From the NCBI RefSeq assembly GCF_029889745.1, contig NZ_CP123639.1, forward strand, positions 1,152,501 through 1,216,500: DNA of 64,000 nt, given 5' to 3'. Made by a program: the position numbers and the translations under genes. The DNA comes from Ligilactobacillus faecis. GTDB taxonomy: Bacteria; Bacillota; Bacilli; Lactobacillales; Lactobacillaceae. Below, piece by piece: positions 1 to 64,000 of this stretch. Positions within the stretch are counted from its first letter, which is position 1. Each line of letters begins with the position of its first letter. The notes under the pieces were generated by a model. It ran no database searches, was not told the DNA's origin, and saw nothing but the letters and a program-made list of their open reading frames with translations.

Positions 1-981
1 GCACCACTAACAGTTGGCTGGTTAGGTCAAAAAGTCAACTTCCATTTAGGCTTCTCTTTAGCAGCGATCGGGATGTTCTTTGGATTAGTTCAATACTGGA
101 TCGATGGCCGCAAATATCTTTCTAAAGAAAGCTTATATCCAACTGATCCGCTTGAACCAGAAGAAATGAAGAGTTTAGGCAAGAAAACTGCGATCTGGAG
201 CATTTTGATCATTTTGATCTTGATCTTGATGAGTCTGTTCAATATGTTTACGATCATGAATGTGATCAACTTATTGACGATCTTGGCGGTCTGTATTCCG
301 GTCTATTACTTCATCAAGATCTTATCAAGTGATAAACTTGATAAGATCGAACGTTCACGTGTTTGGGCTTATATCCCATTATTCATCGCTTCTGTCTTAT
401 TTTGGTCGATCGAAGAGCAAGGTTCAGTTGTCTTAGCTTTATTTGCTAACGAACAAACACGTTTAACGCTCTTTGGCTTTAATTTCCCATCTAGTTGGTT
501 CCAAAGTATGAATCCATTGTTCATCATGCTATATGTTCCATTCTTTGCTAGATTGTGGACGAAGTTAGGTAAGAAACAACCTTCTTCACCAATGAAATTC
601 TCCTTTGGGCTCTTCTTTGCAGGTGCCTCCTTCTTATGGATGATGTTACCAGGTCTCTTATTTGGGACAGGTGCCAAAGTTAGCCCATTATGGTTGATCA
701 TGAGTTGGGCGTTAGTTATCATCGGTGAAATGTTGATCTCGCCGATCGGACTTTCAGTCACGACTAAATTAGCGCCACGTGCCTTCCAAGCTCAAATGAT
801 GAGTATTTGGTTCTTAGGCGATGCTGTAGCGCAAGCCTTTAATGCTCAGATCGTACGCTTATATAGTGCAGATACTGAAGTTATGTACTTTGGTCTGATT
901 GGGGTCGTAACAGTTGTCTTTGGTGTATTACTTTTAGTTTTAACACCACGGATCAAAAAACTAATGGAAAATGTTAATTAA
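1..981 (+). CDS. dtpT: POT-family proton-dependent di-/tripeptide transporter, C-terminal part
   Basis: The frame is open from the first base, so the 5' end lies outside the window and about 326 C-terminal residues are present. Proton-coupled oligopeptide transporters of this family sit in the cytoplasmic membrane and import di- and tripeptides, a main nitrogen source of lactic acid bacteria. Visible here are several hydrophobic helices and the family's late signature GEMLISPIGLSVTTKLAP, followed by a helix carrying WFLGDAVAQAFNAQ. The gene ends just before a strong hairpin terminator. The family call is firm; the exact substrate range is inferred. Confidence 0.9.
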   Translation, partial: APLTVGWLGQKVNFHLGFSLAAIGMFFGLVQYWIDGRKYLSKESLYPTDPLEPEEMKSLGKKTAIWSILIILILILMSLFNMFTIMNVINLLTILAVCIPVYYFIKILSSDKLDKIERSRVWAYIPLFIASVLFWSIEEQGSVVLALFANEQTRLTLFGFNFPSSWFQSMNPLFIMLYVPFFARLWTKLGKKQPSSPMKFSFGLFFAGASFLWMMLPGLLFGTGAKVSPLWLIMSWALVIIGEMLISPIGLSVTTKLAPRAFQAQMMSIWFLGDAVAQAFNAQIVRLYSADTEVMYFGLIGVVTVVFGVLLLVLTPRIKKLMENVN

Positions 982-987
982 AGTAAA

Positions 988-1026
988 AGCAATGACTAGT
1001 TCAATGAGTTAGTCATTGCTTTTTTT
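988..1026 (+). terminator. Rho-independent terminator of the peptide transporter gene
   Basis: An 11-bp stem (AGCAATGACTA with TAGTCATTGCT) and an 11-nt loop are followed directly by six T. Confidence 0.9.
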
Positions 1027-1079
1027 CTTAAGCCTAAAAGCTTGTTCAAAAAAATATTTAAAAAACTTTTGAAAAAGTG

Positions 1080-1111
1080 TTGCATTTTGATACTAAACAG
1101 GGTATTATAAT
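1080..1111 (+). promoter_or_regulatory. Promoter of the tRNA-Tyr/tRNA-Gln unit
   Basis: TTGCAT as -35, 17 bp spacer, and a TATTATAAT stretch that holds the -10 box. It lies about 45 bp before the first tRNA. Confidence 0.7.
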
Positions 1112-1153
1112 TAAGTCGGATGCGTTAAGACGTCTGATAAGAGTTTAAAAAAT

Positions 1154-1239
1154 GGAAGGGTAGCGAAGTCTGGCTAAACGCGGCGGACTGTAAATCCGCT
1201 CCTTCGGGTTCGGTGGTTCGAATCCACTCCCTTCCACCA
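1154..1239 (+). tRNA. tRNA-Tyr (GTA)
   Basis: Class II tRNA with a long variable arm. Acceptor strands GGAAGGG and CCCTTCC pair, the anticodon loop reads CTGTAAA (anticodon GTA), the T loop is GGTTCGAATCC, and the 3' CCA is encoded. Confidence 0.95.
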
Positions 1240-1242
1240 TAT

Positions 1243-1314
1243 TGGGCTATAGCCAAGCGGTAAGGCAACGGTTTTTGGTACCGTCATGCGCTGGTTCGAA
1301 TCCAGCTAGCCCAA
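1243..1314 (+). tRNA. tRNA-Gln (TTG)
   Basis: Acceptor strands TGGGCTA and TAGCCCA pair, the anticodon loop contains TTG, and the T arm is CTGGTTCGAATCCAG. CCA is not encoded, unlike in the tRNA-Tyr 3 bp upstream. Confidence 0.95.
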
Positions 1315-1323
1315 TGACTGATA

Positions 1324-1353
1324 AGTCACGACTTTTAGTCGTGGCTTTTTTTT
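1324..1353 (+). terminator. Terminator of the tRNA pair
   Basis: Stem AGTCACGACT with AGTCGTGGCT (one G-T pair), a 3-nt loop, then seven T. Confidence 0.85.
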
Positions 1354-1449
1354 ATAAAAATATTCGCCTGTCTATAAGTAAAGCGCGTAGATCTATTCTT
1401 TGCTATAATCAAATAGAAGTAGTTCAATCAAAAAAAGTAGGTGAAGTTT

Positions 1450-2241
1450 ATGGAGATCGGCTTTATCGGTGTTGGTAATATGGCAAAAGCGATCATCAAT
1501 GGTTGGCAAAAAAATGGAGTACAAGCAAAGATCAATGTTCATAGTGCGCATAAAGAGAATTATGTCCCTTATGCGACTGAACATGGCTTATATGCTTGTT
1601 CTGATAATGTGAGTGTCGTGCAAAATTCTGACATCGTCTTTTTAGCAGTCAAGCCTTTAGTTTTAGGAAAAGTTTTAGCTGAGATCAAAGCAAGTGTCAA
1701 GCAAAAAAAACCACTTATCGTGTCGATGGTCACAGGGGTTTCTTTAGATGAATTAACAAAAGCTTTGGATCCTCAAGTTAAGCTCATTCGGATCATGCCA
1801 AACGTCAATGTTGAGATCGGTGAAGGTATGACAGCATTAGTCGCAAATAAAAATGTAGCTTCTGAGGAGTTAAAGAACGTGACTGAACTTTTTGAGTTGG
1901 TCGGCAAGACTCAACTCTTACCCGAAAAAGATTTCAGCACTTTTGTTGCTTTAGCTGGGAGTTCGCCGGCTTATGTTTATTTCTTTATCGATGCAATGGC
2001 TAGAACTGGAGTCAAATATGGACTTTCTAAAGCACAAGCAACTCAGATCGCTGCGCAAGCAGTTTTAGGAAGTGCCAAAAAAGTGCTTCATGAAACAAAG
2101 TCGCCGATGGATCTGATCGATGATGTTTGTTCACCAGGGGGCACGACGATCGCTGGTTTGTTGGCATTAGAAGAAGCTGGATTTATGACAGCAGTTGTTA
2201 AAGGTTTAGATGCCACGATCAAAAAAGATCAAGGACAATAA
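1450..2241 (+). CDS. proC: Pyrroline-5-carboxylate reductase
   Basis: Catalyses the last step of proline synthesis, NAD(P)H-dependent reduction of pyrroline-5-carboxylate, in the cytosol. The protein opens with a Rossmann nucleotide motif (GVGNMA) and has the family's AGSSPAYVY helix and the signature DDVCSPGGTTIAGL near the C-terminus. At 263 residues it matches the family. A GTG lies nine bases upstream in frame, but TAGGTGA, the ribosome-binding site for the ATG, overlaps it, so the ATG is chosen. An extended -10 (TGCTATAAT) about 45 bp upstream is the likely promoter. It appears to be transcribed alone. Confidence 0.93.
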   Translation: MEIGFIGVGNMAKAIINGWQKNGVQAKINVHSAHKENYVPYATEHGLYACSDNVSVVQNSDIVFLAVKPLVLGKVLAEIKASVKQKKPLIVSMVTGVSLDELTKALDPQVKLIRIMPNVNVEIGEGMTALVANKNVASEELKNVTELFELVGKTQLLPEKDFSTFVALAGSSPAYVYFFIDAMARTGVKYGLSKAQATQIAAQAVLGSAKKVLHETKSPMDLIDDVCSPGGTTIAGLLALEEAGFMTAVVKGLDATIKKDQGQ

Positions 2242-2251
2242 GTATTCTAAC

Positions 2252-2280
2252 TTGTAATTTTGGTCTATACCTATTACTAT
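2252..2280 (+). promoter_or_regulatory. nagA promoter with dre-like NagR operator
   Basis: TTGTAA (-35), 17 bp, TACTAT (-10). The spacer holds TTGGTCTATACCTA, which resembles the TGGT-N4-ACCA core of dre sites bound by GntR/HutC regulators of N-acetylglucosamine genes (NagR/YvoA, DasR). A regulator of that family is encoded directly after nagA, so repression by occlusion of the promoter is likely. Confidence 0.65.
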
Positions 2281-2318
2281 TAAGGGGTAATCAATCTAAG
2301 AAAGCGGGTCCAAAAATT

Positions 2319-3455
2319 ATGAGTAAAGTGCTCAAACATGCTGTTATCTATACTGGTGAAGAAACTTTAAAAGATGCTTATTTACGTTTCGATGAAACGA
2401 TCATCGATCTCGGAAAGATGAGCGATTATCAAGCTTTACCAACCGATACTGAAGTGATCGATGTAGCAGGTAAGACGATCATCCCAGGTTTTATCGATGT
2501 TCATAGTCATGGTGGTTATGACTTTGATGCAATGGATGGTGATGCTGAAGCGTTAGATAAAATGGTCAACGAGATGATCTATGAAGGGGTCACGACGTAT
2601 TTTCCGACAACGATGACGCAATCGCATGAAAATATTGCTAAAGCGATGCAGGCGATCAGAGAAGCGGCAGCTAAAAATCCAGTTATCCAAGGGATCCATT
2701 TAGAAGGTCCTTTTGTATCTCCGGTCTTTAAAGGCGCTCAACCAGAAGAGTATATCGAAGCACCAGATCTTGAAGTTTTTGATCAATGGAACAAGCTTTC
2801 TGGCAATTTGATCAAGTTAGTGACTTATGCACCAGAGCATAGTACCTCGCCAGCTTTTGAAAAATATCTCTTAGAACATGGGATCGTGCCTTCAGTCGGA
2901 CATAGTAATGCTACGCGTGAACAGATGAAACATTCTAAAGCCAGCCATGTGACTCATTTATATAATGCACAGCGGGAATTTAAACACCGTGAGCCAGGTG
3001 TTACAGGTCATGCGCTTTTAGAAGACAATATTTATTGCGAGTTGATCGCCGATGGCTTCCATGTTTGCCCAGATATGATAAAATTAGCATACGAACTAAA
3101 AGGACCAGATAAGATCGAATTAGTGACTGATTCGATGCGGGCTAAAGGGATGCCAGAAGGAGTCTCAGAATTGGGTGGTCAAAAAGTTATCGTCAAAGAT
3201 AAGCAAGCGCGCCTAGAGACGGGAAACTTAGCCGGCAGTGTCTTGCGCTATGAAGATGCTTTTAAAAATATCATACGTTTTACAGGTTGTTCGATCGCAG
3301 ATGCAGTCAAGATGACTTCTGGTAATCAAGCCAAAGAATTTGGGCTCGTCAAGAAAGGTAAATTGGCCCCAGGAATGGACGCTGATCTGAATATTTTAGA
3401 CCAAGACTTGAAGCTTGTTTCGACGTATAGTTTAGGGCGTAAATTTAAAAAATAA
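2319..3455 (+). CDS. nagA: N-acetylglucosamine-6-phosphate deacetylase
   Basis: Removes the acetyl group from GlcNAc-6-phosphate, giving glucosamine-6-phosphate for glycolysis or wall synthesis. It is an amidohydrolase-fold enzyme: HSHGGYDFDA near residue 65, the metal-binding Glu in HLEGPFVS, metal ligands in GHSNAT and THLYNA, a substrate-binding DGFH, and the catalytic Asp in TDSMRAKG. The length of 378 residues is typical. It is followed 15-20 bp later by a GntR-type regulator gene, and the promoter carries a dre-like operator, so the pair is probably an autoregulated amino-sugar operon. Confidence 0.93.
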   Translation: MSKVLKHAVIYTGEETLKDAYLRFDETIIDLGKMSDYQALPTDTEVIDVAGKTIIPGFIDVHSHGGYDFDAMDGDAEALDKMVNEMIYEGVTTYFPTTMTQSHENIAKAMQAIREAAAKNPVIQGIHLEGPFVSPVFKGAQPEEYIEAPDLEVFDQWNKLSGNLIKLVTYAPEHSTSPAFEKYLLEHGIVPSVGHSNATREQMKHSKASHVTHLYNAQREFKHREPGVTGHALLEDNIYCELIADGFHVCPDMIKLAYELKGPDKIELVTDSMRAKGMPEGVSELGGQKVIVKDKQARLETGNLAGSVLRYEDAFKNIIRFTGCSIADAVKMTSGNQAKEFGLVKKGKLAPGMDADLNILDQDLKLVSTYSLGRKFKK

Positions 3456-3476
3456 TATTACTAGGGGGTTTTGGCG

Positions 3477-4175
3477 GTGAGTTCACCAGTTTATATCCAG
3501 ATCCACAATAAGATAAAAAAAGAGATCGAAGCTAATCGTTGGGCGATCGGTGAGAGGATTCCAGCTGAACGCGCTTTAGCAGTCCAATTTGGGGTTAGTC
3601 GGATGACTTTGCGACAAGCGATCCAGACTTTAGTCGAAGAAGGGATCTTAGAGCGTAAAGTTGGCTCTGGAACGTATGTTGCACGTAAAAAAGTCCAAGA
3701 AAAGATGTCTGGTGTAACGAGCTTTACCGCTTTGACTAAGGCTCAAGGGAAAAAGCCCTCTAGTAAAACTGTTTCTTACCTTGTAACGACGCCTTCTTTG
3801 AGTGAAAGTGAACATTTAGAGTTGGCAGAGGGACAAAAAGTTTTACGGATGGAACGGATCCGTTATGCTGATGAAGTGCCGATCTGTTTTGAAGTTGCGA
3901 CTGTTCCTTATGATCTGATCAAAGATTACGAGCGTAAGCAAGTGACGCGTTCGCTCTACCAAACGTTAGAACAAAACGGGCTTGCGATCGGGCATGCAGA
4001 GCAAACAGTCAGTGCGATGTTGGCCTCAGAACGGATCGCAGATTATCTACATTTAAAGCGCGGAGCTGCCATCTTAAGGTTACATCAGTTAACAAAATTA
4101 GGTGATGGCCGTCCCTTTGAATATGTGCGTACACAGTATGCCGGTGAACGCTTTGAATTTTATCTTGAAAAATAA
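3477..4175 (+). CDS. nagR: GntR/HutC-family regulator, probable NagR
   Basis: Transcription factor with an N-terminal winged helix-turn-helix (residues about 5-70, with RMTLRQAIQTLVEEGILERK) and a C-terminal UTRA effector domain. In this family the UTRA domain binds phosphorylated sugars, and position behind nagA suggests glucosamine-6-phosphate or GlcNAc-6-phosphate as ligand. A TTG six bases upstream is in frame but lies only 2 nt from the AGGGGG ribosome-binding site; the GTG used here is 8 nt from it. 232 residues. The specific regulon is inferred from context and the operator-like site before nagA. Confidence 0.82.
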   Translation: MSSPVYIQIHNKIKKEIEANRWAIGERIPAERALAVQFGVSRMTLRQAIQTLVEEGILERKVGSGTYVARKKVQEKMSGVTSFTALTKAQGKKPSSKTVSYLVTTPSLSESEHLELAEGQKVLRMERIRYADEVPICFEVATVPYDLIKDYERKQVTRSLYQTLEQNGLAIGHAEQTVSAMLASERIADYLHLKRGAAILRLHQLTKLGDGRPFEYVRTQYAGERFEFYLEK

Positions 4176-4218
4176 AGAGATCACTTGTTTAGACAAACGT
4201 TCTAAACAAGTGATCTCT
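4176..4218. terminator. Bidirectional terminator between convergent genes
   Basis: An 18-bp perfect stem (AGAGATCACTTGTTTAGA and its complement) with a 7-nt loop. T-rich tracts follow on both strands, so it can serve nagA-nagR and the convergent glycosyltransferase gene, whose stop codon it touches. Confidence 0.9.
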
Positions 4219-4955
4219 TATTTTTTAGCTAAAAGCTTTTCACGGTAAACGAGTAAGAGATATTTAGGCAAAGCTAACATTCGTTTGGCACGTGTCGGCT
4301 CTTTCAAAAGACGGTACGCCCATTCAAGGTGATGCTCGATCCACCATTTGGGCGCGCGCTTAGTCAGACCTGACAAGACATCAAAGCTTCCCCCAACGCC
4401 CATCCACAAGGCATCTGCACATGTCCGATTATTGACGATAAAAAATTCTTGTTTGGGAAAGCCTAAAGCGACAAAAACGAGTTCCGGTCGTGCTTTTTTG
4501 AGGGCTTGTGCGACTTTAGTCTCATCTTTGAAATAGCCGTCACAACTCCCAGCGATCACAAGATCGGGGTAGTCTTTTTTGACTTTTGCCAAGACTTTTG
4601 TGAGTGCCTCTGGTTTAGCGCCTAAAAAAAAGACGCGTTTTTTTGTTTCATTGGCAAATTCGAGTAAACTAAGCATCGTGTCGTAACCAGTGACTCGTTC
4701 TGGTAATGGATCACCTAAGATCTTAGCACCTTTGATGATCCCGATCCCGTCTGCTGTGATATGATCGGCAGTCTTTAAAGCCTTTTTATAAGCGGGATCG
4801 TTTTTAGCTGCTAAAACGATCTCAGGATTAGCCGTCACGATAAAGCGATCTTGGTGGGCTAAGCTGGCTTGTTTTAATTCAGTTAAGAGTTCATCAGCTG
4901 TGACTTTGCTAAAGTCGATCCCTAAAACATTGACAGTCGCAAATTTTTTCTCCAT
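4218..4955 (-). CDS. tagA: WecG/TagA/CpsF-family glycosyltransferase (UDP-ManNAc transferase)
   Basis: Family members transfer N-acetylmannosamine to undecaprenyl-PP-GlcNAc, the committed step of wall teichoic acid linkage-unit synthesis, at the inner face of the membrane. Family blocks visible are TANPEIVLAAKNDP, ITADGIGIIKGAKILG and GVGGSFDVLSGLTKRAPKWW; length (245 residues) fits. The ATG is chosen over a GTG nine bases upstream because the AAAGGTGG site is spaced for the ATG and overlaps the GTG. No other teichoic acid gene is adjacent, so the acceptor is inferred. Confidence 0.87.
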   Translation of the reverse strand: MEKKFATVNVLGIDFSKVTADELLTELKQASLAHQDRFIVTANPEIVLAAKNDPAYKKALKTADHITADGIGIIKGAKILGDPLPERVTGYDTMLSLLEFANETKKRVFFLGAKPEALTKVLAKVKKDYPDLVIAGSCDGYFKDETKVAQALKKARPELVFVALGFPKQEFFIVNNRTCADALWMGVGGSFDVLSGLTKRAPKWWIEHHLEWAYRLLKEPTRAKRMLALPKYLLLVYREKLLAKK

Positions 4956-5108
4956 TTTATCCACCTTTCGAAAACTGATACTTTTATTATAACAGTAAGT
5001 ATGTCGATCGATTGGTGTTTTTGACTAAACGTGATAAAATTAAACGCATATGATCAATTTCGCCCAACTACGGCGGAAAAACATTTGATTATCAAAGAGG
5101 AATTAAAA

Positions 5109-6578
5109 ATGGTCAAAACTTATCCCGATGACAGTTATACGCTCCATACTGATGCGTATCAGATCAATATGATGCAAACATATTGGCGTGAAGGTCTAGC
5201 CGATCGAAAAGCGATCTTTGAAGTCTATTTTCGGAAACTGCCATTCAAAAATGGATATGCGATTTTTGCGGGGCTTGAACGGATCGTCAATTACATCCAA
5301 AACCTACATTTTACAGAATCAGATCTCACTTATTTAAGTGAAGTAGCCGATTATCCGGCTGACTTTATCGATTATCTCAGAAATTTTGAATTTAAAGCTA
5401 CGATCCGCTCAGCCGTTGAAGGTGAAGTCGTGTTCAACAATGAACCGATTTTGCAAGTCGAAGGACCGTTAGTCGATTGTCAATTGATCGAAACAGCGCT
5501 TTTGAATATCGTCAATTATCAAACGTTGATCGCCACTAAAGCTGCACGAGTCCGTTCCGCTTGTGGTTCAGATAGTTTATTAGAATTTGGGACGCGGCGT
5601 GCGCAAGAATTTGATGCAGCTTTGTGGGGGACACGGGCAGCTTATATCGGTGGCTTTGATGCGACAAGTAACGTTCGCGCCGCTAAGATCTTTGGGATCC
5701 CAGCTAGTGGAACGCATGCCCATGCCCTTGTGCAAGCTTATCGCAATGACTATGATGCATTTATGGCATATGCTAAAACACATAAAGATTGTGTCTTTTT
5801 AGTCGATACGTACGATACTTTGCGCTCAGGGGTCCCCAATGCGATCAAAGTCGCAAAAGAATTAGGAGATCAGATCAACTTCTTAGGCGTTCGGATCGAT
5901 TCAGGGGATATGGCATATATCTCAAAACGGGTGCGTGAACAGCTCGATGAAGCTGGCTTTCCTGATGCTAAGATCTATGCTTCAAATGATCTTGATGAAA
6001 AGACCATCACTAACTTAAAGATGCAAGGCGCGAAGATCGATGTTTGGGGTGTGGGTACGAAATTGATCACGGCCTATGATCAACCAGCCTTAGGTGCAGT
6101 TTACAAGATGGTCGCGATCGAAGATGATCAAGGTGTTTTAGAGGATACGATCAAGATCTCAAGTAATGCTGAAAAAGTCTCGACTCCAGGAAGAAAACAA
6201 GTTTGGCGGATCACCAAAAAGGCTGATGGAAAGTCAGAAGGTGATTACATCACTGTGTGGGATGAAGATCCAAGAAAAGAAAAAGCGCTCTATATGTTCC
6301 ATCCGCAATATACGTATATCAATAAGAATGTGACTGATTTTGAGGCACGTCCATTGTTAGTCGATATTTTTGTTGAAGGAAAATTAGTGTACGATCTACC
6401 GAGTTTAGCGCAGATCAAGGCTTACGCTAAGACGCATTTAGATAGTTTATGGGAAGAATACAAACGTGATCTAAATCCACAAGACTATCCAGTCGATCTT
6501 TCACAAAAATGCTATGACAATAAGATGAAGATCATCAAAGAAGTACGTGAAAGTATCAGTCAAAAATATGAAAAGTAA
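5109..6578 (+). CDS. pncB: Nicotinate phosphoribosyltransferase
   Basis: Converts nicotinate and PRPP to nicotinate mononucleotide in the Preiss-Handler NAD salvage route. Recognisable blocks are EFGTRRAQEFDAA, SGTHAHALVQAY (with the histidine phosphorylated during catalysis in the family) and GVRIDSGD. The upstream frame is open, but AGAGG lies 8 nt before this ATG, giving 489 residues, the usual length. It is followed 12 bp later by nadE, so the two consecutive NAD-synthesis steps are probably cotranscribed. Confidence 0.93.
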   Translation: MVKTYPDDSYTLHTDAYQINMMQTYWREGLADRKAIFEVYFRKLPFKNGYAIFAGLERIVNYIQNLHFTESDLTYLSEVADYPADFIDYLRNFEFKATIRSAVEGEVVFNNEPILQVEGPLVDCQLIETALLNIVNYQTLIATKAARVRSACGSDSLLEFGTRRAQEFDAALWGTRAAYIGGFDATSNVRAAKIFGIPASGTHAHALVQAYRNDYDAFMAYAKTHKDCVFLVDTYDTLRSGVPNAIKVAKELGDQINFLGVRIDSGDMAYISKRVREQLDEAGFPDAKIYASNDLDEKTITNLKMQGAKIDVWGVGTKLITAYDQPALGAVYKMVAIEDDQGVLEDTIKISSNAEKVSTPGRKQVWRITKKADGKSEGDYITVWDEDPRKEKALYMFHPQYTYINKNVTDFEARPLLVDIFVEGKLVYDLPSLAQIKAYAKTHLDSLWEEYKRDLNPQDYPVDLSQKCYDNKMKIIKEVRESISQKYEK

Positions 6579-6590
6579 GAAGGTAGTAGC

Positions 6591-7418
6591 ATGCGAACAT
6601 TGCAAGCCCAGATCATTGAAGAATTGAAAGTCAGACCAACGATCGATCCAAAAGAAGAAATCAGATGTTCGCTCGACTTTTTAAAAGCCTATTTAGTGAA
6701 GCATCCATTTTTAAAAACGCTAGTCCTAGGGATCTCTGGCGGGCAGGATTCGACGCTTTGTGGGAAACTTTGCCAAATGGCGATCGAAGAATTGCGCGCT
6801 GAGACTGGCGATCAAAGTTATCGGTTTATCGCAGTCCGTTTACCTTATGGCACACAAGCTGATGAACAAGATGCGTTAGCTGCGATCGATTTTATGCAAG
6901 CCGACCAAACGATGCGCGTCAATATCAAAGAAGCAAGTGATGCGATGGTCCAAGCAGTTGAAGCAAATGGGATCACGATCAGCGATTTCAATAAAGGCAA
7001 CATCAAAGCGCGGCAACGCATGATTGCTCAATATGCGATCGCTGGAGCAACATCAGGCGCTGTTGTCGGAACTGATCATGCGGCTGAAGCGATCACCGGC
7101 TTTTACACGAAATACGGTGATGGTGGGGCTGATATTATGCCACTTTGGCGTTTAGATAAGCGCCAAGGTCGGGCCATGTTAGAAGCATTAGGGGCCCCTG
7201 CTCATCTTTACCAAAAGACTCCGACCGCAGATCTTGAAGAAGATCGACCAGCGTTACCAGATGAAGTTGCATTAGGTGTGACCTATACTGATATCGATGA
7301 CTATTTAGAAGGCAAAGAAGTTGCAGCAGAAACTGCGCAAAAGATCGAAAATTGGTTTGAAAAGACTAAACATAAACGGCATTTGCCGATCACTGTCTAC
7401 GATGATTTCTGGAAGTAA
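6591..7418 (+). CDS. nadE: NH3-dependent NAD+ synthetase
   Basis: Amidates nicotinate adenine dinucleotide to NAD+ using ATP and ammonia; cytosolic. The adenylation P-loop SGGQDSTL is near residue 48, GTDHAAEA marks the substrate pocket, and there is no N-terminal glutaminase domain, so ammonia rather than glutamine is the donor. 275 residues, as expected. GAAGG precedes the ATG by 7 nt. It forms an operon with pncB and is closed by a terminator shared with the convergent recQ. Confidence 0.94.
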
Positions 7419-7420
7419 AC

Positions 7421-7452
7421 AAAAAGAAGCTCACTAATGGGCTTCTTTTTTA
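7421..7452. terminator. Bidirectional terminator between nadE and recQ
   Basis: Stem AAAAAGAAGCTC with GGGCTTCTTTTT (one T-G pair) around a 6-nt loop; the recQ stop codon lies inside the hairpin. Confidence 0.8.
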
Positions 7453-9209
7453 GTAGTTTGATAGTTTGTCAAGGCATCTAAAAAGATCTTGCCGTATTTT
7501 TCAAGTTTACTGTGTCCGACGCCTTTGAGTTCGAGAAAAGCACGTTCATCAGTCGGAAGCTTTTCACACATCTCATGTAAAGTTTGATCAGAAAAGATGA
7601 CAAAGGGGGGCACGTGTTGAGCTTCAGCTAGTTCACGGCGTAAATGGCGCAGTTTTTCAAAGAGTTCATTATCGATCATGACGACTTTTTTGGCGACAAC
7701 TTCTTGGCGCATAAAGACTTGTTCTGCGCCACGTAAAACCTCTCCTCCGCGTTTTGCGACCCTTAGAGTTGGGTATTGACCGTTGGTTGTTTCCAAGTAA
7801 CCACTTGCAGTTAAAAAGTCGATCAAACTTTCGATCTCGGTCGCTTTTTTGTGCATGATCCCATAAGTTGAGAGTTGATCAAAACCAAGTTCTAAGATCC
7901 GTTTAGCTTTTGAACCGGCTAAAACTTGGGCGACGATCTTTTTGCCAAAATGCGCTCGCATCCGAATGATACATGACATGATCATTTGTGCTTCTTTTGT
8001 AATATCTTGTTTAGCCCGAGTATCTGTACAATTTGTACATTTTTGACAGGGGGGACAGTCTTGACCAAAATATTGGACTAAAAAGCGTTGGAGACACTCT
8101 TCTGTATTCGCATAACGGCTCAAAGATTGCAGTTTCAAATAGTCGCGTTCACGATGAGCCTCATCTGCTTCTGAATTATCAATAAAAAAGCGTTGAACAC
8201 GAAGATCAGCTTCTTTATAAAATAAGATGGCTTCACTTGCGACTCCATCACGCCCAGCCCGACCAGCTTCTTGATAATAAGCTTCTAAGCTTCCTGGAAC
8301 TTGGGCGTGGATCACAAAACGGACATTGCTTTTATCGATCCCCATCCCAAAAGCATTAGTCGCGACCATGATCGGGGTACGATCGTAAAGAAAGTCTTCT
8401 TGATTTTGTTTGCGTACAGTTTCAGAGAGACCAGCATGATAGATCCCAGCATTTAAGCCACATTTTTGTAAAAGGTTCCCGAGCTGTTCGACTTTTTTGC
8501 GTGTCGCAGCGTAAATGATCCCTGATTCATGCGGATTTTCTTTGAGATAAGCAAGTAAATATTTTTCAAAATTCGTTCCTTTAATGAGCTTAAACGTCAG
8601 ATTAGGGCGTGCAAAGCTCGTTTTAACTTCATTTGTGGTGGGGATCTGTAAGAGCGTTTTGATATCGTGCGCGACTTGCGGAGTCGCAGTCGCAGTCAGA
8701 GCGATCACAGTCGGGGCCTGTTTGAGTTGTGCTAATAAAAGCGGTAATTTTAAGTAACTGGGACGAAAATCATGTCCCCATTGAGAGATACAATGAGCTT
8801 CATCGACTGCGACTAAGGAGACTGGCAGATCTTCTAGAAGTTCTAAGAAAAATTGATTTTCGAGCCTTTCTGGTGCGATATAGAGCAATTTTAATTCGTG
8901 GCGGCGTGCCTTTTGCAAAACTGCTTTTGTTTCAGCAAAACTTTGCGAGCTATTGAGCAACCCGGCACTGATCCCATTTTGCAAAAGGCTATCGACTTGG
9001 TCTTTCATCAAAGAGATCAAAGGTGAGATCACTAATGTTAGATCAGGACTCAAGAGAGCGGGGATCTGGTAACAAAGAGATTTACCACCACCAGTCGGCA
9101 ATAATGCCAGGGTGTTTTGGTGCGCTAAGACGAGTTCGATAACTTGTTTTTGGCCATCTTTAAAGTCATCATAACCGAAATAATGTTTGAGAGCAGTCGT
9201 GGGCGTCAC
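7434..9209 (-). CDS. recQ: ATP-dependent DNA helicase RecQ
   Basis: 3'-5' superfamily 2 helicase of recombination repair. Motif I reads LLPTGGGKSLCYQ, motif II DEAHCISQWGHDFRP (the aromatic loop of RecQ included) and motif VI QEAGRAGRDG. A cysteine cluster CPPCQKCTNC forms the zinc-binding domain, followed by a winged helix and a C-terminal HRDC domain (ELKGVGHSKLEKYG). 591 residues, full length. GTG is the start, with AAAGGTGG about 8 nt upstream. Confidence 0.93.
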   Translation of the reverse strand: MTPTTALKHYFGYDDFKDGQKQVIELVLAHQNTLALLPTGGGKSLCYQIPALLSPDLTLVISPLISLMKDQVDSLLQNGISAGLLNSSQSFAETKAVLQKARRHELKLLYIAPERLENQFFLELLEDLPVSLVAVDEAHCISQWGHDFRPSYLKLPLLLAQLKQAPTVIALTATATPQVAHDIKTLLQIPTTNEVKTSFARPNLTFKLIKGTNFEKYLLAYLKENPHESGIIYAATRKKVEQLGNLLQKCGLNAGIYHAGLSETVRKQNQEDFLYDRTPIMVATNAFGMGIDKSNVRFVIHAQVPGSLEAYYQEAGRAGRDGVASEAILFYKEADLRVQRFFIDNSEADEAHRERDYLKLQSLSRYANTEECLQRFLVQYFGQDCPPCQKCTNCTDTRAKQDITKEAQMIMSCIIRMRAHFGKKIVAQVLAGSKAKRILELGFDQLSTYGIMHKKATEIESLIDFLTASGYLETTNGQYPTLRVAKRGGEVLRGAEQVFMRQEVVAKKVVMIDNELFEKLRHLRRELAEAQHVPPFVIFSDQTLHEMCEKLPTDERAFLELKGVGHSKLEKYGKIFLDALTNYQTTKKEAH

Positions 9210-9277
9210 GATTTAGGCCACCTTTCTAGCAAGAATGTCATCTTTGATTTTAGTCGTTTAAGTCTGATCATGCAAAC

Positions 9278-9306
9278 TTGTTTTACGTAGCTAAAATCTC
9301 TAAAAT
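9278..9306 (+). promoter_or_regulatory. Promoter of tex
   Basis: TTGTTT, 17 bp, TAAAAT, about 34 bp before the start codon. Confidence 0.55.
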
Positions 9307-9339
9307 AAAACTAACTAGATCACAAGCGAGGAAAATAAC

Positions 9340-11520
9340 ATGGAACAAGCTTATGTAAAATTGGTCACTGAAAAACTCACATATCGCCCAGAGCAGATCG
9401 AAGCGGCGTTGAAATTATTAGATGAAGGAAATACGATCCCCTTTATCGCGCGTTATCGTAAAGAAGCAACTAAAAGTTTAGATGAAGTCGAACTGCGTGA
9501 GATCAAAACGGTCTATGAGCAAACAGAAAAGCTCGAGAAAAAGCGGACCGATATTGTGGCAAAGATCACAGAACAAGAGAAGTTGACCCCTAAATTAAAA
9601 AAAGCACTGTTAGAAGCTAAAACGCTCCAACAGTTAGAAGATCTATATTTGCCTTTTAAACAAAAACGGCGGACTAAGGCTCAGATCGCTAAAGAACAAG
9701 GTTTAGCTGGCTTAGCTAAAGAACTTTTAAAATTTGATACTGAAGACGTGTTCAGTAAAGCCCAAAAATATGTTGCGAAAGCTAAAGGCGTCGCTGACGA
9801 AGAAAAAGCGTTAGCAGGAGCGCATGAGATCTTAGCAGAAGCGTTTGGTGAAAGTGCCCCTTTACGTGCTTTTGTGCGCCGGCATGCTCAGAAAAAAGGG
9901 TATCTCGAAAGTAAATTAAAAGATCAAGTAAAAGATGAAACTCGTGTTTATCAAGACTATTACGCTTTTGAAGAAGCTATCAGTTCGATCTTAGATCACC
10001 GGATCTTAGCGCTTGATCGTGGTGAAAAGGCAGGTGTTTTAAAAGTTAGCTTAGTGGTTGATGATGGCTATGTTTTACGGTATTTCCATTCACAGCTGAT
10101 CGGTCAAAAACAAGGACCAAGTGTTGCTTATGTTGAAAAAGCTTATACGGATGCCTATAAACGCTTTATTTTCCCTGCGATCGAACGTGAGCTTCGGCGT
10201 GATCTGACTGCTAAAGCAGTCAAACAAGCGATCGCAGTTTTTGGGGATAACTTATACCATCTTTTGATGCAAGCTCCTCTTAAAGGAAAAACGATCTTAG
10301 GTCTAGATCCGGCTTTTCGCACTGGGTGCAAATTAGCAGTCGTTGATCCGACTGGTAAATTTTTAGCTAAAGCAGTCATTTATCCCCATGAAAAAGCTAA
10401 GGGCCAAAAGCCAGATCCAAAAAAGCAAGCCCAAGCTAAGCAAACTTTAAAAGCCTTGATCGAAAAATATGGGGTTGAGATGGTCGCGATCGGAAATGGG
10501 ACTGCCAGCCGTGAATCAGAGCGCTTCGTTGCCCAAGTTTTAGAAGAAATTCCAGCAAAAGTCTACTATGTGATCGTTAATGAAGCCGGGGCGTCTGTCT
10601 ATTCTGCGAGTGAAGCAGCCCGGACAGAGTTTCCAGATTTTAACGTGGAAGAGCGCTCAGCTGTGAGCATTGCGCGTCGTTTGCAAGATCCTTTAGCAGA
10701 ACTGATCAAGATCGATCCTAAAGCAATCGGGGTAGGGCAGTATCAACACGATCTTCCAGAAAAACAATTAGATGAAAAATTGGCAACTGTGATCGAAACA
10801 GGAGTCAATCAAGCTGGTGTCAATTTAAATACAGCTAGTGCAGCCTTGCTTCAGCATATCTCAGGCTTAAATAAAACGACTGCGCAAAATATCGTAGCTT
10901 ATCGGGATGAAAATGGTCGTTTTGAAGCTCGGACTGAGCTAAAGAAAGTCCCCCGTCTAGGTAAGAAAGCTTATGAACAGGCCGCTGGTTTTTTACGGAT
11001 CAGTGAAGGAAAAAATATTTTTGATAACACTGACATCCATCCAGAAAGTTATCCTTTAGCCCAAAAACTTTTAGTGGCAGCAAAGCTCTCTATCGACCAG
11101 TTAGGGACGACTACCGCTAAAGAACAACTTGAAGCGTTAGATCTCAAAGCTTTTGCTCAAAAACAAGCGGCTGGGGTAGAGACTGTAACGGATATCGTTC
11201 AAAGTTTAAGTAAACCTGGGCGAACATTTCGCGATACGATGCCAGCCCCACTTTTACGATCAGATATTTTGCATTTAGAAGATCTCAAACCTAAAATGCA
11301 ACTACAAGGAACGGTCAGAAATGTCGTTGACTTTGGAGTTTTTGTCGATATCGGCGTCAAACAAGATGGTTTAGTCCATATCTCGAAGTTGAGTAAAAAC
11401 TTTGTCAAACATCCAAGTCAAGTTGTAGCAGTTGGAGATATCGTAACTGTTTATGTTGAAGAAGTCGATCTAAAGCGTAACCGGATCCAATTGAGTATGT
11501 TAGGACCAGAAAATGACTGA
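9340..11520 (+). CDS. tex: Tex-family RNA-binding protein (YqgF/HhH/S1 domains)
   Basis: Tex proteins bind nucleic acid through several domains and act in transcription; the precise role is not settled. Order seen: helical Tex N-terminal region with [12 protein letters not shown], a YqgF/RNase H-like domain ([15 protein letters not shown], then [10 protein letters not shown]), a helix-hairpin-helix segment ([17 protein letters not shown]) and a C-terminal S1 domain ([16 protein letters not shown]). 726 residues, normal. GCGAGGA lies 7 nt before the ATG. Its last eight bases overlap the next gene, implying translational coupling. Confidence 0.93.
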
Positions 11521-11959
11521 AGCAGAACTGCAAGCACTTGTTGAGATGCTTTCACTTAAATATTTCAAACGTCCATTCAAGCATCGAGCCCGTTTCAATC
11601 CCCGGTTACAAACGACAGGTGGGCGTTATCTTTTGAGCAGTCATGATCTAGAGTTGAATCAAAAGATGTTGACTGAACATAGTCGAGAAGTTTTGATCGG
11701 GACGATCAAACATGAGCTATGTCATTATCACTTACATTTAGAAAAAAGAGGGTATCGTCACCGTGATCAAGACTTTAAACAGCTCTTAAAAAAAGTCGGT
11801 GGTCTTCGGTTTGCACCAGCTACTGTCAAAAAAGCACGCTATCATTATCAATGCTGCGAGTGTCAGCAAGATTATTTACGGCAGCGAAGAGTTGATGTGC
11901 AAAAATATCGGTGTGGTAAGTGTCGAGGCCAGCTCAAATTGCTCAAAAAAAATTTTTAA
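11513..11959 (+). CDS. SprT-like zinc metalloprotein
   Basis: Small protein of the bacterial SprT family (148 residues). A zinc-protease-like motif HELCHYHLH lies near residue 67, and a C-terminal zinc ribbon is formed by CCEC and CGKC. Eukaryotic relatives (Spartan) cut DNA-protein crosslinks; the role of the short Firmicutes form is not established. The ATG overlaps the end of tex, and AGGA lies just upstream. Downstream is the tRNA-Leu promoter. Confidence 0.82.
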
Positions 11960-11965
11960 AAAAGG

Positions 11966-11994
11966 TTGCAGCGTCTGAAAATGTCTGCTATAAT
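11966..11994 (+). promoter_or_regulatory. Promoter of tRNA-Leu
   Basis: TTGCAG, 17 bp, perfect TATAAT; 13 bp before the tRNA. Confidence 0.85.
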
Positions 11995-12007
11995 TAATTC
12001 TGTTGTC

Positions 12008-12093
12008 GCGGGTATGGCGGAATTGGCAGACGCGTCAGACTAAGGATCTGGTGAGCAATTGAGCTCGTGATGGTTCGAATCCATTTACCCGCA
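12008..12093 (+). tRNA. tRNA-Leu (AAG)
   Basis: Class II tRNA. Acceptor GCGGGTA pairs with TACCCGC; the anticodon stem TCAGA/TCTGG encloses the loop CTAAGGA, so the anticodon is AAG. It has a long variable arm and a normal T arm (ATGGTTCGAATCCAT). CCA is not encoded. Confidence 0.94.
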
Positions 12094-12104
12094 TCATTGA
12101 AAGA

Positions 12105-12134
12105 AGAGCTGTGAATTATTCGCAGCTCTTTTTT
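12105..12134 (+). terminator. Terminator of tRNA-Leu
   Basis: 11-bp stem AGAGCTGTGAA / TTCGCAGCTCT with one T-G pair, 3-nt loop, then six T. It lies 30 bp before the fabH start codon. Confidence 0.85.
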
Positions 12135-12164
12135 AATTTCACGCAAGAAATGAGGCTAAAGAAG

Positions 12165-13148
12165 ATGAATGCTGTAAAAATCAGTGCAAGTGCTGGCTAT
12201 TTGCCTGAAAGAGTCGTGACAAATGATGAATTGAGTCAGATCATGGCGACCTCAGATGAGTGGATCGTAGCACATACTGGGATCAAAGAAAGGCGTTATG
12301 CACTGGGAGAAAATACCTCTGATCTAGCAACAAAAGTCGCCCAAAAGTTGTTGAAAGAAGCTCGCTTGGCGCCAGAAGAACTTGATCTGATCATCGTTTC
12401 AACGATCACCCCAGATGCTTTGACACCGTCAACGGCTGCTTTAGTCCAACGTAATATTCAAGCTAAAAATGCTTTTGCTTATGATCTTTCGGCAGCGTGT
12501 GCAGGTTTTATCTTCGCGTTATCCACAGGTGAAAAGTTTATTCGCTCAGGAGCATATCAAAAAGTAATGATCATTAGCGCAGAAACAAATTCGAAAATGA
12601 TGGACTTTACTGACCGGACCTCGGCTGTCTTCTTTGGGGATGGGGCAGCAGGCGTGATCATTGAAGCTAGTCAAGCTCAAGATGAGATCTTAGCTGAAAA
12701 ATTGTGTACTGCAGGCAATAGTGAAGTTATCCACAGTGGACGGGTGGCGCCACTGACTCAAGTTGCGGCATCGAATTATCCACAGGTGGATGCTTTTTAC
12801 CAAGATGGGCGGGCTGTGTTTGAATTTGTGACGACGACTGTTTTAGCTCATATCGATGAATTTTTACAAGCCCAAGGTCTGAGACCACAAGATCTTGACC
12901 TAGTCGTGACGCATCAAGCTAATTTACGTTTGATCGAGAAGATCGCGAATCATTTAGAATTACCTCTAGATAGATTTGCGATCAATGTTGATCAAGTTGG
13001 CAATACTTCTTCGGTTGGGATCCCGTTAGCGTTAGCTCAAGCACTTAAAGCAGGACAAAGACCAAAGACAGCTTTACTGACAGGCTTTGGGGCTGGTTTA
13101 GCCTATGGTAGTTTGTTGCTTGATCTGAGTCATTACCAAGAAAATTAA
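12165..13148 (+). CDS. fabH: Beta-ketoacyl-ACP synthase III
   Basis: Condenses acetyl-CoA with malonyl-ACP to start fatty acid synthesis. The catalytic triad is visible: Cys in SAACAGFIFAL, His in THQANLRL and Asn in GNTSSVGI. The reading frame is open further upstream through the tRNA terminator; this ATG is chosen because GAGG lies 9 nt before it and it gives 327 residues, the normal length. It stands alone between two terminators rather than in a fab cluster, so it could be a second KAS III copy; that cannot be judged from this window. Confidence 0.9.
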   Translation: MNAVKISASAGYLPERVVTNDELSQIMATSDEWIVAHTGIKERRYALGENTSDLATKVAQKLLKEARLAPEELDLIIVSTITPDALTPSTAALVQRNIQAKNAFAYDLSAACAGFIFALSTGEKFIRSGAYQKVMIISAETNSKMMDFTDRTSAVFFGDGAAGVIIEASQAQDEILAEKLCTAGNSEVIHSGRVAPLTQVAASNYPQVDAFYQDGRAVFEFVTTTVLAHIDEFLQAQGLRPQDLDLVVTHQANLRLIEKIANHLELPLDRFAINVDQVGNTSSVGIPLALAQALKAGQRPKTALLTGFGAGLAYGSLLLDLSHYQEN

Positions 13149-13159
13149 ATTTTTTTACT

Positions 13160-13196
13160 CGCTCAAACGTGGTTAATTGCGTTTGAGCGTTTTTTA
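13160..13196 (+). terminator. Terminator of fabH
   Basis: Perfect 10-bp stem CGCTCAAACG / CGTTTGAGCG, 10-nt loop, then six T. Confidence 0.9.
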
Positions 13197-13228
13197 TTTA
13201 TACAATAAATAAAAATAACACTAAATTA

Positions 13229-13277
13229 ATTTATTTCTAAAATAAATATTGACACTTATGTTGTATGAGAATATACT
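13229..13277 (+). promoter_or_regulatory. Strong promoter with upstream inverted repeat, peptide cluster
   Basis: Perfect -35 TTGACA, 17 bp, TATACT. Directly upstream sits an 8-bp inverted repeat, ATTTATTT-cta-AAATAAAT, a possible operator. The surrounding DNA is more AT-rich than its neighbours. Confidence 0.75.
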
Positions 13278-13309
13278 TAGCCTAACTTAAATAAAGCGAG
13301 GTGATATAT

Positions 13310-13381
13310 ATGTCGTCAAGGCTACCTGCACCAAAACATAGTAGTCTACCACCGGTTGGCTTCCGCGTTGGTAGCAGATAA
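13310..13381 (+). CDS. Short basic peptide, candidate precursor of a modified peptide
   Basis: A 23-codon reading frame (ATG to TAA) with a good ribosome-binding site (GCGAGGTGA, 6 nt before the ATG) behind a near-consensus promoter. The peptide is rich in Pro (6, 8, 14, 15) and basic residues (Arg4, Lys9, His10, Arg19, Arg23), and its end holds two VGxR units (VGFR, VGSR). It is followed by a hairpin and then an MccB-like enzyme gene, the order of mccA-mccB. MccA peptides normally end in Asn; this one ends in Arg, so the modification, if any, may differ. Product and function are inferred from context. Confidence 0.65.
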   Translation: MSSRLPAPKHSSLPPVGFRVGSR

Positions 13382-13390
13382 TTTATAGAG

Positions 13391-13422
13391 GGTCTTTGAT
13401 CATTTTGATTAAAGACCTTTAT
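13391..13422 (+). terminator. Weak terminator/attenuator between peptide and enzyme genes
   Basis: Stem GGTCTTT / AAAGACC with a 13-nt loop, followed by TTTATT. A leaky hairpin here would give much more peptide than enzyme message, as described for the mccA-mccB interval of the microcin C operon. Confidence 0.6.
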
Positions 13423-13451
13423 TAAGATTGTGTTACAAGGGGAGAGGATTT

Positions 13452-14423
13452 ATGAAAATGAAAAGGACTTTGCAACCATATGTTGCGGAAGATAAAATTG
13501 TCTTTGGATATGGTAATGAATCTTTAGTTAGATCATTACCATACACTAAAAAGAATGAAGAGCTAGTAAAAAAACTAGATAGGTACGATACTAATGATAT
13601 TGATAAGTATACTTTGGATGAGTTAAATACTGTTAAAAAGTGGGCTAAGAAGGGTTTACTCACAAATAATCAGTATAACGATGATAAGTATTCTAGAAAT
13701 ATTAATTTCTTTGAGTGGATCGATATTTCTGAGAATACTGACCCAGTTAAGTATCAACAGCAATTATCTCAAAAAGAAGTATTGATTGTAGGTATGGGGG
13801 GAATCGGTGGAAATATTGCAGAAATATTGACTAGGTTAGGAGTCAAAAGATTTATATTATTGGATTTCGATAAGGTAGATGCATCCAATTTAACCCGACA
13901 GAGTGTTTTTCAAGAAAAAGATATAGGATATTCAAAAGTCCTAACAGTTAAGCGTTATTTAAAGGAAATTGATAGCAGTGTAAGTGTAATTACTATAGAA
14001 AAAAAGATCACGACCAAGCAAGATTTGGATGAAGTCTATAAACAATATGACTTTGATTTAGCACTTTGTTGTGCAGATAAACCAGAAATTGTAATAGATT
14101 ATTGGTTTGACGATCTTTCGGAAAAATATGGTAAGCCTTTTATAGCTGGTTCGTATGCTTCGACCGTAATAAATTATACATGTATTAGGCCAGGAAAAAC
14201 TGAATCATTACGAAAATTCTATAGTGAGAACATGATAACTGATGAAAATCTTTTGGGAAATAAAGCTCCTACGAGTATAATAGCGCCTATTTCATATATG
14301 GCTGCGGGCTTGATTGCTTATCGCGCATTTTATGAACTTGTAGATTTGCGTAATGAAATACCAGATGCTATCCAAATTGATCTACTAAATTGGCAGGTGA
14401 TGTGCTATGACCTTAATGAGTAA
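13452..14423 (+). CDS. MccB/PaaA-like E1 (ThiF-family) adenylyltransferase
   Basis: 323-residue protein with an N-terminal domain of about 100 residues that matches the place of the peptide-binding (RRE/clamp) domain of MccB, then an E1-type domain: ATP loop GMGGIGG (114-120), the DxDxV-SNLxRQ block in LDFDKVDASNLTRQ (137-150), Lys162 at the catalytic lysine position, and ADKPE (208-212), similar to MccB. The paired CxxC motifs of MoeB/ThiF are not seen, which argues against cofactor synthesis. Such enzymes adenylylate a peptide C-terminus. The start has GGGGAGAGG just upstream. Ile codons are mostly ATT/ATA, unlike neighbouring genes, suggesting acquisition. The peptide gene upstream and exporter downstream (17-bp overlap) support a role in making a modified peptide. 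Confidence 0.8.
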   Translation: MKMKRTLQPYVAEDKIVFGYGNESLVRSLPYTKKNEELVKKLDRYDTNDIDKYTLDELNTVKKWAKKGLLTNNQYNDDKYSRNINFFEWIDISENTDPVKYQQQLSQKEVLIVGMGGIGGNIAEILTRLGVKRFILLDFDKVDASNLTRQSVFQEKDIGYSKVLTVKRYLKEIDSSVSVITIEKKITTKQDLDEVYKQYDFDLALCCADKPEIVIDYWFDDLSEKYGKPFIAGSYASTVINYTCIRPGKTESLRKFYSENMITDENLLGNKAPTSIIAPISYMAAGLIAYRAFYELVDLRNEIPDAIQIDLLNWQVMCYDLNE

Positions 14424-15597
14424 ATATCCTAAAGATTTTCGCAAGTTGATCTATAGCGGAAGTATGGATAATATTGCAGACAGTCTTTATGGAGTGGCTT
14501 TTTTACTTGGATTAGTCAAGATCTATCATATCAAAGCCGATTCGTTATCACTATTTGTTTTAGTCGGGATGATTCCATCACTGTTAGCCTTCTTGTATAG
14601 TCCTTTTTTGGCGAAGATCAAACGCACAAAAGAATGGCTCTTATTTTTTCGAGGACTTTACTTTGCAGTAGCCTTTTTAGTAATGCTTAGCTTTTATTGG
14701 CATGTATCAGTGGGCTATTTATATTTGTATAATCTACTCTTCAGTCTGCTTGCGAGTTTACAAGCCGCATTGCAAACTCGACTCGTACCTGAGATCTTAC
14801 AAAATAAAAATGAGTTGATCGAACGTTCCGTTGATATTCAATATTTTACAGGAAATACACTCGATATTTTAAGTAATTTTGTCGCTTCACTTTTACTGGG
14901 GATCATGTCTTATCTAGCCGTTATCCAACTTAGTTTTCCGTTTTTCGTTTTGGCTTTTCTTTTTATTCTTAAATTAAAAGGCGTAGGTCAAAAGCAAAAC
15001 GACCAATTTGAAAAGCTTCCGCCACTAAAAAGCCTTTTAGTGAGTAGTAAGCTCTTTTTTCAACGAAAGAGTGCGAGCCAGATCATTATGATCGAAGCTT
15101 TTTTAAGTGGCGCATTGGATCTACTTTCAACTTTAGCGCCATTGTATTTAGTGAGTTTAAAAGTTGATCTTAAGTGGTTAGGGGTGATCTTAGCACTACA
15201 ACGTGCAGCTGATTTTACTGGAGCACTTTTAGCTCCGTATGTTTCGATCGAGCATAAGCGTTTCTTTTGCATTGATTATATTTTTTCAGGAACGGCTTTC
15301 TTACTGATCTTTATCATTCCACAATTTTACATAAAATTGATCTTACTATATTTGGGGTTTGTTTTAGTCGGAATTTCAGGGAATATTTTTGAGAAGATGA
15401 TCTATCAAGAATATACACAGTTAGATTTTTCGGTCGTTTCAACATTGGTCACAAGTCTATATTCGTTTTTTGGAGTCCTTTTTTTACTTGTTCCACAATT
15501 TTACAGCAACATCGTCGGCTTAGGTCTGGTCTTGAATAGTTTGACGATCCTTTTTGGGATAATTATCTCTTTTCAAGGTAAAAAAAGCTTGAAATAA
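14407..15597 (+). CDS. MFS exporter of the peptide cluster
   Basis: 396 residues with about 12 hydrophobic segments; a major-facilitator protein. Its start lies inside the E1 gene (17-bp overlap) with AGGTGA placed 6 nt before the ATG, so the two are translationally coupled. In microcin C-type clusters an MFS protein (MccC) exports the toxic product and protects the producer, and that is the likely role here. Codon use is host-like (many GATC-containing Ile codons), in contrast to the E1 gene. No MccE or MccF immunity gene is next to it. Substrate is inferred. Confidence 0.78.
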   Translation: MTLMSKYPKDFRKLIYSGSMDNIADSLYGVAFLLGLVKIYHIKADSLSLFVLVGMIPSLLAFLYSPFLAKIKRTKEWLLFFRGLYFAVAFLVMLSFYWHVSVGYLYLYNLLFSLLASLQAALQTRLVPEILQNKNELIERSVDIQYFTGNTLDILSNFVASLLLGIMSYLAVIQLSFPFFVLAFLFILKLKGVGQKQNDQFEKLPPLKSLLVSSKLFFQRKSASQIIMIEAFLSGALDLLSTLAPLYLVSLKVDLKWLGVILALQRAADFTGALLAPYVSIEHKRFFCIDYIFSGTAFLLIFIIPQFYIKLILLYLGFVLVGISGNIFEKMIYQEYTQLDFSVVSTLVTSLYSFFGVLFLLVPQFYSNIVGLGLVLNSLTILFGIIISFQGKKSLK

Positions 15598-15646
15598 AAA
15601 ATGCTAGGAAGCACCCTTTTAAAGGGAATGTTTCCTAGCATTTTTT
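15596..15646. terminator. Bidirectional terminator between the exporter and LCP genes
   Basis: 15-bp stem (AAAAAATGCTAGGAA and its complement) with an inner CCCTTT/AAAGGG helix; poly-T on both strands. Confidence 0.9.
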
Positions 15647-15661
15647 AGTGTCATAAATTTA

Positions 15662-16774
15662 TCAATAAGTTGAATTGCCATAGTTATTACTGTAGTCAGG
15701 GCCACTATGATCATAATCGTTTTGATCATAGTCACTCGAACCATAGTCACTACCATAGCTGTCTGCTTGATCGCTAAAATCTTTGTCAGTCTTTTCTAGC
15801 CCAAGTTGTTCACGGATCTCATTTGAGATCTTTTTCTTTTCTTCGGCCGTTGCGACTTGATAAGATAAGCCATCAAGCATCGTGTCTTGCCCTTGAAGAA
15901 CTTTTGAGTTGATATTTTCACTTGCAGCTGTATATTTAGTTGCGATCGTGACCATGTCGCCATAAGTCAAATCAGTTTGCATATTTGAACCGATCGATTT
16001 TAAGATCTTATCGTAATTAGAGATCGCAGAAACGGACATTGCTTTGCTGACGATCGCTTGGATAACTTGTTTTTGGCGTTTTTGCCGACCATAGTCACCT
16101 TCGGGATCGTCATAACGCATCCGAGAATAAGCTAAAGCCTGTTTTCCGTTCATTTTGACAGTCTTGCCTTTTGTAACATCAGCCTCTTCGTATTTAAAAG
16201 TCAAAAGCGGTTTGATCGTGATCCCGCCCACAGCATCAACTAATTGTGTTAGTCCTCGCATGTTGACTAAAATATAGTAATCGATCGGAATATCAAGCGT
16301 ATCTTGAACTGTTTTGACGGCCGTTGAAGTACCTCCGATCGTGTACGCTGCGTTGATCTTGTCATAAGAGTTTTCTGAATCGGGCACACTGACTTTAGTA
16401 TCACGGGGAATACTTGTCAAAGTTGTTGTTTTAGTTGAGGGGTTGACAGTCGCAACGATGATCGTATCGGTCCGCCCTTTATCCGTTCGTCCGAGATCGC
16501 CTGTGTCAGTTCCCAAAAGTAAGATCGAGATCGGTCTTTTATCTTTTAAAACAGAGGAAACATCACGACTTTTTTTCAAATTTGTTTTTGAATAAGTTTG
16601 ATCGATCGTATTTTTAGCTGAATTTAAGATATTGTATGCATATGCGCCAATAGCGTAGAAAATAGCTAAGGTTGCGAGCAAAAGTCCAAGATAGATCCGC
16701 TTACGTAACTTTGTATCCATCTTTTTAGCATGACTGTGACTATTACGTCGGGGCTGTTTGTTTTCGTTGTCCAT
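15662..16774 (-). CDS. LytR-CpsA-Psr (LCP) family cell-wall protein
   Basis: LCP proteins attach teichoic acids or polysaccharides from lipid carriers to peptidoglycan outside the membrane. Seen: a short basic cytosolic tail, one membrane segment (IYLGLLLATLAIFYAIGAYA), then the LCP domain with ILLLGTDTGD, GRTDTIIVATVNP and SIPRDTKV (phosphate- and metal-binding Asp/Arg). The C-terminus is a Tyr/Asp/Ser/Gly-rich tail of about 35 residues. The frame stays open 27 codons upstream, but this ATG is preferred: AAGAAAGGA sits upstream and a CTATAT/ATATAG hairpin lies between it and the ATG (see leader feature). 370 residues. Confidence 0.87.
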   Translation of the reverse strand: MDNENKQPRRNSHSHAKKMDTKLRKRIYLGLLLATLAIFYAIGAYAYNILNSAKNTIDQTYSKTNLKKSRDVSSVLKDKRPISILLLGTDTGDLGRTDKGRTDTIIVATVNPSTKTTTLTSIPRDTKVSVPDSENSYDKINAAYTIGGTSTAVKTVQDTLDIPIDYYILVNMRGLTQLVDAVGGITIKPLLTFKYEEADVTKGKTVKMNGKQALAYSRMRYDDPEGDYGRQKRQKQVIQAIVSKAMSVSAISNYDKILKSIGSNMQTDLTYGDMVTIATKYTAASENINSKVLQGQDTMLDGLSYQVATAEEKKKISNEIREQLGLEKTDKDFSDQADSYGSDYGSSDYDQNDYDHSGPDYSNNYGNSTY

Positions 16775-16818
16775 ATCAATATGTAATGCTATATGAGAGA
16801 TATAGCCTGTCCTTTCTT
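16775..16818 (-). promoter_or_regulatory. Split ribosome-binding-site leader, short form, before LCP gene
   Basis: On the minus strand: AAGAAAGGAC, then AG, then a 7-bp hairpin GCTATAT-ctctc-ATATAGC, then 13 nt, then ATG. There is no purine-rich site between the hairpin and the ATG. The same AAGAAAGGA...CTATAT...ATATAG order is seen before dut, radA, secE and mprF. Confidence 0.6.
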
Positions 16819-16967
16819 TAGTGTTTCGACTAGCCTTCATTTTAGCATAGTTCAATAAGTAAAAACTACCTCATTTAGTATACACGCTCATTTCAAAAGT
16901 TTAAGCTTTAGGCATAAAACTTAAATGAATTTAAAAGATTACGTTTTTTTTAAGCTTTAAAAGCCTG

Positions 16968-16976
16968 TGTTATAAT
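16968..16976 (+). promoter_or_regulatory. Extended -10 promoter of the ThrE-type gene
   Basis: TGTTATAAT, an extended -10 with perfect TATAAT; no good -35. Confidence 0.6.
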
Positions 16977-17034
16977 AAAAAGTTGTTTATACATACCAAG
17001 CATAACAAATTTTACATAAGAGGTCGGGTGAAGA

Positions 17035-18390
17035 ATGGAAGAAAAAAGAAAAAAGAAGATAAAACGTGCGCCTCTCTCGAAACATCACCATATGTCGATC
17101 AGATGGGATGAATTTGTCGGTGAATCTGGGGATGTTTTAGCGATCGATGCAAGTTTAAAAGAAAAAACCGCGATCGTTGGTCGGATCGGGATCTTGATGT
17201 TGGCATGTGGGACAGGGGCTTGGCGCGTGCGTGATTCGATGAATAGTATCGCGCGAGTCTTAGGACTGACATGTACGGCTGATGTGGGACTGGTCTCGAT
17301 CGAATATACATGTTTTGAACTTGATCAAAGTTACACACAAACGCTAGCTTTAGCAACCTCGGGTGTCAATACGAGCAAGCTGACAGAATTAGAAAATTTT
17401 GTTCGTGAATTTGAAGTGCACGGGCGACAAATGTCTTTGGCAGATATTCATTATTTATTAGACGATATCAAACAACGTGCTGGGCTTTATCGCCCCCCGA
17501 TCTTAGGCTTGGCAGCTGGTCTAGCTTGCAGTGCCTTTGTCTTTTTGCTTGGCGGTGGGATCGTTGAGATGTTTTGTGCTTTTATTGGTGCAGGTGTTGG
17601 CAATTATCTTCGAGCTGAGATGAATCGGCGTCATATCACACTTTTTGCAGGGATCTTTGTCAGTGTTTTAGTGGCTTGTTTGATGTATATGTGCTCATTT
17701 CGCCTTTTATCGCTACTTTTGCCCCTCTCTTCCCGGCACGAAGCAGGATATATCGGAGCGATGCTCTTTGTGATCCCAGGTTTTCCTTTCATCACAAGTG
17801 GGCTCGATATTGCTAAATTAGATATGCGCTCGGGCTTAGAACGGATGGCGCATGCTTTAACGATCATCGTAGTCGCGACTTTAGTCGGGTGGTTAACAGC
17901 GATGAGTATTGATTTTCGACCGGAAAATTTTATTCCCTTAACGCTAGCGCCATGGCAATTATTTTTATTGCGGTTACCAGCAAGTTTTTGTGGAGTCTTT
18001 GGCTTTTCGTTGATGTTCAATAGTTCACCTAAGTTAGCGGCGACAGCTGGAGCTTTAGGGATGATCGCTAATACACTACGCTTAGAATTAGTCGAATTCA
18101 CCCACGTTCCGCCGGCAGCGGGAGCTTTTATCGGCGCGCTCGTTGCAGGTCTATTAGCTTCAAGTATTGGTAAAAAAGCAGGTTATCCCCGGATCTCACT
18201 GACTGTCCCTGCGATCGTGATCATGGTCCCAGGACTTTATATGTATCGTGCTGTTTATAATATTGGTCTAACTTCGATCAGTGTCGGTGCTTATTGGTTG
18301 ACTCAAGCGACTTTGATCGTGATCGCTTTACCGTTAGGCTTGATCGCTGCGCGGATCTTGACTGATCCTAAATGGCGTTATAGTGGCTAG
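17035..18390 (+). CDS. ThrE-type threonine/serine exporter (fused two-domain form)
   Basis: Membrane protein of 451 residues. The N-terminal third is a soluble domain typical of the family (LACGTGAWRVRDSMNSIA, then AADV-like region and LDDIKQRAG), followed by about 10 hydrophobic segments in two blocks, corresponding to the YjjP-like and YjjB-like halves that are separate proteins in some bacteria. ThrE of Corynebacterium exports threonine and serine; YjjPB exports succinate, so the substrate is uncertain. GAGGTCGGGTGA precedes the ATG. Ends in its own terminator. Confidence 0.82.
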   Translation: MEEKRKKKIKRAPLSKHHHMSIRWDEFVGESGDVLAIDASLKEKTAIVGRIGILMLACGTGAWRVRDSMNSIARVLGLTCTADVGLVSIEYTCFELDQSYTQTLALATSGVNTSKLTELENFVREFEVHGRQMSLADIHYLLDDIKQRAGLYRPPILGLAAGLACSAFVFLLGGGIVEMFCAFIGAGVGNYLRAEMNRRHITLFAGIFVSVLVACLMYMCSFRLLSLLLPLSSRHEAGYIGAMLFVIPGFPFITSGLDIAKLDMRSGLERMAHALTIIVVATLVGWLTAMSIDFRPENFIPLTLAPWQLFLLRLPASFCGVFGFSLMFNSSPKLAATAGALGMIANTLRLELVEFTHVPPAAGAFIGALVAGLLASSIGKKAGYPRISLTVPAIVIMVPGLYMYRAVYNIGLTSISVGAYWLTQATLIVIALPLGLIAARILTDPKWRYSG

Positions 18391-18401
18391 AAAAGCCTTT
18401 A

Positions 18402-18435
18402 AGTAGCGGACGGCTTTGCTGCACGCTGCTTTTTT
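18402..18435 (+). terminator. Terminator of the ThrE-type gene
   Basis: Stem AGTAGCG / CGCTGCT (one T-G pair) with a 15-nt loop, then T6 counting the last stem base. Confidence 0.7.
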
Positions 18436-18479
18436 AGTTATCATAGTAATGATGAGTAGCAGAAGAAAGGTGTAACTTG

Positions 18480-19154
18480 ATGGTAAAATTAGTGTTGATC
18501 AGGCATGGACAAAGTTTAGCTAACCAAGAAAACGTATATACTGGTTGGTCAGATTCTCCTTTAACGAAAGCTGGGATCAAAGAAGCAAAATATGCAGGAC
18601 AATTATTAAAAAAAGAACCGTTAGCTTTGACCAAAGTCCATACTTCATGTTTGACGCGAGCGATCAAAACCGCTGATATCGTTTTAGAGGAACTAGGGCA
18701 AGCTTATTTACCACTGACTAAAACATGGCGCTTGAATGAACGGCATTATGGCGCTTTACGTGGCTTGAACAAAGATTATACGCGTAAGCTTTATGGGCAA
18801 AAGCAAGTAGCTTTGTGGCGTCGCTCATTTGAAGCTGTTCCTCCTAAACTGGACCATTTCGAATCAGAACGGCGTTATCAGAGATATCCAGCTTCGATCG
18901 TGCCTAGAGCTGAAAGTCTAGCACAAGCTTCGCGGCGGATCATTCCTTATTGGGTCGATCAGATCGCTCCTGAATTATTACGAAATAAAGATCAGTTAGT
19001 TGTCGCTCATGGTAGTACTTTAAGAGCTTTGATCAAATATTTAGAACAGATCTCAGATACAGGGATCGATGGAGTCGAAGTTGGAAATGCGACTCCGATC
19101 ATCTATGAATTGGACGAACAGTTACAGATCATCACCAAAAAAATTTTAGAATAA
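18480..19154 (+). CDS. gpmA: 2,3-bisphosphoglycerate-dependent phosphoglycerate mutase family
   Basis: Interconverts 3- and 2-phosphoglycerate in glycolysis if it is a true GpmA. The N-terminus has the phospho-histidine motif [18 protein letters not shown], the middle [14 protein letters not shown], and the second catalytic His in [12 protein letters not shown]. 224 residues, slightly short of the usual 228-230, and the loop after the middle motif is divergent ([11 protein letters not shown]), so it may be a paralogue. An in-frame TTG directly precedes the ATG; AAAGG is 9 nt before the ATG. Confidence 0.83.
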
Positions 19155-19157
19155 AAA

Positions 19158-19324
19158 ATAAGAGGCTGTGACATAAGTCCTTTTTCACATAAAGCATTAT
19201 TATTCGTTGTTACTTTCCACTACAAAGTCTTAAAAACTAGTATTTTCAGGAAAAAGAAAGACATCTTCAAATTCCGAATGCCGGAATTTGAAGATGTCTT
19301 TTTACTTATGTCACAGCCTCTTAT
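19158..19324. repeat. MITE-like element with 21-bp terminal inverted repeats
   Basis: Ends are perfect 21-bp inverted repeats (ATAAGAGGCTGTGACATAAGT at the left end, by position 19158-19178; its complement at 19304-19324). Inside, next to the right end, lies a second perfect 20-bp hairpin (19257-19276 with 19282-19301) followed by T5. No coding capacity. It sits between convergent gpmA and pepC and can end transcription of both. The mobilising transposase family is not identified. Confidence 0.7.
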
Positions 19325-19331
19325 AGAGTAG

Positions 19332-19360
19332 ACTCGCTTGTCTAGAAAAGCGAGTTTTTT
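19332..19360 (+). terminator. Hairpin with T-run at the pepC 3' end
   Basis: ACTCGCTT / AAGCGAGT stem, 8-nt loop, then TTTTT; its T-run touches the pepC stop codon. Likely the original terminator of gpmA before the MITE-like element. Confidence 0.7.
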
Positions 19361-20693
19361 AAGCTAAAGAGCCCATTGGATCCCAAGGTGCTAAGACTTT
19401 AGGTTCTTCTTTCAAAACAGCTTGTAAGTGTTCTGGCAAGAATTTCTTATTGACAACGATCTGGTAGCAGTATTCATCCATCCAGGCGTCAGACATTACA
19501 AAGAAACCTTTTGTCCCAACTTTTTCTCCCCAAGAGTTTTCAACTTTCCATTTTTTAGTCTCGCCAGCGACGATATCAACGCCAGTTAAGACCATTGCAT
19601 GTGTCATCAAACTTTGGCTGTAATCTAAGCGTTCAGCTTTTGACATTGAAAGATCGACATCGAAGAGTTGATCACGGTGGTAAACTTCAAGATCCATGAT
19701 CCCTTTTTTTCGATCAGAAGATTTCCCGACATCACAACCAAACCAGACGCTTTCACCAGCTTCAAGCTGTTTGACAGCAAGGCGCTTGAAAGTGTCCATA
19801 TCAACGTTTAGATGGCGTACTTCACGACCACCGACAACATTACCTAACATATCTACCGTATAGAGATGGTCGTATGGTTTGTCAGCTGTTGGACCATTGA
19901 TGACAGAAACGTAATCACTTGTGTGCCACCCAAGATATTTATCAAAGAAAGACTTTGGAGTCAGACCTTGGTCGAGATGGTAGTTGTTATCTTTATCACG
20001 GTATTCAAAGTCAAATGTTGTTGGGGGTTCACCGAAGCTATAGGCCGCCATGCGGTAAACTTCAGCTAACATCTTTTCTTTTTTAGCTGCGATCTCTTCT
20101 TCAGAAGCCTTATTTTGGACTAATTCACGGAGCGTAACAGCATCTTTTCTAAGTTTCAAATTCAAAGTTGCGTTGAATTCACTTGAAGCTGAGGAATTAT
20201 AAGTTTCAGGCATGGCTGTTTTAGGTACGACACCGTATTTTTCGATCAAGCCCATGATCATATCCCATTGGCCTCCGTCTTGTTGAGGAGTTGCTAAAAG
20301 CCAGGCAACTTTTCGATCAGAAGTTGGGAAAAGGGCTGTTTTTAAGATATTTTCGTAAAAATAGTTAGCTTTTTCAAGTTTATCCCAGAAGAAAGTATAA
20401 TTTTGAGATAACTCAAAATCATCAGCTAGATCGTAGCGGGCTCGTAGATCGTGACGCATCGTATTCAATGCAGCAAACATCCAGCAACGGCCAGATTGTT
20501 TTTGATTGGTAACTTTACCAGTATCAAGATCGATCGAGAATACCGGAACTGAGTTGATATCTGCTCGTTGATCACGACTAGAAGCAAAGATCCCGTTTTG
20601 TGAAACAGTCCGTGTGAGGACGCGATGGTCTTTGCGACTTTCAAGTTGTTCTTTAAAATTTTTAAGCTGAGTAGTACTGATCTCTTTTGTCAA
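19359..20693 (-). CDS. pepC: Aminopeptidase C (bleomycin hydrolase family)
   Basis: Cytosolic C1-type cysteine aminopeptidase that trims peptides brought in by peptide transporters. Catalytic residues are visible: Cys in QSGRCWMFAALN, His in LMTHAMVLTGVD and Asn in KVENSWG. 444 residues, as in lactic acid bacteria. The start is TTG, with GGAG 9 nt upstream; no in-frame ATG is better placed. The upstream side holds the remains of a terminator disrupted by an IS element. Confidence 0.94.
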   Translation of the reverse strand: MTKEISTTQLKNFKEQLESRKDHRVLTRTVSQNGIFASSRDQRADINSVPVFSIDLDTGKVTNQKQSGRCWMFAALNTMRHDLRARYDLADDFELSQNYTFFWDKLEKANYFYENILKTALFPTSDRKVAWLLATPQQDGGQWDMIMGLIEKYGVVPKTAMPETYNSSASSEFNATLNLKLRKDAVTLRELVQNKASEEEIAAKKEKMLAEVYRMAAYSFGEPPTTFDFEYRDKDNNYHLDQGLTPKSFFDKYLGWHTSDYVSVINGPTADKPYDHLYTVDMLGNVVGGREVRHLNVDMDTFKRLAVKQLEAGESVWFGCDVGKSSDRKKGIMDLEVYHRDQLFDVDLSMSKAERLDYSQSLMTHAMVLTGVDIVAGETKKWKVENSWGEKVGTKGFFVMSDAWMDEYCYQIVVNKKFLPEHLQAVLKEEPKVLAPWDPMGSLA

Positions 20694-20789
20694 AAACGCT
20701 CACTCCTTTTTTTGAGTTAACAACAGTGTAATCCTTTTTTAACGTCAAGTAAATATTTTAATTAGTTTTTGTTAATGTTTTGCAAAAAA

Positions 20790-20798
20790 AAAGATCAG
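20790..20798. terminator. Left half of a terminator hairpin split by the IS element
   Basis: AAAGATCAG here pairs with CTGATCTTT at 22385-22393. Without the insertion the two would flank GCAAGCTAC and form a complete hairpin between rpiA and pepC. Confidence 0.75.
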
Positions 20799-20852
20799 GC
20801 AAGCTACCCAATGTCATTAAGTTAAGCCTACAGTACTAAAGATTAGATATTG

Positions 20853-20897
20853 AAAAAGAGATCAGAAACATATTTTGTAGTTATCTGATCTCTTTTT
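20853..20897. terminator. Terminator inside the IS, after the transposase gene
   Basis: Perfect 13-bp stem AAAAAGAGATCAG / CTGATCTCTTTTT. Confidence 0.8.
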
Positions 20898-20949
20898 ATC
20901 ACGACAAATAAGCTGATAGTTAATCAAATTTTTTTATCAGCACGTTCTT

Positions 20950-22257
20950 TTATGTTATTCTGTAGTTGAATCCTGATGCTTTTCTTCTGCTGGATGATCT
21001 TTTATAATGCCGACCATTCCTGATTGGAAGAATATTTTTAGAAATATAGGATTCTAACCGTTTTGGTGGGGATTTTCCTCTAATAAAAGATCTACACAGT
21101 CTCACAGCGACTGTAAAATTAACTTTATATTGATATGATCGAGCCTTTTCTTGGAGTGATACATGATCTATGATCATTTGGGTGAAATTGTACACTATAA
21201 GTTTAGCGTAGATCTCTTGAAGGATCCCCACTATTTTTTTAGCGTGAAAGTTCAATAATCCCAAGGTATGTTTCAATGTCCTGAATGCTGTTTCTATCCC
21301 CCAACGTAAATGGTAAAGCTTTTTTAGTTTCCAAGCTGGATATGAACTTTGATTTAGATTAGTTACTACAGTCACATCCTTGTCTTCGGATACAGAAAAA
21401 CGTACTATTCTAAATTCAAGTGAATAAAATTCAGTTGGGTCAGCTTTCTTGGTTTTTTGTGATAAAAAATCGAAGGTCACATTGGCCGGTATAAATCTAT
21501 AAGAATTACGTTCTCTAAATAATTCCTTAGTTTCTCTAGTTTGTTTACGTGTTAATTTTAGTGTGAAATGTTTATCGAATTGGCGTTCATCTGGAAGTGC
21601 TATTCCACTGATCACGCCATTGTTGTTTCGTACTCTGATCAAGAAAGACCAACCTTTTTCTTGGATGTGCGCTAAGGTATTATAAGATTCATATCCTCTA
21701 TCGCCAATAATGAGCGCCTTAGGGATTTTAGAACGAGCGATCATTTTATTCAAGGCATTGCGCTCATTATCCATACCTTTTTGGACGATCACATCTGTAT
21801 AAATTTGTTTGTCTAAGTCAAAGAGTGCGTTAAGGTGAAGTAAATTATAAGCTTTGCGACCATTTGGAGATGGAAAATAAGAGCTTTTATCAGTTGGATC
21901 AGTTGGGATATGAATACTAGAGCCATCGATAGCTAGGATCCTGATTTGACTTTGAGTGTTTTGTGATAATCGATCGGAAAACAGATGGAAGAATTTTTTA
22001 AACGCCTCAGCTTTTACTTTATATCTTTGTTGTGTAAAAGCTGAAACAGTGAGTTCCGGTATACCTCCTGTTAGTTGTGATAATTCACTTAGAATAGTCC
22101 CGCCACCCATTGATAGAATATAAAGTAGCGTGTCTTTAAAAACAAGTTTTCTCTGACGTATAAAATCACGTTTGGGATCGACAACATATTTTTCTTTTTC
22201 TTGGTCGATCGAGTCAAGGGTAGTTAAAAATAACTTTTTCAGTTGTGCTATATTCAT
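20950..22257 (-). CDS. IS4-family transposase (DDE)
   Basis: 435 residues. DDE-type catalytic signs: first Asp in LAIDGSSIHIP, second in IIGDRGYES, and the IS4 YREK signature Y-x2-R-x3-E-x6-K in YHLRWGIETAFRTLKH. The ATG is chosen over a GTG nine bases upstream because GGAGG is spaced 8 nt from the ATG and the GTG overlaps it. Codon use is AT-rich compared with the host genes. The frame is intact, so the element may be active. Confidence 0.93.
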   Translation of the reverse strand: MNIAQLKKLFLTTLDSIDQEKEKYVVDPKRDFIRQRKLVFKDTLLYILSMGGGTILSELSQLTGGIPELTVSAFTQQRYKVKAEAFKKFFHLFSDRLSQNTQSQIRILAIDGSSIHIPTDPTDKSSYFPSPNGRKAYNLLHLNALFDLDKQIYTDVIVQKGMDNERNALNKMIARSKIPKALIIGDRGYESYNTLAHIQEKGWSFLIRVRNNNGVISGIALPDERQFDKHFTLKLTRKQTRETKELFRERNSYRFIPANVTFDFLSQKTKKADPTEFYSLEFRIVRFSVSEDKDVTVVTNLNQSSYPAWKLKKLYHLRWGIETAFRTLKHTLGLLNFHAKKIVGILQEIYAKLIVYNFTQMIIDHVSLQEKARSYQYKVNFTVAVRLCRSFIRGKSPPKRLESYISKNILPIRNGRHYKRSSSRRKASGFNYRIT

Positions 22258-22309
22258 AATGCTCACCTCCGTACATTAATAATCTCTATTAACGTCATAG
22301 ATGTCAAAA

Positions 22310-22359
22310 AAGAGAGCTTGTATCAAATTTCTAAATTGAAATTTGATACAAGCTCTCTT
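22310..22359. terminator. Long hairpin upstream of the transposase gene
   Basis: 22-bp perfect stem (22310-22331 with 22338-22359) with a 6-nt loop, overlapping the right inverted repeat. It would stop read-in from outside or mask the ribosome-binding site in read-through transcripts. Confidence 0.75.
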
Positions 22360-22398
22360 AACTTAATGACATTGGGCAAGCTACCTGATCTTTGATCT

Positions 22399-23085
22399 TT
22401 AATCTCGTGCGTGTAAAATAACAGGACCTTCTTGTTTGCCGACGATCACAGTGTTGACCATGTCAAGGAAGAGACCATGTTCAACGACTCCGACTTCTTT
22501 GATCAAATAATCTGCTAAAGCGTGTGGATCTTTGATCTCGTTTAAATGCAAGTCAATGATATAGTTATCTGAATCTGTTAGTAGTAAACTCCCGTTGGCT
22601 TGTTTTCTAAAGGTCGGATTTAGACCTTTGGCTTCAAAACGGTCAAAGATCTTTTGACTACCGTAAGGGATAACTTCGACTGGGAGCGGAAAAGCGCCTA
22701 GGTGTTTTTTCATTTTGCTTTCGTCAACGATCCAAAGAACTTTAGCAGAGTTGATCGCAACGATCTTTTCAAATAGCAGAGCTGCTCCGCCACCTTTGAT
22801 CCCTTGGAAATCACTTGAGATCTCATCTGCACCATCGATGACTAGATCGATATGGTCAACTTCATCGACTGAAGCAAGCGGGATCGAAAGCTTGCGAGCT
22901 TGATCGGCTGTAACATTTGAAGTCGTGACCCCAGTGATCTTTAAACCTTCTTCTTTGATCCGGCGCCCTAAAGCTTCGACCATGTAATAGACAGTCGAAC
23001 CAGTCCCAAGACCTACGACCATCCCATCTTTGATCCATTCGACTGATTTTTCTCCGACAAGACGTTTTAATTCATTTTGATCCAT
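22399..23085 (-). CDS. rpiA: Ribose-5-phosphate isomerase A
   Basis: Interconverts ribose-5-phosphate and ribulose-5-phosphate in the pentose phosphate pathway. Family blocks: [25 protein letters not shown] (catalytic Asp region) and [12 protein letters not shown]. 228 residues, as expected. The nearest AAGGA lies about 13 nt before the ATG, a loose spacing. Downstream its terminator has been split by the IS4-family element. Confidence 0.94.
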
Positions 23086-23111
23086 TGTAAGTAGTTGATC
23101 CTTCCCATAAT

Positions 23112-23399
23112 TTACTTTGCTTGTTTGAACAAGAGCGTTTCTAACTCTGGATGTTTCTTGAAATAGTTTTGTGTGTACGAGCAGAGGGGCAAGATCGTTT
23201 TCTTTTCAGAACGTGCATGTTCTAAGAAGAAAACAGTCATCTTTTCAGCCAGACCTTGCCCCCGCGCTTTATCAGCGACCCAAGTATGTTCGATAACATA
23301 AGTTTGCTCGTTATTGATCATCTTAAATCCGATATTGCCAAGCATCTCTTCATGTTCATCTTGGCAGATCAGTTGGTTTTCTAGCCATTTGAAATCCAT
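23112..23399 (-). CDS. Small GNAT-family N-acetyltransferase (YjdJ-like)
   Basis: 95-residue minimal GCN5-related acetyltransferase fold; the acetyl-CoA loop is seen in [14 protein letters not shown], followed by the helix [12 protein letters not shown] and [15 protein letters not shown]. Substrate unknown. An upstream in-frame ATG exists, but GGAGG sits 8 nt before the chosen ATG. It lies 26 bp upstream of rpiA on the same strand and may be cotranscribed with it. Confidence 0.8.
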
Positions 23400-23456
23400 A
23401 AAAGTGCCTCCGTTCGATTGATTGCACAGCATCAATAAATGAGAGCGAAATGCTGT

Positions 23457-23484
23457 TTGCCTTCAAAATTAATGGTATCATAAT
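23457..23484 (+). promoter_or_regulatory. Probable promoter of the dut leader
   Basis: TTGCCT, 16 bp, CATAAT; gives a leader of roughly 190 nt that contains the structured element. Modest match. Confidence 0.4.
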
Positions 23485-23545
23485 TGTAATGGCAATAACT
23501 ACTAAAATGAATAAGTTCGATACACGAAATACTCAACCACTGATC

Positions 23546-23683
23546 TTTAAGTCTTTCAAACCAATAGTGTTTAATGTAGTCTTGGTTTATGACTTAAAAC
23601 TATGGGAAGTAGTTGTGTTCGACAATGCAAACAAGGGAGGAAAGCTATATTTTTGACTACATTAGATATAGCACGTTTTAAAC
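23546..23683 (+). promoter_or_regulatory. Structured split ribosome-binding-site leader of dut
   Basis: Hairpin P1: TTTAAGTC/GACTTAAA (23546-23553 with 23591-23598) and AAACCA/TGGTTT (23558-23563 with 23583-23588). Its loop strand AATGTAGTC (23573-23581) is complementary over 9 bases to GACTACATT (23655-23663). GGGAGGAAAG is followed by CTATAT (23645-23650), complementary to ATATAG (23666-23671), 12 nt before the ATG. No Shine-Dalgarno sequence lies between ATATAG and the ATG. This copy differs in sequence from the others but keeps the pairings; it lacks the P3 hairpin. Confidence 0.55.
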
Positions 23684-24220
23684 ATGAAAAGAGGATTTGA
23701 AGTCGTTTCAAAGTATGCTACTGAAGAGATCGAATTACCAGTGCGCGCCACAAAAAACGCAGCGGGGTATGATTTTTGTGCGGCTAAAGATTTTGTTTTA
23801 CCAAGTATTTGGCGCCGGGATCTTTTAAAGATCTTGTGGGCTTTACGCAAACAAAAAGAATTTACCCAAAGTGAATTAACAGAGGCACAAGCTGTTTTGC
23901 GTCCTTATTTAGTTCCTACTGGGATCAAAGCTTATATGCAACCCGATGAATTCTTGATGTTAGCCAATCGTTCGAGCAATCCGTTAAAATACGGCTTGAT
24001 CTTGCCAAATGGTGTCGGGATCGTAGATGCTGACTACTATAATAACGCTAACAATGAAGGTGAGATCTTCTTTCAATTAGTCAATTTTGGACTAACGAAT
24101 AAAGTGATCAAAAAAGGTGAACGTTTAGGGCAAGGGATCTTTTTACCATATTTGTTGGCAGATGCTGAAAAAGCCCCATTACAAGAGCGAACAGGTGGGT
24201 TTGGTTCATCTGGGCGCTAA
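23684..24220 (+). CDS. dut: dUTP diphosphatase (trimeric dUTPase)
   Basis: Hydrolyses dUTP to dUMP and pyrophosphate, keeping uracil out of DNA. Motif 1 is AGYDFCAAKDF, motif 2 NRSSNPLKYGL, motif 3 NGVGIVDADYY, motif 4 GERLGQGIFLPY and the glycine-rich motif 5 ERTGGFGSSGR. At 178 residues it is longer than E. coli Dut because of an insert after motif 1 (residues about 40-75), as in many lactobacilli. The ATG has no Shine-Dalgarno site at normal distance; see the structured leader. Confidence 0.93.
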   Translation: MKRGFEVVSKYATEEIELPVRATKNAAGYDFCAAKDFVLPSIWRRDLLKILWALRKQKEFTQSELTEAQAVLRPYLVPTGIKAYMQPDEFLMLANRSSNPLKYGLILPNGVGIVDADYYNNANNEGEIFFQLVNFGLTNKVIKKGERLGQGIFLPYLLADAEKAPLQERTGGFGSSGR

Positions 24221-24316
24221 TGATTTAAGATTATCTTATAAATTTTTTTAGTAAAATTCGGGTATACTGTGTACTCAAAAGAATATGTAGTGCGCAGGCA
24301 ACTGGATCGAACTGCT

Positions 24317-24449
24317 GATATCCACGAGAAAGATAAAATGTGATGGATATCGCTTTGCATGAAATAAGCTCAAGAAAGGAAAACTATATTGCTTTCTCAA
24401 ATAACTTCATCAAGAAGTATTTGCTCACATTTGATATAGAAAAAAATAA
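24317..24449 (+). promoter_or_regulatory. Structured split ribosome-binding-site leader of radA
   Basis: Hairpin P1: GATATCCA/TGGATATC (24317-24324 with 24344-24351), loop with AAATGTGA (24336-24343) complementary to TCACATTT (24425-24432). P2: AGAAAG/CTTTCT (24373-24378 with 24392-24397); its loop holds CTATAT (24384-24389), complementary to ATATAG (24434-24439). P3: ACTTC/GAAGT (24404-24408 with 24414-24418). GTG follows ATATAG by 10 nt with no Shine-Dalgarno site between. A -10 box TATACT lies at 24263-24268. Confidence 0.65.
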
Positions 24450-25820
24450 GTGGCAAAACCAAAAAGTAAATATGTTTGTCAAAATTGTGGCTATGTCTCA
24501 CCGCGCTACTTAGGCCGCTGTCCAAATTGCGGTGAGTGGAATACTTTAGTCGAAGAAGTCGAACAAAAGACAGCAACTTTAAAAGCGACACCACGGGTCA
24601 CCTTAGCAGGCACAAAGACTGCGCCCCAAAAGATCGAAGAAGTTACGGTCGCCAAGACGCCACGGATCGATGCTAAAAATGCAGAATTGAATCGCGTTTT
24701 AGGCGGAGGGATCGTTCCAGGTTCAATGGTCTTGATCGGGGGCGATCCAGGGATCGGTAAGTCAACGTTGCTTTTACAAGTTTCAGGAAGCTTAGCTGAT
24801 CAAGGTGGAAAATTACTATATGTTTCAGGAGAAGAAAGTGCTAGTCAGATCAAACTCCGTGCTGACCGGCTCGGTGTTTCTGGGAGCGATTTTTATTTAT
24901 ATCCTGAGACAGATATGGGCAGTATTTTACAAAATATCGAAGAATTAAAGCCAGACTACGTTGTGATCGATTCGGTCCAAACGATGCAGATGCCAGAGAT
25001 CACTTCAGCAGTCGGGAGTGTGGCGCAGATCCGTGAAGTTACCGCAGCTTTGATGCAGATCGCTAAAACAAATGGGATCACGATCTTTATCGTCGGTCAT
25101 GTGACGAAAGGGGGAGCGATCGCAGGACCAAAGATCTTAGAGCATATGGTCGATACGGTCTTGTACTTTGAAGGTGATATGCACCGGTCATTTCGGATCT
25201 TACGGGCTGTCAAAAATCGTTTTGGTTCAACAAATGAGATCGGTGTTTTTGAGATGCGTGATGGGGGATTAGTCGAAGTACCGAATCCATCAGAGATCTT
25301 TTTAGAAGAACGCTTGAGTGGAGCAACTGGTTCAGCCGTTGTTGTTTCACTTGAAGGAACGCGGCCGATCTTAGCTGAGATCCAAGCACTTGTGACGCCA
25401 ACCGCCTTTGGCAATGCTAAGCGCACAACGACAGGACTTGATCATAATCGGATCTCACTGATCATGGCCGTTTTAGAAAAACGTGCGGGGCTGTTGTTGC
25501 AAAATCAAGATGCTTATCTTAAAGCCGCTGGAGGCGTTAAGTTAGATGAACCTGCGATCGACCTAGCTGTAGCAATGAGTATCGTGTCTAGTTATCGCGA
25601 TGCCCAAACTGCGCCTGACGACTGCTTTATCGGAGAACTGGGTCTGACTGGTGAAGTCAGACGCGTCAATCGGATCGATGCGCGGATCGCAGAAGCTGCT
25701 AAATTGGGGTTCAAGCGCGTCTTTGTCCCACAAAACAATCTAACTGATCTAGAGTTACCCTCAAATATTCAAGTTGTCGGTGTCAAAACACTTAGTGAAG
25801 CATTACGACATGTTTTTTGA
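24450..25820 (+). CDS. radA: DNA repair protein RadA (branch migration ATPase)
   Basis: RecA-like ATPase that processes recombination intermediates. In order: N-terminal zinc finger ([18 protein letters not shown]), ATPase with Walker [15 protein letters not shown], the RadA-specific [12 protein letters not shown] motif, and a Lon-like C-terminal domain. 456 residues. The start is GTG because the product then begins [14 protein letters not shown], as RadA proteins do; no Shine-Dalgarno site precedes it at normal distance. First gene of the conserved radA-yacL-gltX-cysS block. Confidence 0.95.
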
Positions 25821-25850
25821 TTCAAAAATAAAAAAGAAAGGAATTAAGTT

Positions 25851-26960
25851 ATGCGCAAAAGAATAATTCGATTGATCTTTGCATTTTTAGGGATCGGGGC
25901 TGGATATTCATTTTTACCAAGTTTATGGCGCATTTTGAATATCGACCAACCTGTTCTTTATAACGGGATCATCAATATGTTGATCGGTTTTAGCTTACTG
26001 ATGATCTGTTCATTTTTCTTGACTGAACCAGTCGAGGGGATCTTAAAAAAAGTTGAGGAGACGTTAGCTCGGCAAAAGACGGAGGTCATTATCTCAGAAA
26101 GTATCGCAATTATCGTCTCACTTGTGATCGCCGTTTTGATCTCAACGCTCTTTTGGCAATCATCGCTCTTTTTTGTCAATACGATCTTACCGGTGATCTT
26201 GATGATCGTTTTTGCTTATTTAGGGTGGTTTGTTGGACGGACGCGTTTGAGCGATCTACCTAAAATTTTTTCCACTAGAACCCGGAAAAAAGACAGTGAA
26301 AACAATAACGTTTTAGAACGAAAAGCCGGTGATAATTTTTATAAATACAAGTTGTTAGACACGAATATTTTGATCGATGGTCGGATCTATGATCTAGCTA
26401 AGACTGGCTTTTTAGAAGGAACTTTGATCGTCCCTAACTTTGTGTTGTATGAATTACAATATATTGCCGATTCGGGCGATAGCATCAAACGTGTTCGGGG
26501 GCGACGTGGTTTAGATATTTTAAATAAACTGCGCGACGAAAAGATCGTGCCAGTCGAGATGTATGAAGGTGATTTTGACGATATTCAAGAAGTCGATTCA
26601 AAATTGATCAAGTTAGCTAAAATGCTTGATGCGGTGATCGTTACAAATGACTACAATTTAAATAAAGTCAGTGAATTTCAAAATGTCAAAGTTTTAAACG
26701 TCAATGCTTTAGCTAAAGCATTGAAACCGCGTGTCATTCCAGGCGAACGCTTGAATGTCATGGTCATCAAAAACGGAACTGAAAGACAACAAGGGGTCGC
26801 TTACTTAGACGATGGGACGATGATCGTTGTTGAAGATGGACGTTACTATATGAATAAAACGATCGAAGTTGAAGTGACCTCGGCCTTGCAAACTGACGCT
26901 GGGCGAATGATCTTTGCCAAACCATACCATTCAAAGAAGAAACTCAAGGAAAAAAACTAA
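25851..26960 (+). CDS. yacL: PIN/TRAM-domain membrane protein YacL
   Basis: 369 residues: about four N-terminal membrane segments, a PIN-type nuclease-fold domain (LLDTNILIDGRIYDL, later VTNDYNLNKV with conserved Asp residues) and a C-terminal TRAM RNA-binding domain (ERLNVMVIKNGTERQQG). The conserved neighbourhood next to radA and gltX is typical of Firmicutes. Molecular function is not established; RNA cleavage is suggested by the PIN fold. AAAGGAA precedes the ATG. Confidence 0.88.
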   Translation: MRKRIIRLIFAFLGIGAGYSFLPSLWRILNIDQPVLYNGIINMLIGFSLLMICSFFLTEPVEGILKKVEETLARQKTEVIISESIAIIVSLVIAVLISTLFWQSSLFFVNTILPVILMIVFAYLGWFVGRTRLSDLPKIFSTRTRKKDSENNNVLERKAGDNFYKYKLLDTNILIDGRIYDLAKTGFLEGTLIVPNFVLYELQYIADSGDSIKRVRGRRGLDILNKLRDEKIVPVEMYEGDFDDIQEVDSKLIKLAKMLDAVIVTNDYNLNKVSEFQNVKVLNVNALAKALKPRVIPGERLNVMVIKNGTERQQGVAYLDDGTMIVVEDGRYYMNKTIEVEVTSALQTDAGRMIFAKPYHSKKKLKEKN

Positions 26961-27078
26961 GGAATTTCTAGCGTAGAGTTTATTTTTTAGCGTATCCAGT
27001 GTAAAATTGTAGAGTATCTATAAGAAGGGAACTAAAAGTTCTTTTAATTATCAAAATAATCAGAAAGAGGCGCTTAAT

Positions 27079-28569
27079 TTGGCAAAAGATAAGATTCGCG
27101 TGCGTTATGCTCCAAGTCCAACTGGACATTTGCATATCGGTAATGCTCGAACAGCTTTATTCAATTACTTGTTTGCACGGCATAACAAGGGAACATTTGT
27201 ATTACGGATCGAGGATACAGATACAAAGAGAAATATCGCTGACGGCGAAAAGAGTCAGATGGATAACTTAGCTTGGCTAGGGATCGATTGGGATGAAGGT
27301 CCAGACAAGCCAGGTAATTACGGTCCTTACCGTCAATCAGAACGTAAAGATATTTACCGTCCTTTGATCAATGAATTATTGGAAAAAGGTCTCGCGTATG
27401 AATCTTACATGACAGAAGAAGAACTCGAAGCGCAACGTGAAGAACAAAAAGCTCGTGGCGAAGCTCCACGCTATGTCTACGAATATGAAGGCATGAGCGA
27501 AGAAGAGATCAAAGAAGTTCAAGCTAAAGCTCAAGCTAAAGGCTTAAAGCCAGTCGTGCGGATCCGTTTACCACATGACAAAGTTTATGAATGGGACGAT
27601 ATCGTTAAAGGTAAAGTCAGCTTTAACTCTGATACGATCGGGGGCGACTTTGTCATCCAAAAACGCGACGGGATGCCGACATATAACTTTGCGGTCGTTG
27701 TTGATGATCACTTGATGGAGATCACACACGTTTTACGGGGCGATGATCATGTTGCTAATACGCCTAAACAATTAGCCGTCTATGAAGCTTTTGGCTGGCA
27801 AGCACCAGTTTTTGGACATATGTCCTTGATCATCAACTCTGAAACAGGTAAGAAACTTTCTAAGCGTGATGAAACAGTCTTACAATTTATCGAACAATAT
27901 CGTTCCCTTGGTTATTTACCAGAAGCGATGTTCAACTTTATCACTTTATTAGGTTGGTCTCCAGTAGGTGAGTCTGAGATCTTTTCTAAGAAAGACTTTA
28001 TCAAGATGTTTGATCCAAAACGTTTGAGCAAATCACCAGCTGCTTTTGATAGCAAGAAACTCGAATGGATCAACAATCAATACGTCAAAGCAGCAGATAG
28101 TGATGAGATCACTGATTCTTCTTTGAAACAATTGATCAAAGCTGAAAAGATCGCAAGTGATCCAGATGTCATGACGATCCAATGGGTCCGTCAATTAGTC
28201 AACTTGTATAAGCGTCAAATGTCTTATACAGGGCAATTAGCTGAGATGGCTGAGATCTTTTTCAATGAACCACCAGTTTTAGATGAAGCAGCCAAAGCGG
28301 AATTAGCTGATCCATCGGCGAAGGTCGTGTTAGATGAATTTGCTAAGCGAATGCAGACTTTACCGATCTTTGATGCAGTTTCGATCCAAGAAACGATCCG
28401 TAAGATCCAAAAAGAGACAGGCGTTCGTGGCCGAAAACTTTATATGCCGATCCGGATCGCAACGACCCGCGAGATGCATGGTCCAGAACTTGCACCTTCG
28501 ATCGAACTTTTAGGACGCAAAAAAGTTTTACGTCATTTAGAACAAACATTAACTGAAATGGAAGCTTAA
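27079..28569 (+). CDS. gltX: Glutamyl-tRNA synthetase
   Basis: Charges tRNA-Glu, and in most Firmicutes also tRNA-Gln for later amidation. The HIGH signature is in [17 protein letters not shown], and the KMSKS-type loop reads KKLSKRDE. 496 residues. TTG is the start codon, with AAAGAGG about 9 nt upstream. The upstream 118 bp contain no T-box sequence. It is followed by a terminator and then cysS, the usual order. Confidence 0.95.
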
Positions 28570-28620
28570 TGTCATAAAGTAAAAGCTGCGATCAAAGACG
28601 TCAGTCTCCGCAAGGCAGCT

Positions 28621-28657
28621 AAAAAAAGAGCCGTACCCAAGGGAACAGCTCTTTTTT
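28621..28657 (+). terminator. Terminator between gltX and cysS
   Basis: Stem AAAAAGAGC / GCTCTTTTT with an inner CCC/GGG helix. Just before it, AGCTGC/GCAGCT (about 28581-28619) can form a further hairpin. No T-box consensus is seen. Confidence 0.75.
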
Positions 28658-28688
28658 ACTAAACAATGATTAAGAAGGGGGAATTATC

Positions 28689-30098
28689 ATGATCCAGATC
28701 TATAATACTCTGACGAATAAAAAAGAAGAATTTCATCCGCAAGTTCCAGGTAAAGTCAGTATGTATGTTTGTGGACCGACTGTTTATAACTATATCCATA
28801 TTGGCAATGCCCGCTCGGCGATCGCTTTTGATACAGTTAGGCGCTATTTAGAATATCGTGGCTATGTTGTTGATTATGTATCTAATTTTACCGATGTTGA
28901 CGATAAGATCATCAAAGCTAGCCAAGAAACAGGTCTAAGTGTCAAAGAACTTACCGATAAGTATATTGCAGCTTTTTACGCTGATATTTCAGCTTTGAAT
29001 ATCAAAAAAGCAACTAAAAATCCACGGGTGATGGAAACGATGGATGATATCATCGCCTTTGTCAAAGCTTTAGTTGCAAAAGGTTATGCTTATGAAGTGG
29101 CAGGCGATGTCTATTTTAGAGCACGAAAATTCAAAGATTACGGTAAGCTTTCAGGGCAAGCACTAGATGAACTTGAATTAGGTGCTAGTCAACGTGTAAC
29201 TGCTTTAGATCAAGGGAAAAAAGAAGATCCTTTAGATTTTGCCTTATGGAAAAAAGCTAAACCAGGTGAGATCGCTTGGGAGTCTCCTTGGGGTCTAGGG
29301 CGTCCAGGGTGGCATATCGAATGTTCAGTGATGGCTACGAAATACTTAGGTGAAACGATCGATATCCATGCCGGTGGTCAAGATCTGGAATTTCCGCATC
29401 ATGAAAATGAGATCGCCCAAAGTGAAGCTAAAACAGGGCAAAAATTCGCTAACTATTGGATGCATAACGGATTTGTCACGATCGGACAAGATGATGAAAA
29501 GATGAGTAAATCGCTTGGAAATTTTGTGACGGTCCATGAACTTGTCAAAACGCTTGATCCGCAGATCATTCGTTTTTTGATGGCTACGACGCAATATCGA
29601 CGTCCGATCCGTTATAGTCAAGCTAATCTTGCAGACGCGACTGCTAATTTGAATAAATTGAAGACCGCTTTTCAAAATGCAAGTTATCGTCTTAAAGATG
29701 CCACTGAAACGCCACTTGAAAAAGATGTCGAAGCCGAATTTTTAGCACATCAAGCTGCTTTTGTAGAAGCAATGGACGACGATTTCAATACCCAAAATGG
29801 GATCACGGTTTTATATGAGATCGCTAAGCAATTAAACGTCTATGCGACTAAAACTGAAGTCAGTGCAGAAACGTTGCGCTATCTTTTAGCGAATTTTGCG
29901 CAGTTAGCTACGATCTTTGGGATCAAATTAGAAGAAGCTGATTTAGATGATGAAAAAATCGCTATCTTGATCGCTAAAAGAGATCAAGCACGAGCTAAAC
30001 GTGATTTTGCTACAAGCGATGCGATCAGAGATCAGTTGAAAGAACAAGGGATCATTTTAGAAGATACACCTCAAGGAACAAGGTGGAAGAGAGAATAA
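28689..30098 (+). CDS. cysS: Cysteinyl-tRNA synthetase
   Basis: Class I synthetase for tRNA-Cys. HIGH motif in [11 protein letters not shown], zinc ligands including Cys in VCGPTVYNY and the CSVM segment with HHENE, KMSKS in [11 protein letters not shown]. 469 residues. AAGGGGG lies about 8 nt before the ATG. The next gene begins 2 bp after its stop, so cysS-mrnC-rlmB-yacP is one operon. Confidence 0.95.
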
Positions 30099-30100
30099 TT

Positions 30101-30499
30101 ATGACAGCAGATTACCGACAAATGAATGGGATCGCACTAGCCTATATCGGCGATGCGATCTATGAAGTTTATATCCGAGATCACCTTTTAGCTCAAGGAA
30201 TGACCAAACCAACGCGCTTGCATCATCGGGCTACCCATTATGTTTCGGCGAAAGCGCAAGCGATGTTGATCAAAAAAATGGAAGAACAAGCTTTGTTGAC
30301 ACCAGAAGAACAAGAATATTTCAAACGTGGGCGCAATGCTAAAAGCTATACTTCAGCTAAAAATACTTCGGTCGTGACTTATCGGATCTCGACTGGCTTT
30401 GAAGCATTATTTGGTTATTTGTATTTGAGTGGACAAAAAGAGCGGTTAGATGAGTTAGCCACTTGGTGTATCAAAACTGTCGAGGAAGGAGAAAAATAA
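30101..30499 (+). CDS. mrnC: Mini-ribonuclease III
   Basis: RNase III catalytic domain without dsRNA-binding domain; in Bacillus it matures 23S rRNA. The N-terminus has the catalytic block [21 protein letters not shown]-type residues (Asp in YIGDAIYE), and the C-terminal half the second acidic site. 132 residues. A GTG inside cysS is in frame, but this ATG follows AGAGA closely and gives the family N-terminus. Its stop overlaps the rlmB start by one base (TAATG). Confidence 0.9.
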
Positions 30500-31239
30500 T
30501 GGCACAAAATGAAGATTTCGTGATCGGACGTCATCCGGCTTTAGCTGCTTTAAAAAGCAAGCAAGCTGTCAATAAAGTCTTTATCCAAAGTGGACTCAAA
30601 GCAGATGCTCTAAAAGAGATCAGTGCTTTAGCAAAGAAAAAAGATGTGATCGTCAATCAAGTTCCTAAAGCTAAGTTAGATCTATTAGCCGATGGTCAAA
30701 ATCATCAAGGAGTCGTTTTAGCTGTAGCAGCGTATGAATATGCTAGCTTAGACCAATTATTTGAACAGGCTGAAAAGAAGGGTGAAGATCCGTTCTTTAT
30801 CATTTTAGATGGGATCGAGGATCCACATAATCTCGGCTCGATCATGCGAACTGCTGATGCTGCTGGGATCCATGGGATCATCATTCCTAAACGTCGTGCA
30901 GTACAGTTGACTGCGACAGTAGCTAAAACATCGACGGGAGCGATCGAATATGTGCCTGTCTGTCGTGTAACTAATTTAGTTCAGACGGTAGAAGAGTTGA
31001 AAAAACGTGGCTTATGGGTCTTTGGAACAGATATGCACGGAACTGATTTTAGAAAATGGAGTGCCAAAGGACCGACAGCGTTAGTGATTGGAAATGAAGG
31101 TAAGGGGATCGCGCCTTTATTAAAGAAAAAATGTGATGAGATGCTCACGATCCCGATGGTCGGGCATGTGCAAAGTTTAAATGCTAGCGTTGCTGCTAGT
31201 TTGTTGATCTATCAAGGTTTTACTTCAAGAGGCAATTAA
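30499..31239 (+). CDS. rlmB: 23S rRNA (guanosine-2'-O)-methyltransferase RlmB
   Basis: SPOUT-class (trefoil-knot) methyltransferase using SAM. N-terminal substrate-binding domain (IGRHPALAALKS), then motif 1 LDGIEDPHNLGSIMRTAD, motif 2 VIGNEGKGIAP and motif 3 IPMVGHVQSLNASVAAS. 246 residues. GAGGAAGGAG is placed before the ATG within the end of mrnC. In Firmicutes this locus can also act on other 23S positions; specificity is inferred. Confidence 0.92.
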   Translation: MAQNEDFVIGRHPALAALKSKQAVNKVFIQSGLKADALKEISALAKKKDVIVNQVPKAKLDLLADGQNHQGVVLAVAAYEYASLDQLFEQAEKKGEDPFFIILDGIEDPHNLGSIMRTADAAGIHGIIIPKRRAVQLTATVAKTSTGAIEYVPVCRVTNLVQTVEELKKRGLWVFGTDMHGTDFRKWSAKGPTALVIGNEGKGIAPLLKKKCDEMLTIPMVGHVQSLNASVAASLLIYQGFTSRGN

Positions 31240-31240
31240 A

Positions 31241-31765
31241 ATGAAACAGCAGATCTTATTAGTCGATGCCTATAATATGATCGGGCATTGGCCAGAATTA
31301 GAACGGTTAAAAAAAGCTGATCAACTCGAAGCAGCCCGTGATAAGCTGTTACACATTTTATCTGCTTACCATAAGCAAGTAAATGCGCGGATCATCGTTG
31401 CTTTTGATGCAATGTATGTGCCAGGACTTGGCCAAAGCTATGAACGTTATGGTTTAGAGATCGTTTGGACTGATGAAGGTCAGACGGCTGATAGCTATAT
31501 CGAACGCTTGGCAGGACAGTTGCAAACGCGCCTGACACAAGTTACAGTTGCGACAAGTGACGGAGCCGAACAATGGGCTGTCTTTTCCCAAGGAGCTTTA
31601 CGTAAACCTGCGTGGGAGCTTTATCAAGATATCAAGCGAGCTAAACAAGAGGTCCACGAAGCAACGCGGACATATCAAGATCAGGCCTTAGTGCGACGAT
31701 CACCTTTTGATGAGGAACAACTCAAAGAGTTAGCTAAATTAAGAGATGAACTTTCAAATAACTAA
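31241..31765 (+). CDS. yacP: NYN-domain endoribonuclease YacP/Rae1
   Basis: 174 residues with the NYN/PIN-like fold: LLVDAYNMIGHWPEL at the start and conserved acidic residues in VAFDAMYVPG, VWTDEGQTADSYIE and VATSDGAEQ. In Bacillus subtilis the homologue Rae1 cleaves mRNA on the ribosome. It starts 1 bp after rlmB and is the last gene of the operon. Confidence 0.88.
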   Translation: MKQQILLVDAYNMIGHWPELERLKKADQLEAARDKLLHILSAYHKQVNARIIVAFDAMYVPGLGQSYERYGLEIVWTDEGQTADSYIERLAGQLQTRLTQVTVATSDGAEQWAVFSQGALRKPAWELYQDIKRAKQEVHEATRTYQDQALVRRSPFDEEQLKELAKLRDELSNN

Positions 31766-31768
31766 CTA

Positions 31769-31797
31769 AAAAGCCTTGGCGTTTTGCCAAGGCTTTT
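31769..31797. terminator. Bidirectional terminator, yacP and AraC-type gene
   Basis: Perfect 12-bp stem AAAAGCCTTGGC / GCCAAGGCTTTT, 5-nt loop, poly-T on both strands. Confidence 0.92.
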
Positions 31798-32970
31798 TTA
31801 ATCAAGTAAAGTTGCAGTTTGCTGATATTGTTTTGGGGTCTGACCAACTAATTTTTTAAAGACACGTGAGAAGTGAGAGGCGTCTGCAAAACCTAAAGTA
31901 TAGGCAACTTCATTTGTCGTAACGTTTGATTTGAGCATTAGTTTTGCTTCTGAGATCTTCCGGTCAGTAATAAAATCTTGGACAGTTGAACCAAGTTCTG
32001 CTTTAAAGAGAGAACGCAGTTTAGATTCACTGATATTGAATTGATGTGCTAGTTCTTTGACTTTAAGCGGACGATACATATTGGTATTAATGTATTGAAC
32101 GATCGAAGTTATCAACGGTGATAGATGTTTAGATGAAACTTCGTTAACTTCGTTTGTGTAATAAACGATCGCGGCATCGCGAACTTGTAAGATCTCATCT
32201 AAAGTCGTACTCAATTCTGTTTTTTTGATAAAAAGATCACGGCTACTATAAGCTGTGATGATATCCATTCCAAGTTCGATCCCCGTTTGGGATAATTTTT
32301 CAAAAACAACGATCGAATAATTTTTTTCAGAGCGTAAAGAATCACCAGTAACTGCAGGTACAACGCCATTACTTAATTTAAAGACCATATCACGTAATTT
32401 ATTAACATCGCCGTTGCGGACATAGTCTAAGATCTTATGTTCATATAAATATAGGTACATATTAGAATCGAAATTTTGAGAAATAAGGTATTCGATCCGT
32501 TGGTCAGTGATCTCAGTCGAATATTTTTTAGCATCAAAATGCACTTTATCAGTCATTAGGTCTTTGATCTCACCAGAAAAGAAATAATGGACCATGATCA
32601 AAATATCTCGGAGCTCACTGGTTGAAAAAAGTGGTAACTCTTCTAAGTAGGTATAGAGTAGCTCTTGGTCGCGGGGACTGACTTTTAATTTTTTCATATC
32701 TTTATTAAAGAACGTTTTGTTAATATGATTACACTTGAATGGTCCAAAAAGAATATGAAAATTCTCAAAGTTATAGAGTAAAAACATATCGTTCAATTCG
32801 CCACTGATAAAATTGAATAGTTCGTGAGATTCAAGGGCATCATGTAAAATATTCTCGTAGTCACTAAAGAGTACGGTCGTTCGATTTGAACGATACTCTT
32901 CGATTATTTCTAAATTTTCATCAAAAACGATGATCGGTAATCTAAGGCAAATATGCAAAGATTTGATCAT
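31798..32970 (-). CDS. AraC-family transcriptional regulator
   Basis: 390 residues; the last 100 form two helix-turn-helix motifs of the AraC/XylS type (VKELAHQFNISESKLRSLF and TNEVAYTLGFADASHFSRVF). The long N-terminal part has no recognisable sugar-binding motif. Two ATGs are possible; this one has AGAGG 6 nt upstream, while the ATG five codons earlier has only a distant GGGG. It is divergent from the giant adhesin gene and may control it (inference from position). Confidence 0.85.
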   Translation of the reverse strand: MIKSLHICLRLPIIVFDENLEIIEEYRSNRTTVLFSDYENILHDALESHELFNFISGELNDMFLLYNFENFHILFGPFKCNHINKTFFNKDMKKLKVSPRDQELLYTYLEELPLFSTSELRDILIMVHYFFSGEIKDLMTDKVHFDAKKYSTEITDQRIEYLISQNFDSNMYLYLYEHKILDYVRNGDVNKLRDMVFKLSNGVVPAVTGDSLRSEKNYSIVVFEKLSQTGIELGMDIITAYSSRDLFIKKTELSTTLDEILQVRDAAIVYYTNEVNEVSSKHLSPLITSIVQYINTNMYRPLKVKELAHQFNISESKLRSLFKAELGSTVQDFITDRKISEAKLMLKSNVTTNEVAYTLGFADASHFSRVFKKLVGQTPKQYQQTATLLD

Positions 32971-33152
32971 TTTTAGCCTCTTCATAATAGATTAGGACCC
33001 CTTTGATAATAAACTAATTAAAATAAAATATTACAAAATCTCCTCGTAATTATTATAACTTTTTTAAAACTATCAATACTAACTATTTGTTTAAAAAGTC
33101 AAAAAGTATTGAAATATTCAATTTTTAAAATTTATTATAAATCGTTTTATAC

Positions 33153-33201
33153 AATTTATGCGGAAATATACATTTTGGCATAAATTTATTTATAATATAC
33201 T
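33153..33201 (+). promoter_or_regulatory. Adhesin promoter with 9-bp inverted repeat
   Basis: A -10 region TATAATATACT lies at 33191-33201, with TTGGCA at 33175-33180 as a poorly spaced -35. An inverted repeat AATTTATGC (33153-33161) / GCATAAATT (33178-33186) overlaps the -35 region and is a candidate operator. Confidence 0.5.
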
Positions 33202-33243
33202 TTATTTGAGTTCGATATCAATTTAGAAAAAGGAGAGTAATAC

Positions 33244-36200
33244 ATGGTTTCAAAAAATAATAAAGATCTGTATATTCAGAAATCTGCTAACCGGGCTTCT
33301 AAATATACGATCAAAAAGTTAAGTATCGGTGTAACTTCCGTTCTGGTAGGGACGACCTTTTTCCTCGGTTCCGCTACAGGCGCAAGTGCTTCCGAACAGA
33401 TAACTGAACAACAAACAGCGATCGTTAAGTCAGCTGATCAAACTTCCACAGACGCTGATCAACAGTCACTAAAAAATGAAGCTGAAGCATCAACTTCCAC
33501 AGAATCTTCCACTACTGATGCAACAAAGGCTTCCGATGTGACTGAAACTTCCACAGACGCTCAAACAGAAACAGCTGCTGAAACGTCATCAACTTCCACA
33601 AAATCTTCCACAGATGACACTAGCTCAGCAGAAGGATCCTCCGCAAGCAAAGAAAATGAAAATACGCAAGTAGACAACAACACACAAGATAATACTGATG
33701 TTGAAAAAGAATCAACAACTGAGTCTACATTATCCACTAATGATGAAGCAAAATCAGCTGTAAGTCAAGTAAATACTGCGAATACAGTTGAGTCAAATGC
33801 TCAAACAGAAGAAAATAAAGAAGCCACACCAGTTGCAACCTTTAGAGCGGCAACAGTAACCGAAAATGATAGTACTTCCACAACTGTCAATAACTGGACT
33901 GGACTTATCAATGCTTTGAATAATAGTCGCTACCAAACGATCAACGTTGACGGGACGATCAGCGCAAGGGGAACAGGTACTGTTTATGGTAATAACCGTA
34001 GTGTTGTCATCAAAGGTGCTAATCAAAATTCAGGGATCAATTTTGGTTCGACACCGTTAGTAGCTAACGGAAATTGGAACTTAACGTTTGAAAACTTGAA
34101 TTTAACAACAACAAGTGCTGACGGTACGGTAACTTTTGGTAACACTTATGGTACAAGTACTGTAACTTATAAAGATGTAAGGCATTCTGGTGCTTCACTT
34201 TATGGTGGTAGCGGAAATGCTAATGTTGTGATCGATGGAACAACGACTTCAACGGTTTCTTCTGCAAGTAAACCAACAGTTAACACATATAAGAAAAACG
34301 GAAATGATGCAAACATCTGGGGTGCTAAGTCAGTAACAGTTGCAAATGGAGCTAACTTTACGCTCAACCGTTCTGCGATCGGTGATGGTATCAACTTACC
34401 AGATGGTTCTACAGTTCGTGTTGGTGATAACGCAACGATGACCGTTAACATGAACACAAATAACGCTACAGATAGTGCGCGTTATCATGATGCTGGGATC
34501 TTCATGTTGAATGGTGGTAACTTCTTGACTGGACGTAACTCAACTGTCAATATGAACACAAGCATCGGTCAAGCTGTTTCGATCGGGGCTGATCGTCCAG
34601 CAATCGGAATTACAGATAGCGATCGTTTTGGCGGTTATGGTGCTCGCTCAAGAAATGACGGCCCAACAGCGGTAACGTTTGGCGAATATTCGACCTTTAA
34701 CTTTGCTGGACGCGATGGCCTCATTTTAGGTAACAATGCTAACTTTACATCTGGTGAATACTCTAACGTTCATTTCCAAAATAATGGACGTGGGGTCGCT
34801 TTAGATCTAGCTAACAACTCAAACATCGTGATCTCTAAGCACTCAAATACTTTATTTGAATCAAAAGGTAAGACAGGTACGTCCGGTAGTTATGACGGTT
34901 ATAACTATATTGGTGTCAATGAAGGTGGTAATATCACGATCGATGAATATGCTACTTTCCGTGTGATCCTGACGGGCCGTGGTGATAATCCATGGGATGA
35001 TGTTATTTCTTTAGATTCACAAAATGCTAATACAGCAGCAGCGTTTACTTCTAAAAAAGGTGCTGTTGTTGATATTCGTGATGATAACACAAACTTTTAT
35101 GCCGAATTGATCTCGTTCCCATTAGGGGCAGCCAAATCTGTTATCGATATTCAAGACCCGCTCTACCTTAACTTAGAGCGCTTTTCCAATGGCGGGGCTG
35201 TAACTGGTTGGATGCCAGTCGGTGGTTTGAATATTAAAGATACAGGTCCTAAATTTAATGCAAACTTGGTTTATATGGCGGGAACAAAAGGTACCTTCAG
35301 AGTTTCAGGGACTGATTATGTTGTTTATCAGAAAGTTAAGCGGGGTGATAATAAGCAACCCGCGGATTTGATCTGGTTAAATATTAATTCGGCAAACTTT
35401 GATAAAGATGGATTTAGATCTAGAAACAAGTATGATAATGGGGTAAATCCAGACTTATCGATCAGTGGTATTGGATTGACTGCTGGTGTAGCTGCTAATA
35501 ATATTTACGAACAAGGAGATGTGAGTCCAGATGTCCAACGGGGAAACAATGGTGTAGCACCATATTATGGTCTTTCTACCATGCGTGCTTCTCATCAGAT
35601 CTGGTTCCCTCATACGACGGAGACTCAAGCGGCTGGTCAACATCAAAACGTGATCAAATATGTTTACGAAGATGGTACAGAGGCAGCACCAACAGTCACG
35701 CAAACAGTTGATTTGACACGCGATATCACTCTTGATCTGACTCCAGAACAAATCAAGAGTGTTAAGGAGTACGGAGCTACCCATACTGCAGATCAGATCT
35801 TAGATTATATCAAGAATTTATATATTGTTTCTAAAGATAGCGGTTGGCAAGTTGCAAATGGTGTCAACACGAAGACGGCGTATGATGCTGTAGCTACACC
35901 AGAATTAGCTGGTTACACAGCAAGCATCCAATCAACGAACGCAAATGGTGTAAAGGTCGGTGGTGATGCTTCTTCGATCCATGCAACATTGGATATGCCA
36001 AACGATTCAGTTGTTGAAAATGGTCAATTGAGTGAAGCTTACAAGAACAATGGTGGCGTTGCGGTAATGCCAGCTAACTACGAAACAGTTGTTGTTTATA
36101 AGAAAGTAGTTCAAAACCAACCTGTGACGATCATTTACCAGGATAAGACTGAAAACAACAAAGTTTTGGATACTGATAAACTTGAAGGTAAGCCAGGAAC

Positions 36201-39200
36201 TGATTTAAATTATTCAACAGCAACGAAGATCGAAAACTTTATTAATAAGGGTTATAAGTTAGTTAGTGATGGTGTTCCAACTAATGCTACGTTTGGGGAT
36301 GAACCTATGACTTATTATGTTACTTTAGAACATGATATTGCTCCAGTTGGACCAAACGATCCGCACGAACCAGATACACCGATCAATCCTAACGACCCAG
36401 ATGGACCAAAATGGCCAGCTAAAGATCAATACAGTAAAGACTACACATCAACGATCACTTATGTTGATGAACAAGGTAACAAAGTTGCTAGTGACAATGT
36501 GCAAACTTCTACATGGACAAGGACGCTTCAAATCGATAAGGTAACAGGAGAGATTCAAAATCCTAACGAAGCATGGACAGCTGACAAGTCACGATATGAT
36601 GCAGTCAAATCTCCAGTTGTTGAGGGGTACTATGCTGATAAAGCAATGGTAAACGCTAAAGACACAGTGCAAGAAAACTTGACTGAACAAGTCGTTTATC
36701 GGCCATTAGGTAAGATCATTCCAGTTGATCCAAATGGAAACCCAATTCCAGATGCACCAACACCACAATATCCAAATGATCCAACTGACCCAAGCAAGAC
36801 AGTTCCAGATCAACCAGTACCAGAGATCCCAGGTATGACACCAGAAGTACCAAGTGTGACGCCAGAAGATCCTGGTAAGGATACAAAAGTTGTTTACAAC
36901 TACGATGATCAAAAAGCAACGATCAACTATATCGATGAAACAACAGGGCAACAACTTGCATCTGACAATGTTTCAGGTAAGAGCAACGCTAAGATCGAAT
37001 ACTCAACTGCTGCTAAGATCAAAGATTTGACTGACAAGGGTTATGTGCTTGTAAGTGATGGTTTCCCAGTTGATGCAATGTTTGATAACGATAAAAACAA
37101 AGATCAAGTTTTTGAAGTTATCTTGAAACACGGTGAAAAACCAGTTGGACCAAACGATCCACACGAACCAGATACACCGATCAATCCTAACGACCCAGAT
37201 GGACCAAAATGGCCAGCTAAAGATCAATACAGTAAAGACTACACATCAACGATCACTTATGTTGATGAACAAGGTAACAAAGTTGCCGATGACAATGTGC
37301 AAACATCAACATGGACGCGGACATTGATCATTGACACAGTGACAGGAGAAGTCAAGAACCCTAATGAAGCTTGGACAGCTGACAAGTCACAATACGATGC
37401 AGTCAAATCTCCAGTCGTTGAAGGCTACTACGCTGATAAAGCAGTCGTAAACGCTAAAGATACAGTACAAGAAAACTTGACTGAACAAGTCGTTTACCGG
37501 CCGTTAGGTAAAATCGTTCCAGTGGATCCAGAAGGAAACCCAATTCCAAACGTACCAAACCCACAATATCCAAATGATCCAACTGACCCAAGCAAGACTG
37601 TGCCAGACCAACCAGTACCAGAGATCCCAGGTTACCAACCAGAAGTACCAAGTGTAACACCAGATAAACCAGGTGAAGACACACCGGTGATCTATGTGCC
37701 AGTTGTGGAAGACAAGTATAGCTTACTTGAACGCTTTGTTGACGAAGAAGGAAACGAAGTATCCGCAACAGTTGTCAAAGGAACAGATTACAAAGAAGGT
37801 ACAGAGTACGACGTCACAGGCGATGCCAAAGTCATCAATGGTTACTATTTGAAGGCAACTTCAGACAACGCTAAAGGTACATTTGGTAAAGACAACGTCA
37901 CAGTGACCTTTACGTATGCTAAGTTAGGTAAGATCATTCCAGTTGATCCAAATGGAAACCCAATTCCAGATGCACCAAACCCACAATATCCAAATGATCC
38001 AACTGACCCAAGCAAGACAGTGCCAGATCAACCAGTACCAGAGATCCCAGGTATGACACCAGAAGTACCAAGCGTGACGCCAGAAGATCCTGGTAAGGAT
38101 ACAGAAGTTGTTTACAACTACGATGATCAAAAAGCAACGATCAATTATATCGATGAAACAACAGGGCAACAACTTGCATCTGACAATGTTTCAGGTAAGA
38201 GCAACGCTAAGATCGAATACTCAACTGCAGCTAAGATCAAAGAGTTGACTGACAAGGGTTATGTACTTGTAAGTGATGGTTTCCCAGCTGATGCAATGTT
38301 TGATAATGATAAAAACAAAGATCAAGTTTTTGAAGTTATCTTGAAACACGGTGAAAAACCAGTTGGACCAAACGATCCACACGAACCAAACACACCGATC
38401 AATCCTAACGACCCAGATGGACCAAAATGGCCAGCTAAAGATCAATACAGTAAAGACTACACATCAACGATCACTTATGTTGATGAACAAGGTAACAAAG
38501 TTGCCGATGACAATGTGCAAACATCAACATGGACGCGGACATTGATCATTGACACAGTGACAGGAGAAGTCAAGAACCCTAATGAAGCATGGACAGCTGA
38601 CAAGTCACAATATGATGCAGTCAAATCTCCAGTCGTTGAAGGCTACTACGCTGATAAAGCAGTCGTAAACGCTAAAGATACAGTACAAGAAAACTTGACT
38701 GAACAAGTCGTTTACCGGCCATTAGGTAAAGTTATTCCAGTGGATCCAGAAGGAAACCCAATTCCAAACGTACCAAATCCACAATACCCTAATGATCCAA
38801 ACGATCCAACTAAGGGTGGAACAACGCCAGTACCAGAGATCCCAGGCTACCAACCAGAAGTACCAAGTGTAACACCAGATAAACCAGGTGAAGACACACC
38901 AGTGATCTATGTGCCAGTTGTGGAAGACAAGTATAGCTTACTTGAACGCTTTGTTGACGAAGAAGGAAACGAAGTATCCGCAACAGTTGTCAAAGGAACA
39001 GATTACAAAGAAGGTACAGAATACGACGTCACAGGTGACGCTAAAGTTATCAATGGTTACTACTTGAAAGCAACTTCAGACAACGCTAAAGGTATATTTG
39101 GTAAAGACAACGTTACAGTAACCTTTACGTACGCTAAGTTAGGTAAGATCGTTCCAGTTGATCCAAATGGAAATCCAATTCCAGATGCACCAACGCCACA

Positions 39201-42200
39201 ATATCCAAACGATCCAACTGACCCAAGTAAGACAGTACCAAACCAACCAGTACCAGAGATCCCAGGTTATCGTCCAGAAGTGCCAACTGTAACACCAGAT
39301 AAACCAGGTGAAGATACACCAGTGATCTATGTGCCAGTTGTAGAAGACAAGTACAGCTTGACAGAACGTTTTGTTGATGAAGAAGGAAACGAAGTATCTG
39401 CTTCTGTAACTAAAGGTACAGACTACAAAGAAGGTACAGAGTACGATGTTACAGGCGACGCCAAAGTTATCGATGGCTACTACTTGATCAAGACTTCAGA
39501 CAACGCTAAAGGAACATTTGGTAAAGATAATGTCACAGTGACCTTTACGTATGCTAAGTTAGGTAAGATCATTCCAGTTGATCCAAATGGAAACCCAATT
39601 CCAGATGCACCAACACCACAATATCCAAATGATCCAACTGACCCAAGCAAGACAGTGCCAGATCAACCAGTACCAGAGATCCCAGGTATGACACCAGAAG
39701 TACCAAGTGTGACGCCAGAAGATCCTGGTAAGGATACAAAAGTTGTTTACAACTACGATGATCAAAAAGCAACGATCAACTATATCGATGAAACAACAGG
39801 GCAACAACTTGCATCTGACAATGTTTCAGGTAAGAGCAACGCTAAGATCGAATACTCAACTGCTGCTAAGATCAAAGATTTGACTGACAAGGGTTATGTG
39901 CTTGTAAGTGATGGTTTCCCAGTTGATGCAATGTTTGATAACGATAAAAACAAAGATCAAGTTTTTGAAGTTATCTTGAAACACGGTGAAAAACCAGTTG
40001 GACCAAACGATCCACACGAACCAGATACACCGATCAATCCTAACGACCCAGATGGACCAAAATGGCCAGCTAAAGATCAATACAGTAAAGACTACACATC
40101 AACGATCACTTATGTTGATGAACAAGGTAACAAAGTTGCCGATGACAATGTGCAAACATCAACATGGACGCGGACATTGATCATTGACACAGTGACAGGA
40201 GAAGTCAAGAACCCTAATGAAGCATGGACAGCTGACAAGTCACAATACGATGCAGTCAAATCTCCAGTCGTTGAAGGCTACTACGCTGATAAAGCAGTCG
40301 TAAACGCTAAAGATACAGTACAAGAAAACTTGACTGAACAAGTCGTTTACCGACCATTAGGTAAAGTTATTCCAGTGGATCCAGAAGGAAACCCAATTCC
40401 AAACGTACCAAATCCACAATACCCTAATGATCCAAACGATCCAACTAAGGGTGGAACAACGCCAGTACCAGAGATCCCAGGCTACCAACCAGAAGTACCA
40501 AGTGTAACACCAGATAAACCATGTGAAGACACACCAGTGATCTATGTGCCAGTTGTGGAAGACAAGTATAGCTTACTTGAACGCTTTGTTGACGAAGAAG
40601 GAAACGAAGTATCCGCAACAGTTGTCAAAGGAACAGATTACAAAGAAGGTACAGAATACGACGTCACAGGTGACGCTAAAGTTATCAATGGTTACTACTT
40701 GAAAGCAACTTCAGACAACGCTAAAGGCAAATTTGGTAAAGACAACGTCACAGTAACCTTTACGTACGCTAAGTTAGGTAAGATCGTTCCAGTTGATCCA
40801 AATGGACAACCAATTCCAGATGCACCAACGCCACAATATCCAAATGATCCAACTGACCCAAGTAAGACAGTGCCAGATCAACCAGTACCAGAGATCCCAG
40901 GCTATCGTCCAGAAGTGCCAACTGTGACACCAGATAAACCGGGTGAAGACACACCAGTGATCTATGTGCCAGTTGTGGAAGACAAGTACAGCTTGACAGA
41001 GCGCTTCGTAGACGAAGAAGGTAACGAAGTATCTGCTTCTGTAACTAAAGGAACAGACTACAAAGAAGGTACAGAGTACGACGTCACAGGCGATGCCAAA
41101 GTTATCGATGGCTACTACTTGAAGGCAACTTCAGACAACGCTAAAGGAACATTTGGTAAAGACAACGTCACAGTAACCTTTACGTACGCTAAGTTAGGTA
41201 AGATCGTTCCAGTTGATCCAAATGGACAACCAATTCCAGATGCACCAACACCACAATATCCAAACGATCCAACTGACCCAAGTAAGACAGTGCCAGATCA
41301 ACCAGTACCAGAGATCCCAGGCTATCGTCCAGAAGTGCCAACTGTGACACCAGATAAACCAGGTGAAGACACACCAGTGATCTATGTGCCAGTTGTGGAA
41401 GATAAGTACAGCTTGACAGAGCGCTTCGTAGACGAAGAAGGTAACGAAGTATCTGCTTCTGTAACTAAAGGAACAGAGTACAAAGAAGGTACAGAATACG
41501 ACGTCACAGGTGATGCCAAAGTTATCGATGGCTACTACTTGAAGGCAACTTCAGACAACGCTAAAGGTACATTTGGTAAAGACAACGTTACAGTGACCTT
41601 TACGTACGCTAAGTTAGGTAAGATCGTTCCAGTTGATCCAAATGGAAAACCAATTCCAGATGCACCAACACCACAATATCCAAACGATCCAACTGACCCA
41701 AGTAAGACAGTGCCAGATCAACCAGTACCAGAGATCCCAGGCTATCGTCCAGAAGTGCCAACAGTTACGCCAGATAAACCAGGTGAAGATACACCAGTGA
41801 TCTATGTGCCAGTTGTAGAAGACAAGTACAGCTTGACAGAACGCTTCGTTGATGAAGAAGGTAATGAATTATCTGCTTCTGTAACTAAAGGAACAGATTA
41901 CAAAGAAGGTACAGAATACGACGTCACAGGCGATGCTAAAGTTATCGATGGCTACTACTTGAAGGTAACTTCAGACAACGCTAAAGGTACATTTGGTAAA
42001 GACAACGTTACAGTAACCTTTACGTATGCTAAGTTAGGTAAGATCATTCCAGTTGATCCAAATGGAAAACCAATTCCAGATGCACCAACGCCACAATATC
42101 CAAACGATCCAACTGATCCAAGTAAGACAGTGCCAGACCAACCAGTACCAGAGATCCCAGGTTATCGTCCAGAAGTACCGACTGTGACACCAGATAAACC

Positions 42201-43305
42201 AGGTGAAGATACACCAGTGATCTACGTACCAGTTACACCTGAAAAACATGTTCAAACAGCTAAGATCGTTTATGTTGATACAAAGACTGGTAAAACACTT
42301 GAAACTGATACGGTAACGGGTGGATCAGGCGATAAGATCGATTACTCTACAACACCACGGATCGATGAGTTGATCAACAAAGGCTACGTTTTAGTAGAAG
42401 ATGGCTTTACGAATGCTGGAACTCCAGTTTATGATGATAACGATGATGAAGATCAAGTTTTCGTTGTTAAATTAGATCATGGTACAGCACCAGTTGGACC
42501 AAACGATCCACATGAACCAGGAACACCGATCAATCCAAATGATCCAAATGGACCAAAATGGCCAGCTAAAGATGGGTATACAAAACAATATACTTCAACG
42601 GTTCATTTTGTAGATGAAAATGGTAACCAGTTATACGATGATGATGTTCAAACATCCACATGGACCCGGACATTGATCATTGATAAGGTTACTGGTGAAG
42701 TCTTGAATCCAAATGAAAATTGGAATTCCGATATCGATAGCTATGCAGATGTCAAAGCTCCTGTCATCGAAGGATACTATGCAGATCGTGCAAATGTTCC
42801 AGGGCAAGAAGCACAACAACAAGATATCGAAAATACAGTGACCTACAGACCGATCGGCAAGATCATTCCAGTGGATCCAAATGGAAATCCAATTCCAAAT
42901 GTACCAACACCTCAATATCGAAATGATCCAAACGATCCAACTAAGGTCATTGTTACAAACACACCAGATGTCCCAGGTATGGTACCAGAAACAACAAGTG
43001 TGACACCAAGTGAGCCCGGTGTTGATACGCCAGTTGTTTACCATGTAGTTGAACAACCAGCTCAACCAACACCAAAAGCTCCTGAAACACCAAAAGCACC
43101 AAATGCAACACCAGTTAATAACATTCAAACACCGATCGAAGAAACTCCAGCAACTTCTGAAGTGACTGAAACTAAGGCGAATGAATTGCCACAAACAGGT
43201 GATAAGCAAAATAACACGCTAGCTGCTGTAGGTGCTTCTATCGTAGCTGGTCTCTTAGGACTTATCGGCTTCGCCAAGAAGAAAGATGACGAAAAAGAGA
43301 TCTGA
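33244..43305 (+). CDS. Giant LPxTG-anchored mucus-binding (MucBP-type) adhesin
   Basis: 3353 residues. Order: YSIRK-like signal peptide (YTIKKLSIGVTSVLVG) ending in an A-S-A region near residue 50; Ser/Thr/Glu-rich stretch to about 205; a unique region of about 750 residues with many Asn/Gly-rich beta-strand-like segments (possible beta-helix); then, from about residue 955, repeats of three kinds: A, MucBP-like (KATINYIDETTGQQL), five copies; B (DYTSTITYVDEQGNKV), five; C (SLTERFVDEEGNEVSA), seven, joined by Pro-rich linkers (IPVDPNGNPIPDAP). The C-terminus has LPQTG, a hydrophobic helix and KKKDDEKEI. Sortase would link it to peptidoglycan. GGAGAG precedes the ATG. Binding to mucus or host glycans is inferred from the family. 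Confidence 0.93.
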   Translation: MVSKNNKDLYIQKSANRASKYTIKKLSIGVTSVLVGTTFFLGSATGASASEQITEQQTAIVKSADQTSTDADQQSLKNEAEASTSTESSTTDATKASDVTETSTDAQTETAAETSSTSTKSSTDDTSSAEGSSASKENENTQVDNNTQDNTDVEKESTTESTLSTNDEAKSAVSQVNTANTVESNAQTEENKEATPVATFRAATVTENDSTSTTVNNWTGLINALNNSRYQTINVDGTISARGTGTVYGNNRSVVIKGANQNSGINFGSTPLVANGNWNLTFENLNLTTTSADGTVTFGNTYGTSTVTYKDVRHSGASLYGGSGNANVVIDGTTTSTVSSASKPTVNTYKKNGNDANIWGAKSVTVANGANFTLNRSAIGDGINLPDGSTVRVGDNATMTVNMNTNNATDSARYHDAGIFMLNGGNFLTGRNSTVNMNTSIGQAVSIGADRPAIGITDSDRFGGYGARSRNDGPTAVTFGEYSTFNFAGRDGLILGNNANFTSGEYSNVHFQNNGRGVALDLANNSNIVISKHSNTLFESKGKTGTSGSYDGYNYIGVNEGGNITIDEYATFRVILTGRGDNPWDDVISLDSQNANTAAAFTSKKGAVVDIRDDNTNFYAELISFPLGAAKSVIDIQDPLYLNLERFSNGGAVTGWMPVGGLNIKDTGPKFNANLVYMAGTKGTFRVSGTDYVVYQKVKRGDNKQPADLIWLNINSANFDKDGFRSRNKYDNGVNPDLSISGIGLTAGVAANNIYEQGDVSPDVQRGNNGVAPYYGLSTMRASHQIWFPHTTETQAAGQHQNVIKYVYEDGTEAAPTVTQTVDLTRDITLDLTPEQIKSVKEYGATHTADQILDYIKNLYIVSKDSGWQVANGVNTKTAYDAVATPELAGYTASIQSTNANGVKVGGDASSIHATLDMPNDSVVENGQLSEAYKNNGGVAVMPANYETVVVYKKVVQNQPVTIIYQDKTENNKVLDTDKLEGKPGTDLNYSTATKIENFINKGYKLVSDGVPTNATFGDEPMTYYVTLEHDIAPVGPNDPHEPDTPINPNDPDGPKWPAKDQYSKDYTSTITYVDEQGNKVASDNVQTSTWTRTLQIDKVTGEIQNPNEAWTADKSRYDAVKSPVVEGYYADKAMVNAKDTVQENLTEQVVYRPLGKIIPVDPNGNPIPDAPTPQYPNDPTDPSKTVPDQPVPEIPGMTPEVPSVTPEDPGKDTKVVYNYDDQKATINYIDETTGQQLASDNVSGKSNAKIEYSTAAKIKDLTDKGYVLVSDGFPVDAMFDNDKNKDQVFEVILKHGEKPVGPNDPHEPDTPINPNDPDGPKWPAKDQYSKDYTSTITYVDEQGNKVADDNVQTSTWTRTLIIDTVTGEVKNPNEAWTADKSQYDAVKSPVVEGYYADKAVVNAKDTVQENLTEQVVYRPLGKIVPVDPEGNPIPNVPNPQYPNDPTDPSKTVPDQPVPEIPGYQPEVPSVTPDKPGEDTPVIYVPVVEDKYSLLERFVDEEGNEVSATVVKGTDYKEGTEYDVTGDAKVINGYYLKATSDNAKGTFGKDNVTVTFTYAKLGKIIPVDPNGNPIPDAPNPQYPNDPTDPSKTVPDQPVPEIPGMTPEVPSVTPEDPGKDTEVVYNYDDQKATINYIDETTGQQLASDNVSGKSNAKIEYSTAAKIKELTDKGYVLVSDGFPADAMFDNDKNKDQVFEVILKHGEKPVGPNDPHEPNTPINPNDPDGPKWPAKDQYSKDYTSTITYVDEQGNKVADDNVQTSTWTRTLIIDTVTGEVKNPNEAWTADKSQYDAVKSPVVEGYYADKAVVNAKDTVQENLTEQVVYRPLGKVIPVDPEGNPIPNVPNPQYPNDPNDPTKGGTTPVPEIPGYQPEVPSVTPDKPGEDTPVIYVPVVEDKYSLLERFVDEEGNEVSATVVKGTDYKEGTEYDVTGDAKVINGYYLKATSDNAKGIFGKDNVTVTFTYAKLGKIVPVDPNGNPIPDAPTPQYPNDPTDPSKTVPNQPVPEIPGYRPEVPTVTPDKPGEDTPVIYVPVVEDKYSLTERFVDEEGNEVSASVTKGTDYKEGTEYDVTGDAKVIDGYYLIKTSDNAKGTFGKDNVTVTFTYAKLGKIIPVDPNGNPIPDAPTPQYPNDPTDPSKTVPDQPVPEIPGMTPEVPSVTPEDPGKDTKVVYNYDDQKATINYIDETTGQQLASDNVSGKSNAKIEYSTAAKIKDLTDKGYVLVSDGFPVDAMFDNDKNKDQVFEVILKHGEKPVGPNDPHEPDTPINPNDPDGPKWPAKDQYSKDYTSTITYVDEQGNKVADDNVQTSTWTRTLIIDTVTGEVKNPNEAWTADKSQYDAVKSPVVEGYYADKAVVNAKDTVQENLTEQVVYRPLGKVIPVDPEGNPIPNVPNPQYPNDPNDPTKGGTTPVPEIPGYQPEVPSVTPDKPCEDTPVIYVPVVEDKYSLLERFVDEEGNEVSATVVKGTDYKEGTEYDVTGDAKVINGYYLKATSDNAKGKFGKDNVTVTFTYAKLGKIVPVDPNGQPIPDAPTPQYPNDPTDPSKTVPDQPVPEIPGYRPEVPTVTPDKPGEDTPVIYVPVVEDKYSLTERFVDEEGNEVSASVTKGTDYKEGTEYDVTGDAKVIDGYYLKATSDNAKGTFGKDNVTVTFTYAKLGKIVPVDPNGQPIPDAPTPQYPNDPTDPSKTVPDQPVPEIPGYRPEVPTVTPDKPGEDTPVIYVPVVEDKYSLTERFVDEEGNEVSASVTKGTEYKEGTEYDVTGDAKVIDGYYLKATSDNAKGTFGKDNVTVTFTYAKLGKIVPVDPNGKPIPDAPTPQYPNDPTDPSKTVPDQPVPEIPGYRPEVPTVTPDKPGEDTPVIYVPVVEDKYSLTERFVDEEGNELSASVTKGTDYKEGTEYDVTGDAKVIDGYYLKVTSDNAKGTFGKDNVTVTFTYAKLGKIIPVDPNGKPIPDAPTPQYPNDPTDPSKTVPDQPVPEIPGYRPEVPTVTPDKPGEDTPVIYVPVTPEKHVQTAKIVYVDTKTGKTLETDTVTGGSGDKIDYSTTPRIDELINKGYVLVEDGFTNAGTPVYDDNDDEDQVFVVKLDHGTAPVGPNDPHEPGTPINPNDPNGPKWPAKDGYTKQYTSTVHFVDENGNQLYDDDVQTSTWTRTLIIDKVTGEVLNPNENWNSDIDSYADVKAPVIEGYYADRANVPGQEAQQQDIENTVTYRPIGKIIPVDPNGNPIPNVPTPQYRNDPNDPTKVIVTNTPDVPGMVPETTSVTPSEPGVDTPVVYHVVEQPAQPTPKAPETPKAPNATPVNNIQTPIEETPATSEVTETKANELPQTGDKQNNTLAAVGASIVAGLLGLIGFAKKKDDEKEI
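36118..42860 (+). repeat. Long in-gene repeat array of the adhesin
   Basis: Nearly identical DNA blocks recur at offsets of 1218 bp (e.g. 36706 to 37924), 1635 bp (37924 to 39559) and, in the distal part, 420 bp (40769, 41189, 41609, 42029). The 1635-bp offset equals 1215 + 420 bp, that is one A-B-C block plus one extra C unit. Synonymous differences between copies are few, which suggests recent homogenisation. The outermost copies (near 36118 and 42240) are more diverged. Confidence 0.9.
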
Positions 43306-43318
43306 TAATATAGTCTAG

Positions 43319-43347
43319 AAAAGAAGAGGCAAAGTACTCTTCTTTTT
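43319..43347 (+). terminator. Terminator of the adhesin gene
   Basis: AAGAAGAG / CTCTTCTT stem extended by A-T pairs, then a T-run. Confidence 0.8.
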
Positions 43348-43509
43348 TTATTAAAAAAATTCGACTTGAGATAAGGTCTAGTAGATGATAAATTTAGTTG
43401 GTATAATGTAAGAACTAAACATAGATAGATAGTCTTATTAGTGCTTATCCAAAGATAAATTTTTTTATATATAAAATAGGTAAGAATAAATAAAAATGAG
43501 GGTGAAAAA

Positions 43510-44847
43510 ATGTCTGCAGAAAAGATCGTTATTGTGGGGGCGAATAATGCTGGTTTGGCAGTTGCACAAAATTTACTTCAAACCGGTAAGAACTTTGCGA
43601 TCACGATGATCGATAAAAGTAAAAATATAGGTTATCTTGGCTGTGGAACACCGATGATTTTAGGAAACAGGGCTGATTCATACAAGAATTTTTTCTATAA
43701 AGGTCTTGATCAGATCATTAGTCAATTGGAAGAACTGTACACAAATACGACAGTTGAGAAGATCGATTTTAAGGCAAAACGGGTCATTTTCCGCAATAAG
43801 CAAGGTGTCAAACACTTAAATTACGATAAGCTCGTTTTAGCGACTGGAGCAGATCAAGTTAGTTTAGGGATCAAGGGGAATAAACTAAAAGGGATCTACC
43901 GGATCAAAAATTTGCAAGAAGGTCTGAAAGTGAATCAACGACTAGATCTTGATTGCGTAAAAGAGGTCGCGATCATTGGTGGTGGCTATATCGGAGTTGA
44001 GTTGGCAGAAGCGATCAAAGCTCGTGGAAAACATGTGCGGATCTTTGAAGCTAAATCACATTTGATGATGTCACATTATGATGAACCATTTGGAAAGATC
44101 GTTGAAAAACGATTGCGTGATGCTGGTGTCAGTCTTCATTTGGACGAAGAAGTGCTAGCATATGATGGCGAAGAGGGACGTTTGACGCAGATCACAACGA
44201 CTCAAGGAACGTATGAAGCCGAGATGGTGATTTTAACGATGGGCTTTTTACCTAATACGACATTAGGCCGTTTCAATTTGGAACTATATACTAATGGAGC
44301 TTATATCGTCAACGAGTATCAGCAAACATCTGAACCAGACGTCTACGCTGTGGGGGATTGTTCAACTTCGTATTCAAATGTATTACATGAATTAGTTGTA
44401 AATTTTGCTATTTCAGATGCAATGCGTGGTGCTTATGTAGCAGCTAAAAATATTGCTGGTGAACGAGTATCATCAAGTGGGACCCAAAAAACGAATGCTG
44501 TCAGTATTTTAGGCTTGAACCTTTTTGCGACTGGAGTTACAGTTACCGAGGCCCAAATGCATGATCTGGATTATCAATACGTTGATTATGAAGATTGGCA
44601 AAAACCGCTGTTTATGCCACAAAATAATAAGATCCGCTTGCGTTTGATCTATTTAGCTAAAAGTCGTCGGCTGATCGGAGCGCAACTTTGTTCTGAAACT
44701 GACCAAGCAGGCGTTTTATATATGCTATCTCTTGCGATCCAAAAAGAAGTTACGATCGATGAATTGAAAGTTTCGGATCTATTCTTTTATCCGAATTTTA
44801 ATCAGCCGATCAACTTTTTAACTGAAGCTGCACGTTTAGCTAAATGA
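43510..44847 (+). CDS. FAD-dependent pyridine nucleotide oxidoreductase, NADH oxidase-like
   Basis: 445 residues, class of NADH oxidases, NADH peroxidases and CoA-disulfide reductases. N-terminal FAD loop IVIVGANNAGLAVAQ, a single redox Cys45 in GYLGCGTPMI at the place of the cysteine-sulfenic acid residue of water-forming NADH oxidase, an NAD loop AIIGGGYIGVELAEAI, and the second FAD motif VYAVGDCS. It would remove oxygen or peroxide and regenerate NAD+. Which of these reactions applies cannot be told from sequence alone. GAGGGTG lies 6 nt before the ATG. Confidence 0.83.
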   Translation: MSAEKIVIVGANNAGLAVAQNLLQTGKNFAITMIDKSKNIGYLGCGTPMILGNRADSYKNFFYKGLDQIISQLEELYTNTTVEKIDFKAKRVIFRNKQGVKHLNYDKLVLATGADQVSLGIKGNKLKGIYRIKNLQEGLKVNQRLDLDCVKEVAIIGGGYIGVELAEAIKARGKHVRIFEAKSHLMMSHYDEPFGKIVEKRLRDAGVSLHLDEEVLAYDGEEGRLTQITTTQGTYEAEMVILTMGFLPNTTLGRFNLELYTNGAYIVNEYQQTSEPDVYAVGDCSTSYSNVLHELVVNFAISDAMRGAYVAAKNIAGERVSSSGTQKTNAVSILGLNLFATGVTVTEAQMHDLDYQYVDYEDWQKPLFMPQNNKIRLRLIYLAKSRRLIGAQLCSETDQAGVLYMLSLAIQKEVTIDELKVSDLFFYPNFNQPINFLTEAARLAK

Positions 44848-44867
44848 TCAGTCAAAGCGCAGAATAG

Positions 44868-44896
44868 TTGTTTCAAAAACTTTTGAAAGCTATTAT
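44868..44896 (+). promoter_or_regulatory. Promoter of the SseB-like gene
   Basis: TTGTTT, 17 bp, TATTAT (part of TATTATAAT), about 40 bp before the start codon. Confidence 0.5.
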
Positions 44897-44937
44897 AATA
44901 AGTAATTATAGATTCTTTAAAAGAAAGTGTTATAAAG

Positions 44938-45633
44938 ATGGATACTGCAAAAAAAACAACTTATTTCAAAGAATGCTGCCTGGCTTATAAACAAACTCCG
45001 ACCGATGAAGGTGTAGTTGCTAAATTTTATACTTTGTTAGGGCAAGTTAAACTTTATGTTGTATTAGAATATGGTGTTTGTCAGTTAAGACAAACAGAAG
45101 CTGGAAGTGTTCTTTGTGCTTATACAGAAGAACCAAAACTTGATCCCAATGTTTCAGGGCTAGCGGTAGTTCGTTTAGGGATCGAGCGTTTGATCCAAGA
45201 AGTTTTGGAAATGCATGCGCAAAGCTTGGTGATCGATCCAGGTGAAGTTGACCTTGAGATATCTAAAGAACAATTGGAACAACTCAAACAACTTTTAGTA
45301 CAAGCACGTAATTTTAAGCTGAAGAAACTGCCACCAGAAAAGACACTTACGTTAGAAAATAGTCTTCGAAGGGTAATAAAGCAAGATGATCGGATCAGGG
45401 CAGCTTGGGTCGTTGGGATCTTGTTAGCCACCGAAACGGAGTACAAATATGTAACGATCATTGAATATGCTTCATCTGGAGTCAGTGGTGACGAACAGAT
45501 CGAGTTTGCCAAAAGCTTAGCCGAAGCTACGATGACAGTAGTCGGAGATGAAGAAGTGCTCTTTGGATCGACCGATGAAGTAGTTGGTGCAAAAGTCAAA
45601 GAAAAGTTTGTCCCATTTTATATCAAGCGTTGA
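44938..45633 (+). CDS. SseB-like protein
   Basis: 231-residue soluble protein. The C-terminal half (RRVIKQDDRIRAAWVVGILLA to the end) resembles the SseB C-terminal domain named for enhanced serine sensitivity in E. coli; the N-terminal half (FYTLLGQVKLYVVLEYG, later VDPGEVDLEIS-like strand) resembles the SseB N-terminal domain. Biochemical role unknown. AAGAAAG stands 11 nt before the ATG. It precedes the sortase gene on the same strand with a 59-bp gap and no terminator, so the two may share a transcript. Confidence 0.6.
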   Translation: MDTAKKTTYFKECCLAYKQTPTDEGVVAKFYTLLGQVKLYVVLEYGVCQLRQTEAGSVLCAYTEEPKLDPNVSGLAVVRLGIERLIQEVLEMHAQSLVIDPGEVDLEISKEQLEQLKQLLVQARNFKLKKLPPEKTLTLENSLRRVIKQDDRIRAAWVVGILLATETEYKYVTIIEYASSGVSGDEQIEFAKSLAEATMTVVGDEEVLFGSTDEVVGAKVKEKFVPFYIKR

Positions 45634-45641
45634 AAATTTTT

Positions 45642-45692
45642 AGGAAAGGATCCCATTTGAAAGTCATTCGGCTGGGATGATGTGATAGACCA
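45642..45692 (+). promoter_or_regulatory. Sortase leader: SD, 7-codon mini-ORF inside a hairpin
   Basis: AGGAAAGGA (45642-45650) serves a TTG-started 7-codon frame (45657-45680, MKVIRLG). ATCCCA/TGGGAT (45650-45655 with 45673-45678) can form a hairpin, and the sortase ATG follows 14 nt later without its own Shine-Dalgarno site. Either reinitiation after the mini-ORF or a hairpin that brings the site to the ATG would explain this. Confidence 0.45.
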
Positions 45693-46358
45693 ATGAAAAA
45701 AATTTTAAGATATACTTTGATCGTGATCTTGTTAGTCGTTGGCCTTGCTTTGATCTTTAACCAACAGATCAAAAATGCTTTAGTCCAACATATGACAACT
45801 AGAGCGGTTGATACAACGATCGTGGCTAAAAAGAGTAAAGATGCAAAAGCTAATTTTGATTTTAAAAAGATCAAGGCTGTTGATAACCAGATGGTCGTAA
45901 GTGCTGCGACTGGTGAACAAAATGATACGATCGGAAAGATCGCGCTCCCAAGTGTCGGTTTGCGTTTGCCGATCTTTGAAGGCTTGAATAATGCTGATCT
46001 CGTGCGCGGAGCAGGGACGATGAAACAAGATCAAAAAATGGGTGAAGAAGGGAATTATGCCCTAGCAGGACACCATATGCAAGATGCAAGTTTATTATTT
46101 GGACCACTTGCTAAGGCTAAGGTGGGGGCTAAAATCTATTTGACAGACGGAAAAAAAGTTTATGTTTATAAGACGACGGTTAAAACAACAGTCAATAAAA
46201 GTGAAGTCCAATATATCTATGATGTCCCAGGAAAAAAGATGCTTACTTTAGTGACCTGTGCTTCAGGTGAGGATAATGAAGTCGATCGTACGATCATTCA
46301 AGCCGAATTAGTCGGAGTTGAAGAGGCAAATAAAACTAATTTGAAATATTTTGAATAG
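45693..46358 (+). CDS. srtA: Class A sortase
   Basis: Membrane-anchored transpeptidase that cuts LPxTG between Thr and Gly and links surface proteins to the cell wall. N-terminal membrane anchor (YTLIVILLVVGLALIF), catalytic His in NYALAGHHM, catalytic Cys in LTLVTCASGE and Arg in DRTIIQAE. 221 residues, typical of class A. The LPQTG adhesin 2.4 kb upstream is an obvious substrate, though class A sortases normally serve all LPxTG proteins of the cell. Confidence 0.93.
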   Translation: MKKILRYTLIVILLVVGLALIFNQQIKNALVQHMTTRAVDTTIVAKKSKDAKANFDFKKIKAVDNQMVVSAATGEQNDTIGKIALPSVGLRLPIFEGLNNADLVRGAGTMKQDQKMGEEGNYALAGHHMQDASLLFGPLAKAKVGAKIYLTDGKKVYVYKTTVKTTVNKSEVQYIYDVPGKKMLTLVTCASGEDNEVDRTIIQAELVGVEEANKTNLKYFE

Positions 46359-46370
46359 TAGCTAGTTTAT

Positions 46371-46398
46371 TGACAGCTGTTACGATTATTGATAAAGT
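46371..46398 (+). promoter_or_regulatory. Probable promoter of rpmG
   Basis: Perfect -35 TTGACA with a weak -10 TAAAGT after 16 bp. Confidence 0.45.
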
Positions 46399-46428
46399 TG
46401 TAATGATAAAGACTAAGAGGTGGACTGA

Positions 46429-46578
46429 ATGTCTAAGAAAAAAGTAGCCTTAGCTTGCTCAGAATGTGGCTCGCGTAATTACTCGATCGCTGAAAATGTT
46501 AATCGAGTAGAACGTTTAGAAGTTAAAAAATTCTGTAAATATTGTGGAAAGCATACGATCCATCGCGAAACGAAGTAG
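46429..46578 (+). CDS. rpmG: 50S ribosomal protein L33
   Basis: 49-residue ribosomal protein. Two CxxC pairs (CSEC near residue 10, CKYC near 36) show the zinc-binding (C+) form; many Firmicutes also have a cysteine-free form induced when zinc is low. AAGAGGTGG stands 5 nt before the ATG. The order rpmG-secE-nusG is the standard one. Confidence 0.93.
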
Positions 46579-46608
46579 TTTAGAACGGATCAGTGTGATC
46601 GTCTAGGT

Positions 46609-46759
46609 GTTATCTTTAGCGAAAGAGATAAATGTGAGTTGAAGATAATGCGTTATAAAATAGATAAGAGTTAAGCATTAAGAAAGGAAAAACTATAGTT
46701 CTTTCTCAGATATAGCGGATAGCTACATCTGTTCACATTTGGTATAGGGGTGATCGAGC
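46609..46759 (+). promoter_or_regulatory. Structured split ribosome-binding-site leader of secE
   Basis: P1: TTATCTT/AAGATAA (46610-46616 with 46642-46648); loop strand AAATGTGA (46630-46637) complementary to TCACATTT (46733-46740). P2: AGAAAG/CTTTCT (46681-46686 with 46701-46706), its loop holding CTATA (46693-46697), complementary to TATAG (46743-46747). P3: CAGAT-a-TAGC with GCTA-c-ATCTG (46707-46716 with 46722-46731). Unlike the other copies, GGGGTGA after TATAG offers an ordinary ribosome-binding site 7 nt before the GTG. Confidence 0.65.
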
Positions 46760-46927
46760 GTGAAATTCATTAAAAGTGTGATCCAAACGATGAAAGATAC
46801 TACTTGGTTGAACGCGAAAGAAACAAGACGAGATACAACAACGGTTGTCGTCTTATCGTTAGCCTTTGCAGTATTTTTTGGAGTAGTTGATTATGCTGCC
46901 CAAGCATTGATCAACTTACTTGTTTAA
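46760..46927 (+). CDS. secE: Preprotein translocase subunit SecE
   Basis: 55-residue single-span SecE, partner of SecY and SecG in the Sec translocon. An amphipathic N-terminal helix (SVIQTMKDTTWLNAKE) leads to the membrane segment (VVVLSLAFAVFFGVVDYA). GTG start preceded by GGGGTGA. Too short for most ORF callers; position between rpmG and nusG confirms it. Confidence 0.93.
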   Translation: MKFIKSVIQTMKDTTWLNAKETRRDTTTVVVLSLAFAVFFGVVDYAAQALINLLV

Positions 46928-46930
46928 AGG

Positions 46931-46958
46931 AAAAGACTGGAATTGCCAGTCTTTTTTT
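46931..46958 (+). terminator. Terminator after secE
   Basis: AAAGACTGG / CCAGTCTTT stem, 5-nt loop, then T7. Confidence 0.85.
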
Positions 46959-47006
46959 GTTACAATGTACTGTGGTCGAAACCTCTGAGAATACTCGGGG
47001 TTTTTT
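46958..47006 (+). promoter_or_regulatory. nusG extended -10 promoter followed by a second hairpin
   Basis: TGTTACAAT (46958-46966) is an extended -10. About 12 bp on, AAACCTC...GGGGTTT (46979-47003) forms a hairpin with T-run. The hairpin would terminate read-through from secE, or sit at the very 5' end of the nusG transcript. Confidence 0.5.
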
Positions 47007-47056
47007 ATTTTAGCTCGATTTTGATCGTCAGAGAAAGGAATTTAGGTAGAGATACG

Positions 47057-47608
47057 ATGGCAGAATCATTTGAAAAGAAATGGTATGTGTTACACACATA
47101 TGCTGGTTATGAAAATAAAGTCAAAACTAACTTAGAATCACGGGCTCAATCAATGGGAATGGAAGATCATATCTTCCGTGTCGTTGTACCTGAAGAAGAA
47201 AAGATCGAAACAACTAAGACAGGAAAGGAAAAAGTTGAGACTCTCAAAACTTTCCCTGGATATGTGTTAGTAGAAATGGTCATGACTGATCGTTCTTGGT
47301 ATGTAGTCCGTAATACCCCAGGCGTTACGGGATTTGTAGGTTCACATGGTGCTGGAAGCAAGCCAGCGCCACTGTTAGATGAAGAGATCGAAGCGATCTT
47401 AAGCCAACTTGAAGGTAAAGAGCATCAAGCTGAACTTGATCTCGAAGTGGGCGATGCAGTAACGATCATCGATGGTGCCTTTGCGGAAATGGTTGGCAAG
47501 ATCACTGAGATCGATAGTGAAAAGATGAAATTAAAAGTAACGATCGATATGTTTGGTCGAGAAACAACTGCTGAATTGAACTACGATCAAGTTGAACCGT
47601 TAGTCTAA
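47057..47608 (+). CDS. nusG: Transcription termination/antitermination factor NusG
   Basis: Binds RNA polymerase and couples it to ribosomes. NGN domain starts with KKWYVLHTYAGYENKVK, includes FPGYVLVEM and WYVVRNTPGVTGFVG; the C-terminal KOW domain is in GDAVTIIDGAFAEMVGKI. 183 residues with this ATG; the frame is open upstream, but GAAAGGAATTTAGGTAGAG leads to this start and it gives the family N-terminus. Confidence 0.94.
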   Translation: MAESFEKKWYVLHTYAGYENKVKTNLESRAQSMGMEDHIFRVVVPEEEKIETTKTGKEKVETLKTFPGYVLVEMVMTDRSWYVVRNTPGVTGFVGSHGAGSKPAPLLDEEIEAILSQLEGKEHQAELDLEVGDAVTIIDGAFAEMVGKITEIDSEKMKLKVTIDMFGRETTAELNYDQVEPLV

Positions 47609-47616
47609 GTGAAGAA

Positions 47617-47645
47617 AAAAGGATCGTGGGTACACGGTCTTTTTT
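47617..47645 (+). terminator. Terminator of nusG
   Basis: Stem GGATCGTG / CACGGTCT with G-T pairs, extended by A-T pairs, then T-run. Confidence 0.7.
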
Positions 47646-47660
47646 CTTAGAGGTGATAAA

Positions 47661-48539
47661 ATGGCGCAAAAACTCAAGCAACCGTTCAAAACGGTAAGTG
47701 TTGCATTAGGCGGACTTTTATTAGGAGCAGCGGTCGAATGGTATAAGTTAGGGCAACCAAGCAAGGCGCATAGTGTGACTTTAAAGAATCAGCTTCCAAC
47801 GCTTTTTATCCACGGCTATGCAGGTAATCGGTTTTCATCTGGTTCAATGATCAAACGGTTTGAACGTTATGGTTGGGGGCAAAAAAGCACGGTGATCGTC
47901 ATCAAAGCTGATGGCACGTTAAAGATCACAGGTGATCCTAACGTCCCGGGGGGCTTTATCCAAGTGTTATTTGATAATAATCGCATGTCAGTCATGCATC
48001 AGACAGACTGGCTCTGGCGTTTGATGAGTACACTCAAAAATGAATATAGTATCGAGCGCGTCAATATTCTTGCCCATTCCATGGGAGGCGTTACCGTTTT
48101 AAACTATTTAAGCAAATTTGGGATCTCAGATCGTGTCCCTCACGTAGAAAAAGTCGTGACGTTAGGGGTGCCTTTTAATGATCTTGAAGTCGGTAAAGAT
48201 GGAAAAGAGATCGAATATCGTCCGTTGACGCCTAACGGACCAAGTGTGATGACTCCGCTTTTTAAAAGTATGCAAAAACATCGTTATATCATTTCACCGA
48301 CGACTAAATTTTTGAATATTGCTGGTGATCTCAATAATGGAACGCGCTCAGATGGTTCAGTCTCGCTAGATTCTGTTTTGAGTTTGCGTTATTTACTCGT
48401 GAAGCAGGCTTACCGTGAGATCATCGTAACCGATGAAAAAGCAGGGCATTTCAAATTACATGAAAATCGGCTGATCGATGAAAAGATCGGATGCTTTTTA
48501 TTTGGGAGCCAAGCTAAAAAAGCTTTTGAAAAAAGTTAG
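47661..48539 (+). CDS. Alpha/beta hydrolase of the DUF915 family
   Basis: 292 residues. A hydrophobic N-terminal segment (VSVALGGLLLGAAVEW) suggests a membrane anchor or signal. Hydrolase-fold marks: oxyanion-loop LFIHGYAGNRFS, nucleophile elbow ILAHSMGGVT (Ser in HSMGG), and a late His in EKAGHFKLHEN. Substrate unknown; relatives are extracellular or membrane-attached esterase-like proteins. AGAGGTGA is 4-5 nt before the ATG. It sits between nusG and rplK, so it splits the usual ribosomal-protein order. Confidence 0.82.
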   Translation: MAQKLKQPFKTVSVALGGLLLGAAVEWYKLGQPSKAHSVTLKNQLPTLFIHGYAGNRFSSGSMIKRFERYGWGQKSTVIVIKADGTLKITGDPNVPGGFIQVLFDNNRMSVMHQTDWLWRLMSTLKNEYSIERVNILAHSMGGVTVLNYLSKFGISDRVPHVEKVVTLGVPFNDLEVGKDGKEIEYRPLTPNGPSVMTPLFKSMQKHRYIISPTTKFLNIAGDLNNGTRSDGSVSLDSVLSLRYLLVKQAYREIIVTDEKAGHFKLHENRLIDEKIGCFLFGSQAKKAFEKS

Positions 48540-48547
48540 ACAAAATA

Positions 48548-48576
48548 TTGTTTTTAAGTAAAAAGCGTGTTATATT
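48548..48576 (+). promoter_or_regulatory. Promoter of rplK-rplA
   Basis: TTGTTT, 17 bp, TATATT. Confidence 0.7.
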
Positions 48577-48602
48577 TTATAAGTATGCTTTTGCATATTG
48601 AC

Positions 48603-48636
48603 GTGGGAGGTCAAATATGCTGACCATCCGTACCAC
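48603..48636 (+). promoter_or_regulatory. L1-binding-type leader of rplK-rplA
   Basis: GTGG (48603-48606) pairs with CCAC (48633-48636), and GGTCA (48609-48613) with TGACC (48621-48625), leaving an asymmetric internal loop. This is the shape of the L1 protein site on its own mRNA, known to repress the L11-L1 operon. Confidence 0.65.
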
Positions 48637-48660
48637 ACACGGAATAAGGAGGAATGACCC

Positions 48661-49086
48661 GTGGCAAAAAACGTAATCAACGTTGTTAAATTACAAATTC
48701 CTGCTGGTAAAGCAACTCCAGCTCCACCAGTAGGTCCTGCTTTAGGTCAAGCAGGTATCAACATCATGGGATTCACAAAAGAATTCAACGCTCGTACAGC
48801 TGACCAAGCTGGTATGATCATCCCTGTTGTTATCAGTGTTTACGAAGATCGTTCATTTGACTTCGTAACAAAGACACCACCTGCTGCAGTTTTACTTAAG
48901 AAAGCTGCTGGTGTAGAAAAAGGCTCCGGCGAACCTAACACAAACAAAGTTGCTACAGTTACAAAAGCACAAGTTAAGGAAATCGCTGAATCAAAAATGC
49001 AAGATCTAAACGCTGCAGACGTTGAAGCTGCTATGCGCATGATTGAAGGTACTGCACGAAGCATGGGCTTTGTTGTAGAAGACTAA
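48661..49086 (+). CDS. rplK: 50S ribosomal protein L11
   Basis: 141-residue component of the GTPase-associated centre of the large subunit. The N-terminus carries [20 protein letters not shown], and the C-terminal rRNA-binding domain [23 protein letters not shown] start with AAGGAGGA 8 nt upstream. Confidence 0.96.
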
Positions 49087-49139
49087 TTTCTACGGCCATG
49101 CTTCTCAGACGGACGCTTCTGTGAAAACAGATCCGTCAA

Positions 49140-49164
49140 GTGGGAGGTATATCCGATAGACCAC
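49140..49164 (+). promoter_or_regulatory. Second L1-site-like hairpin, before rplA
   Basis: GTGGGAGG followed by TATATCC, GATAGA and CCAC: the outer GTGG/CCAC and inner GG/CC pairs repeat the pattern of the rplK leader. It lies 24 nt before the rplA start codon. Confidence 0.5.
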
Positions 49165-49187
49165 ATTTTGCAAGGAGGAACTCACTA

Positions 49188-49880
49188 ATGGCTAAAAAGA
49201 AAAGCAAGAAATATTTAGAAGCTGCTAAAAAAGTCGAAGCAGACAAAGCTTACACAGCTAATGAAGCTGTTGCTTTAGTTAAAGAAATCGACTTTGCTAA
49301 CTTTGATGCAACGATCGAAGTAGCATTCAACTTAAACTTAGATACAAAACAAGCAGACCAACAATTACGTGGTGCTTTAGTTTTACCAAACGGTACAGGT
49401 AAAGAACAAACAGTTGTTGTTTTTGCTAAAGGTCCTAAAGCTCAAGAAGCTAAGGATGCAGGTGCAGACGTTGTCGGTGACGATGACTTAGTTGCACGTA
49501 TCCAAGATGGCTGGTTAGACTTTGACGTTGCGATCGCAACACCAGACATGATGGCTCAAGTTGGTCGTTTAGGTCGTGTTCTTGGACCTAAAGGCTTAAT
49601 GCCAAACCCTAAGACAGGTACAGTTACAATGGACGTTAAGAAAGCTGTTTCTGACGCTAAGAGCGGTCAAGTAACATACCGTACAGACCGTGATGGTAAC
49701 GTACACGTACCAGTTGGTAAAGTATCATTTGACGAAGCTGCTTTAGTTGGCAACTTCCAAGCTATCTATGATACGATCGCTAAATTACGTCCAGCTGCTG
49801 TTAAAGGAACATACATCAAACATGTTTCCTTAGCATCAACATTTGGCCCAAGTGTCACACTTGACGTAAACTCATTATAA
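49188..49880 (+). CDS. rplA: 50S ribosomal protein L1
   Basis: 230-residue protein of the L1 stalk; it also represses its own operon. Blocks seen: [20 protein letters not shown]-like N-terminal strand, [36 protein letters not shown] and the Lys-rich N-terminus. The ATG has AAGGAGGA 8 nt upstream; the frame is open further 5' but without ribosome-binding site. Confidence 0.96.
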
Positions 49881-49900
49881 GAATAAGTTTAGCGGATAAA

Positions 49901-49930
49901 AGTCATGGTCATCTGACCATGGCTTTTTTT
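49901..49930 (+). terminator. Terminator of rplK-rplA
   Basis: 11-bp stem AGTCATGGTCA / TGACCATGGCT (one T-G pair), 2-nt loop, T7. Confidence 0.9.
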
Positions 49931-49962
49931 GAAATTATTTTGGATTTTTTTCGTTGAGATAC

Positions 49963-49991
49963 TTGACGTTTGTTTTATCTCGTGATAATAT
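49963..49991 (+). promoter_or_regulatory. Promoter of rplJ-rplL
   Basis: TTGACG, 17 bp, TAATAT. Confidence 0.75.
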
Positions 49992-50009
49992 ACTAAAGGT
50001 CAATATATG

Positions 50010-50128
50010 ATTCTACCTAAGACTCAGGTGGCGCAAGCCTTAATATCCTGCCGAGGAGTAATTGTTACGGTTATTCTCTCTGTGTCTTGGTGGACATGGA
50101 GCTTTTTTATTTTAAAAGAGCTTCGACA
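50010..50128 (+). promoter_or_regulatory. L10 leader RNA
   Basis: About 120 nt of structured leader before rplJ with the CTGCCGAGGAGTAATTG element typical of L10 leaders, ending in GGAGC plus T6. Binding of the L10-L12 complex to such leaders represses the operon; here a terminator-like AGC-T6 end suggests attenuation. Confidence 0.75.
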
Positions 50129-50150
50129 CAATGACTAGGAGGTGAATCAA

Positions 50151-50654
50151 TTGAGTAAAGAAATTATCGCTAAGAAAGCTGCGATCGTAGAAGAAGTTGT
50201 CGAAAAATTCGAAAAAGCTAGTTCTGTTGTCGTAGTTGACTACCGTGGTTTAACAGTTGAAGAAGTTACTAACTTACGTAAAGAATTACGTGAAGCAGGT
50301 GTTGAAATGCGCGTTATCAAGAACACATACTTGAAGCGTGCTGCCGACAAAGCAGGTTACGAAGGTCTTGATGATACATTCTCAGGTCCTACAGCTGTTG
50401 CTTTTGCCGATGAAGATGTTACAGCTCCAGCTCGTATCTTATCTAAATTCGCAGAAGACCATGAAGCTTTGGAAATCAAGGGTGGTATGATCGAAGGCAA
50501 GGTCGTTTCCTTGGAAGAGATCCACGCTCTTGCAAAATTACCAAACCGCGAAGGCATGCTTTCAATGTTGCTTTCCGTATTGCAAGCACCAGTTCGCAAC
50601 TTCGCATACGCTGTCAAGGCAGTTGCCGACAGCAAGGAAGACGACGCAGCTTAA
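50151..50654 (+). CDS. rplJ: 50S ribosomal protein L10
   Basis: 167-residue base of the L12 stalk. N-terminal RNA-binding domain with [15 protein letters not shown] and the C-terminal L12-binding helix. TTG is taken as start because TAGGAGG is spaced 8 nt from it; a GTG nine bases upstream overlaps that site. Confidence 0.95.
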
Positions 50655-50716
50655 GATGCGCGTCTTGATCGCATAAATATATAATTAATTATCTATATAA
50701 ATTGGAGGATTTTAAA

Positions 50717-51082
50717 ATGGCCTTAGATACAGAAAAGATCATTGCTGACTTAAAAGAAGCTAGCATTCTTGAATTAAACGACTTAGTAAAAGCTATCGAA
50801 GAAGAATTCGGTGTTTCTGCTGCTGCTCCAGTTGCAGCTGCAGGTGCTGCTGCAGGCGCTGCAGAAGAAAAGAGCGAATTTGATGTTGAATTAACAGATC
50901 CAGGTGCTGGTAAAGTTAAAGTTATCAAAGCTGTTAAGGATATCACAGGTCTTGGCTTGAAAGATGCTAAAGGCTTAGTTGATGGTGCTCCTTCCGTTAT
51001 CAAAGAAGGCGTTGCTAAAGAAGAAGCAGAAGAAATCCAAGCTAAACTTGAAGAAGTTGGCGCTAAAGTTACTCTTAAATAA
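50717..51082 (+). CDS. rplL: 50S ribosomal protein L7/L12
   Basis: 121-residue multi-copy stalk protein that recruits translation GTPases. N-terminal dimerisation helix ([18 protein letters not shown]), Ala-rich hinge ([14 protein letters not shown]) and C-terminal domain (KIAVIK-type [18 protein letters not shown]). TTGGAGG precedes the ATG. The 62-bp gap to rplJ has no terminator. Confidence 0.96.
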
Positions 51083-51116
51083 GAGTTTTTTAGACAGATC
51101 ATCTGATCTTTTTACA

Positions 51117-51150
51117 AAAGGACTTGTCCATGCGACAAGTTCTTTTTTTT
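51117..51150 (+). terminator. Terminator of rplJ-rplL
   Basis: Stem AAGGACTTGTC / GACAAGTTCTT, 5-nt loop, long T-run. Confidence 0.9.
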
Positions 51151-51204
51151 TGCTTAAAAATATGTTATGATTTTGAAAACGCTTTAAAGAAAGTGGGAGA
51201 AATG

Positions 51205-51966
51205 ATGTCACAACAACTTGAAAATGCTAGAAATCTATATTTACGTGGGATCCGCGATGGGGAGATCAAGGAAGTCCAAGATAACTACATGGGAAAAAGT
51301 TATACCCAACATAGCACTGGCGTTAAAGATGAAAAAGAAGGTTTTGCAGAGTTCTTTACTGATTTTTTCAAGCGCAATCCGAAGCGTGAGATCGAGATCG
51401 TCAGGGAGTTTGAAGATGGAAATTTTGTTTTTCTACATGTTCATCAAAATTTAAATGATGGGCAGGCTCAGTGGGTCACAACAGATATTTTCCGCGCAGA
51501 TGAAGCAGGTAAGATCGTTGAACACTGGGATGTTATCAAAGCTTATCCAGCTAAGATCACAGGACTTGATCCGATCTTTGGTGAATTTGAATTAAAAGAT
51601 CTAGAGCAGACAGAAGCTAATAAAAAGCAAGTACGTCGCTTTTTAGTTGAGGTTTTACAAAATAAAGAGTTTGCTAAATTTGATGAATATGTCGCTAAAG
51701 ATCTGATCCAACATACCCCAGCGATCGGTCAAGGGTCACAAGCTTACCAAGAGTATTTACAAAAAACAAATGCAGACTATGACTTTGTCTTTAAAGTTTT
51801 GGGCTGTGGCAATTATGTTGTTGCTTATTCTAAAGTTTGGCTCTCAGGGCGAGATTATGCTTATTTTGATATCTATCGCTTAGAAAATGGTAAGATCGTT
51901 GAACACTGGGATAATAAAGAAGTTATACCTGATAAACAAGAACTCACTAATCTAGGTAAATTTTAA
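51205..51966 (+). CDS. Tandem SnoaL/NTF2-like domain protein
   Basis: 253 residues made of two similar SnoaL-like halves (about 1-125 and 126-253). Each has a YTQHSTGV/LIQHTPAI-type strand after the first helices and ends in KIVEHWD followed by an acidic or polar tail. SnoaL-like folds occur in small-molecule isomerases and in uncharacterised proteins; function here is unknown. ATGATG at the start: the second ATG is better spaced from GGGAGA. Confidence 0.82.
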   Translation: MSQQLENARNLYLRGIRDGEIKEVQDNYMGKSYTQHSTGVKDEKEGFAEFFTDFFKRNPKREIEIVREFEDGNFVFLHVHQNLNDGQAQWVTTDIFRADEAGKIVEHWDVIKAYPAKITGLDPIFGEFELKDLEQTEANKKQVRRFLVEVLQNKEFAKFDEYVAKDLIQHTPAIGQGSQAYQEYLQKTNADYDFVFKVLGCGNYVVAYSKVWLSGRDYAYFDIYRLENGKIVEHWDNKEVIPDKQELTNLGKF

Positions 51967-51973
51967 GTAAGTT

Positions 51974-52007
51974 AAAAGACGTGCGATTTAAGGTGACGTC
52001 TTTTTTT
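51974..52007 (+). terminator. Terminator after the SnoaL-like gene
   Basis: AAAAGACGT / ACGTCTTTT stem, 13-nt loop, T-run. Confidence 0.8.
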
Positions 52008-52049
52008 GTGCTAAGATAGAGGATAAATAATAAGAATCGAGGCAAAAAA

Positions 52050-52703
52050 ATGAATGCAGAAGAGATCTTAGCGCTCCAACACCGCCGCTTTGCGACAAAA
52101 CGTTATGATAAAACAAAAAAGATCGTAAAAAAGGATTGGCAAGTGATCCTTGAAGCAGCCCGTTTAACACCTTCTTCTCTAGGTCTAGAGCCCTGGAAGA
52201 TCTTGTTATTAGAAAATGAGACCCATAAAAAGGCGTTGTTTCCGATGGCATGGGGAGCGCAAGCAAGTTTAGAAGGTGCAAGCCACTTTGTCATTATTTT
52301 AGCTAAGAAAAACGTAACGTACGATAGTGATTATGTTAAACATATCAGTGAAACTGTTAAAGGGCATCCTTACGATAAAAATTCTAAATATGCACAAAAA
52401 CTCAAGGATTATCTCGAAAACGATGCTGATTTGAATACGCCTCGCGCTTTATTTGATTGGGCAAGTAAGCAAACCTATCTTTTACTTGAAAATATGATGA
52501 TGACAGCAGCGGCTTTAGATATCGATTCATGTCCGATCGAAGGTTTCAATTATGCCCAAGTTGAAAAATATTTAGCCACTCAAGGTCTTATCGATCTAGA
52601 TGAATACGGTGTTTCAGTCATGGCAAGTTTTGGTTACCGTGACCAAGAGATCACGCCTAAGAAGCGACGCCCGTTAAGCGAGATCTACCAAGTTATCAAA
52701 TAA
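52050..52703 (+). CDS. NAD(P)H-dependent nitroreductase family flavoprotein
   Basis: 217 residues, FMN-dependent nitroreductase fold. FMN-binding residues in HRRFATKRYD at the N-terminus, LTPSSLGLEPWKILLLEN, and the DSCPIEGF segment; the C-terminus has SFGYRDQEITPKKRR. Members reduce nitro compounds, quinones or flavins; the natural substrate is unknown. It begins with GAGGC about 8 nt upstream and appears monocistronic. Confidence 0.88.
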   Translation: MNAEEILALQHRRFATKRYDKTKKIVKKDWQVILEAARLTPSSLGLEPWKILLLENETHKKALFPMAWGAQASLEGASHFVIILAKKNVTYDSDYVKHISETVKGHPYDKNSKYAQKLKDYLENDADLNTPRALFDWASKQTYLLLENMMMTAAALDIDSCPIEGFNYAQVEKYLATQGLIDLDEYGVSVMASFGYRDQEITPKKRRPLSEIYQVIK

Positions 52704-52746
52704 AGAATTTTAGCTAAAGACATACGTCCCGATAAAATATCTATGC

Positions 52747-52752
52747 TACAAT
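52747..52752 (+). promoter_or_regulatory. Extended -10 promoter of the TMEM175-like gene
   Basis: TACAAT preceded by TGC (TGCTACAAT); no clear -35. Confidence 0.45.
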
Positions 52753-52789
52753 AGATTTGAGATCACAATATATAAGAGGGAAATTGATC

Positions 52790-53359
52790 GTGTCAAAAGA
52801 ACGTTTAGTAGCTTTTACTGACGCTGTTATCGCGATCATTATGACGATCTTAGTTTTAGATCTAGAAAAACCATCACCGGTCACGTTAGAAAGTTTGTGG
52901 GAACTACGGACGAGTTTCTTTGCGTACGCTTTATCTTTCTTTTGGATCGGGATCATGTGGGTCAATATGCATACGGGATGGCATGACGTTAAAAAGATCG
53001 ATAATAAAGTCGTTTGGAACACGATGTTTTTACTCTTCTTTTCATCTTTTTTCCCATATGTTACAAGTTTAGTTTCGCAAAATTTTTATAATGAAGTAGC
53101 CCAAGTCTTTTACGGTGTGATCATTTTAGCGGTGACGACTTTTAACACGTTGATGTATCGGTCATTAGCTGCGATCCCAGAAAACAAAGATGTTATGGCT
53201 GATTTTATGGCCGAACGCAAATGGGTCCCATACGATATTGCGATCAAGATCTTAGGTCTGATCGTAAGTATCACGATCTATCCACCAGCGGTAACTTATA
53301 GTATTTTATTTATCATGATCGGTTTTGGGATCTTATTTGGTCGTGGAAGACTAGCTTAG
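52790..53359 (+). CDS. TMEM175-family membrane protein (putative potassium channel)
   Basis: 189 residues, about six hydrophobic segments. The first helix reads RLVAFTDAVIAIIMTILVL, the FSDAVFAI-type signature that lines the pore of TMEM175 channels. Bacterial members conduct potassium. GTG start with AAGAGGG 9 nt upstream; a TTG two codons earlier is too close to that site. Confidence 0.83.
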   Translation: MSKERLVAFTDAVIAIIMTILVLDLEKPSPVTLESLWELRTSFFAYALSFFWIGIMWVNMHTGWHDVKKIDNKVVWNTMFLLFFSSFFPYVTSLVSQNFYNEVAQVFYGVIILAVTTFNTLMYRSLAAIPENKDVMADFMAERKWVPYDIAIKILGLIVSITIYPPAVTYSILFIMIGFGILFGRGRLA

Positions 53360-53362
53360 GTC

Positions 53363-53397
53363 AAAAAAGAGCACATCATTTGATGGGCTCTTTTTTT
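53363..53397 (+). terminator. Terminator of the TMEM175-like gene
   Basis: AAAAAGAGC / GCTCTTTTT outer stem with CATC/GATG inside, then T-run. Confidence 0.85.
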
Positions 53398-53434
53398 GGA
53401 TCGGTGGTAAGGAACGCTAAGGTTTTGCTAGATA

Positions 53435-53443
53435 TGTTATAAT
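53435..53443 (+). promoter_or_regulatory. Extended -10 promoter of mprF leader
   Basis: TGTTATAAT, giving a leader of about 255 nt. No good -35. Confidence 0.5.
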
Positions 53444-53498
53444 AAATTTTATGAATATTAAGGATCAGTCAGTAATTGAGCTCTTATTAAGAAATGCT

Positions 53499-53708
53499 TT
53501 TGACCAGAGAAAGATCCTAAAAATGTGTGATGGTCAAATGTTGTTTTAATATAATATAGTTCAGACTGTTATCCAACGTGTGGAAATTTGAGCTTACACG
53601 TTATAATCAAGCGAAGAAGTAAAATCAAGAAAGGAAAAACTATATTTCTTTCTCGAGTATACTTATTTGAGTATATTTACCCACATTTTATATAGCTGGT
53701 ATCTGCTA
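53499..53708 (+). promoter_or_regulatory. Structured split ribosome-binding-site leader of mprF
   Basis: P1: TTTGACCA/TGGTCAAA (53499-53506 with 53531-53538); loop strand AAAATGTG (53520-53527) complementary to CACATTTT (53682-53689). P2: AGAAAG/CTTTCT (53628-53633 with 53648-53653); its loop holds CTATAT (53640-53645), complementary to ATATAG (53690-53695). P3: TATACT/AGTATA (53658-53663 with 53670-53675). An extra hairpin AACGTGT/ACACGTT lies between P1 and P2. The ATG follows ATATAG by 13 nt without Shine-Dalgarno site. This fills the long non-coding stretch before mprF. Confidence 0.65.
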
Positions 53709-56294
53709 ATGAAGCAAATATTCCAACGGAGTAAAGACTTCGTTGAACGCCGCTTTACTTTTCTCAAATTGATCTTTGTCCTGTCGGTCTTGATCTTTGT
53801 TACTTTTGAAGTAGGGCGGATCTTTAAAGAAGTCGATTGGACGAAAGTCAAATACGGTTTAGAAGCCCAGTCGACATTAAGTATCGTTTCCATGCTCTTT
53901 TTAGGGATCGTTGCTGTTAGTCCGATGTTGATCTATGATTTTTCGATCGTCAAATTTCTACCAGACAAATATAGTAAGTGGTATATCATCCGAAGTGGGT
54001 GGATCACAAATACTGCCACCAATATTGCCGGGTTTGGTGGTTTTTTAGGCGCCGCTTTGCGAGCTGATTTTTATCATAAAAATGCGACTAAAAAACAAGT
54101 CGTTTATGCTCTCTCAAAGATCGCCCTCTTTTTATTAGCTGGGCTTTCGATCTATTGTTTAGTCTCGTTAGGCTTGATCTATTGGTTAGACTTAGGCGAT
54201 CATCTCAAGCGTTATTGGATCTGGTTAGTAGCTGGGGGAGCGTATTTTCCGATCCTTTTTCTGACGACTAAGATCAAAAGTGGTGATTTTTTCAAAGATC
54301 TGACCTTGAAACGCGAGCTTGAACTAGTTTTAGGTTCGCTTTTAGAGTGGGGCTTTGCCGGGACATTTTTTGTTTTTATCGGACATGAACTAGGCATACA
54401 TACAAATATTGCAGCTGTTTATGCTCTTTACTTTACAGGGTCGGTCTTAGGGATCGTTTCAATGGTCCCAGGTGGTCTAGGATCATTTGATGTTTTTATG
54501 ATGCTTGGGCTCTTACCATTTGGGGTCACGACTGAACAAGCTGTGATCTGGTTATTGTTTTTCCGGCTATTTTATTACATCGTCCCATTTGCATTAGGGT
54601 TAACGGCTTTTATCCATTATGAAGGGGGGCAGGTCAACCAAAAACTCGACGGGATCCCTAAAGTTTTATTGCAAAAGATCTCGCATACTTTGATCACGCT
54701 GTTTATGTATGCTTCGGGGATCTTGCTTTTACTTGAAGCAGCGGTTCCAAATTGGGCTTATTCTAATTCAGTTTTAGCGCGACTATACCCATACACATTC
54801 TTATTTATCAATCAGATGACTGATATCATCTTTGCTTTTACTTTGATCGGGATGGCGCGGGGGATCCAAGCTAAAGTCGCCAAAGCCTACTATCCGACGC
54901 TTGTGATCTTATCGATCGGGATCATCAATACGCTCTGGCGGGTCTATACGCCAAGTTTAGCGCTCTTTTTGTGCTTGATTTTGATCATGGTCATTTTATC
55001 GCGAAAAGAGTTATATCGAAAACAGTTGCACTATTCGATCGGCAAATTGCTCGTCGATAGTTCGATCTTTGTTGTAACTTTCTTTCTTTATGCGATCGTT
55101 GGGATCATCAATTCTCCAAGCTATGTGCACCACCATCGGATCCCATCGGTCTTGTTATTTCCAGCCCAAGGTATTTGGTTGTCTGGCTTTATCGGACTTT
55201 TACTAGCTGCGATCGTCCTACTAGTCATTGTGACTTATCTTTGCAGTGGGAAAGATCCCTTTGAAACAAAGACTTTTGACAAACAAAAAGTTCAGCAAGT
55301 CATCGCTGAATTTGGTGGGAATGAAGTTAGTCACCTAGCCTTTTTACGAGATAAAGAGCTTTATTTCTATGAAGTCGATGCTAAGCCAGTCGTCTTTTTC
55401 ATGTATCGCATCAAAACTGATAAGTTGATCATTATGGGAGAACCAGTCGGGGATCCGACTTATTTCCAAGCAGCTGTCAAAGATTTTATCCAAAAAGCTG
55501 ACTTATATGACTATCAACTTGTCTTTTATGAGATCAATGAGCGCTTTACCATGATGCTCCATGAATTTGGATTTGATTTTATCAAGACTGGTGAAGAAGG
55601 GCTCGTTAAATTGAGTGACTTTACGTTACAAGGTAAAAAGCGTCGAGCTCAACGAGCTTTGATGAATAAATTTGACCGTGAAGGCTATGAGTTTTCTTTT
55701 ATTGAACCGCCATTTACAACTGAGCAGATGCAAGAATTAAAAGCTGTTTCAGATAGTTGGTTAGGTAAGCAAGTTGAAAAAGGCTTTTCTCTAGGCTTTT
55801 TTGACGAAGAATATCTTAACGAAGCCCCGATCTGTATCGTTACAGATCAAGAACAAAAGATCGTAGCCTTTGCTTCGATGATGCCAATGCGAGAAAACGT
55901 CTTGTCGATCGACTTGATGCGCCATAGTAAAGATGCACCCTCTGGGATCATGGATAAGATCTTTATCAGCTTATTTGAATACGGTAAAGAACATGGCTAT
56001 GAATATTTTGATATGGGGATGGCGCCGTTATCGAACGTGGGTGAATCGCGCTTTAGCTTTATCGGCGAACGCGTAGCACGCTATATTTATGAATATGGTG
56101 ATCGCTTCTATGCTTTCCAAGGCTTGCGTTCGTATAAAAATAAATATGTCACAAAGTGGAATTCTAAATATACCGCTTATCGGAAGCGCAGTTCGCTAGT
56201 CGATGCAATGATCTTAGTTACCCTGACAGTCAACCAAAAGCATATCGAAAATAAGCCTAAGAAATTTACGCTCCTACCTTCATTTTTACAATAA
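53709..56294 (+). CDS. mprF: Phosphatidylglycerol lysyltransferase MprF
   Basis: 861 residues. The N-terminal ~520 residues form many membrane segments (flippase part, with SMVPGGLGSFDVFMMLG), and the C-terminal ~330 residues form the cytosolic DUF2156/GNAT-like synthase domain that transfers Lys from Lys-tRNA to phosphatidylglycerol (GKKRRAQRALMNKFDREG, later YFDMGMAPLSNVGES). The product lowers surface negative charge and protects from cationic peptides. The upstream open frame runs into the structured leader, so this ATG (MKQIFQRSKD) is taken as start. Confidence 0.92.
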   Translation: MKQIFQRSKDFVERRFTFLKLIFVLSVLIFVTFEVGRIFKEVDWTKVKYGLEAQSTLSIVSMLFLGIVAVSPMLIYDFSIVKFLPDKYSKWYIIRSGWITNTATNIAGFGGFLGAALRADFYHKNATKKQVVYALSKIALFLLAGLSIYCLVSLGLIYWLDLGDHLKRYWIWLVAGGAYFPILFLTTKIKSGDFFKDLTLKRELELVLGSLLEWGFAGTFFVFIGHELGIHTNIAAVYALYFTGSVLGIVSMVPGGLGSFDVFMMLGLLPFGVTTEQAVIWLLFFRLFYYIVPFALGLTAFIHYEGGQVNQKLDGIPKVLLQKISHTLITLFMYASGILLLLEAAVPNWAYSNSVLARLYPYTFLFINQMTDIIFAFTLIGMARGIQAKVAKAYYPTLVILSIGIINTLWRVYTPSLALFLCLILIMVILSRKELYRKQLHYSIGKLLVDSSIFVVTFFLYAIVGIINSPSYVHHHRIPSVLLFPAQGIWLSGFIGLLLAAIVLLVIVTYLCSGKDPFETKTFDKQKVQQVIAEFGGNEVSHLAFLRDKELYFYEVDAKPVVFFMYRIKTDKLIIMGEPVGDPTYFQAAVKDFIQKADLYDYQLVFYEINERFTMMLHEFGFDFIKTGEEGLVKLSDFTLQGKKRRAQRALMNKFDREGYEFSFIEPPFTTEQMQELKAVSDSWLGKQVEKGFSLGFFDEEYLNEAPICIVTDQEQKIVAFASMMPMRENVLSIDLMRHSKDAPSGIMDKIFISLFEYGKEHGYEYFDMGMAPLSNVGESRFSFIGERVARYIYEYGDRFYAFQGLRSYKNKYVTKWNSKYTAYRKRSSLVDAMILVTLTVNQKHIENKPKKFTLLPSFLQ

Positions 56295-56333
56295 ACAAAA
56301 GCACTCTCGAATAATGCGGGAGTGCTTTTGTTT
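56293..56333. terminator. Terminator of mprF, first of a near-identical pair
   Basis: 14-bp stem AAACAAAAGCACTC / GAGTGCTTTTGTTT. The same AAAAGCACTCTCGAAT...CGGGAGTGCTTTTGTTTAT pattern (in two parts) recurs at 57589-57625 after the next gene. Confidence 0.9.
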
Positions 56334-56394
56334 ATATGCGCTATGTGGTATATTGAAAAAAATAAAAGGCACTTAAATGTGAAGGGGGAAAAGT

Positions 56395-57582
56395 ATGCAA
56401 CAGCTACAGAAAAACATCAAATTATTTTATTTAGCCAACGTTTTAACAACGATCGCTACTTCCTTGCCACATGCTGTTTTGACGGTATTATTATTTGCTA
56501 AAGGCCTATCTTTGACGCAGATCATGTTAGTGCAGGCCACTTATAATCTAGTTATTTTGCTCAGTGAATATCCTAGTGGCTTATTAGGTGATCTTTATTC
56601 TCGAAAAAAGCTTTTTTTAGGGGCCAAAGTTTTTTTTAGTGCGCTTTTTTTGTTAGTGTGGTTAGGAAATTCATTTGAAATGATGCTTTTAGCTTGGGCC
56701 TGCTATGGCTTAGCGATGGCTTTAGAGAGCGGGACAATAGATGCAGAATTGATAAATCAGCTTAAGCAACAGCAAATGCCAGTAACAAAATTTATCAGTA
56801 ATACTAATAGGTTAGACTTTATCGGGCTACTTTTAGGTGGTGCTGTGGGTTCGTGGTTGTACTATTCGATCGGGATAAAGTTTTATCTAGTGAGTCTAGG
56901 CTTGACGATCGTTGCTTTTTTAGCGATCAAATATGGCTATCGCGAAGTACCAACTAGCGCTTCAGAAGAGCAAAGTTTAGGTCAAAGCTTATTTGAGCAA
57001 ATGAAAACGGGAATAAATGAACTTAAAAGTTCAGAACAATTACGCTTGATGGTCGGTTTGACGATCGCCGGGCAATTTTTCTTTCAAGCTCATTATCAAC
57101 TTTGGCAAGCTTTATTTTTAGTTCAAGGATTTAATAAAAAAGAATTTTATCTTTACTATGTTGTTTTTCAACTGATCAGTCTAGGTGCATATAGCGTACC
57201 ACTAAAATTTGAAACTATCAGTTCTAAAAAATGGTATCTAGTCTTTACTTTTATCTTGCTCAGTAGCTGTATTCTTTTAGCTTTGACGACTAAATTGAAC
57301 TTTTTATTATGTTACTTAGTCCTTGTTTTTATCTTTACCTTTTTTGAATATTTTAGCAATGTTATCTTTTCGCAAACAGTCTCACAAGACCACATCTCTT
57401 CATTGACCTCATTTCGTTCGAGTTGTGGGCGTTTGGCCGCCTTAGTTTCGCTTTTATTTTCTAGTTTATTACTTCACTTTTTGGCTGTTAAAATAGTCGT
57501 CATGTTAAACTTTGTTTTAGCGATAAGCACAAGTTTAGTTATCATCTTTATGACGCTAAAATCAAGGCATGAGGCACAGTAG
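56395..57582 (+). CDS. MFS transporter
   Basis: 395 residues, about 12 membrane segments. The loop after helix 2 reads SEYPSGLLGDLYSRKK, the G-x3-D-x2-SRK motif of drug:H+ antiporter-like MFS proteins. Substrate unknown. AAGGGGG is 7 nt before the ATG. The gene is enclosed by two near-identical terminators. A second MFS gene with the similar TEIPSGYLADRFG loop lies 1.7 kb downstream. Confidence 0.82.
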   Translation: MQQLQKNIKLFYLANVLTTIATSLPHAVLTVLLFAKGLSLTQIMLVQATYNLVILLSEYPSGLLGDLYSRKKLFLGAKVFFSALFLLVWLGNSFEMMLLAWACYGLAMALESGTIDAELINQLKQQQMPVTKFISNTNRLDFIGLLLGGAVGSWLYYSIGIKFYLVSLGLTIVAFLAIKYGYREVPTSASEEQSLGQSLFEQMKTGINELKSSEQLRLMVGLTIAGQFFFQAHYQLWQALFLVQGFNKKEFYLYYVVFQLISLGAYSVPLKFETISSKKWYLVFTFILLSSCILLALTTKLNFLLCYLVLVFIFTFFEYFSNVIFSQTVSQDHISSLTSFRSSCGRLAALVSLLFSSLLLHFLAVKIVVMLNFVLAISTSLVIIFMTLKSRHEAQ

Positions 57583-57588
57583 ATACTA

Positions 57589-57625
57589 AAAAGCACTCTC
57601 GAATTTCGGGAGTGCTTTTGTTTAT
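57589..57625. terminator. Bidirectional terminator, second of the near-identical pair
   Basis: AAAAGCACTCTCG / CGGGAGTGCTTTT stem; serves the MFS gene and the convergent Rrf2 operon. Confidence 0.9.
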
Positions 57626-58086
57626 TCAAGTCTTTTTTCCCAATCGATCACGCCTGTAGTATAGGCTTCTTTGTGTAAGAGACTTGCGAGTTTTAACTCA
57701 TCTAAGCGCTCATAGAAGGCTTCTTCACCAGCGAGTAAAGTTTGTACGATCTTTTGCTCACTTTCTTTGATGTGTTCTGGTTCAGCAAACAAAGCTTTAG
57801 AAAGATGGCTGAACGTGATCGTTTTAGTTTGCTGGTCTAAAGCAAAATAGACATCTTTTAAACTGATCTGATCGATCGGCTTGGCTAATTGATAGCCACC
57901 TTGTTTACTAGCGCTAGCTTGAACAAGATCGGCATGCGAAAGTTTGGTCAAGATCTTTTTTAAATACGAATCAGAGACTTGCAAGTTTTGACTCAAAACC
58001 TGACTTTTAAGGGGACGGTGGTCTTTTTGGAGCGCTAATAATAAGAGGACATAGACGGCCTGTTCGACGCTTTTATTTAATTTCAT
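57622..58086 (-). CDS. Rrf2-family transcriptional regulator
   Basis: 154 residues. The N-terminal winged helix is typical of Rrf2 (VEQAVYVLLLLALQ, LQVSDSYLKKILTKLSHADLV, KQGGYQLAKP). There is no cysteine at all, so it is not an iron-sulfur sensor like NsrR or IscR. It is the last gene of a three-gene operon, 2 bp after the SRPBCC gene, whose promoter carries inverted repeats; autoregulation is likely. Signal unknown. Confidence 0.87.
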   Translation of the reverse strand: MKLNKSVEQAVYVLLLLALQKDHRPLKSQVLSQNLQVSDSYLKKILTKLSHADLVQASASKQGGYQLAKPIDQISLKDVYFALDQQTKTITFSHLSKALFAEPEHIKESEQKIVQTLLAGEEAFYERLDELKLASLLHKEAYTTGVIDWEKRLE

Positions 58087-58088
58087 AG

Positions 58089-58529
58089 TTACAAACTTCT
58101 TTCTAGAGCTTTTTTGCCTGCATCCAAGATCGTTTGGTAGAGTAGGCGGGCCATTTTACCGGCTAGATGGTCAAGGCGTTTTGAGCTAAAGGGTTTGACT
58201 GAAAGCTCGATCTGCCAAGTAACTTTTACTTGACCAAAACGAAGCTCAGTAAACATGATCCGAGTAAAATCTTGGCGCACCGGGGGAAATGAAGAAACGA
58301 CGCGGTAGTCGATCTGTTGCTTGGAAACGACGGCTGTGATCTCTTCAAAATACCACCCAGCAAGCATAACGATATCACGTTTTGAGCCTGTTTGCCAGCG
58401 CTGTGAAGTGCGCCAAGAGGAGCGAAAAACGATCGGTGAAGCTTTAAAGTTCTCAGAACGGTAAAACCAAGCAAAAACTTCTGCTAAAGGAGCGTTGATC
58501 GTTTGGACAACTGTGACGGTCTCACTCAT
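58089..58529 (-). CDS. SRPBCC/START-like lipid-binding-fold protein
   Basis: 146 residues. The opening (VTVVQTINAPLAEVFAWFYR) and the paired strands that follow fit the polyketide cyclase/SRPBCC fold, which binds hydrophobic ligands in a central cavity. Ligand unknown. Its ATG overlaps the TGA of the upstream oxidoreductase gene (ATGA), so translation is coupled. Confidence 0.72.
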   Translation of the reverse strand: MSETVTVVQTINAPLAEVFAWFYRSENFKASPIVFRSSWRTSQRWQTGSKRDIVMLAGWYFEEITAVVSKQQIDYRVVSSFPPVRQDFTRIMFTELRFGQVKVTWQIELSVKPFSSKRLDHLAGKMARLLYQTILDAGKKALERSL

Positions 58530-59098
58530 GATCTCACCAACTTATGCAATAATTCTTCAGTTACGTCATCAACATGGACTGGTTTGAATTTTTTAGAAAA
58601 GAGTCCAAAGCATTTTAATAGCGGAACAAATTTTGACATCGTATCGTTGCGATCATCTCCATAGACGATCGTTGGCGCTACGACTTCAGTCCTGATCAAG
58701 CTTTGGCGTAATTTAGTTGCGATCGCAGCTTTGCCTTTGACAAATGAACTTGGTCCTAAGATCCCGCCGATAAAGCCCATTGCTTTTGTTTGGTGAGTTT
58801 TGGCTAAAGTAAGCATCGTTTCAGCTGGCAGATCATTAACTTCTTTAAATTTGACAGGATCTTTTTCTGGCCGCCCCACGAGATCAACGATGTAATCGAG
58901 CTTGGCGGGTAAATATTTAGCGACTTGCTTGCTATCGGTGACATTTGCTGAAACGTTAATGATCCGGGGATCGGTGAGTTTATTTTTGCCTGAGCGCGAA
59001 ACGACATAAAAAGTAGCATCTGGATCAGCTTTGAGCCAATGTTTGGTCAAATTACGTCCTAAGTAACCATTTCCCCCAAGTAAAACAACATTTGTCAT
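58526..59098 (-). CDS. NAD(P)-binding short Rossmann protein (NmrA/epimerase-like)
   Basis: 190 residues; the N-terminal GGNGYLGRNL is the GxxGxxG nucleotide loop of atypical SDR proteins, followed by VSRSGKNK (likely phosphate-binding) and YIVDLVGRPEKDP. The C-terminal substrate domain is short. It may sense or reduce NAD(P)-linked metabolites; function unknown. First gene of the operon with the SRPBCC and Rrf2 genes; AAGGATGG lies upstream of the ATG. Confidence 0.8.
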   Translation of the reverse strand: MTNVVLLGGNGYLGRNLTKHWLKADPDATFYVVSRSGKNKLTDPRIINVSANVTDSKQVAKYLPAKLDYIVDLVGRPEKDPVKFKEVNDLPAETMLTLAKTHQTKAMGFIGGILGPSSFVKGKAAIATKLRQSLIRTEVVAPTIVYGDDRNDTMSKFVPLLKCFGLFSKKFKPVHVDDVTEELLHKLVRS

Positions 59099-59113
59099 AT
59101 AACCATCCTTCTT

Positions 59114-59170
59114 TCTTACGATTATTTTTTATCTTAAGACAAAGATATATCGTAAGACGCTAAAAGTCAA
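59114..59170 (-). promoter_or_regulatory. Promoter and palindromic operator of the Rrf2 operon
   Basis: On the minus strand TTGACT (59165-59170), 17 bp, TATCTT (59142-59147). Outer inverted repeat TCTTACGAT (59114-59122) / ATCGTAAGA (59149-59157), inner TATCTT / AAGATA, and the perfect palindrome TCTTAAGA between them. The sites overlap spacer, -10 and start point. Confidence 0.65.
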
Positions 59171-59232
59171 ATCGAAAAGATTTTATTTTGTAAAAAAATA
59201 AGCTATATTAGTCAAAAAAGGAGGGAAAGAAG

Positions 59233-60396
59233 ATGAAACAGGGGAAAAATATCATACTTTATCACACCCTATCGAGTTTATATGCGCTTGGTCTCAGTCT
59301 TTGGGCGGGGACGATCTATCTTTATATGCATCAAGCTGGTTATAGCTATGGACAGATCAATTTATTTCTAGCTCTTTTTTGGTTAGTCACCTGTCTAACG
59401 GAGATCCCGTCAGGTTATTTGGCAGATCGCTTTGGCGCCTTGAAAATGACCTTTTATAGCGCTTTGTTTCGGGGGAGCGGGCTATTGCTCTTAGCCAGCG
59501 TGAGGCATGAGCTTATTATTTTAGTATTAAGTGCGTGTTTGACAGCACTTGGCGATTCGCTTTACTCGGGGACGTTGACTTCATGGATCGTAGAACAGAC
59601 AAAAAACCAGAAGCTCGATCAAGGCAAATTATTCTCAAATAACTATGTCTTAGTTAGTGCAGTAAGCTTTGTTGGTGGATATTTTGGCGCCGATCTCTTA
59701 GGAAATATCGAACTGAAATTGCCACTGATCAGCGGGGCTGTGATCTTATTTTTAGTGGGGATCATCGCACTTTTTTGTAAAGATCGTGACCGTCTTGCTG
59801 ACAAAAATAGCCCAAAGAAACTACCACATTTTACCTTTAAAGGGCTACTTTCCGAGCGAGAACTTTTGAAAACGATGGTCTTATTTTTACCACTGACGTT
59901 TATCACTGTTGGTCCGTATAATCAATGGCAGCTCTATTTTCAACACGGAAGAAAAGTCAAAACAGGTCTGATCTTAGTCGGGATCGATCTTTGTGGGATC
60001 TTAGGTGCAAGTCTCTTTCCCAAAGTCGCCAAACTAAAACTTTCGACTGAAAAATTGTTTTTAGCACACGTCTTAGTGATCGCTTTGAGTGTTTGCTTAC
60101 TTGTTCTTAGTTCAAATTATTATTTAGCCGTAGCGTTTATGTGGCTTCATGTCGTTTTGTGTGCTTTAGCTGAGATCTTGCAGACGAAGATCTTACATGA
60201 ACAGATCCACAATGAATTACGGACGACATGGATCTCAGTCAACAATACGTTAGAAGCGTTAGTTACCACAGCCGCGTTAGCTCTAAACGGCTTTATTGCT
60301 GATCGCTTTGGTCTAGGAAATGCGTGGCTTTTTTTGACATTACTTGGTTTCAGTGCCACCTTTATCTGGTACGGTTATCAAAAAAAGCATGCCTAA
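59233..60396 (+). CDS. MFS transporter
   Basis: 387 residues with about 12 membrane segments and the loop TEIPSGYLADRFGALK after helix 2, as in small multidrug-type MFS proteins. Substrate unknown. AAGGAGGGA stands 7 nt before the ATG. It is divergent from the Rrf2 operon (134 bp apart), so the same operator region could influence it. An IS3-family element now separates it from its likely terminator. Confidence 0.82.
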   Translation: MKQGKNIILYHTLSSLYALGLSLWAGTIYLYMHQAGYSYGQINLFLALFWLVTCLTEIPSGYLADRFGALKMTFYSALFRGSGLLLLASVRHELIILVLSACLTALGDSLYSGTLTSWIVEQTKNQKLDQGKLFSNNYVLVSAVSFVGGYFGADLLGNIELKLPLISGAVILFLVGIIALFCKDRDRLADKNSPKKLPHFTFKGLLSERELLKTMVLFLPLTFITVGPYNQWQLYFQHGRKVKTGLILVGIDLCGILGASLFPKVAKLKLSTEKLFLAHVLVIALSVCLLVLSSNYYLAVAFMWLHVVLCALAEILQTKILHEQIHNELRTTWISVNNTLEALVTTAALALNGFIADRFGLGNAWLFLTLLGFSATFIWYGYQKKHA

Positions 60397-60449
60397 ACAA
60401 AAAAACTTGATCTGAGACCCGTCAAGTGAACAACTAAATAATTAAAATT

Positions 60450-61181
60450 CTAGGCAGCCTGATTCCGGTATTCTTCTGGAGTCAGGCTGTTTAGTTTTAT
60501 TTGGTAACGTTGGGTATTGTAGAACTTGATATAGTTTTCGATCATTTCTACAAGTTCTCCATATGTTTCACATTTTAGCCAATAATAACATTCTGTCTTG
60601 AAATGACTCCAAAAACTTTCCATTGGTGCGTTATCGATACATTTCCCCACTCGAGACATACTTCTTGTAACACCATGCCTTGAGGTCAACCGAAGATATT
60701 CCTTTGAAGTATATTGAAATCCACGATCACTGTGAAGAAGTAGATTAGCTTCATTTAAATGCGTGAATGCTTTTTCTAAAGTCTTCATGACAAGCCGATT
60801 ATCATTTCTTTTACTAATTTCAAAACTTATGATAGATCCATCGTATAGATCTTTGATCGCACTTAAATAAGCTTTTTGTCCTAAGCCATATTCTAAATAA
60901 GTGACATCAGTCACCCACTTTTGATTAGGTCTAGTAGCGGAAAAATCACGACCTAAAGTATTTTCTTCGTAGTTTAAATGTTCTGAACGAGTACAACCTC
61001 GGCGTTTGCGACGAATTACTGAATATAAACCAAGGACTCTCATTAAGCGACGAATACGTTTGAAGTTATATTGTTTTTGATACTTTCGATTGATAAGAAG
61101 AGTCATTCTTCTAGAACCGTAAATTCCATTTAAAGCATGAAATTCTTTTTTTATGATCTCACTTAACCATTCATTTTCCAA
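60450..61181 (-). CDS. IS3-family transposase OrfB (catalytic, from its first in-frame ATG)
   Basis: 243 residues with the DDE integrase core: D in KWVTDVTYLEYG, D in LLLHSDRGFQYT, E in DNAPMESFWSHFK. The N-terminal HTH_21 region starts with YGSRRMTLLINRKY. The same frame continues upstream without stop to the end of orfA (about 61 more codons, including IPKNLRFKAIQEVLK), so the active protein is probably an OrfAB fusion made by -1 frameshifting on the A7 run at 61358-61364. Confidence 0.9.
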   Translation of the reverse strand: MENEWLSEIIKKEFHALNGIYGSRRMTLLINRKYQKQYNFKRIRRLMRVLGLYSVIRRKRRGCTRSEHLNYEENTLGRDFSATRPNQKWVTDVTYLEYGLGQKAYLSAIKDLYDGSIISFEISKRNDNRLVMKTLEKAFTHLNEANLLLHSDRGFQYTSKEYLRLTSRHGVTRSMSRVGKCIDNAPMESFWSHFKTECYYWLKCETYGELVEMIENYIKFYNTQRYQIKLNSLTPEEYRNQAA

Positions 61182-61330
61182 AGTACATTGTGATTTTGGA
61201 GCAGTTAAATAACGATAATACCCTGAGCGCGATACATTTAAGATCGCACAAAGGATCCAGAGTTCAATTTGTGGAAACTCTTTAAGAACTTCCTGAATAG
61301 CTTTAAAACGCAGATTTTTAGGTATAAAGC

Positions 61331-62020
61331 TTATCTCCTCCTTTCGAGTTCGTCCAATTTTTTTAAAACGATATTTTCTGCTTCTAGATATTTATTACGT
61401 TCTTTCAAACGTAGGATCTCAAGCTTGAGACGCTCAGTTTCAGAAAGAGTCTTATAATCACGATCTTTAACTGTTTTACCACGATTATCGTATAATGCCT
61501 TTTCGCCATCTACTTCAAACTTTTTGACCCAATTATAGACTTGGGAATAAGAAACATTATATTTATCGATCGCTTTGTGATAATTCTTATTATTAGCAAG
61601 TGTATACTGAACTATTTCGAGCCGTTCCTTAAAAGTAGTTTTACGTCCATGTTTCATTCTATTACGACCTCCAATGGTAGCTTTAAAGCCTTTTCCATTA
61701 GTATACAAGTTGATCCATTTACGTAAAACCGAAACACTCGAAATATTGTATTTATCACAAATTTTCTTTGGTGAACGTCCATTTTCTAAATATTCTAGAA
61801 CCGCAGTTGTTTTTAATTCAACTGAATATTCTTTCCAGGTTCTAGACTCTTTTAAGCCATCTAAACCGCCAGCTTTGTATTTTCTGATCCAATTATCAAA
61901 TGTATTTTTAGAAATGGTATATTTCCGGCAGATAAAGTACTTACTATATTGTCCACTAAGATACTCGGAGACTGCCTGGTATCTTTCTTCAAGTGTATGT
62001 TTAGTAGTTCTTCTAGACAT
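61331..62020 (-). CDS. IS3-family transposase OrfA (DNA-binding)
   Basis: 229 residues with repeated helix-turn-helix units (SRRTTKHTLEERYQAV, GRSPKKICDKYNISSVSVLR, YNVSYSQVYNWVKKFEV) and a C-terminal leucine-zipper-like helix (ETERLKLEILRLKERNKYLE). Longer than the single-HTH OrfA of many IS3 members, as in IS150 relatives. AGGGGGA precedes the ATG. Near the end the codons TTA AAA AAA TTG form the slippery stretch. Confidence 0.9.
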   Translation of the reverse strand: MSRRTTKHTLEERYQAVSEYLSGQYSKYFICRKYTISKNTFDNWIRKYKAGGLDGLKESRTWKEYSVELKTTAVLEYLENGRSPKKICDKYNISSVSVLRKWINLYTNGKGFKATIGGRNRMKHGRKTTFKERLEIVQYTLANNKNYHKAIDKYNVSYSQVYNWVKKFEVDGEKALYDNRGKTVKDRDYKTLSETERLKLEILRLKERNKYLEAENIVLKKLDELERRR

Positions 62021-62089
62021 AAAAAATCCCCCTAGAGTGATCACAGAATCTTTATTATTTCCGTGTCCACTCTAGGGGAATCATATCAA

Positions 62090-62115
62090 CTCGCCTAAAT
62101 AGGCGAGCTTTTTTT
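62090..62115. terminator. Terminator between MFS/IS3 and nrdF
   Basis: CTCGCCT / AGGCGAG stem with AAAT loop, then C and T7. Confidence 0.85.
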
Positions 62116-62118
62116 GGA

Positions 62119-63069
62119 TCAAAATTCGTAATCACTATCTTGCATAGCTTCAACGTTACCTAAGAGATAACCATTCCCGACTTGGGAGAAGAAATCATGA
62201 TTCGAGGTAGAAGTCGAGATCCCGTTCATCACGACTGGATTGACGTCTTCAGCTGTGTCTGGGAAAAGGGGATCCATGCCAAGGTTCATCAAAGCTTTAT
62301 TGGCGTTATAGCGTAAGAACACTAAAACATCGTCAGTCCAACCAACTTGATCATATAAGAGGTGGGTGTATTTTTCTTCATTTTCATAAAGATCATAGAG
62401 CGTTTCATACATCCATGTTTTGAACTCTTCTTGTTGAGCTTCTGAAAGTTCGTTGAAACCAAGTTGGAACTTGTAGCCGATGTAGGTACCATGGACCGAT
62501 TCATCGCGTAAGATCAATTTGATGATCTCCGCTACGTTAGCCAGTTTATTATGCCCTAACCAGTAAAGTGGGGTATAAAAACCAGAGTAGAAGAGAAATG
62601 TTTCTAAAAAGACCGAAGCGACTTTCTTTTGGAGCGGTGTTCCGTTTTGGTAAAGATCATTGATCTTTTGGGCCTTGTATTGCAAGATCTCATTTGTATC
62701 TGTCCAAGCAAAGATCTCTTCGATCTCTTTTGGTGTGTTCAAAGTAGAAAAGATCGAAGAATAACTTTTAGCGTGGACAGATTCCATAAATTCGATGTTA
62801 TTCAAAACAGCTTCTTCTTGTTGCGTGCGACTGTCAGCTTTTAAAGCTGACATCCCATCTTGTGATTGGAGCGTATCAAGCAGTGTCAAGCCCCCAAAGA
62901 CTTTAGCCACCACATCTTTATCGGCCTCCGATAATGTCCGCCAGTCAGCAAGATCGTTTGAAAGTGGGATCCGCGTATCGAGCCAAAATTGCTCTGTCAG
63001 TTTTTCCCATGTCGCTTTATCGATCTGGTCTTCTAAGTTGTTCCAGTTGATCGCTTTATAATTTTCCAT
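62119..63069 (-). CDS. nrdF: Class Ib ribonucleotide reductase, small subunit NrdF
   Basis: 316 residues. Holds the Mn/Fe cofactor and tyrosyl radical needed for making deoxyribonucleotides. Metal-ligand helices are visible in NNIEFMESVHAKSYS and LRDESVHGTYIGYK (Glu-x2-His patterns). The N-terminus YKAINWNNLEDQ is typical of NrdF rather than NrdB. AAGGGGG stands about 10 nt before the ATG. It follows nrdE by 15 bp. Confidence 0.94.
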   Translation of the reverse strand: MENYKAINWNNLEDQIDKATWEKLTEQFWLDTRIPLSNDLADWRTLSEADKDVVAKVFGGLTLLDTLQSQDGMSALKADSRTQQEEAVLNNIEFMESVHAKSYSSIFSTLNTPKEIEEIFAWTDTNEILQYKAQKINDLYQNGTPLQKKVASVFLETFLFYSGFYTPLYWLGHNKLANVAEIIKLILRDESVHGTYIGYKFQLGFNELSEAQQEEFKTWMYETLYDLYENEEKYTHLLYDQVGWTDDVLVFLRYNANKALMNLGMDPLFPDTAEDVNPVVMNGISTSTSNHDFFSQVGNGYLLGNVEAMQDSDYEF

Positions 63070-63084
63070 ACTAAATAATCCCCC

Positions 63085-64000
63085 TTAGATCACACAGCTC
63101 TCGCATTCGTTGACGCCGACTTCATCTTGGGTATCGGTGAAGGTGCGCACGTAATAGATCGATTTGATCCCTTTATGGTGTGCATAATTACGTAAGATCG
63201 AAAGGTCACGTGTCGTCATCTTATCTGTACGACCTGCTTTCCAAGGATAAAGTCCTTCTGGGATCGAAGAGCGCATAAAGAGCGTCAGACTCATCCCTTG
63301 ATCGACGTGTTCTTGAGCCGCTGCATACGTATCGATGACTTTGCGCATATCCATATCATAGGCTGGAGCATAGTATGGTAAAGTCTCATTTGAAAGATAT
63401 GGCGCCGGGTAGTAGATCTTCCCGATCTGACGCTCTTGGCGTTCTTCGATCTTATTGATGATCGGATGGATCGAAGCTGTCGTATCGTTGATGTAGGAGA
63501 TCGAACCGTTTGGTGCGACAGCTAAGCGATTTTGATGGTAAAGGCCATCGCGTTTGATCGCTTCTTTTAATTCTTCCCAGTCGGCTTTAGTTGGGATAAA
63601 GACTCCGGCAAATAAAGCTTTGACTTTCTCCGAAGTTGGCGCATAGTCGTGCGTCAAATATTTATCAAAATATGCGCCTGAAGCGTAAGCACTCTTGTAA
63701 AAATCAACAAAAGTTTCAGAACGCTCTTTGGCGATCTGATTGGAAGCTTTTAAAGTCCAATAGTTCAATAACATGAAGTAAGTACTTGTAAATTCAAGGG
63801 CTTCAGGTGAACCATAGTGGATCTGATTTTTAGCTAGAAAAGCATGTAAGCCCATCGCGCCTAGACCGATCGAATGGGCGGCTTTATTGCCAGCTTGGAT
63901 CGAAGGAACAACATCGATATTGGAATTATCTGTTACAAAAGTCAAAGCCCGGACCATCGTTTCGACTGAATTTCCAAAATCAGGAGAAGCCATCAAATTG
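63085..64000 (-). CDS. nrdE: Class Ib ribonucleotide reductase, large subunit NrdE (C-terminal part)
   Basis: The gene runs off the right edge; about 305 C-terminal residues are present. Catalytic-barrel blocks include HSIGLGAMGLHAFLAKN and APNGSISYINDTTASIHP, and the protein ends in NECESCVI, whose CxxC pair is reduced by the glutaredoxin-like NrdH. Whether nrdH or nrdI lies upstream cannot be seen. Confidence 0.94.
   Translation of the reverse strand, partial: NLMASPDFGNSVETMVRALTFVTDNSNIDVVPSIQAGNKAAHSIGLGAMGLHAFLAKNQIHYGSPEALEFTSTYFMLLNYWTLKASNQIAKERSETFVDFYKSAYASGAYFDKYLTHDYAPTSEKVKALFAGVFIPTKADWEELKEAIKRDGLYHQNRLAVAPNGSISYINDTTASIHPIINKIEERQERQIGKIYYPAPYLSNETLPYYAPAYDMDMRKVIDTYAAAQEHVDQGMSLTLFMRSSIPEGLYPWKAGRTDKMTTRDLSILRNYAHHKGIKSIYYVRTFTDTQDEVGVNECESCVI

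Follow-up and report, generated by a model that had tools for sequence, protein, structure and literature searches.

Five genes in the stretch of Ligilactobacillus faecis DNA analysed here (the window, 64,000 nucleotides) start behind a recurring leader, and such leaders are almost certainly internally deleted remnants of IS607-type (TnpA + TnpB) transposons inserted in the Shine-Dalgarno sequence (SD) of the gene that follows. The leaders keep both transposon ends, tnpA and tnpB are lost, and relatives mostly carry the empty site, as found for the 17 genes that we compared. As an explanation of the whole, we consider it probable that an IS607-type remnant lies in the SD, that its RNA fold rebuilds the ribosome-binding site (RBS), and that the two ends persist. 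A split RBS brought together by RNA folding, as the earlier note on this DNA had proposed, is still the best reading of the leaders.

All five leaders of that note, before dut, an LCP gene, radA, secE and mprF, were found in the window. The left end of the element is a hairpin (P1) with the loop halves a and b; the right end consists of an SD, the P4 5' strand CTATAT, the P3 hairpin and the P4 3' strand ATATAG, together with the strands a' and b'. The features are given below by window coordinates and strand.

24317-24351, + strand: P1 hairpin of the radA leader, the transposon left end, which also lies directly 5' of tnpA in complete insertion sequence (IS) copies; stem GATATCCA/TGGATATC, with arms that covary across copies
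24326-24333, + strand: half a of the radA P1 loop, GAGAAAGA
24336-24343, + strand: half b of the radA P1 loop, AAATGTGA
24372-24439, + strand: right end of the radA leader
24372-24380, + strand: element-borne SD of the radA leader, AAGAAAGGA
24384-24389, + strand: radA P4 5' strand, CTATAT
24392-24398, + strand: radA a' strand, CTTTCTC, partner of P1-loop half a or, alternatively, of the SD
24398-24423, + strand: radA P3 hairpin, read by eye, with arms that covary across copies
24425-24432, + strand: radA b' strand, TCACATTT, partner of P1-loop half b
24434-24439, + strand: radA P4 3' strand, ATATAG, with which the element finishes on the right (as ATATAGCAG in IS copies)
24450-25820, + strand: radA, GTG start at 24450, without local SD (TIGR00416, 645.7 bits)
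23558-23588, + strand: P1 of the dut leader, AAACCAA/TTGGTTT, read by eye
23572-23581, + strand: segment TAATGTAGTC in the dut P1 loop, complement of GACTACATTA in the insert
23633-23671, + strand: right end of the dut leader, with SD GGGAGG, CTATAT, b' GACTACATTA and ATATAG
23684, + strand: ATG start of dut (dUTPase, PF00692)
16789-16818, - strand: leader of the LCP gene (LCP domain, TIGR00350), an SD followed by a CTATAT-CTCTC-ATATAG hairpin
46611-46747, + strand: secE leader, with P1 at 46611-46647 and the right end at 46680-46747; GTG start at 46760 (TIGR00964)
53500-53695, + strand: mprF leader, with P1 at 53500-53537 and the right end at 53627-53695; ATG start at 53709

P1 occurs in four copies, as had been described; in the LCP leader it was looked for and none was seen. 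The SD of AAAGGA type that had been ascribed to the leaders does not hold for dut, whose SD is GGGAGG. Four of the five starts had been said to lack a nearby SD, and the local SD energies of radA (-2.4 kcal/mol), dut (-1.5), the LCP gene (1.1) and mprF (-5.4) are indeed weak or none, while secE keeps a good site (GGGGTGATC, -16.0 kcal/mol). These energies are for the duplex with the presumed 16S 3' end.

The earlier note knew of no described RNA family with this layout, and a search of 23500-24520 against Rfam came back empty up to E=5, as did one over the window leaders at gathering score. The leaders are ends of an IS607-type transposon: near-identical copies adjoin the 3' end of tnpB as the right ends of IS copies and P1 is the left end, which led us to drop the idea of a riboswitch regulon or of a new RNA family standing by itself. 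Five complete copies in the host genome (G000, 2.38 Mb; loci L192, L193, L194, L197 and L198) have the order P1, tnpA, tnpB, right end ATATAGCAG. The intact TnpA frame of L246 (genome G002) carries an N-terminal MerR-type HTH (PF00376) and a C-terminal serine-recombinase domain (PF00239) and scores 226.3 bits against the IS607 transposase model NF033518 (cutoff 110); once tnpA was read, IS607 replaced the label IS200/IS605 given from tnpB alone. TnpB matches PF07282 and PF01385 (OrfB/TNB domains) and NF040570 (249 bits, cutoff 100), and stays below the cutoff of the narrower IS607_TnpB model NF038280 (115.6 bits against 350). Right-end features are common to tnpB-bearing copies of G000, G002, G012, G020 and G021. 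Copies grade from the complete IS through L040, with a tnpB tail that appears degenerate by eye, to P1 plus right end, and the transposon origin is established.

The host genome holds seven open tnpB frames of this element type (389-399 aa) and 13 further tnpB matches with frames of 311-446 aa. In all five complete host copies the tnpA frame is interrupted and the tnpB frame is open over 389 codons, as if TnpB had been retained and TnpA not. The Transposase-1 RNA, RF03014, is a hairpin that L193 (72.4 bits; the one complete copy scanned) and L297 carry directly 5' of their right ends, and it lies outside the leader; the right end of a complete copy closes the tnpB/RF03014 region, where the TnpB guide RNA is expected. 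Among the 20 loci scanned, RF03014 reached the gathering score only in L297, a copy that is not followed by a gene. Because it was not found at that score in the other 19 loci, TnpB-guided regulation by the leaders is not favoured.

As for the target, the left junction reads GGAG in seven of nine loci, namely the five complete host copies, L242 (G012) and L244 (G021), the last two being partial copies with no tnpA frame of 120 codons; the sequences of L245 and L246 begin inside the element, and their left flanks are thus absent from this count. AG is read at both junctions, consistent with no target-site duplication when the boundary is set by eye. Joining the flanks gives AAAAAAGGAG followed by GCATTTG-ATG in L244 and GGTGGGAG followed by AAACA-ATG in L197, both ordinary SD-start arrangements. 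In L198 and L242 the insertion site is ATGGAG, where a reading frame begins, and no gene start was seen at the junctions of L192, L193 and L194. The target is therefore GGAG, and SDs are a frequent place of insertion, though only one among others. The published target of IS607 is GG or (G)GG (PMC6188088, in excerpt), and the TAM of IS607-family TnpB is 5'-AGGAG in 18 of 22 strains (PMC11061315, in excerpt); the AGGAG TAM matches the SD core, and the published targets fit the GGAG junctions.

The pattern AAAGGAN{2,8}CTATAN{1,30}TATAG has 22 matches in the host genome and its reversed control 0, and for the N{31,60} form the figures are 36 and 2; the matches exceed chance. After three overlaps they make 55 distinct sites, of which 8 are right ends of IS copies and 47 are remnants, dut bringing the remnants to 48. 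Pattern matches in G012, G014, G021, G022 and G030 only supplied 36 remnants of relatives, and the resulting counts over 84 copies retain L233 and L237, which may be chance matches. From the 84 remnants, 50 right-end cores were drawn for a covariance model: 11 were set aside (eight G022 near-twins of G014 copies, dut, L233 and L237), short inserts were excluded, and L203 and L241 were dropped from the remaining 52. The covariance-model search suggested in the earlier note was productive, with at least 75 matches in the host genome, at least 27 in G014, 26 in G022, 26 in G021 and 9 in G012, and at least 4, 3, 2, 1 and 1 in five further Ligilactobacillus genomes; all are lower bounds, as at most 150 first-look candidates were scored per genome, of 1,367 in the host. 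Among the best 150 candidates per genome, 16 of the 26 Ligilactobacillus genomes had no match. A survey of 201 genomes of the family, with 25 candidates scored per genome and stricter filters, found a match in nine, four of them Ligilactobacillus including the host. Beyond this genus, the family has right-end matches in L243 (G030), with a start codon 12 nt on, and L322 (G083).

The non-IS copies that we examined in the host genome number 68, including the five of the window: the 48 pattern copies and 20 found by the model, the latter taken from the 64 of 75 matches listed, three listed model-only matches being left out. Directly behind 65 of the 68 stands a start codon, assigned as an open frame of at least 38 codons with preference for an ATG 8-17 nt away. 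Across the 84 remnants, the gap between SD and P4 has a median of 4 nt (5-95%: 3-5) and that between P4 and the start a median of 12 nt (5-95%: 9-16), and the element SD lies about 75-90 nt 5' of the start in long copies. The offset from P4 to the start in the host is 8-16 nt in 46 pattern copies and 31 nt in two (L021 and mvaS), and that of L021 becomes 13 nt with its longer right end (L050). Eighteen of the 20 model-found copies precede a start codon 6-14 nt past P4; L297 and L307 have none behind them and also carry the weakest element SDs (-5.6 and -7.9).

To place the insertion relative to the SD, 17 remnant-led host genes were compared with their orthologs in four relatives (45 sequences). 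The local SD is stronger in the ortholog for 15 of the 17 genes, with medians of -10.2 kcal/mol in the orthologs and -4.7 in the host (p=0.003, Wilcoxon test). The exceptions are secE, which in the host keeps GGGGTGATC, and rodA, whose G021 leader by eye resembles a remnant too; rodZ of G021 also has a remnant, and the mvaS site of G021 is weak (-5.4). The secG start reads AAGGAGGTACATACT-TTG in G021 and ATATAGTAG-GTACAAAAGA-TTG in the host, and that of ftsH AAGGAGGAACTCC-ATG in G014 and ATATAGCGG-GAAATCC-ATG in the host. The radA gene of Ligilactobacillus murinus, whose RadA is 89% identical, starts as GAGGGGGGCAATT-ATG without the element, and the old SD, GAGGGGGGC in L. murinus, has decayed to GTGCGCAGGC in the host when aligned by eye. 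Over the 9 nt before the start there is a slight similarity to the ortholog, with 3.59 identities against 2.84 (p=0.01). Over all 84 remnants the local SD has a median of -3.7 kcal/mol and the element SD of -10.3, and the 48 host remnants differ from 20 control genes chosen by hand from window ORFs (local SD median -9.35; p=5e-8). Both the position in the SD and the missing local SD of most copies are thus established. Several of the remnant-led genes are normally essential (serS, parC, murA, adk and ftsH, named by eye from their N-termini, and secE, identified also by TIGR00964), and their translation must therefore work.

The P1 and P3 stems had been noted to differ in sequence while keeping their complementarity, and the P1 loop to pair with a strand of the insert. 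Both observations are borne out by covariation. We placed the P1 loop by consensus and permuted the partners; the loop was located in 54 of the 84 copies and missed in 30, including dut, L036 and L039, where it is visible by eye. For each of the following pairings, none of 20,000 permutations scored as high as the strands' own partners: the P1 arms (own 16.54 vs swapped 10.27, n=54), the P3 arms (15.63 vs 10.29, n=52), b-b' (18.10 vs 14.90, n=54) and, as a second loop pairing added here, a-a', which joins the 5' half of the loop to the pyrimidine strand after CTATAT with a modest excess (15.25 vs 13.21, n=50). The control pairings gave p=0.89 (a-b') and p=0.04 (b-a'). G022 is a near twin of G014 and the rows of these tests are thus not independent; within the host genome alone, b-b' (n=27) reached p<5e-5 and a-a' (n=23) p=5e-5. 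In orthologous leaders both strands change together by eye, b/b' being ATGTGAC/GTCACAT in the host and ATGTGAG/CTCACAT in G021 for D-lactate dehydrogenase, and AAATGTGT/ACACATTT in G014 and AAATGTGAA/TTCACATTT in G021 for mvaD.

P4 is near-invariant in the pattern-selected copies, where no pair is changed on both sides, and evidence for its pairing therefore comes from the 20 model-found copies. Compensatory changes are seen by eye in L302, L313 and L316 (CTATC/GATAG) and in L308 (CTGTAT/ATACAG), counted as three cells; two P4 pairs show changes on both sides, 95.7% of the cells are paired, and L314 breaks one pair. Covariation also appears over the whole structure, where the model-found alignment scores 0.289 vs 0.113 (0 of 500 shuffles); this alignment follows the model to which it was fitted, and two of its members are weak additional matches. 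In the pattern-selected alignment, partners slid by one column score higher (0.217) than the true ones (0.169), probably because P3 is poorly aligned. The preference of P1, P3, a-a' and b-b' for their own partners, together with the compensatory changes in P4, argues strongly for an RNA fold under selection.

The compensatory changes support the earlier proposal that CTATAT pairs with ATATAG, which would place the SD near the start, but that P4 achieves this alone is not supported. Folded alone and nested, the right end forms P4 with a probability >0.5 in 29 of 84 copies, comprising 12 of the 22 with short inserts and 17 of the 62 with long ones (dut, 0.998; LCP gene, 0.90). The other 45 long copies stay below this threshold, and in 34 of them the a' region takes the SD as its partner (mean probability >0.4). 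The energy of a-a' at least equals that of SD-a' in 32 of 46 copies (medians -6.7 and -5.8 kcal/mol), and in 40 of the 46 the pseudoknotted sum, taken without a pseudoknot penalty, is lower than the minimum of the nested fold (median -8.0 kcal/mol). P1 seems to be needed for P4 in long copies, and the predicted energies support, though they do not prove, a role of P1 in keeping a' off the SD. The connectivity of P1, P3, a-a' and b-b' would correspond to a four-way junction closed below by P4. After folding, the SD-start distance would be roughly 16 nt plus the helix, which is longer than usual.

We infer the following course of events. An IS607-type transposon would enter after GG(G)AG in the SD of a gene and part the old SD from the start codon. 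The right end would supply an SD of its own (as AAGAAAGGA in radA) for the ribosome to use, with the P4 5' strand (CTATAT) within about 4 nt of it and the P4 3' strand (ATATAG) about 12 nt before the start. Pairing of P4 would fold away P3, a' and b' and set the spacing; loop half b of P1 would pair with b', and half a would take a', which otherwise covers the SD, thereby relieving the masking. The SD and the start codon would then flank a compact RNA fold. While tnpA and tnpB are lost, the two ends would stay since the gene depends on them, such dependence being the simplest reason for their retention. On balance we lean, with less assurance than for the explanation as a whole, towards the fuller statement that a transposon family targets the SD core, that its two ends encode a four-way-junction pseudoknot rebuilding the RBS, that the P1 loop mimics the SD and captures the anti-SD strand, and that insertion is thereby neutral and the element becomes indispensable, decaying to its RBS-forming ends in dozens of genes.

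The same energies could suit a regulatory leader (riboswitch, thermometer or protein-bound RNA) in which a' masks the SD (OFF) until P1 takes a' and P4 forms (ON), so that one signal acts on many genes. SD-a' and a-a' are close in energy (n=46), and when only the right end is folded, masking of the SD (>0.5) is predicted for 31 of the 62 long copies. We find this unlikely, as the genes look functionally unrelated and the set varies between species, which random insertion into SDs would give, and no conserved pocket-like sequence beyond the pairings was seen in the leaders.

Ordinary MITE-like IS607 remnants, with the structure kept for transposition or as TnpB guide RNA and with no role in translation, would likewise share their right-end features with the tnpB-bearing copies of the five genomes named above; SD, P4 and P3 are present in the tnpB-bearing G002 and G020 copies, where they may serve the guide RNA, RF03014 precedes the right end of L193, and seven tnpB frames are open in the host. 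IS607-family TnpA acts on double-stranded DNA, however, which leaves the covarying stems unexplained; RF03014 is found at gathering score only in L297 of the 20 loci, yet P1 at the opposite end covaries with the right end; and nearly all non-IS host copies (65 of 68) stand directly before a start codon, mostly without a local SD. This reading is about as unlikely as the regulatory one. That the old SD-start spacing returns because the RNA loses the element by IStron-like splicing, or because ribosomes bypass it, is highly improbable, for although IStrons at GG-containing sites pair their end inverted repeats (PMC4227781, in excerpt) and left and right ends pair here too, Rfam scans of the window, L193, L040, L037 and the 20 loci found no group I intron or other ribozyme, and the old SD of radA has decayed while the element SD stays strong.

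Rebuilding of the RBS by the remnant's fold, the reading that we prefer, is a likely function of the leaders and has a precedent in T4 genes 38 and 25, where RNA structure shortens the SD-AUG distance from 22 to 5 and from 27 to 11 nt (PMC3014915, in excerpt). Like these genes, the leaders have a distant SD that would be drawn to the AUG by intervening structure, long SD-AUG spacing and, secE excepted, no other SD, and the short copies (LCP gene, dut) look alike. In contrast, the T4 cases are single phage genes with a simple hairpin, whereas the present leaders serve dozens of chromosomal genes and originate from a transposon, and the long copies differ by a pseudoknotted fold and an upstream hairpin.

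IStrons of group B are IS607-type. They resemble the present element in their GG-containing sites, in ends that pair in the RNA and, as proposed here, in an insertion rendered harmless at the RNA level (PMC4227781, in excerpt), but they splice by a group I intron, whereas none was detected in the complete L193 or in the remnant loci and translation initiation is proposed to be rebuilt instead. Our best reading is that the insertion splits the RBS and that the host tolerates it through an RNA fold which restores the site, so that the element would be to translation what the IStron is to splicing. IS607 TnpB systems share the TAM AGGAG, equal to the SD core, and a pseudoknotted guide RNA that ends directly before the guide; in the main text of PMC11061315 the terms Shine, ribosome and start codon do not occur, and its excerpts describe no such leaders. 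In the abstracts and excerpts of the open-access papers searched, we found no earlier description of a transposon that sits between an SD and its start codon and restores the site.

If true, RBS rebuilding would add a third form of coexistence between mobile element and host to the two of keeping clear of genes and of splicing out: to target the RBS and supply a replacement. The AGGAG motif of TnpB elements in the IS607 family would gain a meaning, essential genes would be seen to rely for their translation on RNA that comes from a transposon, and over 60 split RBSs with compensatory changes would form a natural series for the limits of SD-start distance.

A gene that by eye is MazF/PemK-like also has an element leader (L312), with P4 shifted to TATATAA/TTATATA. 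The mvaS leader of G021 (L278) by eye shows AAAGGTG and then, ahead of the start codon, a small hairpin of another kind, which may be a split SD of unrelated origin. Elsewhere in the window, a ribosomal protein L10 leader (RF00557, 74.4 bits) lies at 49998-50117, and an ORF of 3353 aa at 33244-43305 has near-identical stretches around 37.7, 38.9 and 40.6 kb and perhaps, as a guess, encodes a repeat-rich surface protein.
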